Shown: positions 1-64,000 of the stretch, piece by piece
How the letters are laid out: each line of letters begins with the position of its first letter
How positions within the stretch are numbered: position 1 is the stretch's first letter
Assembly: GCF_024138165.1 (NCBI RefSeq)
Contig: NZ_CP100000.1
Coordinates: 2,666,001 to 2,730,000, forward strand
Origin: Halorussus vallis
Lineage (GTDB): Archaea > Halobacteriota > Halobacteria > Halobacteriales > Haladaptataceae
DNA length: 64,000 nucleotides
Direction: 5' to 3'
The notes under the pieces: generated by a model
Databases searched by the model: none
What the model was told of the DNA's origin: nothing
Seen by the model: only the letters and a program-made list of their open reading frames with translations
Position numbers and translations under genes: made by a program

Positions 1-1
1 G

Positions 2-295
2 GTCTTCGTCGTCGGCTTCGCCGCCCTCCACGCCTATCTGAACGAGGGCTACCTCCCGAGCGTCCTCCTCGGTTGGAGTCCGGCGTACGGCAACCTCGCC
101 TGGACCCTCGGGTCGCCGACCGAGGTCGCGAACTACTACCTCGACCCCGCCGCGGCGTTCGAACGCACGTTTCCGGAGGCGTTCGTCCTCGCGACGTGCG
201 GATTCGTCCTGGGGGTCGGCTTTCGCTGGGTTCGAAGGCGGCGCGGCCACGTCGTATCGCCATCGGAATCGGACGAAGTGCAGTCTGCAGGTTGA
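2..295 (+). CDS. Membrane protein, C-terminal fragment (5' end outside window)
   Basis: An open frame runs from the window edge (first codon at base 2) to a TGA at 293-295, giving 97 residues of a protein that begins upstream. It opens with a hydrophobic stretch (VFVVGFAALHAYL), has a soluble segment with an NYYLD motif, then a second hydrophobic segment (AFVLATCGFVLGVGF) followed at once by RWVRRRR. That positive patch suggests the C-terminus faces the cytoplasm. No family could be recognised from this piece. Confidence 0.7.
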   Translation, partial: VFVVGFAALHAYLNEGYLPSVLLGWSPAYGNLAWTLGSPTEVANYYLDPAAAFERTFPEAFVLATCGFVLGVGFRWVRRRRGHVVSPSESDEVQSAG

Positions 296-300
296 ATCCG

Positions 301-762
301 CTACGTTGCAGGTTCGTTCGCTGAACGTTCGTCGCGAATCGACTCCACCCATCTCTCGACACTGTACTCGTCGGCCCAGTTGATGTTCGGCGAGTTCTTC
401 TTCGACGGCTCTATTCGAAGCCCCATCGTCGTTTCGGGCGCTTCGGCTATCGGGACGACGAACGACTCCTCTATCGCCGGCGCGTAAACCGCGAACACGT
501 CCACCTGTCCATCGTATCCCTCCTTCTCGATGGCTCTGGTCAACGTCCCCGAACTCCGTGTTTCGAACTGGACTCGCCCATTCTCCAACCTCCCTGTTTT
601 TATCTGGACGCGGTGAAACTCCCCGCCTTCCTCGACCACGACATCGTATCGTTCGTTGTCACCGAAGGGTTCTAGTACTGCTAACCCTCGACGAACGAAT
701 TCGAAGATGATCGCCGCTTCGCTCCGCTGCCCTCGCTCTTTTGGATGGGTTCTCTCGCTCAC
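301..762 (-). CDS. PD-(D/E)XK endonuclease-like protein
   Basis: The 153-residue protein (counted from the GTG at 762) has the pattern of the small group-I-intron-type PD-(D/E)XK nuclease fold: an N-terminal helix with E15 (GQRSEAA), then D40 (YDVVV) and the Q53-x-K55 strand (VQIKTG). A longer ATG start at 834 is possible. I prefer GTG 762 because a TTTTTAG box lies about 29 bases before it and the nuclease fold begins right after. It stands alone, with no methylase or intron nearby, next to a tRNA carrying an att-like repeat, so it may be a mobile-element leftover or a repair nuclease. Fold fairly sure; biological role inferred. Confidence 0.65.
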   Translation of the reverse strand: MSERTHPKERGQRSEAAIIFEFVRRGLAVLEPFGDNERYDVVVEEGGEFHRVQIKTGRLENGRVQFETRSSGTLTRAIEKEGYDGQVDVFAVYAPAIEESFVVPIAEAPETTMGLRIEPSKKNSPNINWADEYSVERWVESIRDERSANEPAT

Positions 763-1010
763 GGTCGGAAAATAGTCGTTTCGACTAAAAATGATTGGAG
801 CTGGTTTCGACCATAAATTGTGGTTTCTGGGCAACAGCGATACGCTATTATCCTATTTCGAGCGCAACAGATTCAACAGTTACCCGCGACCCAGACGTTT
901 GGCAGTTGCTTCCAACCCAGATGATGCACTCGATTCACGGATTCCCGCGCACCCAGGTTCACCCCCTCCTTAGGTGTTTATACATCGACAGTATATACGA
1001 GAAGGTAGTC

Positions 1011-1196
1011 ATGTCGAGAAACAATGAACCTACGGTATTTGACAAAGGACACGGACCACTCTCCAGCCTCGACGAACGAGGCGGCGGTGTAGTCGGCGCC
1101 CTCGGTGGTGCCGCGCTCGGCTTCCGTGCCGGCGGGCCCGCCGGCGCACTCGGCGGCTGGGCAGTCGGCGAAGCAGTCCACGACCCGGACCGATAG
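1011..1196 (+). CDS. Small glycine-zipper protein
   Basis: This 61-residue protein has a polar N-terminus and then a glycine/alanine-rich segment (GGGVVGALGGAALGF, then GGPAGALGGWAVGEAV) with GxxxG spacing typical of glycine-zipper helices that pack in or on membranes. The start is set by a TTTATAC box at 977-983, about 30 bases before the ATG. The next small membrane gene begins two bases after the stop, so the pair is probably co-transcribed and perhaps co-functional. No family recognised. Confidence 0.6.
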   Translation: MSRNNEPTVFDKGHGPLSSLDERGGGVVGALGGAALGFRAGGPAGALGGWAVGEAVHDPDR

Positions 1197-1197
1197 C

Positions 1198-1386
1198 ATG
1201 GTCCGAGACAGCGTCAAAGCGCTCGCGATCGGCGTCATCATCATCGGTGTCGGGATGATTGCCGGTGGGTTCCAAGGAACGAGCATCGCGGTCCCCGCAG
1301 TCGAAGTCGGTGGTCAGCTCGTCCTAGTGGGATTCCTTGCGTTCATCGGCGGGGTTGCACTGGTCCGGCAGTGGGCCAAGGACTAA
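1198..1386 (+). CDS. Small two-helix membrane protein
   Basis: The 62-residue protein has two hydrophobic segments (ALAIGVIIIGVGMIAGGF and LVLVGFLAFIGGVALV) joined by a short loop, with a charged C-terminal tail (RQWAKD). The ATG lies two bases after the stop of the glycine-zipper gene, which points to translation from the same transcript. No domain recognised; a membrane partner of the upstream protein is an inference from spacing only. Confidence 0.6.
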   Translation: MVRDSVKALAIGVIIIGVGMIAGGFQGTSIAVPAVEVGGQLVLVGFLAFIGGVALVRQWAKD

Positions 1387-1470
1387 CCCCTCTGTTTCCT
1401 CTGTAACCCATAAACCGTGGTTTCTCCCGGTAGAATACCTAGCAGGTACTGTTCATCGAATTCCTCGTAG

Positions 1471-1495
1471 AAGCGGGCCAGGAGGGATTTGAACC
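1471..1495. repeat. Partial copy of the tRNA-Lys 3' end (att-like direct repeat)
   Basis: Bases 1471-1495 match 1595-1619 in the same orientation at 24 of 25 positions. The second copy is the 3' end of the tRNA-Lys gene (acceptor strand plus part of the T-arm) and three flanking bases. Haloarchaeal integrases commonly use tRNA 3' ends as attachment sites and leave such a copy at the far end of the element. Only about 100 bases lie between the copies: a CTCGCCgaaaGGCGAG hairpin (1511-1526), an inverted GTTCAAATCC piece (about 1534-1543) and a CGCTTTTCG/CGAAAAGCG inverted repeat (about 1564-1599). An element excised or decayed to a scar is the simplest reading. Confidence 0.6.
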
Positions 1496-1597
1496 ACCTG
1501 AAGACGCTTCCTCGCCGAAAGGCGAGAGTGCCTCTTCCGTCGTTCAAATCCAACCACGGCATCCGCTTTTCGTCACTCACTTCGTTCGTTCGAAAAG

Positions 1598-1710
1598 CGG
1601 GCCGGGAGGGATTTGAACCCCCGGCCGTCTGGTGTCTTCCACAACCACCCGAAACGGTGCGAGTAGTCGTGCTAAAAGCCAGACGCTCTGCCTAACTGAG
1701 CTACCGGCCC
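1598..1710 (-). tRNA. tRNA-Lys(UUU) with a 39-base archaeal intron
   Basis: Read on the minus strand, the acceptor stem GGGCCGG/CCGGCCC, D-arm, anticodon stem TCTGG/CCAGA with loop CTTTTAA, T-arm with TTCAAAT and discriminator G fold into a standard 74-base tRNA-Lys with anticodon TTT. Exon 1 is 1710-1673, the intron 1672-1634 and exon 2 1633-1598. The junction is a textbook bulge-helix-bulge: bulge UAG, central 4-bp helix CUUU:GAAG, bulge ACA, then intron helix CACGAC:GUUGUG. This puts the intron after position 37, the usual archaeal site, for removal by the tRNA splicing endonuclease. No CCA is encoded. Confidence 0.94.
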
Positions 1711-1806
1711 TCAATTTCCGGTTGCGTCCGCGAAGGTTAAACGTTTACTATCTGCGACCGGCCGCCATCCCGCAAAATTTACTCTCCGAGCCACTTTGAC
1801 TCGGGC

Positions 1807-3117
1807 ATGGACGAGGACTTCGCCGCACGCGACGCCGACTTCTGGGCGTTCGCCGAGAAACTGCTCGGGTTCGACACCACCGTCGGGAACGAAGCGCCCG
1901 CCAACCGGTGGTTCCGCGACACGCTGGACGAGATGGGCTTCGAAACCTACGAGTGGACCGCCGACGCCGAGGCGCTGGCGGCCCACTCGTCGTTCCCGGA
2001 CGACCCGGCCGAGATCGAGGCGGCCGACCGGCCGAGCGTCGGCGGCGTCCTCGAATTCGGCGACCCCGAGGCGGGGCGGACGCTGGTGCTGAACGGCCAC
2101 GTCGACGTGGTTCCGGCCGCCCGCGAGTCGTGGTCGTCAGACCCCTTCGACCCGGTCTGGAGCGAGGGAGAGACCGACGACGGTGAACGTCTGACCGCCC
2201 GCGGCGCGGCCGACATGAAGTGCGGACTTGCGGCGTGCGTCTTCGCCGCCGCGCACCTCCGGGACCTGCATGCCGACTCGGCGTCCGACTCGGACGCCGA
2301 GTCTGCGTCGAATCTGAACGGCCGCCTCGTGGTCGAGAGCGTCGTCGGCGAGGAGGAGGGCGGTATCGGCGCGGCCGCGTCGGCGCTGTCGAATCCTTAC
2401 CCCTTCGAGCGCGACGCGGCCATCATCGCGGAACCGACCGAACTCCGGCCCATCGTCGCCTCGGAGGGGTCGGTGATGAAGCGACTGCGCCTCTCGGGGC
2501 GGTCGGCCCACGCCGCCTCGCGATGGCGCGGCGTGGACGTGCTGCCGTACTTCGAGGAGATTCGGCGGGCGTTCATGGAACTGGAAGCCGAGCGCGGCGA
2601 GACGGTGACCCACCCGCTGTACGAGGAGTTCCCGGTGTCCTGGCCGGTCGTGTTCGGCCGGGTCGACGCGGGCGACTGGGCGTCGAGCGTCCCCGCCGAA
2701 CTCACCGCCGAACTGCGAATCGGCGTCGCCCCGGGCGAGACGGTCGCCGAGGTCGAGGCCCAGTTCGAGGACCGACTCGCCGAGATCGTCGCCGCCGACG
2801 AGTGGCTGGCAGAGCACCCTCCGGCGTTCGAGCGTTTCTCCATCCAGTTCGAGCCCTCCGAAATCGCCGCCGACGAACCGGTCGTCACCGCCCTCCAGGG
2901 CGCGATGGCCGAGAACGGTCTTTCAGACACCGAGGCGCGCGGCGCGACCTACGGCGCCGACGCCCGCCACTACATCGACGCCGGCATCCCGACCGTGATG
3001 TTCGGTCCCGGCACCATCGAGCAGGCCCACTTCCCCGACGAGTCCATCGTCTGGTCCGAGGTGCTGACCGCCGGTGAGGTGCTGGCTGGTGCGGCACGCG
3101 AGTTCTTGCGGGGGTGA
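1807..3117 (+). CDS. M20 family metallopeptidase (ArgE/DapE/ACY1-like deacylase)
   Basis: A 436-residue cytoplasmic enzyme with all M20 metal-site signatures: NGHVDVVP (H98, D100), ARGAADMKCG (bridging D136), GEEEGG (catalytic E and metal-binding E at 182-184), IIAEPTE, and a C-terminal GPGTIEQAHFPDE segment with the last metal-binding His. The family hydrolyses N-acyl amino acids or small peptides; the substrate cannot be told from sequence. An acidic Ser/Asp insert (about residues 155-170) between the metal motifs looks like a haloarchaeal surface loop. It follows the tRNA-Lys gene and appears monocistronic. Confidence 0.9.
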   Translation: MDEDFAARDADFWAFAEKLLGFDTTVGNEAPANRWFRDTLDEMGFETYEWTADAEALAAHSSFPDDPAEIEAADRPSVGGVLEFGDPEAGRTLVLNGHVDVVPAARESWSSDPFDPVWSEGETDDGERLTARGAADMKCGLAACVFAAAHLRDLHADSASDSDAESASNLNGRLVVESVVGEEEGGIGAAASALSNPYPFERDAAIIAEPTELRPIVASEGSVMKRLRLSGRSAHAASRWRGVDVLPYFEEIRRAFMELEAERGETVTHPLYEEFPVSWPVVFGRVDAGDWASSVPAELTAELRIGVAPGETVAEVEAQFEDRLAEIVAADEWLAEHPPAFERFSIQFEPSEIAADEPVVTALQGAMAENGLSDTEARGATYGADARHYIDAGIPTVMFGPGTIEQAHFPDESIVWSEVLTAGEVLAGAAREFLRG

Positions 3118-3512
3118 GTGGCTTCGGGAGTCCGCGTTCTGCGGGCTTCGCCAGCGACCTCCGCCGCCGGAGAGCGACTTGTACGATGACGATGAAACCG
3201 CACTACGACCGCGACCGCGACAGCGACCGCAACGCAGACCGCGACCGCAGCGCAAACTGCGACTCGCACGACGCAACTGAGCATCTGCACCGCGACAGCC
3301 GCACGCCTCCCCAGCCGACTCCTTCGTGCCCTTTGGGCACTCAGTCGTCCCTCGCGCGTTTTGGCGTGCCACGGAGGGCACGCCAGCGCGCGCCGTAAGC
3401 AAATATCCGAACTCGCACATCTCCACAGCCGGCGTGGCGCGCGGACTTTCGAGGTGGTCCTCGTGCCGGTTACCGCGGTTCGGAACGAGCAACCACTAGA
3501 CGCGAAAAGAGT
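3118..3512. other. Intergenic region with CGACCG-type tandem repeats and hairpins
   Basis: No convincing gene lies between these convergent genes. About 3200-3290 is a degenerate tandem repeat of six-base GACCGC-like units. Two short inverted repeats follow: GTGCCCTTTGGGCAC at 3326-3340 and GGCGTGCC/GGCACGCC at 3363-3384. They sit where terminators for both flanking genes are expected. The open frames seen here are repeat artefacts. Confidence 0.6.
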
Positions 3513-4265
3513 TCACGAGAGCCATTCGTCGAGCGCGTCGGCAACGACCTCCTCGGGCTCTTTGCCCTCCATCGCGGCCGCCCGGCGGAGTTGCCGATAC
3601 GTGTCGCTGGGGAGCGAGAGCGTCAACTCGCCCGGCGTCACGCCCTGTTCCGAAAGCGCCCGCTCGACCGGCGTGCCGCCGTTGACCGCGCTGGCGACCG
3701 AGCGCACCTCTCGCACGGTGAGGTCGCCGTCCAACACTGCCCAGGCGAGCTGAAAGCGGTCCTCGCCGCCGACGCGGGCGATGTGCTTGGCGGCGGTCGG
3801 CGCGATGTGACCCATGGCGACGTACCGCCGGATGGACTCGGGCAGGTCGTGGACCCGCGCCCACTTCCGGATGAACGCGACGGTCACCTCTGGACCGGCG
3901 CGCTCGGCCGCAGCCTTGTACGACCCCGCCCCGCGCACCAGCGCCGCGCAGGCAGCTGCGCCCCGGAGCATGAACACGTTGTCCTCGTCCCCCGCGGTGT
4001 TGGTCGCGAACTGCCGCACCGTCTCGGCGGCCTCGGCCACGCTCTCCTCGTCGGTGGGGTCGAACGCCTTGGCCTCCTGGGCGCGCCTGCCAGTGACCGC
4101 CTCGTCGCCGCGCACCACCGGTTGCCCGACGGGCGACTCGCGGTCGGTCGGCGGGCCTTCGCCCCGGGACGGCGGCCGTTCTTCGCGGGTCGACGACCCT
4201 CCCTCGCGGGGCGGGCCGTCCTCCCGGTCGGCCCGCCGACGGTCGTCGCGTTCGTCTCGACTCAT
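3513..4265 (-). CDS. ParB/HTH-like haloarchaeal protein (resembles DUF7119)
   Basis: The protein is 250 residues. The first ~60 are a disordered Arg/Glu/Ser/Pro tail. Then follows a helical domain with FMLRGAAACAALVRGAG, a helix-turn-helix-like stretch (SYKAAAERAG...VTVAFIRKWARVHDLPESIR) and AMGHIAPTAAKHIARV, which recalls ParB-type DNA-binding domains. The C-terminus (ELTLSLPSDTYRQLRRAA) looks like a ribbon-helix-helix segment. A DNA-binding role is inferred. The ATG at 4265 is chosen because the reading frame further upstream only mirrors the opposite strand. The DUF assignment is from memory. Confidence 0.75.
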   Translation of the reverse strand: MSRDERDDRRRADREDGPPREGGSSTREERPPSRGEGPPTDRESPVGQPVVRGDEAVTGRRAQEAKAFDPTDEESVAEAAETVRQFATNTAGDEDNVFMLRGAAACAALVRGAGSYKAAAERAGPEVTVAFIRKWARVHDLPESIRRYVAMGHIAPTAAKHIARVGGEDRFQLAWAVLDGDLTVREVRSVASAVNGGTPVERALSEQGVTPGELTLSLPSDTYRQLRRAAAMEGKEPEEVVADALDEWLS

Positions 4266-4424
4266 CGTCCAGTCAGTCGCATCCCGTCGGCAAAAGTCCG
4301 TGGGTCCGGTTCGAGCCCGCAGTATTCGCCGGAGACTCGGAGACGCCCGCCGGGCGGAACGCCGACAGGTCACGGCGCGGCGACAACTGCTTTTCCCGTC
4401 GGGGTCCTTCGGCTCGTGAGAACC

Positions 4425-4577
4425 ATGCGACTCGGACCCTTCCGCCGTTTGACCGAGAGGCTTCGCAGCGACGCCGAGGGAACCTACGTCTGCACGCTCT
4501 GCGGCGCGCGGTTCGACGACGGGCGGGTCGTCTGCCCGAAGTGCCGGGGGTTCGTGGTTTCGGCGGACGACGACTGA
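4425..4577 (+). CDS. Small zinc-ribbon protein
   Basis: A 50-residue protein with two CxxC knuckles (CTLCGARF and CPKCRGF) separated by 13 residues, which would bind one zinc ion. Haloarchaea carry many such mini-proteins, mostly of unknown role in nucleic-acid or protein binding. Its stop codon lies inside a perfect hairpin that probably ends the transcript. Confidence 0.75.
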   Translation: MRLGPFRRLTERLRSDAEGTYVCTLCGARFDDGRVVCPKCRGFVVSADDD

Positions 4578-4606
4578 GCGTCGGCGCGTCGCGCCGACGC
4601 TCAGTC
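4572..4606 (+). terminator. Perfect hairpin, terminator-like
   Basis: Seventeen-base arms (starting GACTGAGCGTCGGCGCG) with a single-base spacer form a perfect inverted repeat overlapping the stop codon of the zinc-ribbon gene. No strong T-tract follows. The position suggests transcript 3'-end formation or protection. Confidence 0.5.
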
Positions 4607-4688
4607 GTTCGAATCGACGCTCGTCGTCCGACGCGCCCCGTTCGACTCGACCCCGGGATTTCTGTGTCCCGAGTCCGTACGTCGCTCC

Positions 4689-5651
4689 ATGGCTCGACAG
4701 GGAGACGAAGCGTGGCGAGCGATGCCCGACCAGGACGGGAAAGTGACGGTCGTCACCGGCGCGAACACCGGCCTCGGCTTCGAAGCGACGCGCGCGTTCG
4801 CCCACAAGGGCGCCCACGTCGTGATGGCGTGTCGCGACACGGACAAGGCGGCCGACGCGAGACACGACATCGAGCGAGAGGGGCCTCGCGGGTCGCTCGA
4901 AGTGGCGACGCTCGACCTCGCCGACCTCGAATCGGTCGAGGCGTTCGCCGAGGAGTTCCGGACCGACCACGAGGACCTGCACGTCCTCTGCAACAACGCC
5001 GGCGTGATGGCGATTCCGCGGAGCGAAACCGCGGACGGCTTCGAGACCCAGTTCGGCGTCAACCACCTCGGCCACTTCGCGCTGACCGGCCGCCTGTTCG
5101 ACCGCCTGCGCGAAACCCCCGGCGAGACGCGCGTGATCACCCAGAGTAGCGGCCTCCACGAGAACGGCGACATCGACTTCGCCGACCTCCAGGGCGAGCG
5201 CTCCTACGACCCCTGGGACGCCTACGCCCAGAGCAAACTGGCGAACGTCCTGTTCGCCTACGAACTCGACCGCCGCCTGCGGGCCGCCGGGGTCGCCGAC
5301 GTGGCGAGCGTCGCCTGCCACCCGGGGTACGCCGCCACCGACCTCCAGCGCCGCGGCCCCGAGAAATCGGGGTCGACGGTCCGGCTGTGGGCGATGAAGG
5401 CCGCGAACGCCGTGCTGGCCCAGAGCGCCGAGAAAGGCGCGCTCCCGATGCTGTACGCCGCCACCGCCGACGCCGTCGACGGCGGCGACTACGTCGGTCC
5501 CGGCGGCTTCCGGAACATGCGCGGACTCCCCGAGATACAGGCGTCCAGCGACCGGTCGTACGACCGCGACCTCGCGGCGCGACTCTGGGAGGTTTCAGAG
5601 GACCTGACCGGCGCGCGTTACGACCTCGAAGCCGCGCCGACGGCCGAGTAG
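4689..5651 (+). CDS. SDR-family oxidoreductase (retinol-dehydrogenase-like)
   Basis: A 320-residue short-chain dehydrogenase with TGANTGLG (23-30) for NAD(P) binding, a D77-L-A-D motif, CNNAG (101-105), the catalytic Ser in TQSSGLH, and YAQSK with Y179 and K183. Together these are the complete Ser-Tyr-Lys catalytic set. The C-terminal half resembles WW-oxidoreductase/retinol-dehydrogenase SDRs, which act on lipid-like alcohols or ketones; the substrate here is unknown. An alternative ATG at 4722 (MPDQDGKV) would remove an 11-residue leader and fits the family start better. Confidence 0.9.
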   Translation: MARQGDEAWRAMPDQDGKVTVVTGANTGLGFEATRAFAHKGAHVVMACRDTDKAADARHDIEREGPRGSLEVATLDLADLESVEAFAEEFRTDHEDLHVLCNNAGVMAIPRSETADGFETQFGVNHLGHFALTGRLFDRLRETPGETRVITQSSGLHENGDIDFADLQGERSYDPWDAYAQSKLANVLFAYELDRRLRAAGVADVASVACHPGYAATDLQRRGPEKSGSTVRLWAMKAANAVLAQSAEKGALPMLYAATADAVDGGDYVGPGGFRNMRGLPEIQASSDRSYDRDLAARLWEVSEDLTGARYDLEAAPTAE

Positions 5652-5802
5652 TCGGTTCGACGACCGCCCGTGAAACCGGCACGTGCTGGCCGAGTAGCCG
5701 GGGCACGACCGCCGAGTCGTCGTCGCGCGACGACCGAGCGCCGCCGACACTTTCACTCCCTGCGAAGGTTTTTGTAGCGTCGGGCACCGAACTCCTCCCA
5801 TC

Positions 5803-6606
5803 ATGGAGACGACCGATTTCGACCCGGTCGCGTGCCCCGCGGCCGACTGCGACTACGAGGACGCGGTTCGCGACGTGGCCGCCCACGTCAGCCGTGCCGA
5901 GGACGACGGCCATTCGTGGGACCAACTCGGCTACGACGGCGCGCGCGACTTCGTGATGACCGAAAAACAGCGCCAGATGGACGGCGGGAGTGGCGGGCAG
6001 GCGGCCGACGGAGGAACGGCCGGCACCGCCGGAAGCGCCGGGTCCGGGCGGTCGCCCGCGGCCGCGGGCGACCACCCGGACGGATTCGGCGACGAGGGGG
6101 ACGCCGAACCGTTCGAACTCGGCTTCGAGGAGGACGCGCTGGTACTGCTCGAACTCGTCCACGACTCGGAGTTCGAGACGCTCGACGACCTCGACCGCTC
6201 GGACCTCGTGGATCTCTACACCCTGCTGTCGGACCTCAAGAGCGCGGCCGACGACGCCCGCAAGGAGGTCCGCGACGAACTCAACCGCCAGATACCGGAC
6301 GACGGGACGATTCCGGCGCGCCTCGGAAGCGTCCGGCGCTACACCTACAACCGCCGGAGTCTCAAGGACGAGCAGACGGTCAGGTCGGAACTCCAGCGCG
6401 CCGGCGTCGACCCCGACGCCGTCCGGACCTTCGACACGAGCAAGCTCAAGCAGGCCGCCGAGGACGGCCACCTCGACGAGGAGGCCGTCTTCGACTTCGA
6501 GGAGCGCACCCGCCTCCAGAAGGCCGATGCGAACCCCGAACAGCGCCGTCGGCGCTTCGAGGGCCTGTCGCCGGACCTGCGCTCGCTCGTGGAAGACGAC
6601 GACTGA
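5803..6606 (+). CDS. Hypothetical protein with N-terminal C2H2-like finger
   Basis: The 267-residue protein opens with C11-x4-C16-x11-H28-x8-H37, a plausible zinc finger. A Gly/Ala linker (about 55-90) follows, then a helical acidic domain (about 100-155) and a basic patch (SVRRYTYNRRSLKDEQ) leading into another helical domain. The finger plus the Arg/Tyr patch suggest nucleic-acid binding, but no family was recognised. It stands alone, convergent with the DUF4397 gene downstream. Confidence 0.65.
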   Translation: METTDFDPVACPAADCDYEDAVRDVAAHVSRAEDDGHSWDQLGYDGARDFVMTEKQRQMDGGSGGQAADGGTAGTAGSAGSGRSPAAAGDHPDGFGDEGDAEPFELGFEEDALVLLELVHDSEFETLDDLDRSDLVDLYTLLSDLKSAADDARKEVRDELNRQIPDDGTIPARLGSVRRYTYNRRSLKDEQTVRSELQRAGVDPDAVRTFDTSKLKQAAEDGHLDEEAVFDFEERTRLQKADANPEQRRRRFEGLSPDLRSLVEDDD

Positions 6607-6654
6607 CGAGTCCCGCACTCGCGGCGACGCGCCGACCCCGGACCGAGTCCGGGA

Positions 6655-7992
6655 CTATCCGCATCCGAGGTGCTTGCGGAGCGCCTTCGTCTCCGGCTGG
6701 ATGTCGTTCAGCGCGGTTTCGCTCACACCCTTGCCCTTGTTCGCGCCCAGTAGGTCGAGGAACTCTTTCAGCGTCGCGCAGGCCGCGGTCGTCTCGCCGG
6801 CGTCGATGCCGGCCTCGGCGTCGTCGAGCAGGGCGTTCAGGTCGGTCGCGATCGGCTGGTCGATGTCCCCGGAGAGCTGATACCGGTCGACCAGGTCGTA
6901 CTGTCGCGCCACCGTGGTCCGCTCAACCTCGACCGGCACGGTGACCGTGGCTTCGGTTCCGAGGCTCTCCGGGTTGGCCGCGATGCGCACGTCGTAGCTG
7001 TCCGGCGGGACGTCGGCCGCCACCCGCAGCGTCGCCGTGGTCGTTCCGCCCTCGGCGAAGGCTCGGTCGACGCTGTTGTCCACGATGGTTATCCCGTCGG
7101 TGGGCGGGTCGACCCGGTCTATCGACAGTCCGGTGACGAACCCGTCGGGGTCCGTCGCGCCGACCTCGGCTTCGACCGCGTTCGTCTCGGTCACCTCGAC
7201 CGGTTCGTAGAGGAACGTAATCGGCTCGTTCCGGTCCGAGACGGACACTGGCTCCTGGGGCGCGCCGACGGAGTCCGTCTCGTCGCCGCCCGGATACACC
7301 TCGAACGCCTGTACGAGTATCCACTTGCTCTCGTCGACGCCGGAGTCGGACGCGGCCTCGTAGTTGTTGTCGCTCGGGATGTTCAGCGGTCCGGGGTCGC
7401 CGACGACGTAGCAGACGTACGTCGTCTCTATCTCGAGTTCGAGGTCGCGCTCGATGGTGACGACCTCGCCGTCGACGAACACCTCCATCAGGTAGTCGCT
7501 CTCGGTGACGTCCGTGGCCTCCTGCCACTGGCCGCGTCCGAGCGTGCCGCTCCGGGGGTCGTCCGGAATTCGGGGCGTCTCGCCGTTCTGGGAGATGCGC
7601 CAGTCTATCTCCTCGTGCAGGGAGTTGTGCCTGACGACGAATCGCGCGTCGGTCGACGGCGAGTAGTCGTTCCGGTATATCGACAGTCGGTACTCGAAAT
7701 CCCCGACCCGGTGGAGAACCGCAGAGTAGCTATCGCCCTCGGTGAGGTCGACGGAGGCCGAGGCGAGTACCTCCCCGTTCGGGTCGTCCTTGGGTCTGAC
7801 TTCGAAGGTGTAGGTTCCGTACGGCCGGTCGGCGGTGCCGTCGATACCGAGTTCCGGCCCGATGCTCAGCGGCTTGACGTCGTCGATGTACGGTACGTCG
7901 GCGTAGTTGACGTACACGTCGACGGCCCTGCCGGTGCCGTTGACCATCCAGCAGCGCGCCTTCTCCGTCGGCATGTCCTTCTCGTCTACCAT
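6655..7992 (-). CDS. DUF4397-domain protein, copy 1
   Basis: The 445-residue protein starts with a DUF4397 domain (RCWMVNGTGRAVDVYVNY, about 13-110). Further beta-rich segments follow, then a C-terminal helical module (about 365-445) ending in MRKHLGCG-like residues (ALRKHLGCG). DUF4397 proteins are usually extracytoplasmic beta-sandwich proteins, but no signal peptide is present here. The ATG at 7992 is preferred since the frame upstream is unlike protein. It lies downstream of, and is homologous over its whole length to, the next gene, so the two are a tandem duplication. Confidence 0.8.
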   Translation of the reverse strand: MVDEKDMPTEKARCWMVNGTGRAVDVYVNYADVPYIDDVKPLSIGPELGIDGTADRPYGTYTFEVRPKDDPNGEVLASASVDLTEGDSYSAVLHRVGDFEYRLSIYRNDYSPSTDARFVVRHNSLHEEIDWRISQNGETPRIPDDPRSGTLGRGQWQEATDVTESDYLMEVFVDGEVVTIERDLELEIETTYVCYVVGDPGPLNIPSDNNYEAASDSGVDESKWILVQAFEVYPGGDETDSVGAPQEPVSVSDRNEPITFLYEPVEVTETNAVEAEVGATDPDGFVTGLSIDRVDPPTDGITIVDNSVDRAFAEGGTTTATLRVAADVPPDSYDVRIAANPESLGTEATVTVPVEVERTTVARQYDLVDRYQLSGDIDQPIATDLNALLDDAEAGIDAGETTAACATLKEFLDLLGANKGKGVSETALNDIQPETKALRKHLGCG

Positions 7993-8071
7993 CCGTGGTC
8001 GTCGCTCCGAGGTGCGGGGTGAAAAGCCGGCGAGACGCGATAGTTCGATATCAGATGCGGGGTGGTAGCCT

Positions 8072-8101
8072 CGCGGCCGGCGGGCAGGCCCGCCGGCCGC
8101 G
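8072..8101 (-). terminator. Perfect hairpin between the two DUF4397 genes
   Basis: Fourteen-base arms (CGCGGCCGGCGGGC and its complement) with a two-base spacer lie 36 bases after the stop of DUF4397 copy 2 and upstream of copy 1. This suggests the two copies are transcribed separately. Confidence 0.5.
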
Positions 8102-8137
8102 AGTGCCACCGCCCGCGGTCCGGATTTCGTGGCCGAC

Positions 8138-9433
8138 TTATCCGCACCCGAGGTGCTTGCGCATCGCCTTCGTCTCCGTCTCGATGTCGACTGCGGCCGC
8201 GACGCTGATTCCCTCGTCCTTGTTCTCGCCGACGACCGTGACGACGCGCTTCAACGCGTCGCACGCCTCCGCGAGTTCGCCGGCGTCGAGGTGCACCACG
8301 GCGTCGTCGAGGCTGTCGCGGAGCTGTGCGGCGATTTCGTCGGTCATCTCGCCGGCCTCGCGGTACCGGTCGACCAGGTTTCGCAGGCGGTGGACGGTGA
8401 TCTTCTTCACCTTGACCGACCGCGTGCAGGTCGCTCGTTCACCCAGTCCCTCGGGGTTGGCGACGAGTTCGACGTCGTAGTCGCCCGGCGGAACCTTCGG
8501 CCGCACCGTCAGCGTGCCGGTGGTGATACCGCCGATGGCGTACGCCCGCTCGACGCTCTCGTCGGGAATCTTGAAACCGTCCGAGTACGGTTCCACCTCT
8601 CCGACCGCGAGGTCGGCGACGATGCCGTCGGGGTCGGTGGCTTCGACCGTCGTCTCGGCCCGGTTGGTGTGGTACAGTTCGAGTTCCCTGCAGGCGAACT
8701 GTATCGTCTGGTTCCGGTCGGTGGTCGCGTACGGCTCGGCGGGCGGGGTGACGACGTCGTCGCGGTCGGGTCCCGACTGGACCTGGAACTCCTGTCGGAA
8801 GATGTGGTCCTCCTTCTCGTCGGAGCCCATCCACCACTTCGGGTCGTCGACCAGGTAGACCACTATCGCGCGGTTGGCTTCGAGTTCGAGGTCCTGGCGG
8901 AAGGCGACCACCTTCCCGTCGACGACGATTTCGAGGCGGTAGTCGTTCTCGGTGACGTCGATGGCCTGCTGCCACTGGGCGCGCGAGAGGCTCCCGCTCC
9001 GCTCGTCGTCCGAGATGCGGGGGTCGGCTTCGGACTTCGGGAACAGCCGCCAGTCGATCCGCTCGGGCGCGCCGGTGTGGCGGATTTCGAACCGGGAGTC
9101 GTCGGACGGCGAAAAGTCGTTCTCGTAGACCGACAGCTCGTAGGTCGCGTCGTCGGACCGGTGGAAGACGGCGGAGTAGCTGTCGCCCTCGGTGAACTCG
9201 ACGGAGACCGACGCGAGGACCTCCCCGTCGAGGTTCCCCTCCGCGCGGGCCTCGAACGTGTACGTCCCGTACGTTCCGTTGGCGTCCGAGTCGATGGAGA
9301 ACACTCCCTGGTCCTCGGTCGGTTGGATGGTCGTGAGCGGCGTCTCGCGGTAGTTGACGTAGACGTCTACGGCCCGGTCGGCCGTGTTCAACAGCCAGCA
9401 CCGCGCGTCTTGCGTCGGTCGTTCGTTCGTCAT
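8138..9433 (-). CDS. DUF4397-domain protein, copy 2
   Basis: A 431-residue paralogue of copy 1. It has the same N-terminal DUF4397 signature (DARCWLLNTADRAVDVYVNY), the same middle SGSLSRAQWQQAIDVTENDY-type segment and the same end (ETKAMRKHLGCG). The conserved final Cys may carry a disulfide or modification. The long shared C-terminal helical module is not part of ordinary DUF4397 proteins. Function unknown. The divergent middle regions suggest an old duplication. The PadR-like regulator downstream of its promoter side is read in the same direction but is separated by about 360 bases. Confidence 0.8.
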   Translation of the reverse strand: MTNERPTQDARCWLLNTADRAVDVYVNYRETPLTTIQPTEDQGVFSIDSDANGTYGTYTFEARAEGNLDGEVLASVSVEFTEGDSYSAVFHRSDDATYELSVYENDFSPSDDSRFEIRHTGAPERIDWRLFPKSEADPRISDDERSGSLSRAQWQQAIDVTENDYRLEIVVDGKVVAFRQDLELEANRAIVVYLVDDPKWWMGSDEKEDHIFRQEFQVQSGPDRDDVVTPPAEPYATTDRNQTIQFACRELELYHTNRAETTVEATDPDGIVADLAVGEVEPYSDGFKIPDESVERAYAIGGITTGTLTVRPKVPPGDYDVELVANPEGLGERATCTRSVKVKKITVHRLRNLVDRYREAGEMTDEIAAQLRDSLDDAVVHLDAGELAEACDALKRVVTVVGENKDEGISVAAAVDIETETKAMRKHLGCG

Positions 9434-9791
9434 CTACGGTCGGAGAGTGGCCCGGCGGCGGGATAAGCGGGTGAAACGTGACGGTCCGCCGTCCGGTCGA
9501 GGTACCGGCGGCCGTTCGAGTCCGGTCGTCAGTCGTCCTCCGACCCCGTCGCCGGTCGTCCGAGTCCCCGCCGGCCACGGTCGTCGCCGGCGGCGGTCGG
9601 TCGTCTCCGTCCGTCGATTCCACAGCGAATTCGGGTGAGGCGGCGGGCGCGCACCGCCGAGAGCGGAGTCATTCTCGACCGCACGTAGCCGACGCCCGCA
9701 CTTGACTCGGCGACGCAGTCCGGCGAAGCGGACGGTTCCGCGGTCGCCGGACGAGGTGAACCCGCGTCCGGCGACGCCGTCGGCCGACCGG
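9434..9791. other. Intergenic region, no gene seen
   Basis: High-GC sequence between the start of DUF4397 copy 2 and the stop of the PadR-like regulator. Open frames on both strands are Arg/Pro/Ser-rich and unlike acidic haloarchaeal proteins. It probably contains the promoter of the DUF4397 gene and the 3' end of the regulator transcript; no clear hairpin or TATA box stands out. Confidence 0.5.
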
Positions 9792-10175
9792 TCACCGCTC
9801 CAGTTGGACGCCGCAGGTCCACTCCAGCGTCTGGGTCACCTTCCGGAGAACGCGGTCCGCGTCGTCGGTCAGCAGGTAGGCGTTGGTGCGCCCGTCGATG
9901 AACGACTTCTCGACCAGGTCGAGTTCGACGAGTTCGTCGAGGTTCCGGTAGAGTCGAGCGTGGTCGACGCTGCACTCGTAGTAGTCCGAGACGGCGTCCA
10001 TGATGCAGGTGCCGCTCGACGGCGACCCCTCGCCGTCGAGCAGTTTGATCATCACCAGCAGGTCGCGCTGGAATCCCGACAACGCGGTCCACCGGACGGC
10101 GGCGGCGTCGTCGGTGGCCGCCATCGCGGGCGGTCTGTCGGGGCGTCGTCCGTCCGGTCGCTCGTCCGTTTGCAT
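9792..10175 (-). CDS. PadR-like winged-helix regulator, copy 1
   Basis: The 127-residue protein has a disordered N-terminus (to about 25) and then a winged helix: GFQRDLLVMIKLLDGEG, a recognition region (CSVDHARLYRNLDELVELDLVEK) and a wing (DGRTNAYLLTDDA). This is the haloarchaeal PadR-like arrangement, which binds DNA as a dimer. It is a clear paralogue of the regulator at 23.0 kb, sharing GFQRDLL, RLYxNLxxL and DGRTNAYxLT. The tiny membrane gene at 10.4 kb lies upstream on the same strand; a similar pairing exists near the 23-kb copy. Confidence 0.85.
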   Translation of the reverse strand: MQTDERPDGRRPDRPPAMAATDDAAAVRWTALSGFQRDLLVMIKLLDGEGSPSSGTCIMDAVSDYYECSVDHARLYRNLDELVELDLVEKSFIDGRTNAYLLTDDADRVLRKVTQTLEWTCGVQLER

Positions 10176-10406
10176 GGGTATCTCTGGTCGCGTCGGAATC
10201 TCCGAATCGGTTCGTCACGTCGCTCGGGCGCCGTTCCGTTCGCTTCGCTAGTGGAGCGAACCGTCGTCGCAAATAATCTTGCTCACGCACCGGAAGTGAA
10301 AGTGAACGCGCGAGGCCCCGAAACGGGCGCTATCAGGGGCGACGGCGCGGCGGTCGGGTCGAAAAAACGAGGTGGGTGCCGGTTCTGACGGTGCGGACTC
10401 CGACTC

Positions 10407-10568
10407 TCAGTCCGCGCCCTTCTTGCTCGTCAACACCCACGCGATGGCGATGATGACTATCGCGACGATGACGACGCCGAGGAGGAGGGTGGGGTCGATT
10501 CCGCCTCCGCTCGCCGCGAGTACGGTACTTCCGAGCGCTGCCGTCTTGGACGTGATCATGTCGATCAC
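10407..10568 (-). CDS. Tiny single-pass membrane protein, family copy 1
   Basis: From the GTG at 10568 the product is 53 residues: VIDMITSKT, a Gly/Ser-rich stretch (AASGGGIDP), one membrane helix (LLLGVVIVAIVIIAIAWVL) and a charged tail (TSKKGAD). The GTG is chosen over the ATG at 10559 because a TTTACC box lies 27 bases before it and because both paralogues at 24.0 and 24.3 kb also begin GTG-GTC-GA/GG. The three proteins share the plan V[IV][DG], Ser/Gly linker, helix ending AW[VL]L, short polar tail. Function unknown. Confidence 0.65.
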   Translation of the reverse strand: MIDMITSKTAALGSTVLAASGGGIDPTLLLGVVIVAIVIIAIAWVLTSKKGAD

Positions 10569-10672
10569 GCTTGGACCCAGCGGACATCCGGTAAAGACTC
10601 CGTGAGACCGTCCAGCGGACCGGAACGTGTCCCGAGACGGGCACGAGGTGGAGTCGGTTCCGGACGACGGGA

Positions 10673-10708
10673 CCGGCTGAATCGACGCACTCGCGTCGAT
10701 TCAGCCGG
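10673..10708 (-). terminator. Perfect hairpin
   Basis: Arms of 16 bases (starting CCGGCTGAATCGACGC) around a four-base ACTC loop. It lies 158 bases beyond the stop of the small coiled-coil gene at 10866 and upstream of the tiny membrane gene, so it probably separates these two minus-strand transcripts. Confidence 0.45.
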
Positions 10709-10865
10709 CTCTTGAGTAACTCCGCCGTCCCCTACGGTCGCTCGGTCGTGCGGTATCCGCCAGAAACGTGGCCGTTCGGATTCGAGGGTGAACGACCGCT
10801 CGCCGCGTCGCCGTCCGCTCGGATTCTTCGAGGCCGCCCTCGCGCCGTCCCTTCGCCCCGAGCGT

Positions 10866-11021
10866 TCAGTGCTCGCTCGCGACGGCCAGCGCGTCCTCGA
10901 CGTTCGCCAGGAACTGTCGGAGTTCGTCGAAATCCTCGGACGCGTCGGCGTTCTCGTCGAGAGTTTCCGAGAGGCGCTGCACCTGCTCTATCGCCGTCTG
11001 AACGTCTGTTGATTCGGACAT
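10866..11021 (-). CDS. Small acidic coiled-coil protein
   Basis: A 51-residue, almost entirely helical protein (heptad-like IEQVQRLSETL, FDELRQFLANVEDAL) with strong acidic charge. A TTTATACG box lies about 30 bases before the ATG, fixing the start. No family recognised; the size and shape suggest an adaptor or a self-associating helix. Confidence 0.6.
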   Translation of the reverse strand: MSESTDVQTAIEQVQRLSETLDENADASEDFDELRQFLANVEDALAVASEH

Positions 11022-11122
11022 GTTCTCGTCTCGTCGACGGACGTATAAATGTCCAACAACTGTCCGGTCGAGCGGACTGTCCGGAACGGCCGCACGTCCG
11101 CCGACAACAGGGCGTTGCGCGG

Positions 11123-11578
11123 TCACCCGTCGCGGTTCGACGGTCGGAGCAGGTCGACGTCGCCCTTCCTGCCGACCACCGCCGGCGGCGTCGCGTCCGG
11201 TCGGTCGTCGTCGATTCGGTCGAGGGTCGCGTAGAACCGCCACTCTTCGACGTAGTCGAACAGGTAGCAGATGCGGCCCCACCGTTCGAGGCCGAACTCC
11301 GCGACGGTCACCGTGGCCGCGTCGAGCACGTCCTCGTCCCACCGCATCGCCCCGCCGCTCGACAGTTCGCCGTACTCGCGGGGCGACTGGTACTTCACCG
11401 GACTCTCCCAGTAGTCCCGGTCGGTGCCGAAGAACCAGAGCCGGTCTTCTTCGAGTCCGACCGCCTCGGCGATGGTCTCGTGGAACTCCAGGAGCGTCCG
11501 GTCGCCTCCAATTTCGAAGTCGCGCCAGAACGTCCCCGACGACCGCTCGGACTTCACCCGGAACCGGTAGGCCGCCAT
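11123..11578 (-). CDS. pRiA4b ORF-3-like protein (IS1096 TnpR-like passenger family)
   Basis: A 151-residue protein (from the ATG at 11578; an upstream ATG at 11605 is possible) with AAYRFRVKS, FWRDFEI, LLEFHETIAEAVGL and the RICYLFDYVEEWRF segment typical of the pRiA4b ORF-3-like fold. The family is found on plasmids and transposon passengers but also widely on archaeal chromosomes; biochemical role unknown. No transposase or inverted repeats flank it here, so a resident copy is as likely as a mobile one. Confidence 0.8.
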   Translation of the reverse strand: MAAYRFRVKSERSSGTFWRDFEIGGDRTLLEFHETIAEAVGLEEDRLWFFGTDRDYWESPVKYQSPREYGELSSGGAMRWDEDVLDAATVTVAEFGLERWGRICYLFDYVEEWRFYATLDRIDDDRPDATPPAVVGRKGDVDLLRPSNRDG

Positions 11579-11677
11579 GCGAGTGGGTGGTAATCGGTTG
11601 TGCATACGTTTTTTGGTGGTTTGGTGGTCCGGTCCGTCGCTCGTCGCTACTCGCGTCGCCCCGACGTTCCTCCCGCG

Positions 11678-12451
11678 CTACTCCTCGCGCCGCCGGCCGC
11701 AGTGGGGACACCGCTCGGGCTTCGACCCGGTTTCCTCGAGGATGCCGGAGACGAGGATGCTCGACGGGACCGCGGCGACGCCGAGGCTCAGGAGCGAGAC
11801 GACGACCCCGAGCGACCGACCGAGCGGCGTCACCGGGTAGACGTCGCCGTATCCGACGGTCGTTATCGTCATCCCGGCCCACCAGAGGGCGGCCGGGATG
11901 GACGAGAACGCCTCCGGTTGGGCCTCGTGCTCGGCGAAGTAGACCGAACTCGCCGCCAGCAGCCACAGGAGCGTCGTCGCGAACGCCGAGGCGACCAAGT
12001 CGGCGCGCTTGCGACGGAGGACTCGGACGAGCAGGTCGACGCCGTCGAAGTACCGGACGAGTTTGAGGAGCCTGAGGACCCGGAGGAGGCTCGAAGAGCC
12101 GAGCCCGCCGACGCCCGTCGCCAGTCCGACGTAGAACGGCAGAATCGCGAAGAGGTCCACACCGAGGTGCGGGTCCGCGAGCCCCGAGCGGTCGCCCCCG
12201 CGAGCCAATCGCCACGTCACCCGGGCGACGAACTCCGCGGTGAACGCGCCGACCGCGAAGCACTCGACGGCCCGGAGGAGCCCGCCGTACCGGAGCGCGA
12301 TTGAGTCCACCGTGCCGAGGACGACCGCCGCCGTGTTGGCGACGACGAGCGCCAGTATCGACCGCTCGACCGCGGTCGCCGTTCGTTCGTCGCCGACGGT
12401 TTCGGCGATTCGGTGGACGACGCGCTCGGCGGCGCGTTCGAGGCGCTTCAT
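11678..12451 (-). CDS. Voltage-gated-type potassium channel
   Basis: The 257-residue protein has six hydrophobic segments in the Kv layout. S4 is LLRVLRLLKLVRYF (122-135), with an Arg/Lys every third residue. The selectivity filter TTVGYGD is at 197-203, before a long S6. It would form a tetrameric K+ channel in the cell membrane. Unusually for such a short channel, it ends in a CPHCGRRREE tail with a CxxC pair, which may bind zinc or act as a redox-sensitive cap. It is divergent from the gene at 12607, and the shared upstream region holds a palindrome and repeats. Confidence 0.9.
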   Translation of the reverse strand: MKRLERAAERVVHRIAETVGDERTATAVERSILALVVANTAAVVLGTVDSIALRYGGLLRAVECFAVGAFTAEFVARVTWRLARGGDRSGLADPHLGVDLFAILPFYVGLATGVGGLGSSSLLRVLRLLKLVRYFDGVDLLVRVLRRKRADLVASAFATTLLWLLAASSVYFAEHEAQPEAFSSIPAALWWAGMTITTVGYGDVYPVTPLGRSLGVVVSLLSLGVAAVPSSILVSGILEETGSKPERCPHCGRRREE

Positions 12452-12474
12452 CTGCTGTCACCCGTCACACTTCT

Positions 12475-12509
12475 CGCGCGGCGGTCGCGCACTGCGCGAC
12501 CGCCGCGCG
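12475..12509. repeat. Perfect 17-bp-arm inverted repeat in a divergent promoter region
   Basis: Arms 12475-12491 and 12493-12509 are exact complements around a single C. The repeat lies 23 bases upstream of the K+ channel start codon and overlaps the first of the tandem repeats next to it. It may be a terminator-like hairpin or an operator for the divergent gene pair. Confidence 0.6.
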
Positions 12510-12573
12510 CCACGTGTTTGCCGCGCGTCACGTATCCGCCGCGCACCACGTGTCCGCCGCGCATCACGTATCC
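12502..12573. repeat. Four tandem 18-bp repeats with CACGTG/CACGTA cores
   Basis: Four units of 18 bases follow the consensus GCCGCGCRYCACGTRTYY. Units 1 and 3 carry CACGTGT, units 2 and 4 CACGTAT, so the array may be a duplicated 36-bp pair. The phase of 18 bases is not a whole number of helix turns. It sits 33 bases before the start of the gene at 12607 and could be a multi-site operator. Confidence 0.7.
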
Positions 12574-12606
12574 GGGGTACATGTGCACGCTCGCGCTACC
12601 GCCGGT

Positions 12607-13428
12607 ATGGTCTGGAGCCTCGTCCTCGGCTCCGTCATCAGCGCGCTGGCGGGACTGACCATGGCGTTCACGACGGCACTGCTCACCGACCACCGCGAGA
12701 AGCGACAGTGGCTCAGAACGAAGGTGTACCAGCCGCTGTACGGCGAACTCACCGAGGTCATCTCCGGGGAGATTCCCGGCGACGGCCGCGAGTACTCGTC
12801 GCTGTGGGCCGACTTCGGCTACTACAAGACGCACAGCGTCGACTCCGAACTCGCCGACGCGCTCGACGGCTACGCCAGCCACGTCAGCGAACTCTCCGGG
12901 CGAGAGCGCCGCGCCGACGTCGACGCGTTCGTCGCGGCGCTCCCCGACTACGTCTGCGAGGACGGGGACGCCGTCGCCGAACTCCCCTCCGGGCGCACCG
13001 TCGACGTCCGGACGTGGCTCAAGCGCAACCTCGTCGTCCTCTCGACCGCCCCGTCGTTCCGGGCGGAGGCGTTCGGTTTCGACCCGGCGGACCTCGACTA
13101 TCTCTGGGCCGAAGTCGACGACCTGTCGGCCGACGACGTCCGAGGGGAACCCTTCGACACCGCCGAGGCGCTCGAAGCCGTCTCCAAGGAGTTCAACTGG
13201 GGGTACGAGGCGCTCTACCACCGCTGGAACGACGGCTGGGCGGAGGACCTCGCGGCCGCCCTCCTCGCGGCCGTCGAGCGCCCCGGCAGCGACGTGCAGG
13301 CGGCGCTGTTGCTCCGGCGCGACGTCGGCGCGACGGCGAGCGAACTCAAGCGCATGATACGCGACCGAACGGACGTGGGGCTGTTCCGCAGCCTCTGGGA
13401 CGACTGGAATCGGCGGCGAATCCGATGA
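12607..13428 (+). CDS. Membrane-anchored hypothetical protein
   Basis: The 273-residue protein has one N-terminal membrane helix (VLGSVISALAGLTMAFTTALL), then a basic stop (DHREKRQWLRTKVYQPLYGEL) and a long acidic helical cytoplasmic domain. The pattern resembles other haloarchaeal proteins of the type N-terminal helix plus DHREKR plus helical domain, including the gene at 19447 in this window, but no named family is known to me. The ATG is selected because the hydrophobic anchor begins there. Confidence 0.65.
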   Translation: MVWSLVLGSVISALAGLTMAFTTALLTDHREKRQWLRTKVYQPLYGELTEVISGEIPGDGREYSSLWADFGYYKTHSVDSELADALDGYASHVSELSGRERRADVDAFVAALPDYVCEDGDAVAELPSGRTVDVRTWLKRNLVVLSTAPSFRAEAFGFDPADLDYLWAEVDDLSADDVRGEPFDTAEALEAVSKEFNWGYEALYHRWNDGWAEDLAAALLAAVERPGSDVQAALLLRRDVGATASELKRMIRDRTDVGLFRSLWDDWNRRRIR

Positions 13429-13964
13429 CCGCGCTCGCGGCGAGCGGGGGTCGTCGGCCTCCGACGGCCCGCCCGGCCCCGAGACGGGTGGTTCGACCGC
13501 CATCGCTCACGGAGGGACGGTCGCCCGCTCGTCCGCGGCCGATTCCCGGTCCGGTTCGAGCGCCGGTCCACCGTCCGTGCCGCGTTCGCCGGCCCGCGCG
13601 GGTCGGCGAACGCGACCGTCGGCGGCGCACAGCGAAGCCATACGCCGACTTGCCCGCGCGCTCACAAGTACTCCTTCGACGTTCCGCCAGCCGAACAGGT
13701 CGGGTCCGGGCCCGCGACGTTGGCGGTCGGTGCAGGCGGTCGGTGCAGGCGGTCGTTGCTGGCGGTCGTTGCTGGCGGTCGGCGTCCGCGAGACGCGGCG
13801 ACGCTGTCGTCGGGACGTGGTTCCGCGGCGAACCGTCCACTTTCCGCGCCAATCTGGCGTGGTCTTTACGGACGACGTCGAAACCGCAGTCACGAGACGG
13901 CGCCCGTCGACACCCTCGCCGTCTGGGAGTTCGACCCCCGAACCACGCCCACGACAGATACCAT
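13429..13964. other. Intergenic region with 13-bp tandem repeats
   Basis: There is no credible gene in these 536 bases; open frames are Arg/Ser/Pro-rich and run on through the repeats. Bases 13721-13782 hold four 13-bp units of consensus TGCWGGCGGTCGK, preceded by a partial unit. The promoter of the membrane gene at 13965 must lie near the right end, but no strong TATA box is visible. Confidence 0.5.
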
Positions 13965-14768
13965 ATGAAACGGCCGTCGGACCTCGCGGAGATAGTGGAG
14001 TACCTGACCTTCGGGAGACAGTCGCGATTGCTCTTCCGGGTGTGGACGCTACAGATAGTCCTCGTCTTCTTCGAGGTGCAGGCTCTCCGGGGCGTCCATC
14101 CGGCGGTCGAACGCCAAGTCGGCGCTTCGGCCGTTGCCGCGGCCTACGCCGCGGTCGGGGCGCTCGCGCTGTTCGCCATCGTCGCGTTCGTCCACCGAAT
14201 GAGCCGGCTGACCTTCGCGGCGACGTTCCGGAGTCCGCTCCAGGTGGGACTGTCGCTGCTGAGCTATCTCGTCGTCGCCGGCGGCACGGTCGTCCCGCTC
14301 GTCTCGGTGCCGGGCGTGCCGCCGTCGTTCGTCGGCGGCGCGACCGTCTCGAAACTGTCGCTCGTCCCGATGGTGACGGTCACCTTCGCCGCGCTCCTCG
14401 CCGTGGGGTTCTACGCCCTCTTCGACTTGGAGGACTCGCCGTCACGGCGGGAGATACGGACGACGCTCCGGAACTGGGTGCGGGTCCTCGACTGGGTCGA
14501 CGAACCCGAGGGCTCGCAGGCCAAGCGAGAGCGCTACACCGAGTTCCGCGAGCGCACGGCGGAACTGTCCCGGCTTCTGGAGTACGCCGTCACCGAGGAG
14601 GGCGGGCGGCTCCGGGACGACTTCGAGGACTGGCTCGACGCCTTTCGGGACCGGAGCCCGCTCTCCCAGGAGGCCATCGTCCGCGGGAACGTACGGAACG
14701 AGCGGCTGGAACGGCACCACGAGGAGCTGATTCGACTCGTCGAGCGCTTCGAACGCATACAGGAATGA
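13965..14768 (+). CDS. Four-helix membrane protein with C-terminal coiled-coil
   Basis: The 267-residue protein has about four hydrophobic segments (LQIVLVFFEVQAL; ASAVAAAYAAVGALALFAIVAFV; VGLSLLSYLVVAGGTVVPLV; LVPMVTVTFAALLAVGFYALF). A soluble C-terminal half follows, with charged helices and heptad-like spacing (KRERYTEFRERTAELSRLLEY). It overlaps the next gene by ATGA, so the two are translationally coupled. Function unknown; the pair could be a membrane sensor and its soluble partner. Confidence 0.65.
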   Translation: MKRPSDLAEIVEYLTFGRQSRLLFRVWTLQIVLVFFEVQALRGVHPAVERQVGASAVAAAYAAVGALALFAIVAFVHRMSRLTFAATFRSPLQVGLSLLSYLVVAGGTVVPLVSVPGVPPSFVGGATVSKLSLVPMVTVTFAALLAVGFYALFDLEDSPSRREIRTTLRNWVRVLDWVDEPEGSQAKRERYTEFRERTAELSRLLEYAVTEEGGRLRDDFEDWLDAFRDRSPLSQEAIVRGNVRNERLERHHEELIRLVERFERIQE

Positions 14769-15307
14769 TAGACAGATACGAGACGCCGGACGAAGCGATT
14801 CCCCACGAGACGACCGTGCTCGTCCTGACTGAAACCGAAACCTGCTTCGGCGAACCCTTCGCGGCGCTGTTCGAGGAGGTGCGTTCGCAGATCGCCTGCG
14901 ACAAGCTCCTCGTCGAGGACCACTACCGGTCGGCCGGGAATCTCCCGGACTACGACGTGCTCATCCAGTACGGCGTCTGGCTCGTCCACTACAGCTCCCT
15001 GCTGGCGGAGGGTTCGCCGTCCATCCGGTCGTACCTTGAGAACGAGTCGGTGCCCGACGAGACGCAGGTCCTCGTCGTGTTCGACACCGACGACGAGCGG
15101 TTGGCCTCCAACGCCGAGGAGGGCCTGGAGACCGAGTACAGCGACCGACTGACAGTCGTCTCCACCCGGAACGAACTGGTCTACTACCTCCTGGGCCACT
15201 TCAACACCGCCACGCCGTGCAGCGCCGCCGGACTCGACTACCTGGTGTCGTGGAACAACAAGATGTCCGACTTCGTCGGGCCGTACCGCGACGTGGACCG
15301 CGACTGA
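14765..15307 (+). CDS. Hypothetical protein coupled to the membrane gene upstream
   Basis: The 180-residue protein has alternating beta/alpha pattern (TTVLVLTETE, YDVLIQYGVWLV, TQVLVVFDTDDE, LTVVSTRNELVYYLL), suggesting a small Rossmann-like or flavodoxin-like fold. It has a single C-terminal Cys in TPCSAAGLDYL. The start codon overlaps the preceding stop (ATGA), indicating an operon. No family recognised. Confidence 0.65.
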   Translation: MIDRYETPDEAIPHETTVLVLTETETCFGEPFAALFEEVRSQIACDKLLVEDHYRSAGNLPDYDVLIQYGVWLVHYSSLLAEGSPSIRSYLENESVPDETQVLVVFDTDDERLASNAEEGLETEYSDRLTVVSTRNELVYYLLGHFNTATPCSAAGLDYLVSWNNKMSDFVGPYRDVDRD

Positions 15308-15428
15308 CCGGCCATCCGGTCGAGGAGGTCCTTCGGCCCCGGCGTCCGCTCTCCACCGGGACCGTCCGCGGCGCTATCGAATTTCGCCCCCTTATCCACC
15401 GAGCGGCCGACGTTCCGGTCGAACGAAG

Positions 15429-16862
15429 ATGTTCACAGGACCCGACGAATCCACGCCCGTGCGCGACCCCGTCCCCGAACGCCTCACCGCCGTCGACCTC
15501 CCCCACGGCGTCGCGGCCGGCGACGTGACGCCCCGGAGCGCGGTCGTCTGGACCCGCTCCGACGGTCCGGCGACGGTCCACGTCGAGTACAGCCCCGACC
15601 CGACGTTCTCGCGGTCGCGGTGCGTGAACCCCGTCGCGGTCGGCGAGGACACCGACTGCACCGCGACGGTCAGACTGGCGGACCTCGCGCCCGGGCGAAC
15701 GTACTTCTACCGCGTCTGGGCGCTCCGTGGCGACGGAGCCTCGCGGCTGTTCGCCGCCCCCGGAGACGCGACGACCGGGCGCTTCAGAACGCCGCCGTCG
15801 CCGGACGCCGACGAGTCCGTCTCGTTCACCTGGGGCGGCGATACGTACGGCCAGGGCCGGATGCCGCCTTACCAGTCGTTCCGGGCGATGGAGATGCTCG
15901 ACCCGGACTTCTTTCTCTACGAGGGCGACACGATATACGCCGACTGCGAGTCGCCCGCGCTCCCCGACGGCAACCCCGAAACCGTCGCGGACTACCGCGC
16001 GAAGTACCGCGAGATGCGCGAGCGGGGGACCCACCTCCGGTCGCTCCTCGAAACCACATCGGTCGTCTCCATCTGGGACGACCACGAGGTCGGCAACGAC
16101 TGGGCGGGCACCGTCGAACCCCGACTCCCGGCGGCCAGGCGGGCGTTCACCGAGTACTGGCCGGTCGACGACCACCCGTCGGTTACGGGCGAGGACGCCC
16201 GCCGCCTCTACCGGTCGTTCCGGTGGGGCGCGGCCGCCGAACTGTTCATCCTCGACACTCGCCAGTACCGCGACGACAACGCGATGGCCGACGGCCCGGA
16301 GAAGACGATGCTCGGCGACGACCAGCGCGAGTGGTTGAAGGAATCGCTCGCCGGGACCGACGCGACGTTCGCGCTGGTCGCCAGCACCACCTCGCTGGCG
16401 AGCGTCTCCAGCGGGGCCGACGAACGCGACTCGTGGGCCTCCGGCGGGTCCGAAACCGGCTTCGAGCACGAACTCCGCGACATCGTCGACTTCGTCGCCG
16501 AGAACGTCGAGAGTACGGTCGTCTGGCTCACCGGCGACCGCCACTTCGCCCGGTTCCTCTCCTACGACCTCGACGACGACGGCGACCCGGAGATGTACGA
16601 GGCGCTGGCGTCGCCCATCGGGGCGGCCCCGCGCGACCCGTCCGACTACGACCCCGACGAGACGTTCTCGCCGACCGTCCACTACGAGGAGGGCGGCAAG
16701 TACGAGGGCGGGGAGTTCTACAACTTCGGCTACGCCGTGGCGAACACCGACGCCCTCGAACTAGGGTTCCACGACAAGTTCGGCGAACAGCGGTGCGCGG
16801 TCCGTATCGAACCCGATGCCGACGACCCCCTGTCGGTGAATCGCCGCCACGACGGCGGGTGA
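15429..16862 (+). CDS. PhoD-like alkaline phosphatase/phosphodiesterase, copy 1
   Basis: The 477-residue protein has an N-terminal Fn3-like PhoD_N domain (GVAAGDVTPRSAVVWTRS, about 28-120). A metallophosphatase core follows: FTWGGDTYGQG, FLYEGDTIYADCE (metal-binding Asp), IWDDHEVGNDW (the DDHE metal motif) and WLTGDRHFARF. PhoD enzymes hydrolyse phosphodiesters and are usually exported folded through Tat. Here no signal peptide precedes the catalytic region, so the enzyme may be cytoplasmic or the start mis-chosen; no twin-Arg sequence is visible upstream. A long hairpin follows the stop. Confidence 0.88.
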   Translation: MFTGPDESTPVRDPVPERLTAVDLPHGVAAGDVTPRSAVVWTRSDGPATVHVEYSPDPTFSRSRCVNPVAVGEDTDCTATVRLADLAPGRTYFYRVWALRGDGASRLFAAPGDATTGRFRTPPSPDADESVSFTWGGDTYGQGRMPPYQSFRAMEMLDPDFFLYEGDTIYADCESPALPDGNPETVADYRAKYREMRERGTHLRSLLETTSVVSIWDDHEVGNDWAGTVEPRLPAARRAFTEYWPVDDHPSVTGEDARRLYRSFRWGAAAELFILDTRQYRDDNAMADGPEKTMLGDDQREWLKESLAGTDATFALVASTTSLASVSSGADERDSWASGGSETGFEHELRDIVDFVAENVESTVVWLTGDRHFARFLSYDLDDDGDPEMYEALASPIGAAPRDPSDYDPDETFSPTVHYEEGGKYEGGEFYNFGYAVANTDALELGFHDKFGEQRCAVRIEPDADDPLSVNRRHDGG

Positions 16863-16917
16863 GCGCGTCGCGATTGTCGCGGTCGCGGTTGTCACGGTCG
16901 CGGCCGCCGCCGACGTA

Positions 16918-16962
16918 GTCCGCGGTGCGGTCGGCGTCGGCGACGCCGACCGCACCGCGGAC
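16918..16962 (+). terminator. Perfect 21-bp-arm hairpin
   Basis: Arms of 21 bases with a GGC loop form the longest perfect hairpin in the window, 56 bases after the PhoD-like gene. It is preceded by a short GTCGCGGTT-like tandem repeat (about 16872-16905). Its place between two same-strand genes suggests transcript termination. Confidence 0.6.
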
Positions 16963-17046
16963 CCTCCTTCTTGCTGCCGGGACCGTCCATCGTTCCGTCA
17001 CGTGTTCCGTCGATATGGCCGCCCGGCGGCAACGTCCGCTCGACCG

Positions 17047-17628
17047 ATGGACCTCATCGCGATACTCCTGTCGATGCCCGTCGTCTCGCGGGTTCTCCTC
17101 GCACCGGTCGCCGTCGCCGCCGCGGTCCAGCGACGCCTCGGACCGAGAGCGAAACCGCTGGAGCGCTGGCGCCAGCGACTCTGGCGCCTCGCGCGCGGAC
17201 CCTTCCGACTCGTCGGCGGATACACCACCGAGCGGACGACGACCGGTGAGTACGTCTGCTCGGTCGACGCCTCGCCCGAGACGCTCGAAACCCACCTCTG
17301 GCGCGGGGGGTTCCACCGGAACCTGCTCGCGGCCAAGAAGTACCGGGACGCTCCGGAGAGGGTGCAGTGGTCGGACTCCTCGTGGGTGTACCGCGACGAC
17401 TTCCTGGCGGACGAACAGCTTCACGTCACGCTGTTCCGGCGACCGTCCGGCGTCGACTGCTACGTCCACGCCGAGCCGTCGAACGTCACGCGGCCGCTCG
17501 ACCACTGGCAGCGCCGCGGGAAGGTCGAGGGCGACCCCGACCGGACGCTCCGGGACGCGCTCGCCGCGGCCGGCATCGAGTACCGACGGGACGTCCCGGC
17601 GCTGCCGGACGGGGCGCCCGCGGAGTGA
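17047..17628 (+). CDS. Hypothetical protein with N-terminal membrane helix
   Basis: The 193-residue protein begins with a hydrophobic segment (LIAILLSMPVVSRVLLAPVAVAAAV) followed by a basic region (QRRLGPRAKPLERWRQRLWRLARG). The soluble domain contains YVCSVDASPETLETHLWRGGF and LHVTLFRRPSGVDCYVHAE. Strand-rich spacing suggests a compact beta domain. It is conserved-looking but not recognised. Confidence 0.6.
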   Translation: MDLIAILLSMPVVSRVLLAPVAVAAAVQRRLGPRAKPLERWRQRLWRLARGPFRLVGGYTTERTTTGEYVCSVDASPETLETHLWRGGFHRNLLAAKKYRDAPERVQWSDSSWVYRDDFLADEQLHVTLFRRPSGVDCYVHAEPSNVTRPLDHWQRRGKVEGDPDRTLRDALAAAGIEYRRDVPALPDGAPAE

Positions 17629-17783
17629 TCCGGTTCCGGCGCTGGGTTCGGTCGTTCGGTCCGGGGTCGTCGGACCGAGGTTGGAGCACCAATCGATAGT
17701 CGACTATCACGAGTTCACGGTTCTAGTGTCCGCTCCGATTACGTCACGGTAGCTCCGCCGAGCCTCGGCGGGGCACCCTCCCC

Positions 17784-17915
17784 ATGAGCAACTCGACTCG
17801 ATTCACGTGCCCGAACTGCGACGAGCGGCACTCCATCGTCGTACAGGACGACTCGAAGACGACTCACCTCGACTGTCCGAACTGCGGGGAGTCCGTCGTC
17901 CCCGTCTTCGGATAG
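17784..17915 (+). CDS. Small zinc-ribbon protein
   Basis: A 43-residue protein of the haloarchaeal CPNC...CPNCG type: CPNCDERHSIV and CPNCGESVVPVFG, two CxxC knuckles 18 residues apart, fit for one zinc ion. A short GC hairpin (17755-17771) lies just before its start and a longer one after its stop. Role unknown. Confidence 0.75.
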   Translation: MSNSTRFTCPNCDERHSIVVQDDSKTTHLDCPNCGESVVPVFG

Positions 17916-17931
17916 CGAACGCGACCGGCCG

Positions 17932-17970
17932 CCGCCCGCCGCGGTGCCGGGGTACCGCCGCGGCGGGCGG
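17932..17970 (+). terminator. GC-rich hairpin after the zinc-ribbon gene
   Basis: Exact 13-base arms (CCGCCCGCCGCGG and its complement) enclose a 13-base loop, starting 17 bases after the stop codon. It lies in the position of a terminator. Confidence 0.45.
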
Positions 17971-18042
17971 TGGCGTGTCGACGCTCCGTCGGCAATCTGT
18001 ACACTTCGCTCAGAATGCGACGGTTTCGCCGTTTCTCTCGAC

Positions 18043-18174
18043 TCACCGCCACTCGTCCAGCGACGTCGACTCGTCGTCGCGGACGCAGAGCCACGCGTTC
18101 GGCCGTTCGGGGTCGGCGACGACGAACTGGAGTTCTCCGTCGAACCGCTCGCGGAACGTGACGAGGTCGGCCAT
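18043..18174 (-). CDS. Small hypothetical protein with a PNAWL motif
   Basis: A 43-residue protein: MADLVTFRERFDGELQFVVA, then DPERPNAWLCVRDDE. The ADPxxPNAW[IL] pattern recurs in very small haloarchaeal proteins of unknown function. It is the only minus-strand reading here with plausible composition and is antisense to nothing annotated, lying between the two plus-strand genes. Confidence 0.5.
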   Translation of the reverse strand: MADLVTFRERFDGELQFVVADPERPNAWLCVRDDESTSLDEWR

Positions 18175-18363
18175 ACGCGTCGTAGTCGCTCGGCCGAGAA
18201 GTACGCCGGAGTGCGTCCGGACGTCCGACACGTTCGCTCGGACATGGCCGTCGTCCGGACCTGTTCGAAATGTAGACGGTATCGCCGGCTTTTCAGGGGT
18301 TATCTCGTTGGTCGCACTGATGGTGCACGAACCGACGACCGACGCGGACCTGGACGGCGAACG

Positions 18364-19299
18364 ATGACCGGGAACGGACCGAACGACGACCGGCCGACCG
18401 CGAAACCCGACGGGGAACCGACCGACGGTCGCGCGTCGAAACGCCAGCAGGAGAACGACCCGATCATGGATATCAGCGAACTCTTCGAGATCTTCGACCC
18501 GAACGACGACTCGACCGACGAGAAGCAGAAGAACCAGTCGAAAGACGACGGCGAGACGTCCAAGCCCAAGACGGACGAGAAGCCCGAGAAGTCGGCGAAG
18601 AAGGAGAAGACGAAGAAGAAATCGGAGAAGAAGGAGAAGTCGGAGAAGAAGAAAACGCCGAAAGACGACGACGCCAAGAACAAGAAAAAGAAGGACGACG
18701 GCGGGAGTTCCGACGACTCCGAGGGCAAATCGTCGAACGACGACGCGCCGAAGACGGACGACGGCGAATCCCGGTCGAACGGGAAACAGTCCGGCGACGA
18801 CGCCGAGAGTTCCTCGGGCGACGGAGCGTCCAAGCAGAGCGGCGACGGCGGGTCCGGACAGTCGAGCGACGGCGGTGACGGTGGCGACGGCGGCGACGGC
18901 GAAGGGAACGACGGAGAGCCCCGGAACCAGGCCGGCGGCGTCAGTCTCGACGTGGAGTTCCCGCCGGACGGCGAGACGACGACCGTCGACGTCCCCGAGA
19001 CGGACGCCGAAACCACCTCCACGGCCCAGGCCGAGGCCCAGCAGGGAGAGGGCCCGGCCGCGAGCAGCGCCAGCACCTCCGCGACCAACAACGGCCACTC
19101 CGAGACGAGCGCCGTCTCGGTCGTCGTGAGCGAACACGGTGCGGCGGCAGCCTCCGACATCGGCGTCGTCTCGGTGGGCGAGAACGGCGCGGCCGCCGCC
19201 AGCGAAGCCGGCGTCGTCGCCGTGGGCCCCTACGGCGGGAGCGCCGCCAGCAACGCCGCGAACTCGACCGAGGTATCGACGAAGGCCGACGACGAGTAG
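18364..19299 (+). CDS. Repeat-domain protein 1: Lys/Glu tail plus 16-residue beta-roll-like repeats
   Basis: The 311-residue protein has a disordered first half. Residues about 52-112 are Lys/Glu/Asp-rich (EKKEKSEKKKTPK), unusual in an acidic haloarchaeal proteome; 112-190 are Ser/Gly/Asp-rich. Residues about 217-298 hold five 16-residue units with small residues at fixed places, for example VSVVVSEHGAAAASDI, GVVSVGENGAAAASEA and GVVAVGPYGGSAASNA. The rhythm resembles left-handed beta-roll repeats such as the head of trimeric autotransporter adhesins, but there is no signal peptide. The domain is shared with the protein at 21003. A 15-codon frame (18320-18367) overlaps its start by ATGA and may be a leader peptide. 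Confidence 0.75.
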   Translation: MTGNGPNDDRPTAKPDGEPTDGRASKRQQENDPIMDISELFEIFDPNDDSTDEKQKNQSKDDGETSKPKTDEKPEKSAKKEKTKKKSEKKEKSEKKKTPKDDDAKNKKKKDDGGSSDDSEGKSSNDDAPKTDDGESRSNGKQSGDDAESSSGDGASKQSGDGGSGQSSDGGDGGDGGDGEGNDGEPRNQAGGVSLDVEFPPDGETTTVDVPETDAETTSTAQAEAQQGEGPAASSASTSATNNGHSETSAVSVVVSEHGAAAASDIGVVSVGENGAAAASEAGVVAVGPYGGSAASNAANSTEVSTKADDE

Positions 19300-19446
19300 C
19301 GCCGATTCGACTCCTCGAGGATTCCTTTCCGACGCCCCGCTCCGCCGGCGAGTCGCGAACGACGAGCGAGTGCCGTCGAGACGGAGGGCGTCGACGAGAA
19401 CCGAGTCCATGCGGGGCGGGGGCGCGCTCCCGAACGGCCGGCGTCG

Positions 19447-20394
19447 CTACGCGTCCGACCGTCCGACGACGTCGCCCTCGACGTGCGTCGCGGCCCAGTC
19501 GATGCCCGCCTCGATGTCCTCGGCCTCCACGTAGTGCTCGTCGTCGTCGCTCATCAGGTGCTCGTCGGCGTCGCTCACGAACGCCTCGAACGCCTCACGG
19601 GAGCCGTCGAAGACCTCCAGGAGGTCGGTCTCGGCGACGGTCGGCGACTCGACGAGGTCGCGCTCGTAGGCGTACCGCCGACCCAGGATTGTGAAGAACG
19701 CCCGCGCCTCGGGTTCGACACCCTCCGCGAGGAACTCGACGCGGCCGTCTTCGTCGATCCGGAACACGTTCCGAATCCTGTCGCGCTGGGCGGCGAGGAC
19801 GGCCCACCCCGAGTCGTCGCGGCCGGCCGGCACCTTCCGGCTCTCGGCGCTCTTTGTACGCTCGTCGGACCGGTCGTCTGCGTCGCCGCCGGCGCGTTCG
19901 AGTCGCCGAATCGGCCCGTTGATCTCCTCGGCGAGCGTCCCACCGGCACGCTCCGTCGCGCCGAACACGTCGTCTATCATGTCTCGCCGGCCGTTCTCGA
20001 GGATGGCGATCTTGTCGGCGACCGACCGGTACTCCTCGACGGTTTCCCGAAGCTCGGTTTCCTGCTCGGAGGAGAGGTAGATGTCGCTGACGGTGATCGA
20101 GTGTTCGAGGCCGTCTATCTTGGAGTGTATCTCCGACCGGACGCGCTCCCAACTGTACCCCGAGGGGTTCTCGAGGGCCGTCCCCAGCGTGGCGTAGCAC
20201 TCCGTGAGACTGGTGTGGACTTCCGAGAGCGCCTCGACCTTCTTGTCGAGGTAGAACTCGGCGAGGCGACGTCGGTTCTTCGACCTGAGTCGGCGCTTGG
20301 TCGTGTGGTAGTTGACGCCCGCGGTCACGGTCGCGCTCACGATTCCGATCGCGCCGCCGACGATTGCGCCGGCGACCTCCGGAGCGAGGCTCAT
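19447..20394 (-). CDS. Membrane-anchored helical hypothetical protein
   Basis: The 315-residue protein has one N-terminal glycine-rich membrane helix (VAGAIVGGAIGIVSATVTAGV), then a basic stop (TTKRRLRSKNRRRLAEFYLDKK) and a long helical cytoplasmic region with a hydrophilic break (about 165-195). This anchor-plus-helical layout is like the gene at 12607. It lies between, and antisense to, the two repeat-domain genes. No family recognised. Confidence 0.65.
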   Translation of the reverse strand: MSLAPEVAGAIVGGAIGIVSATVTAGVNYHTTKRRLRSKNRRRLAEFYLDKKVEALSEVHTSLTECYATLGTALENPSGYSWERVRSEIHSKIDGLEHSITVSDIYLSSEQETELRETVEEYRSVADKIAILENGRRDMIDDVFGATERAGGTLAEEINGPIRRLERAGGDADDRSDERTKSAESRKVPAGRDDSGWAVLAAQRDRIRNVFRIDEDGRVEFLAEGVEPEARAFFTILGRRYAYERDLVESPTVAETDLLEVFDGSREAFEAFVSDADEHLMSDDDEHYVEAEDIEAGIDWAATHVEGDVVGRSDA

Positions 20395-20803
20395 GGGTGA
20401 GCGGTGGCCGCGACGGCGTTTGACTACCGCCGATTCGATGGACGGTGAACACGTTCGCGGGGCGCTCGCGCTCGCGTCGGAACGGATAGTTCGCTGACCG
20501 ATTTCACCGGTTCAAGTCTCCTCCCCCGGTAGATGCGAGTGGCCTCGCTCCGGCGAGGCCCTCCAGCGACCCCCAGAACCCAGCGCCGCGTCGCGAACCT
20601 CTCTTCCCCACCCTTCGGCCCTCCTGCTCCCGTTCACGCTCGTCGTTTCCGAGGGCGAGGCGACCGCCTCGCCCTCGTCCGTACCGTCGCGTCGAACCGG
20701 ACGGGACCCGCGGTCGACCGCGGAATTCATGCAAAATCACGAACTTGACTAGGATACTGACCGTGATTAGACTTTATTACCTTCGGAATTTTACTGAAAA
20801 TCG
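20395..20803. other. Intergenic region with hairpin and promoter of the 20.8-kb operon
   Basis: No gene is supported in these 409 bases. An exact hairpin with 11-base arms (GAGGGCGAGGC, loop GACC) occupies 20651-20676. From about 20740 the composition turns AT-rich, and TTTATTA at 20773-20779 lies about 25-31 bases before the ATG at 20804, a good TATA box for a leaderless transcript. Confidence 0.6.
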
Positions 20804-20995
20804 ATGCCCGACCCAGAACGAAGCGGCGGTCCGGAACTCGACCGAGAGACGGTCGATTTTCTCGACCGAGAGGCAGAGCGACTCGAAACGACGTCCGGCG
20901 ACGTGCTCCGTCGGCTCGTGGAGCACGTCCGGAGCGCCCGCGAAGACGGCCTGAGCTGTCCGCACTGCAACAACGAACTCCTCATCGAGATCTGA
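20804..20995 (+). CDS. Small ribbon-helix-helix-like protein with a CxxC tail
   Basis: The 63-residue protein resembles a CopG-type DNA-binding helix pair (LDRETVDFLDREAERLETTSGDVLRRLVEHVRSA), ending in CPHCNNELLIEI, a half zinc knuckle that could pair in a dimer. It lies 7 bases before the second repeat-domain gene, and an upstream TATA box serves both. A regulator or DNA-binding partner of the repeat protein is inferred. Confidence 0.65.
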   Translation: MPDPERSGGPELDRETVDFLDREAERLETTSGDVLRRLVEHVRSAREDGLSCPHCNNELLIEI

Positions 20996-21002
20996 TTCAC
21001 AG

Positions 21003-21572
21003 ATGGCACTCAAGAAACCCGACCCCGACACGGACAAGCAGGGAGAGAAGCGGACGAAGAACGCCGGCGACGGCGCCCCGGAGACGGCAGACACCACCTC
21101 GAAGGCCAAGGCCGAAGCCGAACAGGGCAACGGGCCGGCGGCCAGCAGCGCGACCACCTCCGCGACCAGCAACGGCCACTCCGAGACGAGTTCGGTCGGC
21201 GTGGTCGTGAGCGAACACGGCGCGTCGGCGGCCTCCGACATCGGCGTCGTCTCGGTCGGCTCCGAGGGCGCGGCCGCCGCCAGCGAGGTCGGCACCGCCG
21301 CGGTCGGCCCCGAGGCGGGCGCCGCGGCGAGCAACGCCGCGAACTCGACGACGGTATCCGTCGAGGGATGCGAGCACCGTCGGACCGACGAGCGCGCCGA
21401 ACCGCCGCGACGGGAGACGCGTTCCGAACCGGACGTGTCGACCGAACACGACGAAACGCCGGACCAGGACGCGTCGGCGGAGCGAGACGACTCGTCGAGC
21501 GACGGCACCGAGTCGGAGCGCGACGAGTCTGCCGAGGCGGACCCGGCACCCGAATCGGACGACGAAACGTAA
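21003..21572 (+). CDS. Repeat-domain protein 2: 16-residue repeats plus acidic tail
   Basis: The 189-residue protein carries the same repeat domain as the 18.4-kb protein (about residues 32-115) with units such as VGVVVSEHGASAASDI and GVVSVGSEGAAAASEV. It has only a short Lys/Asp-rich N-terminus and adds an acidic, probably disordered tail of about 70 residues. The repeat domain is much better conserved between the two than the tails, pointing to selection on the domain. It has no signal peptide or membrane helix. It is in an operon with the CopG-like gene and is followed by a TFB gene. Confidence 0.75.
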   Translation: MALKKPDPDTDKQGEKRTKNAGDGAPETADTTSKAKAEAEQGNGPAASSATTSATSNGHSETSSVGVVVSEHGASAASDIGVVSVGSEGAAAASEVGTAAVGPEAGAAASNAANSTTVSVEGCEHRRTDERAEPPRRETRSEPDVSTEHDETPDQDASAERDDSSSDGTESERDESAEADPAPESDDET

Positions 21573-21676
21573 CCGCGAGACGCCGACCGACGGGTCGACG
21601 TGACCCCTCCGCGACTCGCCGACCGCCTCCGCGGGGGTCGCGTCGACTCGGCGGCGGCGCGACCCCCTCTTCACCC

Positions 21677-22633
21677 ATGAGCCTCAGAGACACCCAGACG
21701 AGAACCGAATCCGCTCGACGGACCGCCGAAACCGACGACTGTCCCGAGTGCGACGGTCGCCTCGAACCCGACCCTCAGCGGGGCGAAACCGCCTGCGCAG
21801 AGTGCGGATTGGTCGTCGCCGACGACGAGATCGATGGCGGTCCCGAGTGGCGCGATTACGACGATTCCGACGGCACCGAGCGGTCGCGCGTCGGCCCGCC
21901 GCTCACGAAGACGCGACACGACGACGGCCTCTCGACCACCATCGGGTGGCGGGACGCCGACGCCAACGGCAACGCGCTCGGGCCGCGCCAGCGCGAGCGG
22001 ATGCGGAGACTCCGCACCTGGAACACTCGGTTCCAGACCCGTGACCCCAAAGAGCGCAGTCTGAAACAGGCGCTCGGCGAGATCGACCGGATGGCCTCCG
22101 CGCTCGGACTCCCCGAACACGTCAGGGAGACCGCCTCGGTCATCTACCGCCGCGCCGTCGAGGAGGACCTCCTGCCCGGCCGCTCCATCGAGGCCGTCGC
22201 CTCGGCGGCGCTGTACGCGGCCGCCCGCCAGTCGGACGTGCCGCGGAACCTCAAGGAAACCGCGCGCGTGAGCCGTATCGACCGCCGAGAAATCGTCCGC
22301 GCCTACCGCTACGTCACCCGCGAACTCGGACTCGGCGTCGAACCCGCCGACCCGGGGGACTACCTCACCCGGTTCGTCTCCGACCTCGGCCTCGACGGCG
22401 GCGTGGAGGTCCGGGCCCGACGGCTTCTGGAGGAGGCCAGGGACGAGAACGTCGACGTCGGCAAGAGCCCGGTGAGCCTGGCCGCGGCGGCGGTCTACGC
22501 CGCGACCCTGCTGGTCCACGGCGCCGATCGACTCACCCAGGTGGAGGTGTCGGAGGTCACCGACGTCAGCGAGGTCACGATTCGGACGCGGTACCGCGAC
22601 CTCCTCAGGGCCGACGACGACTGTCTGCTCTGA
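21677..22633 (+). CDS. tfb: Transcription initiation factor TFB
   Basis: The 318-residue protein has an N-terminal zinc ribbon with C22-x2-C25 and C40-x2-C43, a B-finger-like region, and two cyclin-like repeats (from about 115 and 210) containing SIEAVASAALYAAAR and SPVSLAAAAVYAATLL. TFB bridges TBP-bound TATA boxes and RNA polymerase. Haloarchaea have many TFB paralogues used as global regulators; this one probably is such an extra copy, since its ribbon linker is short. The ATG at 21677 is preferred because the frame upstream overlaps the previous gene and is Arg-rich. A strong hairpin follows. Confidence 0.9.
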   Translation: MSLRDTQTRTESARRTAETDDCPECDGRLEPDPQRGETACAECGLVVADDEIDGGPEWRDYDDSDGTERSRVGPPLTKTRHDDGLSTTIGWRDADANGNALGPRQRERMRRLRTWNTRFQTRDPKERSLKQALGEIDRMASALGLPEHVRETASVIYRRAVEEDLLPGRSIEAVASAALYAAARQSDVPRNLKETARVSRIDRREIVRAYRYVTRELGLGVEPADPGDYLTRFVSDLGLDGGVEVRARRLLEEARDENVDVGKSPVSLAAAAVYAATLLVHGADRLTQVEVSEVTDVSEVTIRTRYRDLLRADDDCLL

Positions 22634-22686
22634 CGGCGTCGACGCCTCGCGCCGACCACCGCGTGGACGTCACTCCCGACGGTTAG

Positions 22687-22729
22687 CGCCGGCACCCCCG
22701 CCACCGTCGACGGTGGTGGGGTGCCGGCG
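22687..22729 (+). terminator. Near-perfect hairpin after tfb
   Basis: A 22/21-base inverted repeat centred on GTCGAC, with a single bulge, lies 53 bases after the tfb stop and is followed by AAAGGGATATTTT. It has the features expected of a transcript end. Confidence 0.55.
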
Positions 22730-23001
22730 AAAGGGATATTTTCGGAGGGAACGTTCCAATAAATGTGTTTATTATAGAGTATCAACGCATTATAATTAAT
22801 GGCGGCGACAACGGGCTGTTACCGGACTCAGGCCGCGTATGACGTCCGCCAGCGCGCCGACCCGCCGCCGACGGCACGATGCCGGTACTTCGCGTTCGGC
22901 GAGGTGCCGGCCGTCTCACGGAATCGAGAGCGAGACTCCGGACGACGGTCGCGGGCGGCGCGTCGACGCGGACGTTCGATTGCTCGGCCACCGGGACAAA
23001 A
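22730..23001. other. Intergenic region with an AT-rich promoter-like block
   Basis: Bases 22735-22800 are sharply AT-rich (AAATGTGTTTATTATAG, then TTATAATTAATGG) and contain at least two TATA-like boxes. The nearest plus-strand ATG (22799) opens a frame whose product is Arg/Thr/Pro-rich and not credible. The block may drive the PadR-like gene at 23002 with a leader of about 200 bases, or an unannotated RNA. Confidence 0.45.
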
Positions 23002-23466
23002 ATGTCAGAGAAAAAACTACAAACGTCGGATTGCCGACGGACGAACTCCCGAACCGACGTCGAACGACCATCCCCGGACTCCGACGTTTCGGTCGACGAC
23101 GCGACCGAACCGAACGCGAGCGCCGACGCCAGTCCCACGACCGACGGCGGCACGACGTGGATCGAACTGACCGGCTTCCAGCGCGACCTCCTGAAGTGCG
23201 TTCGTCTCGTCGTCGACGAGGCGACCACCCCGACGGGCCGGACTATCAAGGAGCACCTCGAATCGGAGTACGGCGAGGAGATAAACCACGGTCGACTCTA
23301 CCAGAACCTCAACGACCTCACCGAGTGTGGCTGTATCGACAAGCGGGTCGTCGACGGCCGAACCAACGCGTACTACCTCACCGAGGAAGCGATGGAGATG
23401 CTCGACGAGACGGCCAGGCAGTTCGTCTCGACGTGCGGCCTCCGGCGGTCGGCCGGCGAGTCGTGA
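23002..23466 (+). CDS. PadR-like winged-helix regulator, copy 2
   Basis: The 154-residue protein has about 50 disordered residues and then the winged helix shared with the 9.8-kb copy: GFQRDLLKCVRLVVDEA, HGRLYQNLNDLTECGCIDK and DGRTNAYYLTEEA. It is a DNA-binding dimer by family. An upstream ATG in frame at 22879 is unlikely because its extra residues are Arg-rich. Small membrane-protein genes follow on the same strand, as around copy 1. Confidence 0.85.
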   Translation: MSEKKLQTSDCRRTNSRTDVERPSPDSDVSVDDATEPNASADASPTTDGGTTWIELTGFQRDLLKCVRLVVDEATTPTGRTIKEHLESEYGEEINHGRLYQNLNDLTECGCIDKRVVDGRTNAYYLTEEAMEMLDETARQFVSTCGLRRSAGES

Positions 23467-23638
23467 GCGTCGACTCGACCGGCAGTCGAACCCGCCGCTC
23501 GGTCGGTTTTCGCACCGGCGGGCGTCCGCCCGTGTGGCGGTTCGGGCCGGTCGGCCGGTCCAAATCGCCACTCGCCGAACGGCCCCTCCCTCGAAGTTTC
23601 CGTACGCCGACCGAGACCACGGACCCGCGAACCCGCGC

Positions 23639-23803
23639 ATGAAACACCCCGACGCGATCCTGGCGGCGATTCCCGCAACGTACCTCCTCGCCGCCGCGGT
23701 TCTGTGGACGCTGGACGCGAGCGTCCGCGACGCGGTGCTCGTCGCGTCGCTCACTACGGCGGCGATACTCGCGCAAGCGCTGTTCGTCAGTCCGCCCGAG
23801 TGA
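23639..23803 (+). CDS. Small two-helix membrane protein
   Basis: A 54-residue protein with two hydrophobic helices (ILAAIPATYLLAAAVLWTL and AVLVASLTTAAILAQALFV) joined by DASVRD. Its size and simple layout resemble the haloarchaeal two-helix miniproteins of unknown role. Confidence 0.55.
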   Translation: MKHPDAILAAIPATYLLAAAVLWTLDASVRDAVLVASLTTAAILAQALFVSPPE

Positions 23804-24021
23804 CCGACCCGCCACGGGGCCATCCTCGGCGGACGCCCCGCCGCCGAGTCGTTCGCCGCCGGTCCGCTCGCTCGTCTCCTCGTCCGCCGCGAACCCATCC
23901 ACCGCCGACTCGCTCGTCGCCTCCCGTTACCGACCGGTCCGTCGACGCGGTCCGGTCGCGTTTCGGATAGACGTCCATCCCGAGTCGCCGATACTTGAGG
24001 GGCCGTCTCGACGTCCCGGAC

Positions 24022-24201
24022 GTGGTCGATACACTCATCCAGCACACGTTCGGGAACAGTTTCGGAGCGACGGCCAACGCGCCGCTATCCGGCGGCGGCT
24101 CGATCTCCCTCTCGGTGGAGCTCGTCGTCGCGGTCAGCGTCGTCGCCATCGTCAGCGTCTCGCTCGCCTGGCTGCTCGGTCGCAACCAGACGAAGAACTG
24201 A
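24022..24201 (+). CDS. Tiny single-pass membrane protein, family copy 2
   Basis: A 59-residue protein from GTG 24022: VVDTLIQHT, a Gly/Ser-rich stretch (APLSGGGSISL), a membrane helix (VELVVAVSVVAIVSVSLAWLL) and a polar tail (GRNQTKN). An ATACTTGAG box about 30 bases before the GTG supports a leaderless start. It is homologous in plan to the genes at 10.4 and 24.3 kb. A perfect hairpin begins at its stop codon. Confidence 0.65.
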   Translation: MVDTLIQHTFGNSFGATANAPLSGGGSISLSVELVVAVSVVAIVSVSLAWLLGRNQTKN

Positions 24202-24231
24202 CCGCTCGGTCGAGGCACCTCGACCGAGCGG
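24202..24231 (+). terminator. Perfect hairpin directly after the stop codon
   Basis: Arms of 14 bases (CCGCTCGGTCGAGG and complement) with a CA spacer start one base after the TGA of the preceding gene. Confidence 0.55.
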
Positions 24232-24341
24232 CGACCGTTCTCCCGCGAACCCTCCGTAGTGAACTCCGGTTCGACTCCCGATTCTGATACCCATCTGTAC
24301 CGAGTTACCCCTACTTATCCGGCCGGGCCGGCGTGTCGACT

Positions 24342-24530
24342 GTGGTCGGAATGATCACGGAAGGCCAATCCGAAATCCAGACCGAACTGTTCAGCGCGGT
24401 CGCCCAGACGACGACTTCCGCCGGTTCCGGCGGTTCCTTCTCGTGGGAACTCCTCGCCCTCGCGGGCCTCGCCGGACTCGTCATCATCGCCCTCGCGTGG
24501 CTACTGGCCGGCGGTTCGTCCTCCGACTGA
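24342..24530 (+). CDS. Tiny single-pass membrane protein, family copy 3
   Basis: A 62-residue protein from GTG 24342: VVGMITEGQ, a Ser/Gly linker (TTTSAGSGGSFS), a membrane helix (LLALAGLAGLVIIALAWLL) and a tail (AGGSSSD). CTTATCC about 28 bases upstream sets the GTG as start; ATG 24351 is the alternative. It shares the AWLL helix end and V[VI][DG] start with its two paralogues. Confidence 0.65.
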   Translation: MVGMITEGQSEIQTELFSAVAQTTTSAGSGGSFSWELLALAGLAGLVIIALAWLLAGGSSSD

Positions 24531-24599
24531 GGCGACCTGCGCGACGCATCGAAGCCGAGAACGCCCCTCCCGCCCCCTTTTCGCGGTCGTCGACCGCCG

Positions 24600-25259
24600 T
24601 CACAGCGGTCGCCAGTCCGACGGACCGTCCGCCGACAGCCAGCGGTACTGGTAGTCCTCGGCGGCGACCCGGAGTTCCGCGACCGCGTCGAACAGCGGCG
24701 CAAGCGACTCGACGGTTTCGGACTCCCGGGGTAGCGGGACGTGGAACACCCCGATTCCGCCGGCGTTCCGGAGTTGGCCCGTCATCATGTTGACGAAACG
24801 GAACACCGGTTCCCGCTCGTGCTCGACGAGGAGGTCGGACAGGGCGTCGACGCACACGCGCACGTCCGTCGCGTGGACGTCGTCTGACGCCCCGCCGGCT
24901 TCGAGTATCCGCCCGGAGACGGCGCGACCGAGCGTCGACAGGCGGCCGTCGGTGACTCGCGTCTCGTTCGGCCGCGGCTCCTCGTCGTCCGACGCGCAGC
25001 CACGCCGCCTGACGGGGTATCCGATGACTTCGACGTCCGACGGGCGGTCGTGCCACGAGGGGCCGCCGCAGTCCTGCGTCGAGACGAGCACTCCCAGCCG
25101 ATTCGCGGCGCCGCCCGCGAACAGTTTCCGACAGGCCGCGGCGGTCGCCTCGCGCGGCACACTGCCAACCACGAGCACGTTCCGGGGTTCGTCGAGGTCG
25201 TCGAGCGCGCCGCCGAAGGACCGCGCGCCGGAACCCCCGTCGTCAGTCTGCCTGTCCAA
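24600..25259 (-). CDS. DUF7504-like (RecA/KaiC-fold) haloarchaeal protein
   Basis: The 219-residue protein has RNVLVVGSVPREATAAACRKL near the N-terminus, where a RecA-like P-loop would sit, but without a Walker A lysine pattern. It then has DVRVCVDALSDLLVEHE (Walker-B-like strand) and a C-terminal YQYRWLSADGPSDWRPL. This matches the degenerate KaiC/RAD55-like fold annotated in haloarchaea as DUF7504 (from memory), often found beside HalOD1 or sensor genes. Nucleotide binding is doubtful. Confidence 0.7.
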   Translation of the reverse strand: MDRQTDDGGSGARSFGGALDDLDEPRNVLVVGSVPREATAAACRKLFAGGAANRLGVLVSTQDCGGPSWHDRPSDVEVIGYPVRRRGCASDDEEPRPNETRVTDGRLSTLGRAVSGRILEAGGASDDVHATDVRVCVDALSDLLVEHEREPVFRFVNMMTGQLRNAGGIGVFHVPLPRESETVESLAPLFDAVAELRVAAEDYQYRWLSADGPSDWRPL

Positions 25260-25321
25260 CGTTGTTCCTCTCGCTTGTTCGAGTAGAAAGGGAGCATCTT
25301 ATCACTTGTACTTTCAGTATC

Positions 25322-25370
25322 ATGCCGTCCGTTCCGTCACGTTCGTTCCGTCCGTTCCGTCCGTTCCGGG
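25322..25370. repeat. Short TTCCGTCCG tandem repeat
   Basis: Repeated 9-base TTCCGTCCG-like units, with variants, lie between the DUF7504-like gene start and the second PhoD-like gene. This looks like a simple slippage repeat in the shared upstream region. Confidence 0.5.
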
Positions 25371-25451
25371 CCTGTGCGGCGGTCGAACGGGACCGTCCAC
25401 CCGGCTATCCGATGTTCGCGGTTCATCCCCGGCGGGGGCCACGTCCGAGTG

Positions 25452-27128
25452 ATGCCCGATTCGAACCTCCCCGAGCGCCACACGCCGAATCGAGGCGGAG
25501 ACGCCGACTCGCCCGAGGTGGCCGTCCGCTCGCCGGTCCGGTCGGCCGACGCGTTCGACCCCGACCCGACCGGCGACACCGACCGCGTCTTCCCGCTGTC
25601 GGTGGCCAGCGGCAGTCCGACGCCGACTGGCGTCGTCCTCTGGACCCGCGTCGCCCCCGAAGCCTACGACTCCGAGACGCCGCTCGGCCTAACCGTCGCC
25701 GAGGATCCCGACTTCGAGTCGGTCGTCTCGCGCTCGCGGATTCCGGCCGCGGCGTTCGGCCGCCGCCACGATTACACCGTGCGCGTCGACCTTAGCGGGG
25801 AACTCGACCCCGACCGCCACTACTACTACCGATTCGTCCACGACGGCGTCGCCAGCAACGTCGGCCGATGTCGGACCCTCCCCGCACCCGACGCCAGTCC
25901 CGACTCGGTCAGCCTGGGCGTGGTGGGCTGTCAGCACTACCAGAACGGCTACTACGGCGCGTACAACCACCTCGCCGGCGAGGACGTCGACTTCGTCCTC
26001 CACCTCGGCGACTACGTCTACGAGGCGACGAAGGACCAGTTCCGCGCGCCGGGGGCTACCGACTATCCGGGCCGGGACTTCGAGTTCCCGAGCGGCCACG
26101 ACGTCGCGTGGAACCTCGCGGACTTCCGGAAACTCTACCGGACCTACCGGTCGGACGGCTTCCTCCAGGCCGCCCACGAGCGCCACACTTTCATCCGGGC
26201 GTGGGACGACCACGCAGTCGCCAACAACCGCTACTGGGACTACGAGGCCGACGCGCCCGCCACCGCCGACCACCCCCGAGGCGACGACCCCGCGTTCATG
26301 CGGAGACTCACCGCCGACGGCATCCGGGCGTGGTGGGAGTACACCCCCGCCCGGGTCGACTACGACCCCGACGCCGACCACCTCCACGACGCCCTGCGCC
26401 TCTGGCGGCGGTTCGAGTTCGGCGACCTGCTGACGCTGCTGCTGACCGACGAGCGCCTGTTCCGGAGCGAACCGCCCTGCGCCGACGACACCCTGCTACC
26501 CGACTGGCTCCCGTGGGCGCCGAGCCTCGGCGAGTCCGGTCGCACCATGCTCGGCGAGCGCCAGCGCGAGTGGTTCCTCGACGGGGTGCGCTCGTCGGAC
26601 GCCACGTGGACCGGGTGGGCCAACGAGGTGCTCTCGATGCCGTTCCGGGTGGGCGTCGGGCCAGTCTCGACCACGCCGAACCTCGACGCCTGGGACGGTT
26701 ACGACCGCGAGCGCGACCTGGTGTTCGACGCGCTCGCGGAGGCGGAGAACGCGGTGACCCTCACTGGCGACATGCACACCGCCATCGCGGGCTACCAGCG
26801 GACCGACGACGGCGCACCGGTCGGCGTCGAGTTCATGACGCCGTCGGTCACCAGCGTCAACATCGCCGAGTCGGTGTCGGCCCACGACGGCCTCGCGGCG
26901 AAACTGACCCGACCGCTACTGTCGAACGCGGTGACGGCGATGAACCCCCACTTCGAGTTCTTCGACAGCCACCACTGGGGCTACTCGGTCGCCGAATTCA
27001 CCCGCGACGACTGCACCTTCACGACCTACAGCGTGGACAAGTCGGTCGACTCGCCGAACGCCGAGCGGGAACGACTCGCGAAGTTCCGCGTGCCCGCCGG
27101 GCGCGTCGAAATTCAGCGCGAGGCGTGA
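25452..27128 (+). CDS. PhoD-like alkaline phosphatase/phosphodiesterase, copy 2
   Basis: The 558-residue protein has a PhoD_N domain (FPLSVASGSPTPTGVVLWTRV, about 47-145). The metallophosphatase core follows: GVVGCQHYQNG, LHLGDYVYEATK, RAWDDHAVANNRY (DDH metal motif), MLGERQREWF and LTGDMHTAIAG. It is the more canonical of the two PhoD copies and belongs to a different subgroup, since the spacing and insertions differ. No twin-Arg signal is visible after the ATG at 25452, so export is doubtful. Substrates are probably phosphodiesters or nucleotides. Confidence 0.9.
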   Translation: MPDSNLPERHTPNRGGDADSPEVAVRSPVRSADAFDPDPTGDTDRVFPLSVASGSPTPTGVVLWTRVAPEAYDSETPLGLTVAEDPDFESVVSRSRIPAAAFGRRHDYTVRVDLSGELDPDRHYYYRFVHDGVASNVGRCRTLPAPDASPDSVSLGVVGCQHYQNGYYGAYNHLAGEDVDFVLHLGDYVYEATKDQFRAPGATDYPGRDFEFPSGHDVAWNLADFRKLYRTYRSDGFLQAAHERHTFIRAWDDHAVANNRYWDYEADAPATADHPRGDDPAFMRRLTADGIRAWWEYTPARVDYDPDADHLHDALRLWRRFEFGDLLTLLLTDERLFRSEPPCADDTLLPDWLPWAPSLGESGRTMLGERQREWFLDGVRSSDATWTGWANEVLSMPFRVGVGPVSTTPNLDAWDGYDRERDLVFDALAEAENAVTLTGDMHTAIAGYQRTDDGAPVGVEFMTPSVTSVNIAESVSAHDGLAAKLTRPLLSNAVTAMNPHFEFFDSHHWGYSVAEFTRDDCTFTTYSVDKSVDSPNAERERLAKFRVPAGRVEIQREA

Positions 27129-27194
27129 GCGGCGACGTTCCGTCTCACTATCCGTTCTCCGCGGTTCATACGCCCGAGGCGTCGACTCTCGGGT

Positions 27195-27485
27195 ATGTAC
27201 GTCGCAGTGCTCACCGACGGCACGACGTTCGACTGCACCGATTACGAGGAAACCGACACCGGCGTCGAGTTCGCGGGACCCGACGACGAGGTGGTCGCGT
27301 TCGCGCCCTACCACGGCGTCCGGTACGTCTACCGGGCGGACGGTTCGACGGAACTGCGGCGAGGCGGTCGTCGGGAAGACGACAACGACAACGACGACTC
27401 GAATCCGGATTCGAACGACAACGACGGCGACCCGTGTGCGGCCTGTCGGTCGGCCGTTCCCGAATCGGAAGCTTCGGCGGCGTGA
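27195..27485 (+). CDS. Small acidic hypothetical protein with CxxC
   Basis: The 96-residue protein has a compact N-terminal beta domain (MYVAVLTDGTTFDCTDYEE, then VVAFAPYHGVRYVYR), an Asp/Asn-rich repeat (EDDNDNDDSN), and CAACRSAVPESE at the end. The low-complexity middle is probably unstructured. No family recognised. Confidence 0.6.
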   Translation: MYVAVLTDGTTFDCTDYEETDTGVEFAGPDDEVVAFAPYHGVRYVYRADGSTELRRGGRREDDNDNDDSNPDSNDNDGDPCAACRSAVPESEASAA

Positions 27486-27540
27486 GAAGTCGGTTCGGTG
27501 TGCGTCGGAGGGTCCTTCGGGAGTCCGCGCTCGCGTCGGT

Positions 27541-27960
27541 CTATGCCTCTACCGCCTCGTCGATCGCCGCAACACGACCCCGCTGCCAGACGTACAGCAG
27601 CGCCGACGCGGGCGGGCCGGTGAGAACGCCGAACAGGGCGAGTCCGGGTATCGCCGCCAGCATCGGACCGAACGTAGCCCAGAAGACGACCGAAATCGGC
27701 GCGACGAGCGCGTAGGACCACGCCAGCGGGACGCCCGTCCCGACTCTATCGAGTCGACGGCTGTCGAGTTCGTACAACACTCCGAGCGAGAGCGTCATCA
27801 GGACGCCGACGGCGAACTGTCCCCGCGTCGACGACAGTCCAGCGAACGCATCGAATCCGAAACTCAGCGCAGGCGCCGCACCCCAGGACGCGCCGAGGAG
27901 GAGTATCGCTCGTCTGTATCCGATTTCGCGGAGGGAGGGACGGGCGGCTTGAGTTGCCAT
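27541..27960 (-). CDS. Four-helix membrane protein
   Basis: The 139-residue protein has four hydrophobic segments (AILLLGASWGAAPALSF; QFAVGVLMTLSLGVLYEL; LAWSYALVAPISVVFWATF; LAAIPGLALFGVLTGPPASALLYVW). An ACTTATG box lies about 30 bases before the ATG at 27960, which is preferred to the ATG at 27987. Function unknown; it is near a putative peptide-toxin precursor and could be an accessory protein. Confidence 0.65.
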   Translation of the reverse strand: MATQAARPSLREIGYRRAILLLGASWGAAPALSFGFDAFAGLSSTRGQFAVGVLMTLSLGVLYELDSRRLDRVGTGVPLAWSYALVAPISVVFWATFGPMLAAIPGLALFGVLTGPPASALLYVWQRGRVAAIDEAVEA

Positions 27961-28157
27961 GTCGGCGGCTTCACACCTCGCCATCATAAGTCACACGGCT
28001 GATGAGATTTCGGGGTCGTCGCCGGTCGAGTCAGCACGGCGTTCGCCGCCGAACGACCATCGGAAACGCTATCGACGGTTCTGACGGTGTTATCGGTACG
28101 TGTACAATCCGTCGTAACGCACGAAAACCTATAGGATTCCTAAAGAAAATCCCCTTT

Positions 28158-28547
28158 ATGGCACGAATTGTTCCGAATGGAATTCGGCCGGCAACGATAC
28201 TCGCCCTCCTCCTCGGCCTCGGTAACGCCGTATTCGGACTCTGGAGGGTTTCCCAGAACGGTCACGTTGGAATTATCGGGGTAGTGTGGGGTGGAATCGG
28301 ACTGACGGCGACGGTCGCAGTTCCGCTCGTGCTGCTCACCCGATACTCGTTACTCATGCCGATAACGGTTGCCGTCTTCGTCACCGGATTCTATCTCGCC
28401 GACCCCGGACCCACGGTCGGTGAACCGTTCGTCGGGTACGTACTGCTGTGGCCGGTCCTGGTCGGCACGGGACTCCTCCTCGGCGGCATCGAGTATCTCC
28501 TCAGGGCGCGGTACGGACTCGCCCCGCCTCGACCACTCACGGTTTAG
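28158..28547 (+). CDS. Four-helix membrane protein
   Basis: The 129-residue protein has four hydrophobic segments (ATILALLLGLGNAVFGL; IIGVVWGGIGLTATVAVPLVLL; LLMPITVAVFVTGFYLA; YVLLWPVLVGTGLLLGGIEYLL). A CCTATAGG box about 30 bases upstream supports the ATG. It is the plus-strand neighbour of the Cys-rich precursor at 28.9 kb; an immunity role is conceivable but unproven. Confidence 0.65.
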   Translation: MARIVPNGIRPATILALLLGLGNAVFGLWRVSQNGHVGIIGVVWGGIGLTATVAVPLVLLTRYSLLMPITVAVFVTGFYLADPGPTVGEPFVGYVLLWPVLVGTGLLLGGIEYLLRARYGLAPPRPLTV

Positions 28548-28695
28548 GCGAGCTCACCGACGAACCTCCGACCGTCCAAACTCCGCGTACTCGAACCGAA
28601 CTGTCCGATGAGAATCGCGTGACCTTGACGTGCACCGACGCACGCCACGGCCACGGTCACGTCGAACGGAATCGGTAACGACCGCGACACCGTCC

Positions 28696-28750
28696 TCAGG
28701 CGGTGACCGTCACCGTTTCGCCCAGTTCCGGCGCGGTCGCGTCGAACCCG
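28696..28750 (-). pseudogene. Relic of a beta-CASP RNase C-terminus
   Basis: Reading the minus strand, GFDATAPELGETVTVTA and a stop match the last residues of the RNase copies at 31214 (GFDANAPELGETVTVTA) and 41217 (APELGQSVTITA). Nothing of the catalytic domain remains. It is the third copy of this gene end in the window and marks an old recombination or integration scar. Confidence 0.6.
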
Positions 28751-28839
28751 TTTCCGACCGCGATTCGACGGACCGTCTCGGCGTCCGTCTTTCAGAAATT
28801 CCGACCACCAGAAGTTAAGATGATGTATTATGATAGCTA

Positions 28840-28880
28840 GAATAAAATATTTAACTATATAATTACGATGTGTTTAATGC
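28840..28880 (+). promoter_or_regulatory. AT-rich promoter of the Cys-rich precursor
   Basis: The block around 28840-28870 contains AATATTTAACTATATAATTACG, split over TATA-like motifs about 28 bases before the ATG at 28881. It is the sharpest AT-rich stretch in the region and suggests a strong leaderless promoter. Confidence 0.5.
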
Positions 28881-28981
28881 ATGCCTAATAAACAAATAGT
28901 AACGAAGTCGATGGGGGAAAAGACGCGAAACTGAACCGACGGTCCGTTCTGTCGAAGACTGCCGTCGGTGCCGGCGCGCTG
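28881..28981 (+). other. Frameshifted Tat signal-peptide region of the Cys-rich precursor
   Basis: ATG 28881 (or 28911) opens a frame that stops after a run of five G at 28913-28917. Adding one G joins it to the downstream frame and yields KLNRRSVLSKTAVGAGALVG, a textbook twin-arginine signal followed by SRSAGA. Either the gene is broken by a one-base deletion, the assembly has a homopolymer error, or frameshifting is programmed. Confidence 0.6.
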
Positions 28982-29524
28982 GTGGGCGTGTCCCGTTCCG
29001 CCGGGGCGACCGACGCCGATGGCGCTGCGCTGCAGGATCACCACCGTATGGTCGCTCGGTTCGACGACCGCGCCGCAGTCGCTCGGACGTTCGAAGAACA
29101 CACCGACGAACTGGTGGCGGAACTCGCCGAAGCAGGACTCGCGAGCGACAAGTCCACTCTCGTCAAGGCCGCCAAGACCGACGACGTCAGAGTCGGGGTC
29201 GTCGAGGAAGACGGCCGTCCCATCACCCACCTTCAGACGACGCTGGACGTCGGCGACGGAACCTTGACCGCCGTGGTCCACGCCGAAACCGGACGTTCGT
29301 ACGCCGTCTATCGGCCGACGAACGAAGACCGCGTGCTTCGAATCGACCCGGACGTGGCTGGACGACCGGGCACGCAGAGCTGCTGGACTACCGACAGCGA
29401 GTGTCGGTACGCGTCCTGCGACGGCTGGGAGAACGCCTTCGTCAGCGGCTCGGAGTACGAGAAAACATGCTGCGGCGGGGTGTGCCAGTGGGAAAACACC
29501 GGTAACTGTTGCGACCCAGCGTGA
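28982..29524 (+). CDS. Secreted Cys-rich precursor, halocin-like (body)
   Basis: The open frame from GTG 28982 encodes 180 residues. A pro-region of about 120 residues (ARTFEEHTDELVAELAEAG, VRVGVVEEDGRPITHL, TAVVHAETGRSYAVYRP) precedes a C-terminal module of about 48 residues with eight Cys (SCWTTDSEC, RYASC, KTCCGGVC, NCCDPA). With the frameshifted upstream piece it would be a Tat-exported protein with a detachable disulfide-rich C-terminus, the architecture of haloarchaeal microhalocins such as C8, whose pro-part acts as immunity factor. There is no sequence match to C8 itself that I can see, so the role is inferred from architecture. Confidence 0.65.
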   Translation: MGVSRSAGATDADGAALQDHHRMVARFDDRAAVARTFEEHTDELVAELAEAGLASDKSTLVKAAKTDDVRVGVVEEDGRPITHLQTTLDVGDGTLTAVVHAETGRSYAVYRPTNEDRVLRIDPDVAGRPGTQSCWTTDSECRYASCDGWENAFVSGSEYEKTCCGGVCQWENTGNCCDPA

Positions 29525-29598
29525 ACGGTCGGCGCGCGCCGCTTCGCCCAATGATTTTTCGTCCGGGTCGTCACTGCCGCGACGTTCGGTCGCGACAG

Positions 29599-30813
29599 CT
29601 ATCGGTACAGCGGGAAGAGCGTGAACAGGAGATAGGACGCAGCCGACGCAATCGACGGCGTTAACACCCAGAGGACGATGACGCGGCCGGTCGCCCGCGC
29701 GTCGTAGAGATCACTCGTCCGAACGTCCTCGACGGCGTCGCCGATGGGGGTGACGCCGTGGTCCGGCGAGGGTCCTTCTCGACCGCCGTTCGACGCCCGC
29801 TCGCTGCCGTCGGCGGGGGAACGAGGCGAGTCGTCGGAACCGGCGACCGCTTGTTTCGCGACGTCCGTGACCGTCTTAGAACGGGTCGCGCGCCCCCAAC
29901 CCAGTCCGACAATCGCCATCGTCGAGGTGACCGCGAGGCTTGCCGGAATGTCGATGTATGAGAGGAATCCGATGAGACTGGCACTGATGAGTTCGACGAC
30001 GAGCGCCGCGAGAATCGGGAGTTCCGTGAGGTCGCTGCCGACCGTCTCGAGAGTGCGGGCCGCGATGGTGAACGCGCCGAGGCTGATTGCGCCGCCGCCG
30101 ATGATGATGTATGGGGCGAACCCGCTTCCGAGAGCGTTCGCACCGTAGAGCGGGGCGACGGCGTTCGCGACGTTGCTGGCGCCCGCCGAGAACGCCATGT
30201 AACAGCCGATAATCACAACAAGGCCGCTGCTTGCCAGTTCCCCGTAGGTCGCCCCGTCGGCGAGGCCAGTCGGGATGTCGATAGGCCCCACAGTCTTCCA
30301 CGCGACCAGCGGATCGCCCGAGCGTTCGATGTCGAAGCGCGCCGAGAGGTGCGGATACGCGTACCGACCGATTACCGCGGCGAGCCAGAACGCGATGATC
30401 GGCGAGACGAACCACCACGAGACGATTTCGCCTATCTGCTCCCACTTGAGAAATCCGCCGGCGAAACCCATCCCGGCGATGGCGCCGACAGCCGTCATTG
30501 ACGTCGAGGCGGGCACGCCGAAGAGGTTCGAGACGAGCAACGCCACGCCCACGAAGAAGAGGACGACGACCCCGGCGGCGAGGTTGAAATGACTGGCGGC
30601 GACTATCTTCCCGCCCATCGTCTTGATTACGCCCCGACCGAGCGTTCCCCCGCCAATGAGTGCGAAGACAGACATAAGGAACGCCGCCGTGACCTTCGTG
30701 GTCACGTTACTGCCGACGGCGGGCCCGAACGCGACTCCCGTCGAGGAACCCCCGATGTTGAAGCCGACGAAGACAGCGACTGCGACTCCAGCGACCAGAA
30801 GCAATCCGACCAT
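29599..30813 (-). CDS. pit: Inorganic phosphate transporter, PiT family
   Basis: The 404-residue membrane protein has about 10 helices. The duplicated PiT signatures are present: FNIGGSSTGVAFGPAVGSNV near the N-terminus and MAFSAGASNVANAVAPLYG in the second half. A charged cytoplasmic loop (SPRSPADGSERASNGGREG region) separates the last helices. PiT carriers take up phosphate, or metal-phosphate, driven by Na+ or H+. The ATG at 30813 starts directly before the first helix. It may relate functionally to the two PhoD-like phosphatases, which would release phosphate, but it is not in an operon with them. Confidence 0.92.
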   Translation of the reverse strand: MVGLLLVAGVAVAVFVGFNIGGSSTGVAFGPAVGSNVTTKVTAAFLMSVFALIGGGTLGRGVIKTMGGKIVAASHFNLAAGVVVLFFVGVALLVSNLFGVPASTSMTAVGAIAGMGFAGGFLKWEQIGEIVSWWFVSPIIAFWLAAVIGRYAYPHLSARFDIERSGDPLVAWKTVGPIDIPTGLADGATYGELASSGLVVIIGCYMAFSAGASNVANAVAPLYGANALGSGFAPYIIIGGGAISLGAFTIAARTLETVGSDLTELPILAALVVELISASLIGFLSYIDIPASLAVTSTMAIVGLGWGRATRSKTVTDVAKQAVAGSDDSPRSPADGSERASNGGREGPSPDHGVTPIGDAVEDVRTSDLYDARATGRVIVLWVLTPSIASAASYLLFTLFPLYR

Positions 30814-31213
30814 ATTATCAATCGCACACCCTACCACTTCAAGTATTCGAACGTGATATATTAACCACTCACCGATGGTCGTTTCAGGTTCCCCCCTGTC
30901 CATCGGATAACAGTCGTTCGATGCCCGTGACCACCTCGCCGGTCGGGTGGTCGAAACCGACGTAGACCGTGAACAGGTAGTCGAGTCTCTCGGCGAAGCG
31001 ACTCTCGGCCGGCAGACAACCATCGACCCGAGGACAACCACCGGTACTGGACCGGACGCTCCGAGGAGTTCTCGCCCGCCTGCTACGCGAAGATCGGCCG
31101 AAACGAAGTGACCGAAACCCTTGTCGCCGTGTTGGACCACCAACACGGTTCGCGCGGTTCGGGTTCTCTGAGGCCCGGACCGTGGGACCGAGCATATAGG
31201 GTCGATCCGTCCT
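30814..31213. other. Relic-bearing intergenic region
   Basis: These 400 bases hold the AT-rich promoter area of the phosphate transporter (about 30835-30865) and decayed coding sequence on the plus strand, described separately. Frames such as SFDARDHLAGRVVETDVD look like fragments of haloarchaeal proteins but join to nothing. No intact gene is supported. Confidence 0.5.
31018..31150 (+). pseudogene. Possible N-terminal relic of a SAM-dependent methyltransferase
   Basis: The plus-strand frame reads DNHRYWTGRSEEFSPACYAK followed by IGRNEVTETLVAVLDH. This resembles the segment that precedes the first SAM-binding motif in haloarchaeal class-I methyltransferases; the motif itself and everything after it are missing. 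Recognition is from memory of the family and is tentative. Confidence 0.35.
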
Positions 31214-31545
31214 TCAATTCTCGGCGGTGACCGTCACGGTCTCGCCCAGTTCCGGCGCGTTCGCGTCGAAGCCCTCCGCCCGGAGTTCCTCGGCGAACGT
31301 CTCACACCGGTCGCCGTGGTTCACCAGCACCTCGGCGTCCCGATAGGCGTCGAGGAACGCGAACAGGCCCTCGCGGTCGGCGTGGGCCGAGAAGTCGTAT
31401 GCCTCGACCTGCGCGCTCACGGGCATGATTCGACCGTCGATTTCTGCTCTGCCTCTATCGAGGAGTTCGCGACCCGGCGTCCCCTCCACCTGGTAGCCCG
31501 TGAACGCGATTTTGTTCGTGGGGTTCGCCCGAACCGCGGAGACGC
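31214..31545 (-). pseudogene. Truncated beta-CASP RNase (C-terminal ~105 residues)
   Basis: The minus-strand frame from about 31545 to the stop at 31214 aligns residue by residue with the C-terminus of the RNase at 41217: RANPTNKIAFTGYQVEGTPG, RELLDRGRAEIDGRIMPVSA, QVEAYDFSAHADREGLFAFL and so on. The catalytic metallo-beta-lactamase part is absent. Upstream the frame loses similarity at once. Its GC content and codon use match the window core better than the 3' end of the complete gene does, so it may be the original gene end displaced by the island. Confidence 0.75.
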
Positions 31546-31662
31546 GTCGAGTTGATGTGGATACCAGTCCTTTTCCGTCGCTAGCGTCTCGTTTTAGTAT
31601 GTCGTTCCCCATCCGGTTCGGTTGTCCGAACGTTGATTGACCTGGCAGTCGTCCCTCGAAGC

Positions 31663-32091
31663 ATGGGTGAGTTTCCAGACGAACGCCAACTCGTCGTGCG
31701 GGCGCGTTCCCAGTTGGACGAGTGGACGAAGAGCGCCCGGAGAGAGGCGTACGCCGAACTGTTCGAAGGCGACGATGCGGTCCTCTCCTCCGAAGAGGTG
31801 GGACTTCTCGATGCACTCGACTCCGAACTGGAGCGACAGGGCGGCGATGGTGTCTGGGGGACGGACCAGTACGGCATCCACACTGCCGGGACCACGAGCG
31901 CAGACACCTCACTCGGAGTCGTCTGCGTGTATCACCCACAGATTACCACCGACTCCGTGCTTCGAGGACCCGACGATCTCGACGACGAGACCGAGGAGCG
32001 ACTCAACGCGGCACTCTGGCAATACAGCGAGCGTGTCGCAACACTCATCGAAGCAAAACTCGACGAGTTCATCCGCCAGACGCAGGGCTAG
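31663..32091 (+). CDS. Conserved haloarchaeal hypothetical protein (DUF7539-like)
   Basis: The 142-residue acidic, helical protein contains GEFPDERQLVVRARSQLDEW, GVWGTDQYGIHTAG and GVVCVYHPQITTDSVLRG. I recognise the layout as a widespread haloarchaeal family but not its function, and the DUF number is uncertain. The ATG at 31663 fits the usual start better than the in-frame TTG at 31633. Confidence 0.65.
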   Translation: MGEFPDERQLVVRARSQLDEWTKSARREAYAELFEGDDAVLSSEEVGLLDALDSELERQGGDGVWGTDQYGIHTAGTTSADTSLGVVCVYHPQITTDSVLRGPDDLDDETEERLNAALWQYSERVATLIEAKLDEFIRQTQG

Positions 32092-32238
32092 CCGCGCTTC
32101 TCGTGGTCCATCAACCGTGGACCGGACCGGGTAATCGGCGACGAAATCACTGACCTCGTGTCTCGAGGCTCGCCCGTTGGATTCGGAACATCTGTCCTCG
32201 ACCACAGGACTATCCGACTAGGGCACCAATATTACGAG

Positions 32239-32838
32239 ATGGCAGACAACAAATCGGGGCGAGACGAGCAAGCGGACAACGCCGACAGACGCCAACGAGA
32301 GCGTAGCATCGCCGAGGAACTGGAGCGAGGGGACGAAACGGAGCCCCCGGTCGGCGCGGGAGCACTCGCCGACCTAGAGCCGGACCTCGAATCGATAGAG
32401 TTCCCGGCGACGGGAACCGAGGTCGCCGATGCAGTCGGCGACCGCGAGGTCGAATCGGTCGACGGGACCTACACCATCGAGGAACTGATTCCGGATACGG
32501 ACGCAGAGATATTCGATTCTCCTGCTGCCGTCCGAATGCGGGTCCAGCGGCCGACAGTCGCCGCCGCCATGAAGCGGGTCGTGGAAGCCAGTCAGACGCT
32601 TCCGAACACCGATTTCCGGGAGTCACAGCGCGAAGCCTACGAGAAGACGTTACAAGAACTCAAAGCGATCGACGCCGATGACGACGACGAAGGGGTGCAG
32701 GCTATCAGCGACTGGATCGTCGAGCGGGTCCGTGCCAAAGAGAAACTTCCGGGGTCCCGGGCGGTCCGCCGGCAAGCGGCGAAGTTCTGCCGGTCGAACG
32801 GGTACCAAGTCCGGAACGACGAGTGGCTCGGCATATAG
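32239..32838 (+). CDS. DUF5789-like haloarchaeal protein
   Basis: The 199-residue protein has a charged N-terminus (to about 55). A DUF5789-type core follows (EFPATGTEVADAVGDREVES, YTIEELIPDTDAEIFDSPAA, VRMRVQRPTVAAAMKRV). The C-terminal helical segment (AISDWIVERVRAKEKLPGSR, then AVRRQAAKFCRSNGYQVRN) resembles a helix-turn-helix. DNA binding is possible but unproven. Confidence 0.65.
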   Translation: MADNKSGRDEQADNADRRQRERSIAEELERGDETEPPVGAGALADLEPDLESIEFPATGTEVADAVGDREVESVDGTYTIEELIPDTDAEIFDSPAAVRMRVQRPTVAAAMKRVVEASQTLPNTDFRESQREAYEKTLQELKAIDADDDDEGVQAISDWIVERVRAKEKLPGSRAVRRQAAKFCRSNGYQVRNDEWLGI

Positions 32839-32957
32839 ACCACCGACCAGTGAGCGAGTGCGAAACATATTGGGGGACGAAGATAGTCCGGCGCGAGCGA
32901 TGGTCGCTCCGCCTGACCCATGAAGACTGTTATTCCAGTGGAGAACTAACTCCGAGT

Positions 32958-33197
32958 ATGTCGCGATACGAGGCTTCCTTCGAGATAGATTCGAAAACCG
33001 ATTCGTACGCCGTGCGACGCATCCTATCGCAAGTGTACGACGCGGTCCGAGAAGAAATGCGCAGTGTCCGAGAGGGTTCAGACGACGCTAGTGAACTCCT
33101 GCAGGAGTTCGAAGCGCTTCGAGAAAGAGCGAAGCATCCCACACCAGGGAGGCTGACGATCACCTACGAACAATACGACGACGAATTCGACGATTGA
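32958..33197 (+). CDS. Small hypothetical protein
   Basis: The 79-residue, mostly helical protein (YAVRRILSQVYDAVREEMRS) has an SKTDSYAVRRIL motif and ends in TITYEQYDDEFDD. Spacing from the DUF5789-like gene (119 bases) allows co-transcription. No family recognised. Confidence 0.55.
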   Translation: MSRYEASFEIDSKTDSYAVRRILSQVYDAVREEMRSVREGSDDASELLQEFEALRERAKHPTPGRLTITYEQYDDEFDD

Positions 33198-33406
33198 GAT
33201 TACGTCCTGATCTTTGACAATCCCCCTACCTCTTGTCGAGTGAAGAACGCACTGAACCGAAGGGCGAACACAACCGGTGCCAGTCCGGGACCTTCGCTGG
33301 GTGTCCACCTCCTACAAGCGTGGGGACGTCCTCCGGGCTTTCCCCGAGTGACACAGTCGCAGTCTACTCGTACTGTTCGACCTTTCTTTCGACCGGTTCG
33401 AGCGGA

Positions 33407-34651
33407 TTAGGTTACACCGGTCGCTTCGAGCACGCTTGTCATCGACAGTCCTTGGAGGATCATGCTTGCGACGACAACACCAAACACCGCCGTTCTGAGC
33501 TGACCTCCGAAGGGGATGGCCGGTCCGAGACTGAGCGCGAGAGCGATCGGTATCACGCCGTGCATTCCACCCCAGATTATAACGTGCTGGTAGCTTACGG
33601 GAACGGGGTCCTCGATCACTTGGTTCAGGAGATTCATGATTCCGTAGATTACGCCAGCACGGACACCGATCAGGAGGACAAGCGTAGTTAGCACGATTGG
33701 AAGAGTACTGAGCACTTGTCTCGACGATACCTTGATGCCGATGGCGACGAACAACATCGTTTCGAGCAGGAAGACGATGCTCTCCCAAATGTCCACCAGA
33801 AACTCGAGATTCTCCTCGCTCAGTGCGTACTGTCTGGACAACGTCCCCAAGATGAGGCCTGTAACTACCGTGGCGAGAATTCCACTTACGTGGAGCACGT
33901 GTTCCGCGACGTAAAACCCCCCGTAGACCGCGATGAACGATATCATGAAAAGATTCGCTTGGTCGTTCGTTGTTCGTTGCATTCGGTACGTGGCGTATCC
34001 AATACCGATTCCGACGAGAGTTCCGCCGAGACTCACAGTGAGGAAATCGATCAGGAACGCCTCCAACTGGTCTAACGAGAAGAGTCCCGTTCCGGTAAGT
34101 TCTGTGGGGCTAGCATCCCGTACGAGTGCTAACAACGCCGAGAACACAACGATCGCAAGACCATCGTCGAGAAGGCTCTCTCCCTCGACAAGAACCGCCA
34201 GTCGCGGTGGAGCTCCCGCTTCCTCAAACAGTGAGAGGACGGCAACGGGATCGATCGGATAGGCCATCGCTCCGAACAGGAGCATGATTAACAGCGGCAT
34301 TTCGAAGAGCTTCGTCCCCAGCCAGCCGATCGCTGTGATGGCGACGGGGAGCCCGACAAGAACGGTTATTACAGTAATCAGCAAGTTTTGTCGGAATCTC
34401 TCGTGGTCAATCTCCGCAGCGCCAAGGAACACGATCGCGGGCAGAAATATGAAGAGAATCACGTCGTGCGTAAAGAGAGGGTCGAGGTTGAACCCGAGGT
34501 ACGTCTGAAGAGGAAAAACCGTCAACATGAACCCGACTGTGACAAGTAAAACGGTGTATGGGAACGAAGTTCGGTTTGCCAGAACCCGAACGCCGATAGC
34601 AATGGTGAAGGAGACAAGCACTCCCAAGACGACAGCGGTTGCCTCGACCAT
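33407..34651 (-). CDS. Na+/H+ antiporter, CPA1/NhaP type
   Basis: The 414-residue protein has about 12 hydrophobic helices, the transport-site pair AYPIDPVAVLSLFEEAG (D of the ND/DP motif) and the VEGESLLDDGLAIVVFSALL signature of NhaP/NhaK-type antiporters. There is no C-terminal cytoplasmic domain, so it is a minimal version. Base composition is lower in GC than the flanks, in line with the accessory region. It exchanges Na+ (or K+) for H+ in pH and salt homeostasis. Confidence 0.9.
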   Translation of the reverse strand: MVEATAVVLGVLVSFTIAIGVRVLANRTSFPYTVLLVTVGFMLTVFPLQTYLGFNLDPLFTHDVILFIFLPAIVFLGAAEIDHERFRQNLLITVITVLVGLPVAITAIGWLGTKLFEMPLLIMLLFGAMAYPIDPVAVLSLFEEAGAPPRLAVLVEGESLLDDGLAIVVFSALLALVRDASPTELTGTGLFSLDQLEAFLIDFLTVSLGGTLVGIGIGYATYRMQRTTNDQANLFMISFIAVYGGFYVAEHVLHVSGILATVVTGLILGTLSRQYALSEENLEFLVDIWESIVFLLETMLFVAIGIKVSSRQVLSTLPIVLTTLVLLIGVRAGVIYGIMNLLNQVIEDPVPVSYQHVIIWGGMHGVIPIALALSLGPAIPFGGQLRTAVFGVVVASMILQGLSMTSVLEATGVT

Positions 34652-34921
34652 GAAGTGTTTGAACTCTACTATACCACTGGAATCTCCATTCGCTTGAATG
34701 GCATGGCCACCAAGGAACGGTAGGGACGCATCCCTAGTGGTCGGCTGTTCTACTGGAATAGCTGGCTCAAGAAGAGGGTTTCAACAGAGCCAGGAGAGTA
34801 CAAGACAGCTGTTTCTGACGGTGGCTTTTCTGCCAACGTTGTAGAATCGAGTAACCCGTGTCCGAATCCGTAACGATGATGGGCACAAGAAGTAGGTGCG
34901 TGTCTCGCGGTTATCGAACTA
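34652..34921. other. Intergenic region between divergent antiporter and exchanger genes
   Basis: No gene is seen. The sequence is lower in GC and includes GGTTTCAACAGAGCC and nearby short inverted pieces that could be the end of a lost insertion sequence; I cannot show paired ends or a target duplication. Promoters of both genes must lie here. Confidence 0.4.
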
Positions 34922-36271
34922 ATGCTCGATCGGTTTCGTCATCCACTTGCCGCCGTCGCCGTCGCGCTGGTAGTGACGGTACCGTGGATCTGGACATTCG
35001 TCTCGTCTGGTGGATACGGAACCGTGCACCCGGGAGAAAACATCGCGCCAGGCGTGGCCGTCCTCGTTGCTGGCCTCGCAATACTAGGTGCGGCATTCTT
35101 GCTCGCGTGGGCGACTGAGACCGCCGAAAAGGACGTCCCGCAGGCATTTGCCATCGCGGTGCTGGCAGTGCTTGCCGTGGCTCCCGAGTACGCCGTCGAC
35201 GCCCTCTACGCGTGGCAGGCCGGTGCTGGCTCTAGGGAGGCTGCCAACCTCGCAGTAGCCAACATGACCGGTGCGAACCGTATTCTCATCGGCCTCGGAT
35301 GGTCTGGGATTGCGCTGTTCACGATCTACCGCGCGAAGCGCACCGCCGACGCGGCGGTTGAGCACCGCCCGGGATTCCTCACAGATGCGGTCAGTCTCGA
35401 CCGAGACATCGCCACCGAGATTACGTTTTTACTCGCGGCGACTGCGTACGCGTTTTTCGTCCCCTTGAGTGGCGGTATCGGGCCGCTTGATACCCTCGTT
35501 CTCGTCGGACTGTACCTTCTCTATCTCCTCGTCGTCATCCGCGGTGACGTCGATACGTCCGAGGAACATGTTGGCGTCCCTGCATACTTTCAGCAGTATC
35601 CGAAAGCACGACGGATTGCAGTCGTCCTCTTTGGCTTCGCGTTTTCGGGCACGATGATCTTCACTGCGGTACATCCGTTCGCCGAGGGACTGGAGCAGTT
35701 GGGGCTACAGTACGGCATCCCCGAGTTCTTCATGATTCAGTGGCTCGCACCGCTGGCCTCGGAAAGCCCCGAACTCATCGTCGTCGCCTATCTGGTGAAC
35801 AAAGCGCGCTCGACCGCCGGGTTCAATACGCTCATCTCCTCGAAGCTCAACCAGTGGACGTTGCTCATCGGGACACTTGCTGTCGTCTATTCCATCTCCG
35901 CTGGCGCTATCGGTACCCTCCCGTTCGATTCGAAACAGGCAGCAGAGATCTGGATCACCGCCGCCCAGAGCCTCTTCGCGATCGCCATGCTGACGAACTT
36001 CGAAATCAGTACTCGTGAGGCGGTCGCGCTGCTCGTCCTATTCGCGACGCAGGTTCTCGCGGAATTCTATGTGATTCAGACCTATGCTGAACCGGCCGCG
36101 ACACGGATCAGTATGTCCATCCTCTACGCCTACACCGCGGTATACGTCGTCCTCGGTGTCGGATTGTTCATCACTCGGCGCGAAAGTGTCCGCGAACTCC
36201 TCGAGCGAAGCGCCTCGAACGCTCGGACTGCAATAGGAGCCGGGACGGGCCAGACTGAGCACACAGATTGA
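34922..36271 (+). CDS. Na+/Ca2+ exchanger-type (CaCA superfamily) membrane protein
   Basis: The 449-residue protein has about 11 helices and two related ion-site repeats: VLAVAPEYAVDALYAWQAG with ANLAVANMTGANRILIGLGW, and LAPLASESPELIVVAYLVNK with FNTLISSKLNQWTLLIGTL. The PE motifs in each repeat match alpha-repeats of the CaCA family, but the usual GTS/GNxxGSN residues are altered, so ion specificity is uncertain. It is divergent from the NhaP-type antiporter, together suggesting a cation-homeostasis pair in the accessory region. Confidence 0.8.
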   Translation: MLDRFRHPLAAVAVALVVTVPWIWTFVSSGGYGTVHPGENIAPGVAVLVAGLAILGAAFLLAWATETAEKDVPQAFAIAVLAVLAVAPEYAVDALYAWQAGAGSREAANLAVANMTGANRILIGLGWSGIALFTIYRAKRTADAAVEHRPGFLTDAVSLDRDIATEITFLLAATAYAFFVPLSGGIGPLDTLVLVGLYLLYLLVVIRGDVDTSEEHVGVPAYFQQYPKARRIAVVLFGFAFSGTMIFTAVHPFAEGLEQLGLQYGIPEFFMIQWLAPLASESPELIVVAYLVNKARSTAGFNTLISSKLNQWTLLIGTLAVVYSISAGAIGTLPFDSKQAAEIWITAAQSLFAIAMLTNFEISTREAVALLVLFATQVLAEFYVIQTYAEPAATRISMSILYAYTAVYVVLGVGLFITRRESVRELLERSASNARTAIGAGTGQTEHTD

Positions 36272-36501
36272 CAGCGATGCAGTAACAGAGACAGACAGTC
36301 TGGTGGCGAGTGAACCGGAAGATTGCCCGAGTCAAGGGTGACGAATCACTGAACAACGGTAACCCGAAGGGGAGTAATCTCACGGTAGTCGGAGGGCACA
36401 TTTCGGTAGCGGTCCCCTGCGACCGCAACCGAGCCATGCTTGAACGGCCGGTCGGGGCGTTCAAGCACACCCCAGTTGCTTCAGCACCCGTAGAACTACT
36501 G

Positions 36502-36735
36502 CTAAGACCTGATTCGTTCGTGTTCCGGCGCGAGGTCAAGAAACACCTCGTCTTCAGCACCACACGTTAGACAGACATGCACGTAATAGAGTCCGTCCTC
36601 ATCGCGCTTTTCGATACGCCACTCCGACTGGGCTTGGGCTTCGTTTCCGCATACCGGACAGCGTTTGGGATGGTCCTGGAAGTACGTGCTCGTGAAGTCG
36701 ATGAACGACTTCGTCCCGTGACGGTGTGTCCGCAT
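36502..36735 (-). CDS. Zinc-ribbon protein
   Basis: The 77-residue protein has CPVCGNEAQAQSEW and CLTCGAEDEVFLDLAPE, two CxxCG knuckles 29 residues apart, typical of a zinc ribbon. The N-terminus (FIDFTSTYFQDHPKR) is amphipathic. It is probably a nucleic-acid- or protein-binding miniprotein. The plus-strand frame over its 3' end is a mirror. Confidence 0.75.
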   Translation of the reverse strand: MRTHRHGTKSFIDFTSTYFQDHPKRCPVCGNEAQAQSEWRIEKRDEDGLYYVHVCLTCGAEDEVFLDLAPEHERIRS

Positions 36736-36861
36736 CGGTCAGTGCGTACGGTACCTCCGTGTATTAGCGCGCCCCTTAGGTCTGCGTACTATCCAGTGTG
36801 GCAGGGTAGCGACACGTGAAATCCGGCGTGAAAGTCACAGAGGGTAGTGTCAGCCGACAGT

Positions 36862-37065
36862 TCAGTCAGTCGAGACGGTTCGTTCGGCAATCACCAGCGC
36901 CTGTAACGCCGATCGGATGTGATAATCTTTCTCCGAGCGTATATCCGTGTCTAGCGCTCCTTCGAGATGACCGCTTGCCAGCTCCCGAACTCGACTGTCG
37001 ATCAGTAGCGTGTGGTTCTCCTCGTCGGCCTGCGGTGTGATATCCACAGATGCCCACGGTTCCAT
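36862..37065 (-). CDS. Small hypothetical protein
   Basis: The 67-residue protein has an extended first half (VDITPQADEENHTLLIDSRV) and a helical second half (DYHIRSALQALVIAERTVS). The helix pair could be a ribbon-helix-helix or a dimerisation element. An AT-rich box lies about 27 bases before the ATG. Family not recognised. Confidence 0.55.
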   Translation of the reverse strand: MEPWASVDITPQADEENHTLLIDSRVRELASGHLEGALDTDIRSEKDYHIRSALQALVIAERTVSTD

Positions 37066-37280
37066 GCGGTAACGTAACGCACTCTAACCGCATTTTTCCA
37101 TGCCCTGGTAGACGAGGGTATATTTGTTTCCACCGGTCACCGAGCGACGAGGATGGAACGACCGATTGACACCGACACTCGGTTCGGCATATTATATCCG
37201 GGAACTGAGTCACGTCCGTTCCGTTCGCTTCGGAATCTGTCGTACCGCCGGTTATGTGAACGAGGGGCGTAGACACCGGC

Positions 37281-38003
37281 ATGACCGACTCGGACAGCGA
37301 TGAGTTCGACCCGACAGCACGTGAACAGCGCGAAATCGGACACGAGATGGTCGACCAGAGTACGGGTCTCGGCTCGGTGATGGCCCACGCCTACCGGGGC
37401 GAGATGGACGAGGCAACCACGTGACGGCAACGTCTCGATCAGGCGACCACGTGGGCGGTGACGGTCATCGCAGCGATTCTCACGTGGGCGTTTTCGAACG
37501 CAGACAACCCACATTACATTCTGCTCATCGGAATCGTAATCGTCACCATCTTCCTGGGCATCGAGGCCCGACGGTACCGGAATTACGACGTCTATCGATC
37601 GCGCGTTCGATTGCTCCAACAGAACCTGTTCGCAAACGCCCTCGATCCATCACAGGGCGTCGAACATCCCAACTGGCGAGCGGAACTCAGCGAGGACTAC
37701 CGGACACCGACGCTGAAAGTCACGTTCGGCGAGGCACTCGCGAATCGACTTCGACGGATCTACCTCGCCTTGCTCGGTGTCCTCCTCGCCGCCTGGATCT
37801 TCCGAATCACCGCATTTACGCCTCGACAGGACTGGGTCGGGGCCGCCGGAATCGCTGCCGTTCCCGGTTCCGTCGTGGTCGGCGCTGTCGCGACGTTCGC
37901 CGCCGCGGCACTCGGAATCGCGCTCTGGCCCCGGGAACGACACGCGAAGGGAGAGTTTCGCGAAGGCGATCCGGAGACGTGGAAGGATTCCGAGGGCGAA
38001 TAG
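37281..38003 (+). pseudogene. DUF2270 membrane protein interrupted by an in-frame TGA
   Basis: Codons 1-47 (37281-37421) give the typical N-terminus (FDPTAREQREIGHEMVDQST, then GSVMAHAYRGEMDEATT). A TGA at 37422-37424 follows, and the same frame continues as RQRLDQATTWAVTVIAA and to the natural stop at 38003, a total of 240 coding positions. In relatives the stop position is Trp (TTWRQRLDQ, from memory), so TGG to TGA is the simplest change. The remainder has four helices of the DUF2270 family (HYILLIGIVIVTIFLGIEAR; IYLALLGVLLAAWIF). A shorter protein could restart at GTG 37458. Confidence 0.8.
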
Positions 38004-38265
38004 AGCCGTTCGAATGAGGTGACCGAACTAACGCCGGCTCACTATCCGTGTATCAATCATATCCGTACCGTGCGCGGGAGCTTCAGCGAGATGGGTGCCT
38101 CGCATCGGATACACCCTCGACCATGACCGACACTTGCGTCGGTGCGGTAGCAAACGAACACCGCTAACGGCTCGTGGGAACGCTTCTCGAAAAGATAATC
38201 GCTCGGGTCAGCCCACCTCCCGCGCTTCATCTGGCCACGATTGTCGCGTTCTGCGATGACTGCGT

Positions 38266-38451
38266 TTACTCCGACGCCTCGATCTTTTGTACTTCGGTGA
38301 CGATCACGTCCCAGTCCGGCTGGTCGGCACTGTTCCGACACTCCCACCCTCCTTCGACGTCGATTCCATTGGTGTACGCCCGCCGAAGGAGCGCCTTCAA
38401 TTCGGCATTCAATTCGGATTTAGACGTGAGCGGCGTCTCTTCGGAAGTCAT
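38266..38451 (-). CDS. Small hypothetical protein coupled to the HalOD1 gene
   Basis: The 61-residue protein (LNAELKALLRRAYTNGIDVE, GGWECRN, DWDVIVTEVQKIE) begins within the stop of the HalOD1 gene (ATGA overlap), so it is translated from the same message. The WECRN...DWDVxVTEV pattern looks conserved, but no function is known to me. It is likely a partner of the HalOD1 protein. Confidence 0.65.
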   Translation of the reverse strand: MTSEETPLTSKSELNAELKALLRRAYTNGIDVEGGWECRNSADQPDWDVIVTEVQKIEASE

Positions 38452-38801
38452 TTGTGAAATGCGCCCTCGCTCGCGGTTTCAGTTCGGTCGTGTCCCGATG
38501 GGGCGAGTGCGACGGTACCGTCGCTGTAGACGGTGATCGCGTACTCCGCGACGGTGAACCTGACCGATATATCTCCGTCCATCGGCTCCCGGACGCGAAC
38601 GAGCTCATCGAGTGCGTCAGTATCGACGATGTCGTGGAGCGGATCTAGTTCGACCAAGTCTCTGTCTATCACCTCCGAGAGCGCCGCGACGACGGCCATG
38701 CTTGCGGAGGTCGTGTCCTGATCGAACTCGAATCGATACGTCTCGGAGTCCTGCTGATACGTCTCCGACTCCAACTCGACACCGGTTTGCGTGGCGATCA
38801 T
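38448..38801 (-). CDS. HalOD1 output-domain protein
   Basis: The 117-residue protein consists of a HalOD1 domain: SMAVVAALSEVIDRDLVELD, PLHDIVDTDALDELV, ISVRFTVAEYAITVYSDGTV. HalOD1 is a haloarchaeal output module, often the end of receiver-based signalling proteins and also found alone. It shares a transcript with the small gene downstream and lies upstream of the Bat-like regulator pair. Confidence 0.88.
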   Translation of the reverse strand: MIATQTGVELESETYQQDSETYRFEFDQDTTSASMAVVAALSEVIDRDLVELDPLHDIVDTDALDELVRVREPMDGDISVRFTVAEYAITVYSDGTVALAPSGHDRTETASEGAFHK

Positions 38802-38888
38802 TACAACGATGCTAGCGGCCTCGGTCGGGTAATTCGGACTTCTGACTATACAGGAGGTATAAATGGGGGTCGAACGGTGCGGTCGGAC

Positions 38889-39518
38889 CTACGACCTGAT
38901 GAGCGTCGCGGCGATGAGCCGTCGATGCCCGCGTTTCAGTCGAGAGGAAAGCGACTGCTGGGTGATGCCGAGTTCCTCGGCGATGTCTTCGAGCGACGCC
39001 TCACGTGGTGAATTGAAGTACCCGCGTTCGTAGGCCAGTACTAGCGCCTCTCGCTGGGTGTCAGTCAACTCGTATCCCTCTCCCTGTACCGGGAGCAACG
39101 CGTGCACGGCGGTGATGTCGATAGGAATGTCGTTCTCCTGGCAGTAGGTTCGAAACTCGCTGATATCTTCCTGACTTTCGCCGCGCACCTCGAACTGCCA
39201 CCCTTCCTTCGTCCCGACCCCCGAAAGAGTGACGAGATGTGTTTCAGCAAGGGCGCTCAGGACGCCAACGTACTCTTGGTCCCACTCGGCGCGCATGAGA
39301 TACTCGTTCTCGACGCTATCGATGAATTCGATGTTGGTCACGCCAGCGTGGGCTTCGAACGCGGCTTCGATGTCCTCGGCATCCGCGCCACGAACCCAGA
39401 AGTACGGGATGATCAAGGTTTCGTGCGGGATGAGCCGCTCCAGTTCGACCGTCACCGCCGGCAGGTTCTCGAAAATCGTTCCCAGTGGAAACTCTTCCGC
39501 TGGACTCGTGAACTCCAT
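38889..39518 (-). CDS. Bat-like (HTH_10) transcriptional regulator 1
   Basis: The 209-residue protein has an N-terminal BAT-type sensor domain (MEFTSPAEEFPLGTIFENLP; to about 145) and a C-terminal HTH_10 (YELTDTQREALVLAYERGYF; DIAEELGITQQSLSSRLKRG), the bacterio-opsin-activator DNA-binding domain. The ATG at 39518 is preferred over 39587 because the conserved domain starts there. It is divergent from a paralogue, with a 208-base shared control region. Confidence 0.9.
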   Translation of the reverse strand: MEFTSPAEEFPLGTIFENLPAVTVELERLIPHETLIIPYFWVRGADAEDIEAAFEAHAGVTNIEFIDSVENEYLMRAEWDQEYVGVLSALAETHLVTLSGVGTKEGWQFEVRGESQEDISEFRTYCQENDIPIDITAVHALLPVQGEGYELTDTQREALVLAYERGYFNSPREASLEDIAEELGITQQSLSSRLKRGHRRLIAATLIRS

Positions 39519-39664
39519 TACGGTAGCCACACCGGACGCTTCGGCACGAAGCCCGATAACCGGCGCGGGTGACGTACCGAGCCTCAATTACGATGGCCGC
39601 AGACGCGATGGGCGACCGCCAATGCGGGATACTGGACGGTGGTGCGCTACCAGTTTCAAAGAAC

Positions 39665-39676
39665 ATGGTGCACCAT
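39665..39676. promoter_or_regulatory. Palindrome ATGGTGCACCAT between divergent Bat-like genes
   Basis: A perfect 12-bp palindrome lies about 51 bases before the plus-strand gene and 147 bases before the minus-strand one. It is a candidate operator for one of the two HTH_10 proteins. Confidence 0.4.
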
Positions 39677-39726
39677 GCCGTCCCGTTTTGTACGGGTGTG
39701 ACCAACCATGATGGCAGGAACGAGTA

Positions 39727-40383
39727 ATGAGCGTAATTGCTGAATTTCGTATTCCATCTACCGACTTCGAACTCGGCCGGATTCTCTGCGTTGAGGGTGT
39801 CACGTCCATCGAACTCGAATCTCTCGTCCCGATCGGGGAGGCTACCGTTCCGCTGTTCTGGATTCACAACTCGACACGGCAGTCGTTTCTCGAAACCGTC
39901 CAACGCCATCCCGCGGTCAACAGCGCCACGGAAGTGGACGTGTTCGAAGATCGAACGCTCTTCACGCTCGATTGGGACGCGAACCACGACCACGTCTTCC
40001 GAGGAATCCGCGCGAGCAACGGGCAACTTTTGAGTGCCATCGGAACGCCCGACGAATGGGAGTTCGAGTTGCGATTCCCCGATCACGCGGCCCTCGGCGA
40101 GTTCACGGCACACTGTGAGGACGCGCAGGTTTCCGTAGAGGTGATTCGCGTGTACAATCCGACGAAACCGGACGCCGGTCCGTGGTACGGCCTGACCCAG
40201 CCGCAGCGAGAAGCGATCCGTCTCGCCGTGGGGATGGGATACTACGACATCCCGAGAGGCTGTACGACCAAGGAGCTCGCGGACGAACTCGGGATCTCTG
40301 ACCAGGCCGTGACGGAACGGCTCCGTCGTGCCATCGTGGCGCTCGTCACGTACACACTCGTCCCCTCCGAGTCGAGGGCGTGA
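39727..40383 (+). CDS. Bat-like (HTH_10) transcriptional regulator 2
   Basis: The 218-residue paralogue of the minus-strand neighbour has the same sensor (FRIPSTDFELGRIL; VEGVTSIELESLVPIGEA) and HTH_10 (YGLTQPQREAIRLAVGMGYY; ELADELGISDQAVTERLRRA). Divergent orientation and shared layout suggest a duplicated, possibly cross-regulating pair. Confidence 0.9.
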   Translation: MSVIAEFRIPSTDFELGRILCVEGVTSIELESLVPIGEATVPLFWIHNSTRQSFLETVQRHPAVNSATEVDVFEDRTLFTLDWDANHDHVFRGIRASNGQLLSAIGTPDEWEFELRFPDHAALGEFTAHCEDAQVSVEVIRVYNPTKPDAGPWYGLTQPQREAIRLAVGMGYYDIPRGCTTKELADELGISDQAVTERLRRAIVALVTYTLVPSESRA

Positions 40384-40493
40384 ACCGATCATCTCCTTTG
40401 TACACCATGGCAAAGGCTCACCGGGCTTGCGTGTCACTCAGTAGGTATGCACCCGACGCCGAAAACGGAACGATTGGTCTCCGGGGAAGTCGC

Positions 40494-40847
40494 ATGACGA
40501 TCCGTACAACCGAGCGGAGGAAATCGATCTCTCCCGATGTAATTCTCTCGGCAGTCGCCAACGACTACCGACGGGTCGTCCTTCGAGCATTACACCACAC
40601 CGACGAGGAAGCGATGGGGGTGAACGCGCTCGTAGACCGCGTTGCCGACCGGGTTGGAAACGGTGAACCACCGGACGACGAACATCGACAGTACATTCAT
40701 ACTGCACTCCATCACGTCCATCTTCCAAAACTGGAAGATTGCGGGATGATAGTCCACGATACCGAAACGGATCAGGTCCGGAACGTTACCGGTGAACTGG
40801 GCCAGGAACTACTGGCGCTGGTCGCTCCCTACGAAACCGGAGAGTAA
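40494..40847 (+). CDS. Winged-helix protein (DUF7344-like)
   Basis: The 117-residue protein has the haloarchaeal pattern SPDVILSAVANDYRRVVLRA (start helix), VNALVDRVADRV, then HRQYIHTALHHVHLPKLEDC and GMIVHDTETDQVRNVTGEL, that is a winged helix with recognition helix and wing. Proteins of this class regulate genes in accessory regions of haloarchaea. It follows the Bat-like gene by 110 bases. Confidence 0.75.
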   Translation: MTIRTTERRKSISPDVILSAVANDYRRVVLRALHHTDEEAMGVNALVDRVADRVGNGEPPDDEHRQYIHTALHHVHLPKLEDCGMIVHDTETDQVRNVTGELGQELLALVAPYETGE

Positions 40848-41216
40848 CCCCGTTTGTGACGGCCGCGTCGTCTGACCGGCGGTAACGATTCGTTCCGTCG
40901 GACGGGATTCGGTCGACACCAGCGACCGACTCGGAATCGCGGTCGGCAAACTCGTCGAGTTGCACCTATGACGTCGTCTCGGTCGCCCGACAAAGCACGG
41001 CGTCACTACGGTCGGACCGTAACCGTCGAACGAGTCGAGTGCACAGCGTCGCTTCGAGAACTTCGAGGAGTCTCGGGCGATAGCTCGTCGGACCAAGCGA
41101 GTCGGTCGTTCAACGACCCGTTGTGACCGCAACTTTAGGAGTCCGCGTTCAGTCTCCCTCTCGTTTGAACGTGTACCTCGCTGAGGATTTCGACAGCGCC
41201 GTAATTCTCCCCGTTC
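40848..41216. other. Intergenic region, no gene seen
   Basis: These 369 bases separate the winged-helix gene from the convergent RNase gene. The frames on both strands are short or Arg/Ser-rich. There may be decayed coding sequence (DSVDTSDRLGIAVGKLVEL on the plus strand), but I cannot assign it. Confidence 0.4.
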
Positions 41217-42506
41217 TCAGGCGGTGATCGTAACGCTCTGTCCGAGCTCCGGGGCGCTTGCTTCGTATCCTTCCTCCCGCAGTTCGCGTGCAAATTCTTC
41301 ACACCGGTCGCCGTGATTCACGAGAATCTTGGCGTCCCGGTACGAATCGAGGAACTCGAACAACCCGTCTCTGTCAGCGTGCGCTGAGAAGTCATACGAC
41401 TCCACTTGCGCACTGACGGGCATGATTTGACCATCGATTTCGGCGCGACCTCTATCGAGGAGTTCGCGTCCCGGTGTGCCCTCGACCTGATAGCCCGTCA
41501 TCGCAATCTTGTTCGTCGGATTCGCCCGGATTTCGGGGATATATGAAACGACTGGCCCACCAGTTAGCATTCCACTTGTCGTGACGATTGCCGTGTTTTT
41601 GTCGGCGATGCGTTTCCGTTGGCCATGCCGTCCAGTGACGAATCGGGCGTGAGACTTCGCCCGGCCGAGCGCGTCGGGGTCCCGGACGAACTCGGGATAC
41701 TGGCGCGCAATCTGGGTCACTTTCTGCCCCATACCGTCGACATAACAATCGATGTCGTGGGCCTCGCAGACCATCAGCATCTCCTGGGTGCGTCCGATGG
41801 CGAACGCCGGCACCACCACGGTGCCGCCCTCCCAGACGGTCGTCCGGACGCTCTCGGCGAAGCGCGCCTCGACCTCGCGTCGGGGGTCGTGGTGAACGTC
41901 GGAGTACGTCGACTCGCAGAGCACCACGTCGGCCTCGGGGCGGGCGGTCGTCCCCGACAGCAGTTGGGTGTCGTCGGTGTGGAAGTCGGCGGTGTAGAGC
42001 AGGCGGGTTTCGCCGTCGTCGACGAGGACGTGGGCGCTCCCGGGGATGTGGCCGGCGTCGAAGAAGGTGACCTCGTAGCCCGCGTCTCGCGGGCCTCGCC
42101 CGCTCGACTTTCCCGCGGAGCTTCGCTCCGCGCACACCTCGAACGTCTCTTCGTAGCCGTGCGTCTCCGAAACCTGCGAGAGACGTTTGATTTCGGCCTT
42201 CGTGAACGGGCAGTCGTAGCTCCCGCCGTGGAGTTTGAGCGTGTCGCGGGCCAGCAGTCCCGCGAGGTCGCGGGTCGGCGGCGTCCAGTGAATCGGCGGC
42301 CGGGCGTCGCCCGACAGCAGGGAGGGGAGCGCCCCGACGTGGTCGAGGTGGCCGTGGCTCACGACCACGGCGTCGGGGTCGGGGTCCCGAACCGGGTAGG
42401 AGGGCGGGTTGCCCGTCAGCATCCCGTAGTCGAGCAGGAGAGAGTCGTCGACGAGGACGGCGGCGCGCCCGACCTCGCCCGCCCCGCCGAGAAACTCGAT
42501 GTTCAT
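41217..42506 (-). CDS. beta-CASP RNase (mRNA 3'-end processing factor-like)
   Basis: The 429-residue protein has a metallo-beta-lactamase fold with VVSHGHLDHVGAL (zinc HxHxDH), FDAGHIPGSAHVL and LYTADFHTDDTQLL. The beta-CASP part follows (PAFAIGRTQEMLM, GMLTGGPV, SAHADRDGLFEFL with the last His). It is a Zn-dependent ribonuclease of the archaeal CPSF/RNase J group without KH domains. A Ser/Arg insert (CAERSSAGKSSGRGPRD) reflects a GC palindrome in the gene. The last ~500 bases have clearly lower GC and different codons from the rest, and two truncated copies of this 3' end occur upstream, so the gene is a mosaic made at an island boundary. Confidence 0.9.
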   Translation of the reverse strand: MNIEFLGGAGEVGRAAVLVDDSLLLDYGMLTGNPPSYPVRDPDPDAVVVSHGHLDHVGALPSLLSGDARPPIHWTPPTRDLAGLLARDTLKLHGGSYDCPFTKAEIKRLSQVSETHGYEETFEVCAERSSAGKSSGRGPRDAGYEVTFFDAGHIPGSAHVLVDDGETRLLYTADFHTDDTQLLSGTTARPEADVVLCESTYSDVHHDPRREVEARFAESVRTTVWEGGTVVVPAFAIGRTQEMLMVCEAHDIDCYVDGMGQKVTQIARQYPEFVRDPDALGRAKSHARFVTGRHGQRKRIADKNTAIVTTSGMLTGGPVVSYIPEIRANPTNKIAMTGYQVEGTPGRELLDRGRAEIDGQIMPVSAQVESYDFSAHADRDGLFEFLDSYRDAKILVNHGDRCEEFARELREEGYEASAPELGQSVTITA

Positions 42507-42786
42507 TGGCAGTGCGTAGTGGATGTGGCCGCTTTCATCCGTCGGTTCGAGACGGGATTCGGTTCGTCGCCGCGAAGCCGGCGCGAAAGCGTGCGAGCAC
42601 GTCTCTTGGTGTACGGTACCGCGTGTGAAAAAGTGTTAATACATATACATTTGTACAGTGTAAGTCCATGGTGTTCGACGAACGCCCCTGACGACACGCC
42701 CAGCCCGGGTGGTACGCTCGCGTACGACCGTGGCGGGGCTCCCGATTCGACGTCCGGTATGCAAACCAACATCCCACACCCCGCCA
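42507..42786. other. Intergenic region with an AT-rich promoter-like block
   Basis: About 42632-42662 is AT-rich (AAAAAGTGTTAATACATATA, then TTGTACAG) and includes the short palindrome TGTACA. On either strand no good start codon lies at a leaderless distance except ATG 42668, which opens only seven codons. It may be a promoter for an unannotated small RNA or for the gene at 42787 with a long leader. Confidence 0.4.
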
Positions 42787-43092
42787 ATGAACGATAGACA
42801 TCATCCGCACGCATCGACCCGTCCGGCCCACCTCGAAGACGACGTTCCGCGCACGTGGCGCAGCTTCGCGCTGTCGGTCGGCCTCGTCGCACTGTTCCCG
42901 CTGACGCTGTTCGCCCTCGCCCACCTCGCGGTCGTGGCGGCCGCGCTGGTCGGCGCCTGTGCCGGCCTGCTCGCGCAACCGCTCTACCGCGGGTTGCAAC
43001 GCCGACTCGACCGGTACGACTCCGACCGCTCTGACCCCGACGGCGCCGGCCGCCCGACCGACGCGCTCGGTCCCGCCGCGACGAAGGACTGA
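42787..43092 (+). CDS. Small membrane protein
   Basis: The 101-residue protein has one long hydrophobic region, perhaps two helices (FALSVGLVALFPLTLFALA, HLAVVAAALVGACAGLLA), between a charged N-terminus (MNDRHHPHASTRPAHLEDD) and an Asp/Arg-rich tail. No family recognised. Confidence 0.6.
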   Translation: MNDRHHPHASTRPAHLEDDVPRTWRSFALSVGLVALFPLTLFALAHLAVVAAALVGACAGLLAQPLYRGLQRRLDRYDSDRSDPDGAGRPTDALGPAATKD

Positions 43093-43185
43093 CCGGCCGC
43101 GGTCGGCACGATGACGGCGCCGATCGCCGACCGCCGACTCCTTCTTTCCGCGAACCGCGGACGCCGTCGGAGCGTCCGTCCGGAC

Positions 43186-44031
43186 TTACCCTGCGACCTC
43201 GGCGTCGAGAAATCGCCGCGCACGCGCGGCGATCTCCGACCGGAACGCCCGCGAGTCGAACGCCGCCGCCTCGTCGAACAGGCGGTCGTGTTCCTCGCGG
43301 AACGCCCGCTCGACGGTGCACTCGAAGACGGCGTCGAAGTCAGGCGTGCGCCCCTCGGCTTCGAGTTCCCGGACGACCGCCCGGAAGCGGTCGTCCGTCG
43401 CGTACGCTTCGGCGAACTCCTCCGCGGACGTCTCGACCGGGCCTCGGTCCTCTGAGTCTTCGAACGCCGGGTTCGGAAGCGTCGCGCGTTCGCCGGTCTT
43501 GTTCCGCAGCACGACGCCCTTCGCGGGGCCGTCGTACCACGCCGACTCGGGAATCTCGTATGAGTCGGGGTCGAAGTCGACCGCCCGGACCTCCTTGGCG
43601 ACGGCGTTCACGGGGTCGAGGCCGAGACGCTCGTAGATACCCTCGACGGAATCTGGCGGGAGGAACGCCGCCTTCTCTTCGGACCACACGTCGGTACCCA
43701 GGAACGACGGCAGGCGGTCCCAGTCGTAGTCTATCGCCCGGCGGTGGGTCGCCACGCCGAAGAACGTCACCGACTCCACGTCGCCCACCGCGTCGCGGAG
43801 CGCCCGCCGGTCGAAGCGCTTGCGGACGTGTCGAACCGCGTGGCGGTAGGCGTCGGGAATCTCGTCGGCGTCGAAGACTCGGGTTCGGTCGCCGAAGCGC
43901 AGGAGGCCCGAGTCCCGGAGTTCGAACCGGAGGGCCGCCCCGTCGACCCGCTCCTGAATCCAGAGGTGGCCGCCGTCGAGCAGTTCGGGCGGCGCGTCCT
44001 CTATCGGGGGAATCGACGGGTATCGTCGCAT
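43186..44031 (-). CDS. RNA-ligase-family homologue lacking the catalytic lysine
   Basis: The 281-residue protein has the overall order of an Rnl2/archaeal-type RNA ligase: LWIQERVDGAALRF (motif I), SGLLRFGDRTRVFD (motif Ia-like), VTFFGVATHRRAIDYDWDRL (motif III), and GPAKGVVLRNKTG (motifs IV-V). The nucleotidyl-accepting Lys of KxDG is Arg28 here, the motif-III acidic residue is Val93, and the Glu of motif IV (EGVV) is Lys171, while Lys178 of motif V is kept. Three key residues changed together suggest a protein that no longer forms the covalent AMP intermediate but may still bind RNA. Confidence 0.8.
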   Translation of the reverse strand: MRRYPSIPPIEDAPPELLDGGHLWIQERVDGAALRFELRDSGLLRFGDRTRVFDADEIPDAYRHAVRHVRKRFDRRALRDAVGDVESVTFFGVATHRRAIDYDWDRLPSFLGTDVWSEEKAAFLPPDSVEGIYERLGLDPVNAVAKEVRAVDFDPDSYEIPESAWYDGPAKGVVLRNKTGERATLPNPAFEDSEDRGPVETSAEEFAEAYATDDRFRAVVRELEAEGRTPDFDAVFECTVERAFREEHDRLFDEAAAFDSRAFRSEIAARARRFLDAEVAG

Positions 44032-44127
44032 CTGGGGAGTGATAGCTCGCGGGCGAAGGTAAGCGTTCTGTCGTCTTCGCGTTCACTACGACTTCGGAGG
44101 GAATTCGAGGGCATTCGTGCTGATACG

Positions 44128-44676
44128 TTACAGGCGGTGGCGTCGCACGTCGAGGACGTACATCCGGTCGCTTTCTGCGATGCCGACGTCCATCCCGCAC
44201 CTGGTGCCGATGACGTTGGCGGCGTGTTCGGCGCCGCGAGGGAGCTCCCAGCCGGAGATCTCGGTCACCTTGGCGTAGCCGATGCCGTCTACTCGGTCGC
44301 GGTGCTGAAGTACGTGTTCGGAGGCCGAGTCGAGGTGCTGATAAAGCGTAGACGAACCCTGTCCGTCCTCGAATCGCTTGGTGATGACCGCCTCCTCGGG
44401 TTCGAGGTGTGCCAGGAACGCGTAGGCGATTACCTCCATCTCGTGGAACGCGGGACTGTGGCCGCCTGCGTAACAGTAAACGTGTTTGTCTCGGGTCTTC
44501 ACGCGGAAATCGTCGGGTGACAGCGGTCTGTCCTCAAGAGACGGCGCGTCGTCGGGAAGGGTGATGTCTGCGGTCAGGCTCTGCCAGTCCCGTTCGAGAA
44601 GCGGTTCGAAGTCGGCGGCGAGGTCGTCGGGGGTTTCGGTACGTATCGTGAGACACAACGCGTTCCAACTGCCCAT
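44128..44676 (-). CDS. Hypothetical protein
   Basis: The 182-residue protein has LCLTIRTETPDDLAADFEPL, a central FRVKTRDKHVYCYAGGHSPA and FHEMEVIAYAFLAHLEPEEA, and ends RMYVLDVRRHRL. Mixed alpha/beta spacing suggests a small globular domain. Its lower GC compared with the neighbours hints at separate origin. No family recognised. Confidence 0.65.
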   Translation of the reverse strand: MGSWNALCLTIRTETPDDLAADFEPLLERDWQSLTADITLPDDAPSLEDRPLSPDDFRVKTRDKHVYCYAGGHSPAFHEMEVIAYAFLAHLEPEEAVITKRFEDGQGSSTLYQHLDSASEHVLQHRDRVDGIGYAKVTEISGWELPRGAEHAANVIGTRCGMDVGIAESDRMYVLDVRRHRL

Positions 44677-44786
44677 GTGTCAGAGACGGACACAGTCTAC
44701 CAAAAGTGTTTCCTCTGTCTGATAGGTATCACCGACTACTGTGAGGACGCTCTGTTCTGGAATTCTGGCAGTTGGCCTACGGCAGA

Positions 44787-45146
44787 TCACTCCGAGACGA
44801 TGGCCGGCTGGAGTTCGCCGACGGCCGACAGTACCTCTTCGCGCTCCGTCTCGGGCACGTCGAAGGTGGCCAGTGACTCGTCGAGGTGGACCGCGATGAT
44901 CTCGAAGTCTCGCTCGGTGACGTCGAGGTGGTCGTGGGCCGCCTCCATCTCGGCGCCGGAGTACTCGACTGGACCGCCCGCCACGGAGCTAAGGAACTGG
45001 GTCTGATGGGCGCGCTGGGCCTCCATATCCACGTCCTCGAAGAAGTGGCTGACGCGCTCGTCCGAGACGATGCGGTCGTAGAACTCGTCGACGACTGCGC
45101 CGATGGACTCCTCTCCGCCGAGTCGCTCGTAGAGCGTTTCGGACAT
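44787..45146 (-). CDS. Group I truncated haemoglobin
   Basis: The 119-residue protein has LYERLGGEESIGAVVDEFYD with Tyr23 at position B10, FFEDVDM, GGPVEYSGAEMEAAHDHL with the proximal His (71 or 73) and a C-terminal FDVPETERE helix. This is the complete trHb1 (GlbN-type) pattern. Such globins bind O2 and NO and often oxidise NO to nitrate. It is divergent from the chemosensory cluster that encodes two H-NOX proteins, which makes NO or O2 handling a shared theme. Confidence 0.92.
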   Translation of the reverse strand: MSETLYERLGGEESIGAVVDEFYDRIVSDERVSHFFEDVDMEAQRAHQTQFLSSVAGGPVEYSGAEMEAAHDHLDVTERDFEIIAVHLDESLATFDVPETEREEVLSAVGELQPAIVSE

Positions 45147-45277
45147 TCCTACCGGAACGCGTCGCCACCGACTATTAAAATTATTTTATAAATATTGGCA
45201 TATTATCGGCCATCTGGCTAGACGCCCCGCTCAGCGCCGTATTTGTCGTTAATCTCTCACGTAATCCCGGGGAAACG

Positions 45278-45326
45278 TTTTATGGTTCGGCTCGAAGCCC
45301 CCTTAATGATAGGGACGATGTTATGA
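45278..45326 (+). promoter_or_regulatory. Promoter and possible leader peptide of cheY
   Basis: TTTTATGG at 45278-45285 lies about 22-28 bases before ATG 45306. That ATG opens a six-codon frame (MIGTML) whose TGA overlaps the cheY ATG (ATGA at 45323-45326). A leaderless mini-frame feeding cheY by coupling is possible; otherwise cheY has a 17-base leader. Confidence 0.5.
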
Positions 45327-45691
45327 ATATCGGGATTCTACTCGTCGACGACTCGAAGTTCATGCGCCAGCGGGTCAAGAGTGCGCTCGCGGACGACGAC
45401 TACCGCATCGTCGCCGAGGCGCCCAACGGCGCCTGGGCCATCCAGCGGTACAAGGAACACGCCGAGGAGGTCGACCTCGTGCTGATGGACATCGTGATGC
45501 GCAAGGCAAACGGACTGAAGGCGACGGCCGCCATCAAACAGCTCGACGAGGAGGTCAAGGTGGTGATGTGCACCAGCGTCGGCCAGCGTCAGAAGATACA
45601 ACTGGCGGCGCGGGCCGGCGCCGACGCCTACATCACCAAGCCGTTCGACGACGACGAACTCACCGACGCCATCGACGGAGTGCTGTCGTGA
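45323..45691 (+). CDS. cheY: Chemotaxis response regulator CheY
   Basis: The 122-residue single receiver domain has the acidic pair D9/D10 (LLVDDSKFM), the phosphoacceptor D56 (LVLMDIVM), T84 (VMCTS) and K106 (YITKPF), that is all catalytic residues, and no output domain. It is phosphorylated by the CheA encoded 66 bases downstream and would signal to the archaellum switch or another target. It is first in the cluster behind its own promoter. Confidence 0.93.
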   Translation: MNIGILLVDDSKFMRQRVKSALADDDYRIVAEAPNGAWAIQRYKEHAEEVDLVLMDIVMRKANGLKATAAIKQLDEEVKVVMCTSVGQRQKIQLAARAGADAYITKPFDDDELTDAIDGVLS

Positions 45692-45757
45692 CGTCGCGCC
45701 GACCCGCAGACGCCGTCGACCGGGGCCGCCGAGATGGGACCTCGCGGGGGTGCTCGC

Positions 45758-48700
45758 GTGGACCCGACTGACGACGCGTTCTTCCGCGAGGCCCGCACCC
45801 AGATTCGGGCGCTGAACGACGGCCTGCTCGCGCTCGAACGCGGCGAGGAGACCGCCGCGACCGTCGAGGAACTGTTCCGGGTCGCCCACTCGCTGAAGGG
45901 GACCTGCCGCGTCCAGGGACTCGCCGACGGCGGCGAACTCGCCCACGGTGTCGAGGACGTGCTCGCCGCGATTCGGGCCGGCGAGGTCGAACCGGTCCCG
46001 GACCTGATAGACCGAACGCTCGGCGTCGTCGACCGTCTCGAAGCGACCGTCGGGGCCGCCGCGACGGGCGAGGAGACCGAGTCCGACGTCGACGCGACGC
46101 TGGCGGCGCTCCGGGACTCGCTCGACGAACACCGCGAACGAGCGCCTGAGTCGGCGTCCGGCGACGGCCCGCTCGGTGCTAACCGCTCCGAAGCCGAAGC
46201 CGAGGCCGACTGGGACCCGACCGACGAGGGTCTGAGCGACGACGTGGTCGCGGCGCTCGAAGCCACGACCGAGTTCGACGACATCGACGCCCTCGTGGCG
46301 GAGATGGACGCCGAAGGCGAGGGCGGAGACGAGGACGAACTCGACGGATGGGGACTCCTCGACGACACGGCGGGTGAGACGGACGAGAACGCGACCCCCG
46401 CGACCGATCCGCTCGCGTCCGGCGGCCTCGAAACGCCCGGCGACCGCGAAACACCTGACGACCCGGAGACGCCCGCGGAACCGTCGTCGTTCTTCGAGAC
46501 GACCAAAGAGGCGGTCGACGACGAGGAGTCCATCGACGCGCTCCAGGCCGACATCGACGACGTCCAGTTCGGCGAGTTCGACGAGGACGACGAGTACACC
46601 ATCGAGGAACTCATCGCGCTCGACCCCGACGACGACCTGCCGGGCGGCGACGACCCGGCGTTCGAGGAGGCTCCGACCGACGCGTCCGAGGCGGTCGACG
46701 AAGGCGAGACGTCGGCCGACTCGCCGGCGGGGGACCCGGTCGACCTCCTCGGAGCGGACGCAGTACCCGACCCGGCGTCCGACGCCGCACCGGACGCGGC
46801 CTTCGCCGAGTCGGACTCCGACTCGGCGGAGGCCGCAGGTGGGGATGACGTCCCGGTCGACCTCCTGGGAGGCGGCGACGCCTCGGAGGCGGAGGCGGAG
46901 TCTCGCCCGCCGACCGCCGATGCTGGCCTAGCAGACGCCGCTGGGACGGCAGAGGAGTCCAACGTGACGGAGTCGGCGTCCGATTCGCCGGCCGACGAAG
47001 CGAGCGAAGCCAGCGACGACGATGAGAAACCGGGCGGTTTCCTCTTCGAACACGACTCCGAGGACTCCACAGAGACCGCCGACGAGGACGCTCCAGCCCC
47101 GGTCGACGAGCCGGCGGACGCTCCGGTCGCAGAACGCGAAGACGGCGAGGCCGACACCGACCCGGTCGAGGTCGAAGCCGACGCTTCCCCGGAACCGACC
47201 GACGTCGGCGATTCGGACCACTCCGAAGACTCGGCCGACGTTCCCGACCCCGACACGACGCCGACCGACGTCTCGCTCCCGGACGCCGAGGTGCCGGCCG
47301 CCGAGGTCCCCGACCCCGACTCGCTCCCCGAAACCGACCTCGGCGTCGACCTGTCGACCGACTTCGACGAGGACCTCGCGGCCGACCTCGACGCCGGCCG
47401 CGACGCCGTTCCGGACATGACCTTCTCCGTCGACGAGGAGATGGCGGCGTTCGAGTCCCGGTTCGACGACCTGCTCGGCGACCGGTCCGGCGAGGACGCC
47501 GGCGACGACCGCGACGTCTTCCGGGCCGCGGTGAGCACCATCGAGGAGAGCCGACTCGACGCCGAGGCGTTCCCGACGACCGACGCCGGGGCCGACTCCG
47601 AGCGGGCGGGCGACTTCGACCGCTTGCAGGCGATGACCGTCGATGTCGACACCGCCGACCGACTGCTCGACGTCGCCGAGGAACTGTCGCTGACCCACCT
47701 CCGACTCGACGAGGCGGTCGGTCCCGACACCGACGACGCCATCCGCGAGGAGGTTTCGAACCTCCTACGGACCGTCACCGAGTACCGCCGCACCGTGATG
47801 GACGTCCGACTCATGCCGCTGTCGGCGGCGGTCGAAACCATCCCGCGGACCGTCCGGGACGTCGCACGCGCCCAGGACAAGGAGGTCGACCTCGACGTGG
47901 GCGACGCCGAGGTCGAACTCGACCGGAGCATCCTCGACCGACTCCGCGACCCGCTGGTCCACCTCGCGCGCAACGCGGTCGACCACGGCATCGAATCGCC
48001 CGACGAGCGCGAGGCGGCGGGCAAGCCCCGCGAGGGGACCGTCGAGATTCGCACCGAACGCGTGGGCGACGAGGTCGTGGTCGAACTCGCCGACGACGGC
48101 CGCGGCGTGGATCCGGAGGCGGTCCGCGAGCGAGCGGTCGAGGCGGGCGTGCTCGGGTTCGAGGAGGCCGAGGACCTCTCGGACGACGAAACCTACGACC
48201 TGCTGTTCGAACCCGGCCTGACCACGACCGACGAAGTGACCGACGTCAGCGGCCGCGGCGTCGGCATGGACGTGGTCCGGCGGACGGTCGCCGACCTCGA
48301 CGGTTCCGTCGCGGTCGAGAGCGAACCCGGCGTCGGGACCACCGTCCGCCTGCGGGTGCCGGTGTCCATCGCGCTCACGGAGGTGCTGTTTGTGTCGGCG
48401 GCCGGCCGGACCTTCGGCATCCCGATGAGTTCGGTCGAGCAGGTGACGCCCGCGCCGCCGGTCGAGACCGAGGACGGCCGGGAGGTCGTCCGGCGCTCGG
48501 ACCTCGACCTCGTGGGCGGCCTGCCCGAGGGCGTCGAGGCGGCCGACGCCTACCCGCTCGTTCGGTTGCCCTCGGCGCTCGACCTGCCCGACGCTGGAGA
48601 GCACGGCGAACGGGACGCCGACGACGTCACCCAGGTCGTCTGGATTCGCTCGGAGGCCGAACGCATCGCCGTCTCGGTCGACCGCATCGTCACGACCCAG

Positions 48701-48814
48701 GAGGTCGTCGTCCGACCGTACGGCGACCTGCTCGCCGACGTGCCCGGCGTCGGCGGCGCGACCACCCTCGGCGACGGCGAGGCGGTCAACGTGCTGGAGG
48801 TGAGTTCGCTGTGA
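45758..48814 (+). CDS. cheA: Chemotaxis histidine kinase CheA with a very long acidic linker
   Basis: The protein is about 1018 residues from GTG 45758, which has a GGGGGTG ribosome-binding site five bases before it (ATG 45734 is the alternative). Order: HPt domain with H44 (ELFRVAHSLKGTCRV); a low-complexity Asp/Glu/Pro/Ala linker of about 470 residues (145-615); a dimerisation helix pair (from about 620, DRLLDVAEELSLTHLRLDEA); HATPase with HLARNAVDHGIES, DDGRGVD and SGRGVGMDVVR; and a C-terminal CheW-like domain (from about 868). No separate P2 domain is recognisable in the linker. It overlaps cheC by GTGA. Confidence 0.93.
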   Translation: MDPTDDAFFREARTQIRALNDGLLALERGEETAATVEELFRVAHSLKGTCRVQGLADGGELAHGVEDVLAAIRAGEVEPVPDLIDRTLGVVDRLEATVGAAATGEETESDVDATLAALRDSLDEHRERAPESASGDGPLGANRSEAEAEADWDPTDEGLSDDVVAALEATTEFDDIDALVAEMDAEGEGGDEDELDGWGLLDDTAGETDENATPATDPLASGGLETPGDRETPDDPETPAEPSSFFETTKEAVDDEESIDALQADIDDVQFGEFDEDDEYTIEELIALDPDDDLPGGDDPAFEEAPTDASEAVDEGETSADSPAGDPVDLLGADAVPDPASDAAPDAAFAESDSDSAEAAGGDDVPVDLLGGGDASEAEAESRPPTADAGLADAAGTAEESNVTESASDSPADEASEASDDDEKPGGFLFEHDSEDSTETADEDAPAPVDEPADAPVAEREDGEADTDPVEVEADASPEPTDVGDSDHSEDSADVPDPDTTPTDVSLPDAEVPAAEVPDPDSLPETDLGVDLSTDFDEDLAADLDAGRDAVPDMTFSVDEEMAAFESRFDDLLGDRSGEDAGDDRDVFRAAVSTIEESRLDAEAFPTTDAGADSERAGDFDRLQAMTVDVDTADRLLDVAEELSLTHLRLDEAVGPDTDDAIREEVSNLLRTVTEYRRTVMDVRLMPLSAAVETIPRTVRDVARAQDKEVDLDVGDAEVELDRSILDRLRDPLVHLARNAVDHGIESPDEREAAGKPREGTVEIRTERVGDEVVVELADDGRGVDPEAVRERAVEAGVLGFEEAEDLSDDETYDLLFEPGLTTTDEVTDVSGRGVGMDVVRRTVADLDGSVAVESEPGVGTTVRLRVPVSIALTEVLFVSAAGRTFGIPMSSVEQVTPAPPVETEDGREVVRRSDLDLVGGLPEGVEAADAYPLVRLPSALDLPDAGEHGERDADDVTQVVWIRSEAERIAVSVDRIVTTQEVVVRPYGDLLADVPGVGGATTLGDGEAVNVLEVSSL

Positions 48815-50178
48815 AACTCGACGTCGACAGCCTCGGGACGTTCTACGAGATGGCCCGGGAGGGCGCGGGACTCGCGGCCGACCGGCTGAGTTCGATGACG
48901 GGCATCCCCGCCCGCGTCGAGGTGACCCACCTCAACTTCACCCGCGACGGCACGGTCGCCAGCGACCTGGGTGACGGCGAGTGGGTCGGCGTCCGGGTGG
49001 GCCTGACCGACGGCTTCGAGGGCACCTCGCTGCTGCTGTTCGACGCCGAGAGCGCCCGGACCGTCACGTCGGCCGCCATCGAGGGCGTCGAACCCGTGGC
49101 GGGCGAGTCGCTCCACGAGAGCGCAGTGACGGAAATCGGCCAGGTGATGAACAACGGCTTCGTCGACGGGTGGGCGAACGTGCTCGACACGAACATCGAC
49201 GTCTCCGCGCCGACGTACGTGACCGCCGACGAACTCGGCGGCGTGCTGGCCGACTCGACGCCGACGCCCGCGGCCGACGAACTCGCGGTGCTGTTCCGCA
49301 ACAGCTTCGAGGCGGTCGGCGAGGAACTGACCTTCCGTCACTACCTCCTGCCCGCCCGCGACACCGTCGAGCGCCTGTTCGCGGCCCGCTCGCCGGCCCG
49401 CGCCATCGAGTTCGAGAAGCTGGTGGGCTTCGACCGCATCGCCCAGCGCGGCGCGGCCCAGGTCGCCCGCAACCTCACGCGGATGTCGGGCATCGAGATG
49501 GACGTCGACATCCGGCGCATCGACTTCGTCTCGCTCGACGCGATTCCGAGCGAGGTGTCGCCCGAACCGATGGTCGGCGTGGCGTTCAGCTTCGCCGGCC
49601 TGCCCAGCGGCTACCTCCTCTTTCTGTTCGACGAGCGTTCGGCGCGTCGACTGGGCGGCACCGACCCGGAGGCGCCCTCGTCGCCGGACTCCGAGACGGC
49701 ACCCCCGGCCGACGCGCCGAGGGCCGCGCCGGAGTCCGGCGCGGCCCTCGGCACGGAGACGGACGCCGCGTCCGGCGAGGTTCCCGCGACGGGACTCGGC
49801 GAGTTCCAGCGCGACGCCATCAAGGAACTGTCGAACGTGATGGCCAGCGGGATGCTCGACGGCTGGGCGAACCTGCTCGACACCACTATCGACCACTCAC
49901 CGCCGGCCTACGCCCACGACATGGGCGCGGCGGTGGTCGACCCCCTCGTCGTCGGCCTCGGGGCGTCCCAGGAGTTCGCGTTCGTCTTCGACACTTGCGT
50001 CGAGGCCGTCGACGGCGAGGTCGACCTCGACATCTACGTCATCCCCGACGAGGCCGACCTGAAGGAGGCCCTCGGCTCGTTCGACTTAGACCGGGTGGCC
50101 GACACCCGCCCCGAGGCGTCGACCGAACTCCCGGACGTGGACGTCGACCTCGACCGACTCGACTGGGAGGCGCTCTGA
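48811..50178 (+). CDS. cheC: Tandem CheC-type CheY-P phosphatase
   Basis: The 455-residue protein is two CheC units in tandem. The phosphatase consensus [D/S]xxxExxN-x22-P is present twice at exact spacing: SAVTEIGQ...P in unit 1, with Gln instead of the catalytic Asn, and DAIKELSN...P in unit 2, fully canonical. An acidic linker (about 285-330) lies before the second motif. CheC dephosphorylates CheY and in archaea pairs with CheD. Start GTG 48811 overlaps the cheA stop (GTGA). The Asn-to-Gln change suggests one unit keeps binding but loses efficient catalysis. Confidence 0.85.
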   Translation: MKLDVDSLGTFYEMAREGAGLAADRLSSMTGIPARVEVTHLNFTRDGTVASDLGDGEWVGVRVGLTDGFEGTSLLLFDAESARTVTSAAIEGVEPVAGESLHESAVTEIGQVMNNGFVDGWANVLDTNIDVSAPTYVTADELGGVLADSTPTPAADELAVLFRNSFEAVGEELTFRHYLLPARDTVERLFAARSPARAIEFEKLVGFDRIAQRGAAQVARNLTRMSGIEMDVDIRRIDFVSLDAIPSEVSPEPMVGVAFSFAGLPSGYLLFLFDERSARRLGGTDPEAPSSPDSETAPPADAPRAAPESGAALGTETDAASGEVPATGLGEFQRDAIKELSNVMASGMLDGWANLLDTTIDHSPPAYAHDMGAAVVDPLVVGLGASQEFAFVFDTCVEAVDGEVDLDIYVIPDEADLKEALGSFDLDRVADTRPEASTELPDVDVDLDRLDWEAL

Positions 50179-50441
50179 GCATCGAATCGGTTCGAACGGT
50201 GTCCCGGGGTTCGCTCATCCGGCGGTTTCGGCGCGCCGGACGCCGCCGCGGCCGTTTCGGTCCTCTCCGTTAGATAACACAATCCCGAACAATTATATCA
50301 TCTTGCTGAGTCGCGTTCGATTATGTTCCGTCGAGCGGGGGGTCGACCGACCGTCGAGACGCTGTCGCAGGGAGGACGCCCGGACCGGCCGACGCGGCGC
50401 GCGTCGGCCGCGGACCGACTCGACGCCAGGAGGTGTTGCCC

Positions 50442-50993
50442 GTGCACGGTATCGTGCTGAAGGGACTGAAGGACTTCGTGACGACCGAGTACGACGAGGC
50501 GGCGTGGCTGGAGATTCAGCGCACCGCCGGCCTCGAAGGCCAGATCTACGTCCCCGTCACCGAGTACGACGACGCCGACGTGCTCGGCCTCGTCGAGGCG
50601 GCGTCTGAGGTTTCCGGCGAGGCGGTGCCGGACCTGCTCGACGCGTTCGGGCGGTTCCTCGTCCCGCCGCTGGTCGAAGTCTACGGCGTCCACGTCGACG
50701 CCGACTGGACCGGCCTCGAACTCGTCGCGAACGTCGAGACGTACATCCACGAGGCGCTGCGGGCCAAACAGCTCTCGACCTACACGCCGCCGGCGCTCTC
50801 CTCGGAGTGGGTCGACGAGGAGACGGTCCTGGTGACCTACGACTCCGAGCGGGAACTCTGCCCGCTGGCGAAGGGACTGCTGCACGGCGTCGGGAACTAC
50901 TACGGCGAGCAGTTCGCGGTCAGCGAGGAGTCCTGCATGGGCGAGGGCGACGACGCGTGCGAACTCCTCGTCGAGAGCGCTCCGGGCGCATGA
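50442..50993 (+). CDS. Stand-alone H-NOX haem NO/O2-binding protein 1
   Basis: The 183-residue H-NOX (HNOB) domain has the typical start VHGIVLKGLKDFVTTEYDEA, the proximal haem His103 (VETYIHEALRAK), and the Y133-x-S-x-R137 propionate-binding motif (TYDSERELCP). All haem ligands are kept. The start is GTG 50442, set by GGAGGTG seven bases upstream and by the family start MHGI. Distal-pocket Tyr (which marks O2-binding types) cannot be judged without a model. H-NOX proteins regulate kinases or transducers; its place between cheC and a transducer gene points to the latter. Confidence 0.92.
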   Translation: MHGIVLKGLKDFVTTEYDEAAWLEIQRTAGLEGQIYVPVTEYDDADVLGLVEAASEVSGEAVPDLLDAFGRFLVPPLVEVYGVHVDADWTGLELVANVETYIHEALRAKQLSTYTPPALSSEWVDEETVLVTYDSERELCPLAKGLLHGVGNYYGEQFAVSEESCMGEGDDACELLVESAPGA

Positions 50994-51081
50994 CTCGCCG
51001 GAGTCTGCGGCGAACGATACCCCGGAAGCGACGCCGGCGCGCGCCGGCGTCGCCCCGGCGGGACCGAAGGGAGGTCGATTC

Positions 51082-51618
51082 GTGCACGGGATAATCTTCA
51101 AATCACTCAAGGACTACGTGGTGGCGAACCGCGACCACGAGACGTGGGACGCCGTCCGACGGGAGGCCGGCCTCCACCAGCGGGTCTACCTCCCCATCGA
51201 CACCTACGACGACGACGAACTGTTCGAACTGGTCGCGGCCGTCGCCGACCTGACCGGCGCGCCGATTCCGGACCTGCTGGAGGGGTACGGCCGCTTCGCG
51301 ACGGCCCAACTGCTCGACACCTACGGAAACGTCGTCGACGACGACTGGGACGCCCTCGACCTAGTGGCCAACACCGAGGAACAGATTCACACCGTCCTCC
51401 GGATGCGGAGCGCCGACCTGAACCCGCCGGAACTGGACTGTCGCCGGGACGGCGACGACCGGGTGACGGTGACCTACCGCTCGGAGCGGCAACTCTGCTC
51501 GGTCGCCCGTGGCATCGTCCACGGCGTGGCCGACCACTACGACGAACCTCTGTCGGTTTCGGAAACCGAGTGCGTCCACGCCGGCGGGGACCACTGCGAA
51601 ATCGTGGTCGAGCGCTGA
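51082..51618 (+). CDS. Stand-alone H-NOX haem NO/O2-binding protein 2
   Basis: The 178-residue second H-NOX has VHGIIFKSLKDYVVANRDHE at the start (GTG), proximal His103 (NTEEQIHTVLRMRS) and Y132-x-S-x-R136 (TYRSERQLCS). It is about as diverged from copy 1 as separate families usually are, so the two may differ in ligand affinity. A ribosome-binding GGGAGG lies before the GTG. A perfect hairpin follows, so the transducer gene downstream has its own promoter. Confidence 0.92.
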   Translation: MHGIIFKSLKDYVVANRDHETWDAVRREAGLHQRVYLPIDTYDDDELFELVAAVADLTGAPIPDLLEGYGRFATAQLLDTYGNVVDDDWDALDLVANTEEQIHTVLRMRSADLNPPELDCRRDGDDRVTVTYRSERQLCSVARGIVHGVADHYDEPLSVSETECVHAGGDHCEIVVER

Positions 51619-51627
51619 GGTCGGAAT

Positions 51628-51663
51628 CCGGCCGGGAGCGCCGCGCGCGGCGCTCCCGGCCGG
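51628..51663 (+). terminator. Perfect palindromic hairpin after the second H-NOX gene
   Basis: An unbroken 36-base palindrome with 18-base arms (starting CCGGCCGGGAGCGCCGCG) lies nine bases after the stop. It is followed downstream by an AT-rich promoter block, so it should separate the cheY-H-NOX and transducer-cheD transcripts. Confidence 0.6.
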
Positions 51664-51760
51664 TTCGTTGCGGCGGGTTCGTCGCGGTCGATTCGTCGCC
51701 GGATGCCAATCGTCCGACGATAGTTTTCTTATATAATTTATTGCTCATGTATCGCGAAGA

Positions 51761-51768
51761 TTTATTAA
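51761..51768 (+). promoter_or_regulatory. TATA box of the transducer operon
   Basis: TTTATTAA lies 25-32 bases before the transducer ATG at 51793, fitting a leaderless transcript. A second AT block (TTATATAATTTA, about 51729-51740) lies upstream and may bind a regulator. Confidence 0.55.
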
Positions 51769-51792
51769 GCCTTCTTGAAATGGTTTCTTCAA

Positions 51793-53568
51793 ATGACTGG
51801 GTTCTCGGCAAAGCTCGTCCCGGGATTCGTCCGGCGGAGCTACGCGCTCAAGTTCGGGTTGACGCTGGCGTTCGTCGGCGGCGTCGCCGCCGCGGGCGTG
51901 TACGCGACCGGACAATTCGATAGAACTGTCGTCGGAGCAACCTTCGGCGGCGCCATGCTCGCCGGCGTCGTCGGCACGGTCCTCTCCAGACGCACCGCGC
52001 GCCGACTCGACGGCCTCGTCGACAGCGCCGACCGAAGAGCCGACGGCGAGGAGCCGTCCTTCGAGAGCGGACGTGTCGACTGCGTCGGCCGGGTGGCCGA
52101 CGCGATGGCAGACACCCACGAGACGCTCCTCGACGAGCACCGCGCGCGCCGCGAAGCCGAGGACCTCAACGCCCGCATCGAACGCCGGGCCGACGAGTAC
52201 GGCGCCGTCATGCGCGAGTGCGCGGACGGCGACCTGAGCCGACGGTTGGACCCCGACGCCGAGAGCGAGGCGATGGCCCGCGTGGCCAGGGAGTTCAACG
52301 AGATGATCTCGGCGCTCGAAGCCGCCGCCGGCGACCTCACGCGGTTCGCCAACGAGGTCGCGACCTACAGCAAGGAGGTGACGCTGAGCACCCAGGAGGT
52401 CAGTTCGGGGAGCGGTCGGGTCGTCGACTCGCTCCGTGACATCTCGACCGACGCCGAGGTCCAGACCGACGACCTCCAGGCGGCCGCGATGGGGATGAAC
52501 CAACTCGCCACGACCGTCGAGGAGGTCGCGGTTTCCACCGACGAGGTGGCCAACATCTCCGAGCGGACCGCCCGGACGGGCGAAGTGGGCCGGGAGGCCG
52601 CCACCGCCGCGGTCGAGGGAATGACCGACATCGAGAACGAGTCCGAGGAGACGGTCGAGGCCATCGAGAACCTCGAATCCGAAGTCGAGCAGGTCGACGA
52701 ACTCATCGACTTCATCTCCGAGATTGCCGAACAGACCAACATGCTCGCGCTCAACGCCCACATCGAGGCGTCGCGGGCGGGCGAGCAGGGCGCGGGCTTC
52801 GCGGCGGTCGCCAACGAGATCAAGGAACTCGCCGAGCGCACCAAGGAGGCGGCGGGCGACATCGAGACGCGACTCAACCTCATCCAGCACCAGACCGACC
52901 GCACGGTCGGCGAGGTCCGCGAAACCAGCGACCGCATCTCCCAGCAGACCGACTCGGTCGAGAACGCGGCGGAGGCGCTGGCCGACATCGCCGAGTACGC
53001 CCAGGAGACGAACGTCGGCGTCCAGGAGATAACCGACGCGACCCAACAGCAGGCCGAGGCGACCAACGAGGCGCTCGCGATGGTCGAGGAGGCCGCGGAC
53101 GTCAGCGAGGATATCACCGCGGAGGCCGAGACGGTCGCGACCGCCGCCGAGTCCCAGACGATGGCGCTCTCGCAGGTATCCGAGAGCGCGAGCGACCTCG
53201 CCGACCAGGCGACCCGACTCAGCGACGAACTGAACGCGTGGGGCGACGACCGCGCGACGTTCGGCGACGCGATGGCCGGCGATGCCCCGGACGAAGGGGA
53301 CGTGGACGAAGTAGACGGTACGGACGCGGGCGAGGCGGACGGTCCGGACGAAGCAGACGGTGCGGACGAAACGGGCGGTGTGGACCCGAATACGGACGCC
53401 GACGAGCAGGCGACGGACGCGAATGTCGACGCAGGGAGCCACGAAACCGAGACCGAAACCCAGACCGAAGACGCCGAGGACCCGGACGCCGCTCGCGAGG
53501 AAACGCCCGACCCACTCGAACCCGACGGCGGCGAACCCGCCGACCTGTTCAGCGACGAGGGGGCCTGA
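51793..53568 (+). CDS. Methyl-accepting-type chemotaxis transducer without extracellular domain
   Basis: The 591-residue protein has two membrane helices (about 20-39 and 46-65) joined by only about six residues, so there is no ligand-binding domain outside the cell. HAMP-like linker regions follow, then the long coiled-coil signalling domain with the hairpin tip [20 protein letters not shown] and [20 protein letters not shown]. The C-terminal tail of about 100 residues is Asp/Glu/Thr/Ala-rich with short repeats. It must get its signal from a cytoplasmic partner; the two adjacent H-NOX proteins are the obvious candidates. Start ATG 51793 is supported by the TATA box. Confidence 0.9.
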
Positions 53569-53605
53569 CGATGCGACGGAGTCCGACTCTCGGAGGCGAT
53601 GACGG

Positions 53606-54112
53606 ATGAGCGGCGAACTGTCGAGCGGCGCGGCCCCCGAACCGGTCGGCGACCGACGCGACTGGGTGGAGTTCGTCCGGTTCGCGCTCGGCGAGGAGCG
53701 CTACGGCCTCGAACTCGGTCGGGTCAAGCGGATACTCCCCGACCCGACGGTGACGCCGGTGCCCCAGTCCGGTCCGGCCATCGCGGGCGTGACCAGCCTC
53801 GGCAGCGAGATTCCGGTCGTCGTCGACGGCCGACCGCTCCTCGGGTTGCCCGCGCGCTCGCCGGACGACGAGTCGGTACTGCTCGTCCTCGACCGGCGGA
53901 CCGGCCAGCCGACGGGACTCCTCGTCGACGAGGTGGCGGGAATCGACCCCTACCACGTCGACGACGTCCGGCCTCCCGCGGACGCCGAATCGTGGGAGCC
54001 GTCGGTCGACCGCCGCTGGTTCCGGGCCGTGGTCGACGACCCGACAGGCGGCGACGCGCTCGGCGTGTTCGACGCCGACGCGCTGGTCGCCAACGCGAGG
54101 GATGCGTCGTGA
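53606..54112 (+). CDS. cheW: Chemotaxis coupling protein CheW
   Basis: The 168-residue protein is a single CheW domain (VEFVRFALGEERYGLELGRV; VKRILPDPTVTPVPQSG; IAGVTSLGSEIPVVVDGRPL; LLVDEVAGIDPY). It links the transducer to CheA. It lies 37 bases after the transducer gene with a GGAGGCGATG ribosome site upstream. Confidence 0.9.
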   Translation: MSGELSSGAAPEPVGDRRDWVEFVRFALGEERYGLELGRVKRILPDPTVTPVPQSGPAIAGVTSLGSEIPVVVDGRPLLGLPARSPDDESVLLVLDRRTGQPTGLLVDEVAGIDPYHVDDVRPPADAESWEPSVDRRWFRAVVDDPTGGDALGVFDADALVANARDAS

Positions 54113-54143
54113 CGGGACGAGCGTCGGTTCGGGAGGTGTCCCG

Positions 54144-55169
54144 ATGAACCCCGGCGGCGACGCCGAGAACCACGACGACCCCCGACGCTCCGAGGGGCGA
54201 AAACGTCCCGCGGAGCGCGAGAACGACGGCGGCGAGGGGACCGCCCGTGAAAGCGCCGAACGCGACGGCCAGGAGCGCGCCGACGGACGCCAGGCCCCGG
54301 ACGCGAAACGTCGCCTCGAGAGTGCCGAACGACGGCGAACGGGCGCGGCGGACGGCGAATCCCGGCCGCCTGCGACCGCCGAACCTCGCGAGTCGAAGCC
54401 GACCGACGGGAACCGTCGGTCGGCGAGCGACGACGCCGAGAGCCGGTCGGTCGCGCCCCGGAAGTCCGAACCGTCGGGAGCGGGCCGCGGAGACGGGGCG
54501 ACCGAGTCCGGTACCGCGGCCGGAACCGACGAGACGCCGACCGAGTCGGCCGACGAGGACCGACTCGCGATACCGCTGGAGACGCTGGCGGTCCTCAACT
54601 GGCTGGGCGACACCGGCGTCGACGGGGCCGAGCGCCGCCTCAGCAAGGCGCCGGTCGACGACCTGACGGTGCAGACCGAGCAGGTCAAGGTCGGCTACGC
54701 CACCGCCGAAACCGGCCTCTCGCAGTTCAGCCCCGAGGAGCACGCGGGCGCCCGGATTCCCCTGAGCGAACCGCTCGTCGGCAACATCCTGGTGGTGTTT
54801 CCCATCGGGAGCGCGAACAAGGCGGCGGCTTTGATGCTCAAGAAGGCGGTCGACGACCTCTCGTCGGTGTCGGTCGAGATGGGCCTGGACGCGCTGGCCG
54901 AACTCTGTAACATGATGGCCAACGGCTTCGTCGACGAGTGGGCGACGCTGTTCGAGACGCCCATCGACACCGGTTCGCCCATCAGGGTCCGGAACGCCGA
55001 GCGAAAGCTGGTCGACAACGTTCTGAACCACTACGAACTCGGTCTGTACATCACCTCGCGGTTCACCATCCCGGAGTACGACGTCGACGGGACCATCTAC
55101 GTCTTCCCGGGCAAACCTGAGTTCGTCGAGAAGATATCGCGGGTCGGCCTCGACGTGATAGAGCAATGA
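54144..55169 (+). CDS. CheC-like CheY-P phosphatase with disordered N-terminal tail
   Basis: The 341-residue protein has about 140 N-terminal residues that are Arg/Glu/Ser/Pro-rich and probably disordered, then a CheC-type domain with the complete motif DALAELCN...(22)...P and the DEWATLFETP segment. A GGGAGGTG site six bases before ATG 54144 settles the start. With the tandem CheC at 48.8 kb it makes three phosphatase motifs in one pathway. It overlaps cheD by ATGA, indicating a CheC-CheD pair. Confidence 0.85.
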   Translation: MNPGGDAENHDDPRRSEGRKRPAERENDGGEGTARESAERDGQERADGRQAPDAKRRLESAERRRTGAADGESRPPATAEPRESKPTDGNRRSASDDAESRSVAPRKSEPSGAGRGDGATESGTAAGTDETPTESADEDRLAIPLETLAVLNWLGDTGVDGAERRLSKAPVDDLTVQTEQVKVGYATAETGLSQFSPEEHAGARIPLSEPLVGNILVVFPIGSANKAAALMLKKAVDDLSSVSVEMGLDALAELCNMMANGFVDEWATLFETPIDTGSPIRVRNAERKLVDNVLNHYELGLYITSRFTIPEYDVDGTIYVFPGKPEFVEKISRVGLDVIEQ

Positions 55170-55690
55170 AGACCTACGCGAGCGCCCCTGACGACCCCGA
55201 GCGCGAGCGACTGTTCGTCGGCGTTTCGGAGTACGAGGTGGTCGCCGACGGCACCACGCTCGTCGCCTACGGACTCGGCGCGTGCGTCGGCCTGGCCGTC
55301 CACGACCCGGAGAACGGCGTCGGCGGCCTCGCTCGCGCGATGCTCCCCCGGCGCTCGGACGGCGACGGAACGAGCGACGCCAAGTACGTCGACACGGCGG
55401 TCGAGACGCTGGTCCGGGAGGCCATCTCGGCGGGCGCGAGCTTCGGCGCGCTGGAGGGGTACGTCGTCGGCGGCGGCGACCTGCTGGACCTGAAGGGCCT
55501 GCCGCGCGAGGTGAGCGAGCGGAACGTCGAGACGGCCCGCGAGGCGTTCGCCGACCTCGACGTGTCGCTCTCGGGCGTCGCGGTCGGCGGCGACCGCGGC
55601 CGGACGGTGGAGTTCGACACCGCCGCCGGAGAGGTTCGAGTTATCACGGCCCACGACCCCGAGCCGACGCTGCTCGGCCGCGACGAGTAA
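55166..55690 (+). CDS. cheD: Chemoreceptor glutamine deamidase CheD
   Basis: The 174-residue protein has VAYGLGACVGLAVHDP with catalytic Cys40 and His46 and the conserved YVVGGGDLLDL region. CheD deamidates transducer Gln residues and, bound to CheC, links adaptation to CheY-P. It is the last gene of the cluster; no cheR or cheB follows. Confidence 0.92.
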   Translation: MKTYASAPDDPERERLFVGVSEYEVVADGTTLVAYGLGACVGLAVHDPENGVGGLARAMLPRRSDGDGTSDAKYVDTAVETLVREAISAGASFGALEGYVVGGGDLLDLKGLPREVSERNVETAREAFADLDVSLSGVAVGGDRGRTVEFDTAAGEVRVITAHDPEPTLLGRDE

Positions 55691-55789
55691 GCTATCTCGG
55701 CTTCGGTGAGTTCTCCTCCCCCGAGAGAATCGAATCGCCGAGAGTGACCGCGAGAACGAGTTCCGAACGTGCGATTCCGGCGGGCGGAG

Positions 55790-56566
55790 TCAACGCAGCA
55801 CGAGATACGGTCCCAGCAGCAACATGAGTCCTGCCAGCACGCGGGTCAGCAGTTCGGCGTCGACCGACTGGGCGACCCGCCAGCCGATGACGACACCGAC
55901 GAGTTCGGGGATACCGATCACGGCCACGAGCGGCCACGCGACGGCGTCGCGAACGACGTAGCCGAACGTCGCGAACGTGGCGATGAAGATGGACTGGACC
56001 TGCGCGGTGCCGACGGCCAGCAACATCGGTACGCCGGCCACGACCAGAATCGGGACCGCTAACACGGGACCGCCGACCCCTAGCAGGCCGCCGGAGACGC
56101 CGACGAATCCGCCGATGACCCCGTACTTCAGGGATTCCGGGACCCGCGGGCGGTCGCGTTCGTCGTCACCGCCGCCGTACCGAGACCGGTAGAAGACGAG
56201 GACGCCGGTGAGCGAGATGAACACCCCGAGTAGCAGTCCGAACGTCGCCTCGTCGACGAGCGCATTGAGTCTGACCCCGACCAGCGCGCCGACGAGGCCG
56301 GTGACGCTCAGGATCGCCGCCGCCCGAGCCCCGCCGGCGGTTCCGAGTTCGCCCGAACGGTAGTAGCTCGCGGTCCCGAGAACGCCGGTGACGATGAACG
56401 TCGCGCTGGCGGTTCCCACGACGACGGCGGGCGGGAGGTCGGTCAGCGCGTACAGCGCGATGGTGACGAAGATTCCGCCTGGTCCGACGGCGGTGATACC
56501 GACGCCGCCGAGCAGCGAGATAACGACCAGGAGAACGAGCGTCCCCGCGGGAATTCCGGCGACCAT
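55790..56566 (-). CDS. TauE/SafE-family permease
   Basis: The 258-residue protein has about eight hydrophobic helices and the paired glycine-rich signatures GVGITAVGPGGIFVTIALY and GGFVGVSGGLLGVGGPVLAV of the sulfite/organosulfonate exporter family (DUF81). It probably exports or imports small anions or sulfur compounds. The gene lies 6 bases after the Nramp-like gene, so they probably form an operon. Confidence 0.9.
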   Translation of the reverse strand: MVAGIPAGTLVLLVVISLLGGVGITAVGPGGIFVTIALYALTDLPPAVVVGTASATFIVTGVLGTASYYRSGELGTAGGARAAAILSVTGLVGALVGVRLNALVDEATFGLLLGVFISLTGVLVFYRSRYGGGDDERDRPRVPESLKYGVIGGFVGVSGGLLGVGGPVLAVPILVVAGVPMLLAVGTAQVQSIFIATFATFGYVVRDAVAWPLVAVIGIPELVGVVIGWRVAQSVDAELLTRVLAGLMLLLGPYLVLR

Positions 56567-56572
56567 ACCGAA

Positions 56573-57847
56573 TCAGAACCCACCCGAGAGGATCGCGTCG
56601 ATGACGAACTGGCCGGCGCTCCACGCCGAGTACACCGCCAGCAGGACGAGGGCACTGTTGACCGCGTTCAGCCACCAGCCGTTCGTGTGGGTGCCCATCA
56701 CGTCCGAGTCGTTGACTGCCCAGAACAAGAGCACGGCGGTAATCGGGAGGCCCACTACGCCGTTGTACGCGGGAAAGAGGATGATCATGTCGATGACGCT
56801 GAGCCCGAGGAACTCGTGGACGAGCGGCGAGAGGCTTCCCAGACCGACTCCGACGACGTAGATGACGTTGAACAGCCGACCGTCGTCCGCGTACTGCGTT
56901 CCCATCGCTTCCGGGATGATGTACGCGGGCGCCCACATGATCGGAACGATGCTGTTGAACGCGGCGGCGAGCGTCCCGGTGAGGAACACGACCATCGCCC
57001 ACTCGCCCAGCACCGACGCGAGCGCCCGTCCGGGCGTGAGGAACGTCTCGAGTTGTTCGTACCCCGCCGGACGGAGAATCGCCGCCGCGACGACGACGAT
57101 GGCGACGGTCGTGATGCCGCCGACGGCGTAGCCGATCGAGAGGTCGCGACGCATCGTCGGTACGGCAGCACTGGTGGACCAGCCCTTCTCGTCGACGAGT
57201 TGGGACTCGAGGAAGAAGTTGGGCCAGAGCGCGGTGGTCCCGAGGATGCTCACCGCGAGGGTCATCGACCCGGCGGAGTCGATTCCGGGGACGAAACCGG
57301 TGGCGACCGCGGCGAGGTTCGGGTCGCTCGCGCCCGCGACGAGTAAGTAGAGGACCAGCAGACCGAACATCATCGCCACCATAATCTTCTCGACGGCTCT
57401 GTATCCGAGGATGCCGATTACGATGGCCGCGAGCCCCGTCAGGTAGGCGAAGGGCTGCCAGCCGATACCCTGCAGGTCGAGCAGGACGACGATGCCCTTG
57501 CCGACGGCGGCGGTGAGTTCGAGCGTCCACGCGACGCAACCGACGGACAGCAGTATCATCACGACCGTCGCGAGGGTCGAACCGAGCTTTTCCCGGGCGA
57601 ACGCCGCCAGCGAGTCACCGAAGATGCCGAGTCGCGCGCTCATGTCCTGCGCCATGAAACCCAACAGCACCGCACCCACGACGGCCCAGAGTAGGCCGTA
57701 GCCGTAGCGCACGCCGGCCGAACTCGCGATGAATATCGATCCCGACCCGAAGTAACTCGCGACCATCACGAACGCGAGGCCGTACTTCTGGAAGAACTCG
57801 GCCGCCGACGGTCCCGGTAACAGTTCGCTGATAGTGTTGCTACTCAT
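56573..57847 (-). CDS. Divergent Nramp-fold transporter
   Basis: The 424-residue protein has about 11 helices and overall Nramp pattern (SAAEFFQKYGLAFVMVASYF; GYGLLWAVVGAVLLGFMAQD; LWPNFFLESQLVDEKGW). The metal-binding DPGN of helix 1 is FGSGS here, and the MPH of helix 6 is WPN. Those residues bind the transition-metal ion in true Nramp proteins, so this is probably a divergent branch with another substrate (for example Mg2+ or an organic solute). It is co-transcribed with the TauE/SafE gene. Confidence 0.8.
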   Translation of the reverse strand: MSSNTISELLPGPSAAEFFQKYGLAFVMVASYFGSGSIFIASSAGVRYGYGLLWAVVGAVLLGFMAQDMSARLGIFGDSLAAFAREKLGSTLATVVMILLSVGCVAWTLELTAAVGKGIVVLLDLQGIGWQPFAYLTGLAAIVIGILGYRAVEKIMVAMMFGLLVLYLLVAGASDPNLAAVATGFVPGIDSAGSMTLAVSILGTTALWPNFFLESQLVDEKGWSTSAAVPTMRRDLSIGYAVGGITTVAIVVVAAAILRPAGYEQLETFLTPGRALASVLGEWAMVVFLTGTLAAAFNSIVPIMWAPAYIIPEAMGTQYADDGRLFNVIYVVGVGLGSLSPLVHEFLGLSVIDMIILFPAYNGVVGLPITAVLLFWAVNDSDVMGTHTNGWWLNAVNSALVLLAVYSAWSAGQFVIDAILSGGF

Positions 57848-58209
57848 GATTGTAGAGCTGTCATTTACGTAGACCGTTCCGCTTCACTCCCACCACGCCC
57901 CGCCTCCAAGTTCGGTTCAGGCTTATTATAATAGACGTGCCCGCTCAAAGAGTGTTGTGGGCGGATATCAGTTCAGTATCCGGTGACGAGTCGCGGGCAA
58001 GGTACCGACTCGACAGCCGAGATTCACTTTCGACGTCTCGATGTGTCCGGACTACCCTCAAATCGGAAGCGTTTCGACAGAATCGACGGCTCCCTTTTCG
58101 CCCGACTCAGACCGCCAGCCACGCCAGCAGCCGGAGCGCGGCAATCCCGACCGTGATCGTCCGTGCCGGCCATATGAAGATTTATTCCCCGTAGCGCGCT
58201 ACTGCGGGT

Positions 58210-60405
58210 ATGAAAGAACGGGTGGAGGACTCCGGAACGGCGTTCTGGTGTGACGCCGACGACACCGAGGCCCTCCGTCGCTTTCGGACGCTCGTGAACG
58301 CCATCGACGACGGCGTCTTCCAACTCGACGCCGACGGTCGACTCGCCGCGGTCAACGACGGCGTCGTCGAACTCACGGGGTACGCCCGCGAAGAACTCCT
58401 CGGCGAACACGTCTCGCTGGTCCTCGACGACGGTTTGGCCGCCGAGCGACTTCTCGAGAGTGCGACCGACGTCGGCGACCGATTCGAGTTCGCCGTCCGG
58501 ACCGCCGATGGAGACCGAATCCGCTGCGAAGTCCGAGTGACTCCGTTCGAAGCCGACGGTGCGGGACGGGGTGCGGTCGGCGTGATTCGCGACGTTCCCG
58601 AGCGGTGGGAAGCGGCGTCGGAGCGAGCGGAAGCGACCGCCGAGACCGACCAGCAGATGCGGCTCTACGAGACGCTCGTCTCGAGCACGCCCGACCTCGT
58701 CTACGCCTTCGACCTCGACTACCGCTTCACGTTCGCGAACGACGCGACGCTGGAGATGTGGGACCAGACCCTCGAGGAGTCGCTGGGGAAGACCCTGCGG
58801 GAGATCGGCTACGAACCGTGGCACGCGGAGATGCACGAACGCGAGATCGACCGGGTCGTCGAGACGAAAGCGCCCGTCCGGGGCGAGGTCGAGTTCCCGC
58901 ACGCCGAACTCGGCCGGCGCGTCTACGACTACATCTTCGCGCCGGTGCTCGACGACGACGGAGAAGTCGAGGCCATCGCCGGAACGACGCGCGACATCAC
59001 CGAACGCAAGCAGGCCGAGGAGGCGCTCCAGCGGAGCGAGGAACGCCTCCGCGCGCTGGTCGCCGCGAGTTCGGACGTGGTGTACCGGATGAGCCCCGAC
59101 TGGAGCGAGATGCACGAACTCGAAGGCAAGGAGTTCCTCGCCGACATCGACGAGTCGACCAGCGACTGGCTCGACAAGTACATCCATCCGGACGACCAGC
59201 CGCGGGTCACGGAGGTCATCGAGGAGGCGATTCGGACCAAGAGCGTCTTCGAACTGGAACACCGGGTGGAGCAGGAGGACGGGAGCACGGGCTGGACGTT
59301 CTCGCGGGCGGTACCGATGCTGGACGAGGACGGCGACATCGACGAGTGGACCGGGATGGCGAGCGACATCACCGAACGGAAGCGCCACGAGCAGGCCCTG
59401 GAGGAGTCGGAGCGCCGGTACCGGACGCTCGCCGAGAACTTCCCGAACGGTGCGGTCGGGGTGTACGACCGCGACCTCCGGTACACCCTGACCGAGGGGA
59501 GCGTTCTGGGCGACACCCTGCCGAGCGCCGACCGCCTGGAGGGCAGCAGGATGCCGGAGATATTCCCGTCGGAGACGGTCGAGGATCTCGAACCGGTGCT
59601 CCGGGCGGCGGTCGAGGAGGGCGAAACCGGCAAGGCGACGACCGAGTTCGGCGGTCGCAACTGGGACGTGTGGGCGGCACCGCTTCGCGACGCCGATGAC
59701 GACGTCTTCGCCGCGCTGAGCCTCGCCCAGGACGTCACCGAGCAGGTCGACCGCGAGCGGGAACTCGAAGAGCGGACCGAGCGCCTCGACAGATTTGCGA
59801 GCATGCTCGCCCACGAACTGCGCAACCCCGTCACCATCGGCCAGATATACAGCGAGCAACTGCCGACGGACGCCGCCCCCGACGCGGTCGAGTACGTCAA
59901 CGAGGCGTTCGACCGCATCGAGGACATGATCGACGTGATGCTGGTGGTGGCGCGGGGCCGCGAAGCCGTGGGCGACCGCTCTCGCGTCCACCTCCCGACG
60001 GTGGCGCGGGAGGCGTGGGGAGAAGTGGAGACGCCGGAGGCGACCCTGGACGTCGCGCTCGATACCGCGATACGGGCCGACGAGACGTACGTCCGCCACC
60101 TGTTCCGCAACCTCTTCGAGAACGCCGTCGAGCACGGCGGGTCGGACGTCACCGTCACCCTCGGCGGCCTCCCGACCGGGTTCTACGTCGCCGACGACGG
60201 GGCGGGCATCCCGGCCGAGAACCGCGACGCGGTGTTCGAAGCGGGATACACGACGACCGCCGGGCGGGAGGGAATCGGCCTAGGGTTGGCCTTCGTTCGC
60301 GAACTCGCCGACGGGTACGACTGGACGTGCGCGGTGACCGAGAGCGGGGCGGGCGGCGCGCGCTTCGAGTTCACGGGCACCGACCAGGACCCAGAGCAGA
60401 CCTGA
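58210..60405 (+). CDS. Soluble multi-PAS sensor histidine kinase
   Basis: The 731-residue protein has four PAS domains (from about 25, 150, 275 and 400; PAC ends such as GTTRDITERKQ and GMASDITERKRHEQ), a coiled-coil HisKA with the phospho-His in MLAHELRNPVTIGQ, and a HATPase (NLFENAVEHGG; DDGAGIPAENRD; GIGLGLAFVRELADGYDW). There are no membrane segments, so it senses an internal signal. No response regulator is adjacent, as is usual for haloarchaeal kinases of this class. Confidence 0.9.
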   Translation: MKERVEDSGTAFWCDADDTEALRRFRTLVNAIDDGVFQLDADGRLAAVNDGVVELTGYAREELLGEHVSLVLDDGLAAERLLESATDVGDRFEFAVRTADGDRIRCEVRVTPFEADGAGRGAVGVIRDVPERWEAASERAEATAETDQQMRLYETLVSSTPDLVYAFDLDYRFTFANDATLEMWDQTLEESLGKTLREIGYEPWHAEMHEREIDRVVETKAPVRGEVEFPHAELGRRVYDYIFAPVLDDDGEVEAIAGTTRDITERKQAEEALQRSEERLRALVAASSDVVYRMSPDWSEMHELEGKEFLADIDESTSDWLDKYIHPDDQPRVTEVIEEAIRTKSVFELEHRVEQEDGSTGWTFSRAVPMLDEDGDIDEWTGMASDITERKRHEQALEESERRYRTLAENFPNGAVGVYDRDLRYTLTEGSVLGDTLPSADRLEGSRMPEIFPSETVEDLEPVLRAAVEEGETGKATTEFGGRNWDVWAAPLRDADDDVFAALSLAQDVTEQVDRERELEERTERLDRFASMLAHELRNPVTIGQIYSEQLPTDAAPDAVEYVNEAFDRIEDMIDVMLVVARGREAVGDRSRVHLPTVAREAWGEVETPEATLDVALDTAIRADETYVRHLFRNLFENAVEHGGSDVTVTLGGLPTGFYVADDGAGIPAENRDAVFEAGYTTTAGREGIGLGLAFVRELADGYDWTCAVTESGAGGARFEFTGTDQDPEQT

Positions 60406-60438
60406 GCGGGTGAACAGCGACGGCCCGCCTCGCGTCGG

Positions 60439-62127
60439 TCAGTCGTCCTCGGACGGTTCGGTCGGTCCCGCCGCGTCGCTCGCTGCTGCGTCTCCCGTCG
60501 GCCCGGACCGACTGCCGATGAGCATGTCGTCGCCGCGGACGTCGCCGCCTTCTTGCACGAGGACGCGCCCGTGTGCGTCGCTGAACTCCTTCGCCATCCC
60601 GTAGACCGCGACGAGGCCGACGACCGCGACCGGACCCCCGGTGATGATGGCGGCCTGCTGGAGCGCGTTCGTCCCGCCGATGACGACGAGAATCGAGGCG
60701 ATCAGCCCCTGCAGGACGCCCCAGGTGAGCCGGTTGAGTTTCGAGGGGTCCTCCTCGCCGCCGGTCGTCAGCATCGCGAGCCCGAGCGTCGAGGAGTCCG
60801 CGGACGTGACGAAGAACGTGATGACCAGCAGGAAGAACAGCGCCGACAGCACTTCGCCGAATGGCAGTGCGCCGAACAGCGGGTACCCCGAGACGGCGAT
60901 GCCGAACTCGTTTATCGCGCCGAGGATGTCGGCTCCGCCGGAGTTCTGGAGGCGCATCGACGTACCGCCGACGATCATGAACCAGGGCACCGTCGCCAGC
61001 GTCGTGGCGATGACGCCGACGAACGTCACCTCGCGGATGGTCCGGCCCTTCGAAATCTTCGCGAGGAAGATGCCGGAGAACGGCGCCCACGAGAACCACC
61101 AGGCCCAGTAGAACACGGTCCAGGCGCCGACGAAACTCGCGTCGCCGGACCCCACGCCGGTGAACAGACTCATCCCGACGAACCCCTGGAGGTAGTCGCC
61201 GACGGCCTGGGTCCCGAGGTTCAGAACGAACGACGGGAATCCTACCAGGAAGACGACGACGCCCAACACGAGGAAGACAAGGACGTTCACCTGCGAGAGG
61301 CGCTTGATGCCTCGGTCGACGCCCGACACGACCGAGAGCGTGAACAGGACCGTCACGCCGGTGATCGTCAGGATAGTTCCGAGGTCGCCGAAGGCGACGC
61401 CGAACTGGTACTCCATCCCGGCGAGTAACTGCTGGCCGATGAAGCCGAGCGACGTGGCGATACCGCCCATCGTCCCGAAGACCGCGACGACGTCGACGAG
61501 CGTGGCCCACTTGCTGTCCTCGAGGTCGTCGACCCCGATGAACGGCGCCAGCACCGTCGAGAACCTGAACGGCGCGCCCTTGTTGTACGCGAAGTACGCG
61601 ATGGGTACCCCGACGATGAGGTAGGCGCTCCAGGCCGAGATACCCCAGTGGAAGAACGTGTACTGGAGCGACCCGACCATCTTCGCCTTCGCGCTCGCGC
61701 CCGACCCCGTCAGCGGAGTGCCGTTGCCGAAGTGGTAGATCGCCTCCGCGGGGCCCCAGAACACGATTCCGGCGGCGATTCCCGCCGAGAAGAACATCGC
61801 GAAGTACGTCAGGAAACTGTGGTCCGGTTCGGTGTCCTCACCGCCGAGTCGTATCTTGCCCCACGGGCCGAAGATGAGGAACGTGGTGAACGCGACGAAT
61901 ATCAGCATCGCCCACAGGTAGAACCACGAGAAGTTCGTCCACAGCCAGTTGTTCAGGTCCGTGATTATCTTTCCGAGTTGATTCACCTGACTTCCGTCGA
62001 CCGTTACGGTCGGACTCAGCGCGTACGCGACGATGAATGCCACGGCGACGACGACGCCGGAGCCGAAGATCACCGGGTCGATCTCTTCGAGGAACTCGTC
62101 GAGCAAACTGTTCGGTTCACTGCTCAT
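60439..62127 (-). CDS. BCCT-family transporter (glycine betaine/choline type)
   Basis: The 562-residue protein has about 12 helices and the BCCT signature region AWTVFYWAWWFSWAPFSGIF with LAKISKGRTIREV, plus FFSAGIAAGIVFWGPAEAI. These carriers take up betaine or related quaternary ammonium solutes, here probably with Na+. Short N- and C-terminal tails without the long osmosensing domain suggest constitutive nutrient uptake. A GcvT-like gene nearby fits use of the imported methylated amines. Confidence 0.92.
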   Translation of the reverse strand: MSSEPNSLLDEFLEEIDPVIFGSGVVVAVAFIVAYALSPTVTVDGSQVNQLGKIITDLNNWLWTNFSWFYLWAMLIFVAFTTFLIFGPWGKIRLGGEDTEPDHSFLTYFAMFFSAGIAAGIVFWGPAEAIYHFGNGTPLTGSGASAKAKMVGSLQYTFFHWGISAWSAYLIVGVPIAYFAYNKGAPFRFSTVLAPFIGVDDLEDSKWATLVDVVAVFGTMGGIATSLGFIGQQLLAGMEYQFGVAFGDLGTILTITGVTVLFTLSVVSGVDRGIKRLSQVNVLVFLVLGVVVFLVGFPSFVLNLGTQAVGDYLQGFVGMSLFTGVGSGDASFVGAWTVFYWAWWFSWAPFSGIFLAKISKGRTIREVTFVGVIATTLATVPWFMIVGGTSMRLQNSGGADILGAINEFGIAVSGYPLFGALPFGEVLSALFFLLVITFFVTSADSSTLGLAMLTTGGEEDPSKLNRLTWGVLQGLIASILVVIGGTNALQQAAIITGGPVAVVGLVAVYGMAKEFSDAHGRVLVQEGGDVRGDDMLIGSRSGPTGDAAASDAAGPTEPSEDD

Positions 62128-62457
62128 GGTTAATCGGGTACGGTAGTGGTGGTCTGCTGTCGCATCCGCGACCGCGCTCGGGTCGCCTCCGGCGGTCGAA
62201 GCGTCGCGCCGGTCGGCGGCGACCCCGGCGGTGGTCGCGGTGGTCGAGACGCTCGCGTCGGCCGCGCGCCGCGACGGACGTGCCGGGTCGGTTCGACGGA
62301 GAACCCGACGCGAAGCCGTTCGGCGCCCAGATGAGTGGCATCCTGACCCACGGTACCAGTTCTCAAGGCCACGGATAAACGTTCGTGTGGAGCACCTGCC
62401 TCTTTAAAACGGCCGGGAGAGACGGGACGTCCGTCCGGAAATCGGTCGATTCGAGGC

Positions 62458-63708
62458 TCACCCGGCGTCGCTCCGGTTGACGTGTTCGACCGGGTAGCCG
62501 GCCGCGGCGATCGAGTCCACGATGTTCGCGGCGTGTTCGGCGCCGCTCGTCTCGACCTGGAACGTCAGGTACGCCTCGCCGACGTCGAGGTCCTCGACCG
62601 CGCGGTCGTGGCGGACGGTGCGGATGTTCGCCCCGTGTTCGGCGACGATGCCCGACAACTCCTCCATCTTCCCGTACCGGTCGTCGATGCGGACCCGGAG
62701 GCTCAGAATCTGCTTCCGGGCGGTGAGCGCGTGGACGAGGACGGTCTGGAGCATCGTCATGTCGAGGTTTCCGCCGCAGAGCAGCGGCATGACCGTCTCA
62801 CCTTCGACGTCCAGGTCGCCGAGGACGGCGGCCACCGACGCCGCGCCGGCGCCCTCGACGACCTGTTTCGCCCGCTCCAGCAGCACGAGGATGCTCCGAG
62901 CTATCTCCTGGTCGGTGACCGTGACGACCTCGTCGACGTGTCGGTCGATGAGCGCGAGCGTCCGCTCGGAGATTCCGCCCGTGGCGATGCCGTCGGCGAT
63001 GGTGTCGACGGAGTCGAGCGTCTGGGGTGCGCCCTTCTCGAGGCTGTCGGGCACCGTCGCGGCGCCGGCGGCCTGGACCCCGACGATTCGCGTCTCGGGC
63101 GATAGCTCCGCGAACGCCGTCGCGACACCGCTTATCAACCCGCCCCCGCCGATGGGAACGACGACCGTGTCGACTTCGGGGTCGTCCTCGTACATCTCGA
63201 CGCCGAGTGTTCCCTGGCCGGCGACGATGGCCGGGTCGTCGTACGCGTGGACGAACTCCGCCCCGGAGTCGCCCGAGACGTCCCGGGCGTGGGCCATCGC
63301 CTCGCGGAAGTTCTGCCCGACGAGTTCGACCGACGCGCCGTAGCCGCGCGTCGCGTCGACCTTCGTCTGGGGTGCGGTCTTCGGCATGACGATGGTCGAT
63401 TCGACGCCGAGGCTCGTCGCGGCGAGCGCGACGCCCTGGGCGTGGTTGCCGGCGCTGGCGGCGACGACGCGCTCGCAGTCGGTCTCCTCGACGCACTGGG
63501 CGATCTTGTTGTACGCCCCGCGCGTCTTGAACGACCCCGTCCACTGGAGGTGTTCCAACTTGAGCGACACCCGCTCGGCTCCCGTCATCGCCTCCAGGGA
63601 GGTGCTGCGTTCGACGGGCGTCGGCTTGACGACCGTTCGGTCGTCAAGTCGCTCGCGCGCTCGCTCGACGTCGGCGAACTCGACGGTGTGTACAGGTTCG
63701 GTGGTCAT
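62458..63708 (-). CDS. ilvA: Threonine ammonia-lyase (threonine dehydratase)
   Basis: The 416-residue protein is a fold-type-II PLP enzyme: GSFKTRGAYNKI with PLP-Lys61, SAGNHAQGVALAA, PIGGGGLISGVATA phosphate loop, and LLCGGNLDM. A C-terminal ACT-like region follows (LSLRVRIDDRYGKMEELSGI). It turns threonine into 2-oxobutanoate and ammonia, either for isoleucine synthesis or threonine breakdown. The single regulatory region points to the short, TdcB-like or archaeal form, so the gene symbol is approximate. Confidence 0.9.
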   Translation of the reverse strand: MTTEPVHTVEFADVERARERLDDRTVVKPTPVERSTSLEAMTGAERVSLKLEHLQWTGSFKTRGAYNKIAQCVEETDCERVVAASAGNHAQGVALAATSLGVESTIVMPKTAPQTKVDATRGYGASVELVGQNFREAMAHARDVSGDSGAEFVHAYDDPAIVAGQGTLGVEMYEDDPEVDTVVVPIGGGGLISGVATAFAELSPETRIVGVQAAGAATVPDSLEKGAPQTLDSVDTIADGIATGGISERTLALIDRHVDEVVTVTDQEIARSILVLLERAKQVVEGAGAASVAAVLGDLDVEGETVMPLLCGGNLDMTMLQTVLVHALTARKQILSLRVRIDDRYGKMEELSGIVAEHGANIRTVRHDRAVEDLDVGEAYLTFQVETSGAEHAANIVDSIAAAGYPVEHVNRSDAG

Positions 63709-63718
63709 GGGAGCGCGG

Positions 63719-64000
63719 CTACCGGAGTATCTTCTCGCGGTCCGGGTCGTACAGCGGTTCCTCCTCGACGGTCGCCGGGTAGCGCTCGTTCTCGTACCGT
63801 ATCTCGACCGACCGCCCCGGTTCGGCGTACTCGGGCGGGAGGTACCCGTACGCGATGCCGGCGTCGACGGTGTAGCCGTAGTCGGCGCGCGCGACGTACC
63901 CCAGCACGTCGTCGCCGTCGACGACCGGGTGGCCCGAGTCGACGACCGCCCCGGGTTCGTCGAGCGTCATGCAGGACAGCTTCCGGTCGAGACCCTCCTC
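63719..64000 (-). CDS. GcvT-like protein (aminomethyltransferase/FAD dehydrogenase), C-terminal fragment
   Basis: The frame continues to the window edge (93 residues seen). LDRKLSCMTLDEPGAVVDSG, GHPVVDGDDVLGYVARADYG and IAYGYLPPEYAEPGRSVEIR match the C-terminal barrel of GcvT, as found in glycine cleavage T protein and in dimethylglycine/sarcosine dehydrogenases. The N-terminal part that would tell them apart is outside the window. The adjacent BCCT transporter favours methylated-glycine catabolism. Confidence 0.8.
   Translation of the reverse strand, partial: EEGLDRKLSCMTLDEPGAVVDSGHPVVDGDDVLGYVARADYGYTVDAGIAYGYLPPEYAEPGRSVEIRYENERYPATVEEEPLYDPDREKILR

Follow-up and report, generated by a model that had tools for sequence, protein, structure and literature searches.

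A candidate split NO-responsive receptor within a second chemosensory locus of haloarchaea

What might a haloarchaeon sense, and what might it control, with a chemosensory gene block that encloses two free-standing H-NOX haem proteins? The window analysed here is a stretch of 64,000 nucleotides (C1:2666001-2730000) from a haloarchaeal genome of 5.05 Mb with nine MCP matches and five CheW-domain matches; another sampled genome, G374, is of the same genus. Among the named hits, LT46 and Halorussus aquaticus are nearest to it, which makes Halorussus the probable genus. An earlier note on this DNA had described cheY, cheA, a tandem cheC, two H-NOX genes, a transducer, cheW, a CheC-like gene and cheD as one block at 45323-55690. 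Pfam agrees and finds each of these nine chemosensory genes where the note had put it, with matches above the cut-off for every named part except HAMP, which matches only weakly.

All nine genes lie on the + strand. The gene cheY (45323..45691) encodes a single receiver domain (Response_reg), in which the phosphorylation residues are kept according to the CheY alignment. It is followed by cheA (45734..48814; Hpt, HATPase_c and CheW domains and a long acidic linker), assigned by the tree to an H-NOX lineage, and by a double-domain cheC (48811..50178; CheC/CheX). H-NOX A (50433..50993; HNOB, 5e-32) likely starts at the GTG of VHGIVLKG near 50442, and H-NOX B (51082..51618; HNOB, 9e-36) is stand-alone like H-NOX A. 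The transducer occupies an ORF at 51775-53568, with a likely start at the ATG at 51793 (MCPsignal, PF00015, 1.2e-36). Further downstream are cheW (53606..54112; CheW, 1e-19), the gene for a CheC-like protein whose extended N-terminus is disordered (54102..55169; CheC, 1.7e-5, above the cut-off) and cheD (55166..55690; CheD, 6e-19). With CheA, CheW, CheY and a receptor all within one locus, the block is complete as a chemosensory system in these components; of the methylation pair, neither CheB nor CheR was found in the cluster by gene calls and Pfam. The archaellar che cluster is placed 1.85 Mb away, at C1:833-865 kb, and comprises CheF, CheA, CheB, CheY, CheD, CheC and arl genes. CheF and the archaellins (C1:833-855 kb) sit with that other che cluster rather than being linked to the H-NOX genes. 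Besides the archaellar one, the genome thus has a second chemosensory locus, and a complete one, in the H-NOX cluster.

The arrangement is not confined to the window. Of the 391 Halobacteria sampled, 85 have PF07700, in most cases unlinked to chemosensory genes. We inspected the H-NOX neighbourhoods with genes called by a script that had been checked on the window. In context A, a full cluster (CheA, CheW, CheY, CheC and CheD) surrounds H-NOX and the transducer; its hosts are the window's genome, G374, LT46, Halorussus aquaticus, Haloferax (H. marinum and H. profundi; G245 and G262), Salinigranum, Halocatena marina (G277), Actinarchaeum halophilum YIM 93972 (G183) and its relative YIM A00013. 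Because 12 loci from several genera share this full arrangement, gene content included, it is not due to chance. The earlier note had named synteny broken in all relatives as a refutation; synteny is instead conserved. In context B, H-NOX is followed directly by the transducer (about 24 loci, two families), and the two genes usually overlap by 4–8 nt, the commonest junction being an 8-nt overlap, ATGACTGA. In context C, H-NOX stands alone amid housekeeping genes. No H-NOX-MCP fusion was seen in Halobacteria, the two being separate ORFs in all haloarchaeal loci examined.

The CheA proteins of the cluster form a group of their own, separate from the archaellar CheA and a further type that occurs with CheB and CheR (100/100). 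The eight sampled cluster CheA score 586–635 bits against at most 514 bits for the others, with a profile built from the cluster CheA themselves, so that the gap is partly circular. A strict one-to-one link between this CheA lineage and H-NOX was rejected because, in a larger tree, proteins from three genomes without H-NOX (G156, G375 and G159) join the cluster group. The kinase has therefore evolved not only for H-NOX. These sister CheA belong to loci L207, L208 and L212, where the pathway may use another sensor.

The previously noticed lack of an outside domain in the transducer was borne out: the helices TM18-36 and TM46-64 are separated by a loop of 9 residues and no sensor domain is present. 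The HAMP match is weak (20.4 bits against a Pfam cut-off of 25), and the structure model is moderate (pLDDT 67), with helices that fit a HAMP-like segment. The MCP signalling domain is found in 30/30 H-NOX-linked transducers, and a sensor domain is absent from all 30 full-length H-NOX-adjacent ones, 28 of which have two TM helices 2–12 residues apart while 2 are soluble. Related transducers located away from H-NOX have an outside domain of about 230–300 residues after a similar first TM helix. Among the MCPs compared, the H-NOX-adjacent transducers form one clade (SH-aLRT 96), and neither Halocatena marina nor Actinarchaeum has any MCP in its genome besides the H-NOX-linked transducer. In Acetoanaerobium noterae, a single clostridial ORF (L229) strings together H-NOX, TM200-218, a loop of 7 residues, TM226-244 and MCPsignal. 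Since the same parts are fused there in the same order, the archaeal version corresponds to a split form.

SRII-HtrII is a familiar haloarchaeal case in which the sensor is a protein apart and the two-TM transducer that it drives has no sensor domain. The true partner of the transducer might accordingly be another protein, such as a sensory rhodopsin, with the H-NOX genes as passengers. HtrII has the same sensorless two-TM layout and even appears among the weak matches of the N-terminus of the window's transducer, at an E-value (0.48) that is not significant. However, the H-NOX and transducer genes are adjacent in about 31 genomes of four families, many with overlapping genes, the module contains no rhodopsin gene, and the fused bacterial form exists, all of which makes a foreign partner very improbable. 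SRII is a membrane photoreceptor that touches the TM helices, whereas H-NOX, a soluble haem protein, would have to act from the cytoplasm.

Both H-NOX proteins match HNOB (PF07700) far above the cut-off of 25.5 bits, with scores of 111 and 123 bits, and the solved structure closest to the AlphaFold model of H-NOX B is S. oneidensis H-NOX (TM 0.90, Z 23.7). As the earlier note had claimed, the haem His and YxSxR are kept in both: His103, Tyr132, Ser134 and Arg136 are present, together with Cys139, Cys164 and Cys172, and we infer from the sequence that both proteins bind haem. The tree places the second H-NOX among the second copies from G374, LT46 and Halocatena; H. aquaticus lacks it. Judging from this tree, it is an old duplicate. 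At the distal-Tyr position (Tt Y140), H-NOX A has Val/Leu/Phe and H-NOX B has Val/Trp/Ile, and no chemosensory-linked H-NOX has a distal Tyr, the residue being hydrophobic (Val, Leu, Phe, Ile or Trp). Because the distal Tyr is absent, the rule for O2-binding versus NO-selective H-NOX reviewed in PMC8738867 predicts that the linked proteins bind NO and exclude O2.

The haem might nevertheless be of little importance if the H-NOX proteins were mainly thiol/zinc redox sensors, as proposed for the haem-free H-NOX of V. cholerae, which responds to oxidation (PMC7108781). The three zinc-type cysteines (139, 164 and 172) are indeed invariant in all chemosensory-linked H-NOX. However, the haem His is likewise found in 38/38 of the linked proteins, compared with 0/75 of the main orphan clade, a difference that corresponds to about one change on the tree and thus to one strong event, not 75. 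Of all 86 orphans, those of the His-less clade among them, 75 have all three cysteines. Since His is kept in the linked set and the cysteines mostly outlast His in the orphans, selection on the linked set is for haem. The fourth ligand position, moreover, is Glu in these proteins rather than His/Gln. We therefore regard a primarily redox-sensing role as improbable.

The orphan clade is of interest on its own account. Its 75 members (orphan H-NOX loci L082, L089-L157) have Tyr in place of the haem His in 41 cases and otherwise Ala/Thr/Val and others, mostly keep YxS/TxR and the three cysteines, and mostly adjoin genes for PRPP synthase and Ile-tRNA synthetase (for example L121 and L082). Going by these replacements, they are probably without normal haem ligation. 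One H-NOX in a deltaproteobacterial MAG (L194) shares 42% identity with those of haloarchaea, through either transfer between domains or a binning error.

A truncated haemoglobin gene (44787..45146, - strand; Bac_globin, PF01152, 4e-23), encoding a probable NO/O2 haem protein, lies divergent from cheY. Loci that likewise have such a gene, divergent and next to the cluster, are those of LT46, H. aquaticus, Haloferax and Salinigranum; in G374, Halocatena and Actinarchaeum it is not there. The neighbouring haemoglobin supports NO chemistry without proving it. Of the two signals proposed earlier, NO is more likely than O2 given the missing distal Tyr. A search for a regulatory palindrome common to the haemoglobin gene and the cluster found none. 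The nirK family (TIGR02376) scores above the cut-off in 208/391 genomes and, by E-value, in about half of the full-cluster hosts; the window's genome has a weaker match only (2.5e-54). Among the 391 genomes, NirK is not enriched in module-bearing ones, and with nirK showing no association, a link to the host's own denitrification as the NO source is unsupported. Denitrification genes beside the two-gene pair were also considered and rejected, its neighbours being housekeeping genes, among them those for molybdate transport and thiamine synthesis.

The genes, residues, topology, synteny, co-inheritance and fused bacterial equivalent, as read from the sequences, suggest that the locus encodes a dedicated accessory chemosensory pathway whose receptor is split and responds to NO, a reading to which we assign a probability of about 0.7. 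The binding of haem and NO, the docking on the transducer and the direction of signalling might be envisaged as follows. H-NOX would bind haem through His103 and YxSxR; binding of NO, with O2 excluded, would break or shift the His-Fe bond and thereby change the H-NOX surface. The protein would dock on the cytoplasmic N-terminus or HAMP-like part of the co-encoded two-TM transducer. That H-NOX might drive this transducer is suggested because the adjacent transducers are sensorless and of one clade, the haem His is kept, the clostridial form is fused and two genomes have no other MCP. The transducer, without a sensor of its own, would change CheA activity through CheW, and CheA would phosphorylate the cluster's CheY, with the CheC phosphatases and CheD serving for adjustment. 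Where the host has an archaellum, phosphorylated CheY may reach the archaellum switch as well; where the host has none, phosphorylated CheY would have to act elsewhere.

The closest known systems are the clostridial H-NOX-MCP fusions (Tt/Ct type), which share with the archaeal pair the order of H-NOX, two close-set TM helices and MCP, and thus a cytoplasmic haem sensor on a membrane transducer. They are one polypeptide, whereas the archaeal counterpart is encoded by two genes, and the described fusions have a distal Tyr and bind O2 (PMC8738867), unlike the archaeal H-NOX, which lack it. Shewanella HnoX/HnoK and H-NOX/DGC likewise have a free H-NOX beside an effector gene and an NO-selective pocket, and S. 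oneidensis H-NOX has the three zinc cysteines as well. The partners of bacterial stand-alone H-NOX, however, are histidine kinases or c-di-GMP enzymes (PMC9500659), in contrast to the archaeal chemoreceptor. HemAT (Htr10), the aerotaxis transducer of Halobacterium (PMC9680633), also represents haem-based gas sensing by an archaeal transducer, but there a soluble MCP includes the globin domain on the same chain and O2 is the signal, whereas the sensor of the H-NOX cluster is separate. The archaellar che system has CheY, CheA, CheC, CheD and CheW in common with the H-NOX cluster, which differs in lacking CheB, CheR, CheF and arl genes and in having a CheA of another lineage. We know of no earlier H-NOX signalling pathway in archaea, and the cluster would be the first. 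In the open full-text literature, we found no paper on H-NOX and haloarchaea or on heme NO-binding and Halobacteria; HNOB is absent from a survey of archaeal chemoreceptors (PMC9680633), and archaea are absent from an H-NOX review (PMC8738867). In plasmid records, no stand-alone H-NOX was found beside an MCP in the eight annotated places inspected, a small sample. Free H-NOX proteins feeding a transducer had been put forward as a new arrangement in archaea. This holds insofar as the arrangement is conserved in Halobacteria and no description was found, but it is neither a one-off nor without precedent, being the split form of a clostridial fused receptor. The parts are known; a split NO receptor that feeds its own archaeal che pathway and is kept without an archaellum appears to be new.

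Two other haloarchaeal H-NOX contexts were seen. At L087:9609-10998 (G301), the H-NOX gene overlaps that of a 261-residue protein which matches HAMP weakly, has no MCP domain and may be a further H-NOX signalling partner. At L070:9726-11383 and at L232 (Natrinema salinisoli plasmid NZ_CP084470.1), H-NOX overlaps a gene of the pyridoxamine-5'-phosphate-oxidase family, whose product is another possible partner in archaea.

What, then, would the pathway control? One answer is plain NO/O2 taxis, in which the cluster feeds the archaellum via CheF, as other haloarchaeal receptors do, and the second CheA is merely a spare. The window's genome, G374 and the Haloferax hosts do have archaellins and CheF, and the receiver residues of the cluster's CheY fit this answer. 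However, in Halocatena marina and Actinarchaeum (genomes 98 and 94% complete), the full cluster is the only chemosensory system, and the only two CheW-domain genes are both from the cluster. Archaellins, CheF and CheB have no match in either genome. The ArlI-type and PilB3-type ATPases of other genomes, with types read from match range and length, are missing as well, although one further ATPase of the T2SSE family remains, as does a PilT-like enzyme. Their hyphal clade has been reported independently to be non-motile and to have lost the archaellum and a PilB3-type pilus system (PMC10067837). Archaellum taxis therefore cannot be the output in these two relatives, and a tactic output cannot be taken for granted. 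Archaellins are also missing from 13 of the 24 genomes with the H-NOX-transducer pair of context B. Such archaellum-less genomes in both contexts indicate that the pathway does not steer an archaellum in general. Steering may be one of its outputs where the host has an archaellum, as the host of the window does, and is probably not the pathway's only job. Taxis as the sole explanation thus seems rather unlikely to us.

Control of something other than the archaellum by archaeal chemosensory systems has been raised as a hypothesis in a comparative survey (PMC9680633). For the non-motile hyphal haloarchaea, we tentatively suggest a NO-sensing chemosensory pathway with a non-motility output, such as growth form, differentiation or surface behaviour. 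No output genes common to Halocatena and Actinarchaeum were seen beside the cluster. With this locus, one can ask by experiment whether chemosensory arrays of archaea govern functions other than the archaellum. In a natural split receptor, the sensor can be swapped or removed with the transducer untouched; the one-receptor systems of Halocatena and Actinarchaeum are simple enough for reconstitution, and genetic work could go through the Haloferax members. Many Natrialbaceae-like genomes (G330, G144, G128, G031, G107, G150 and others) have no archaellins yet encode CheA, CheB, CheR and several transducers, and archaellum-free chemosensory systems look common in haloarchaea.
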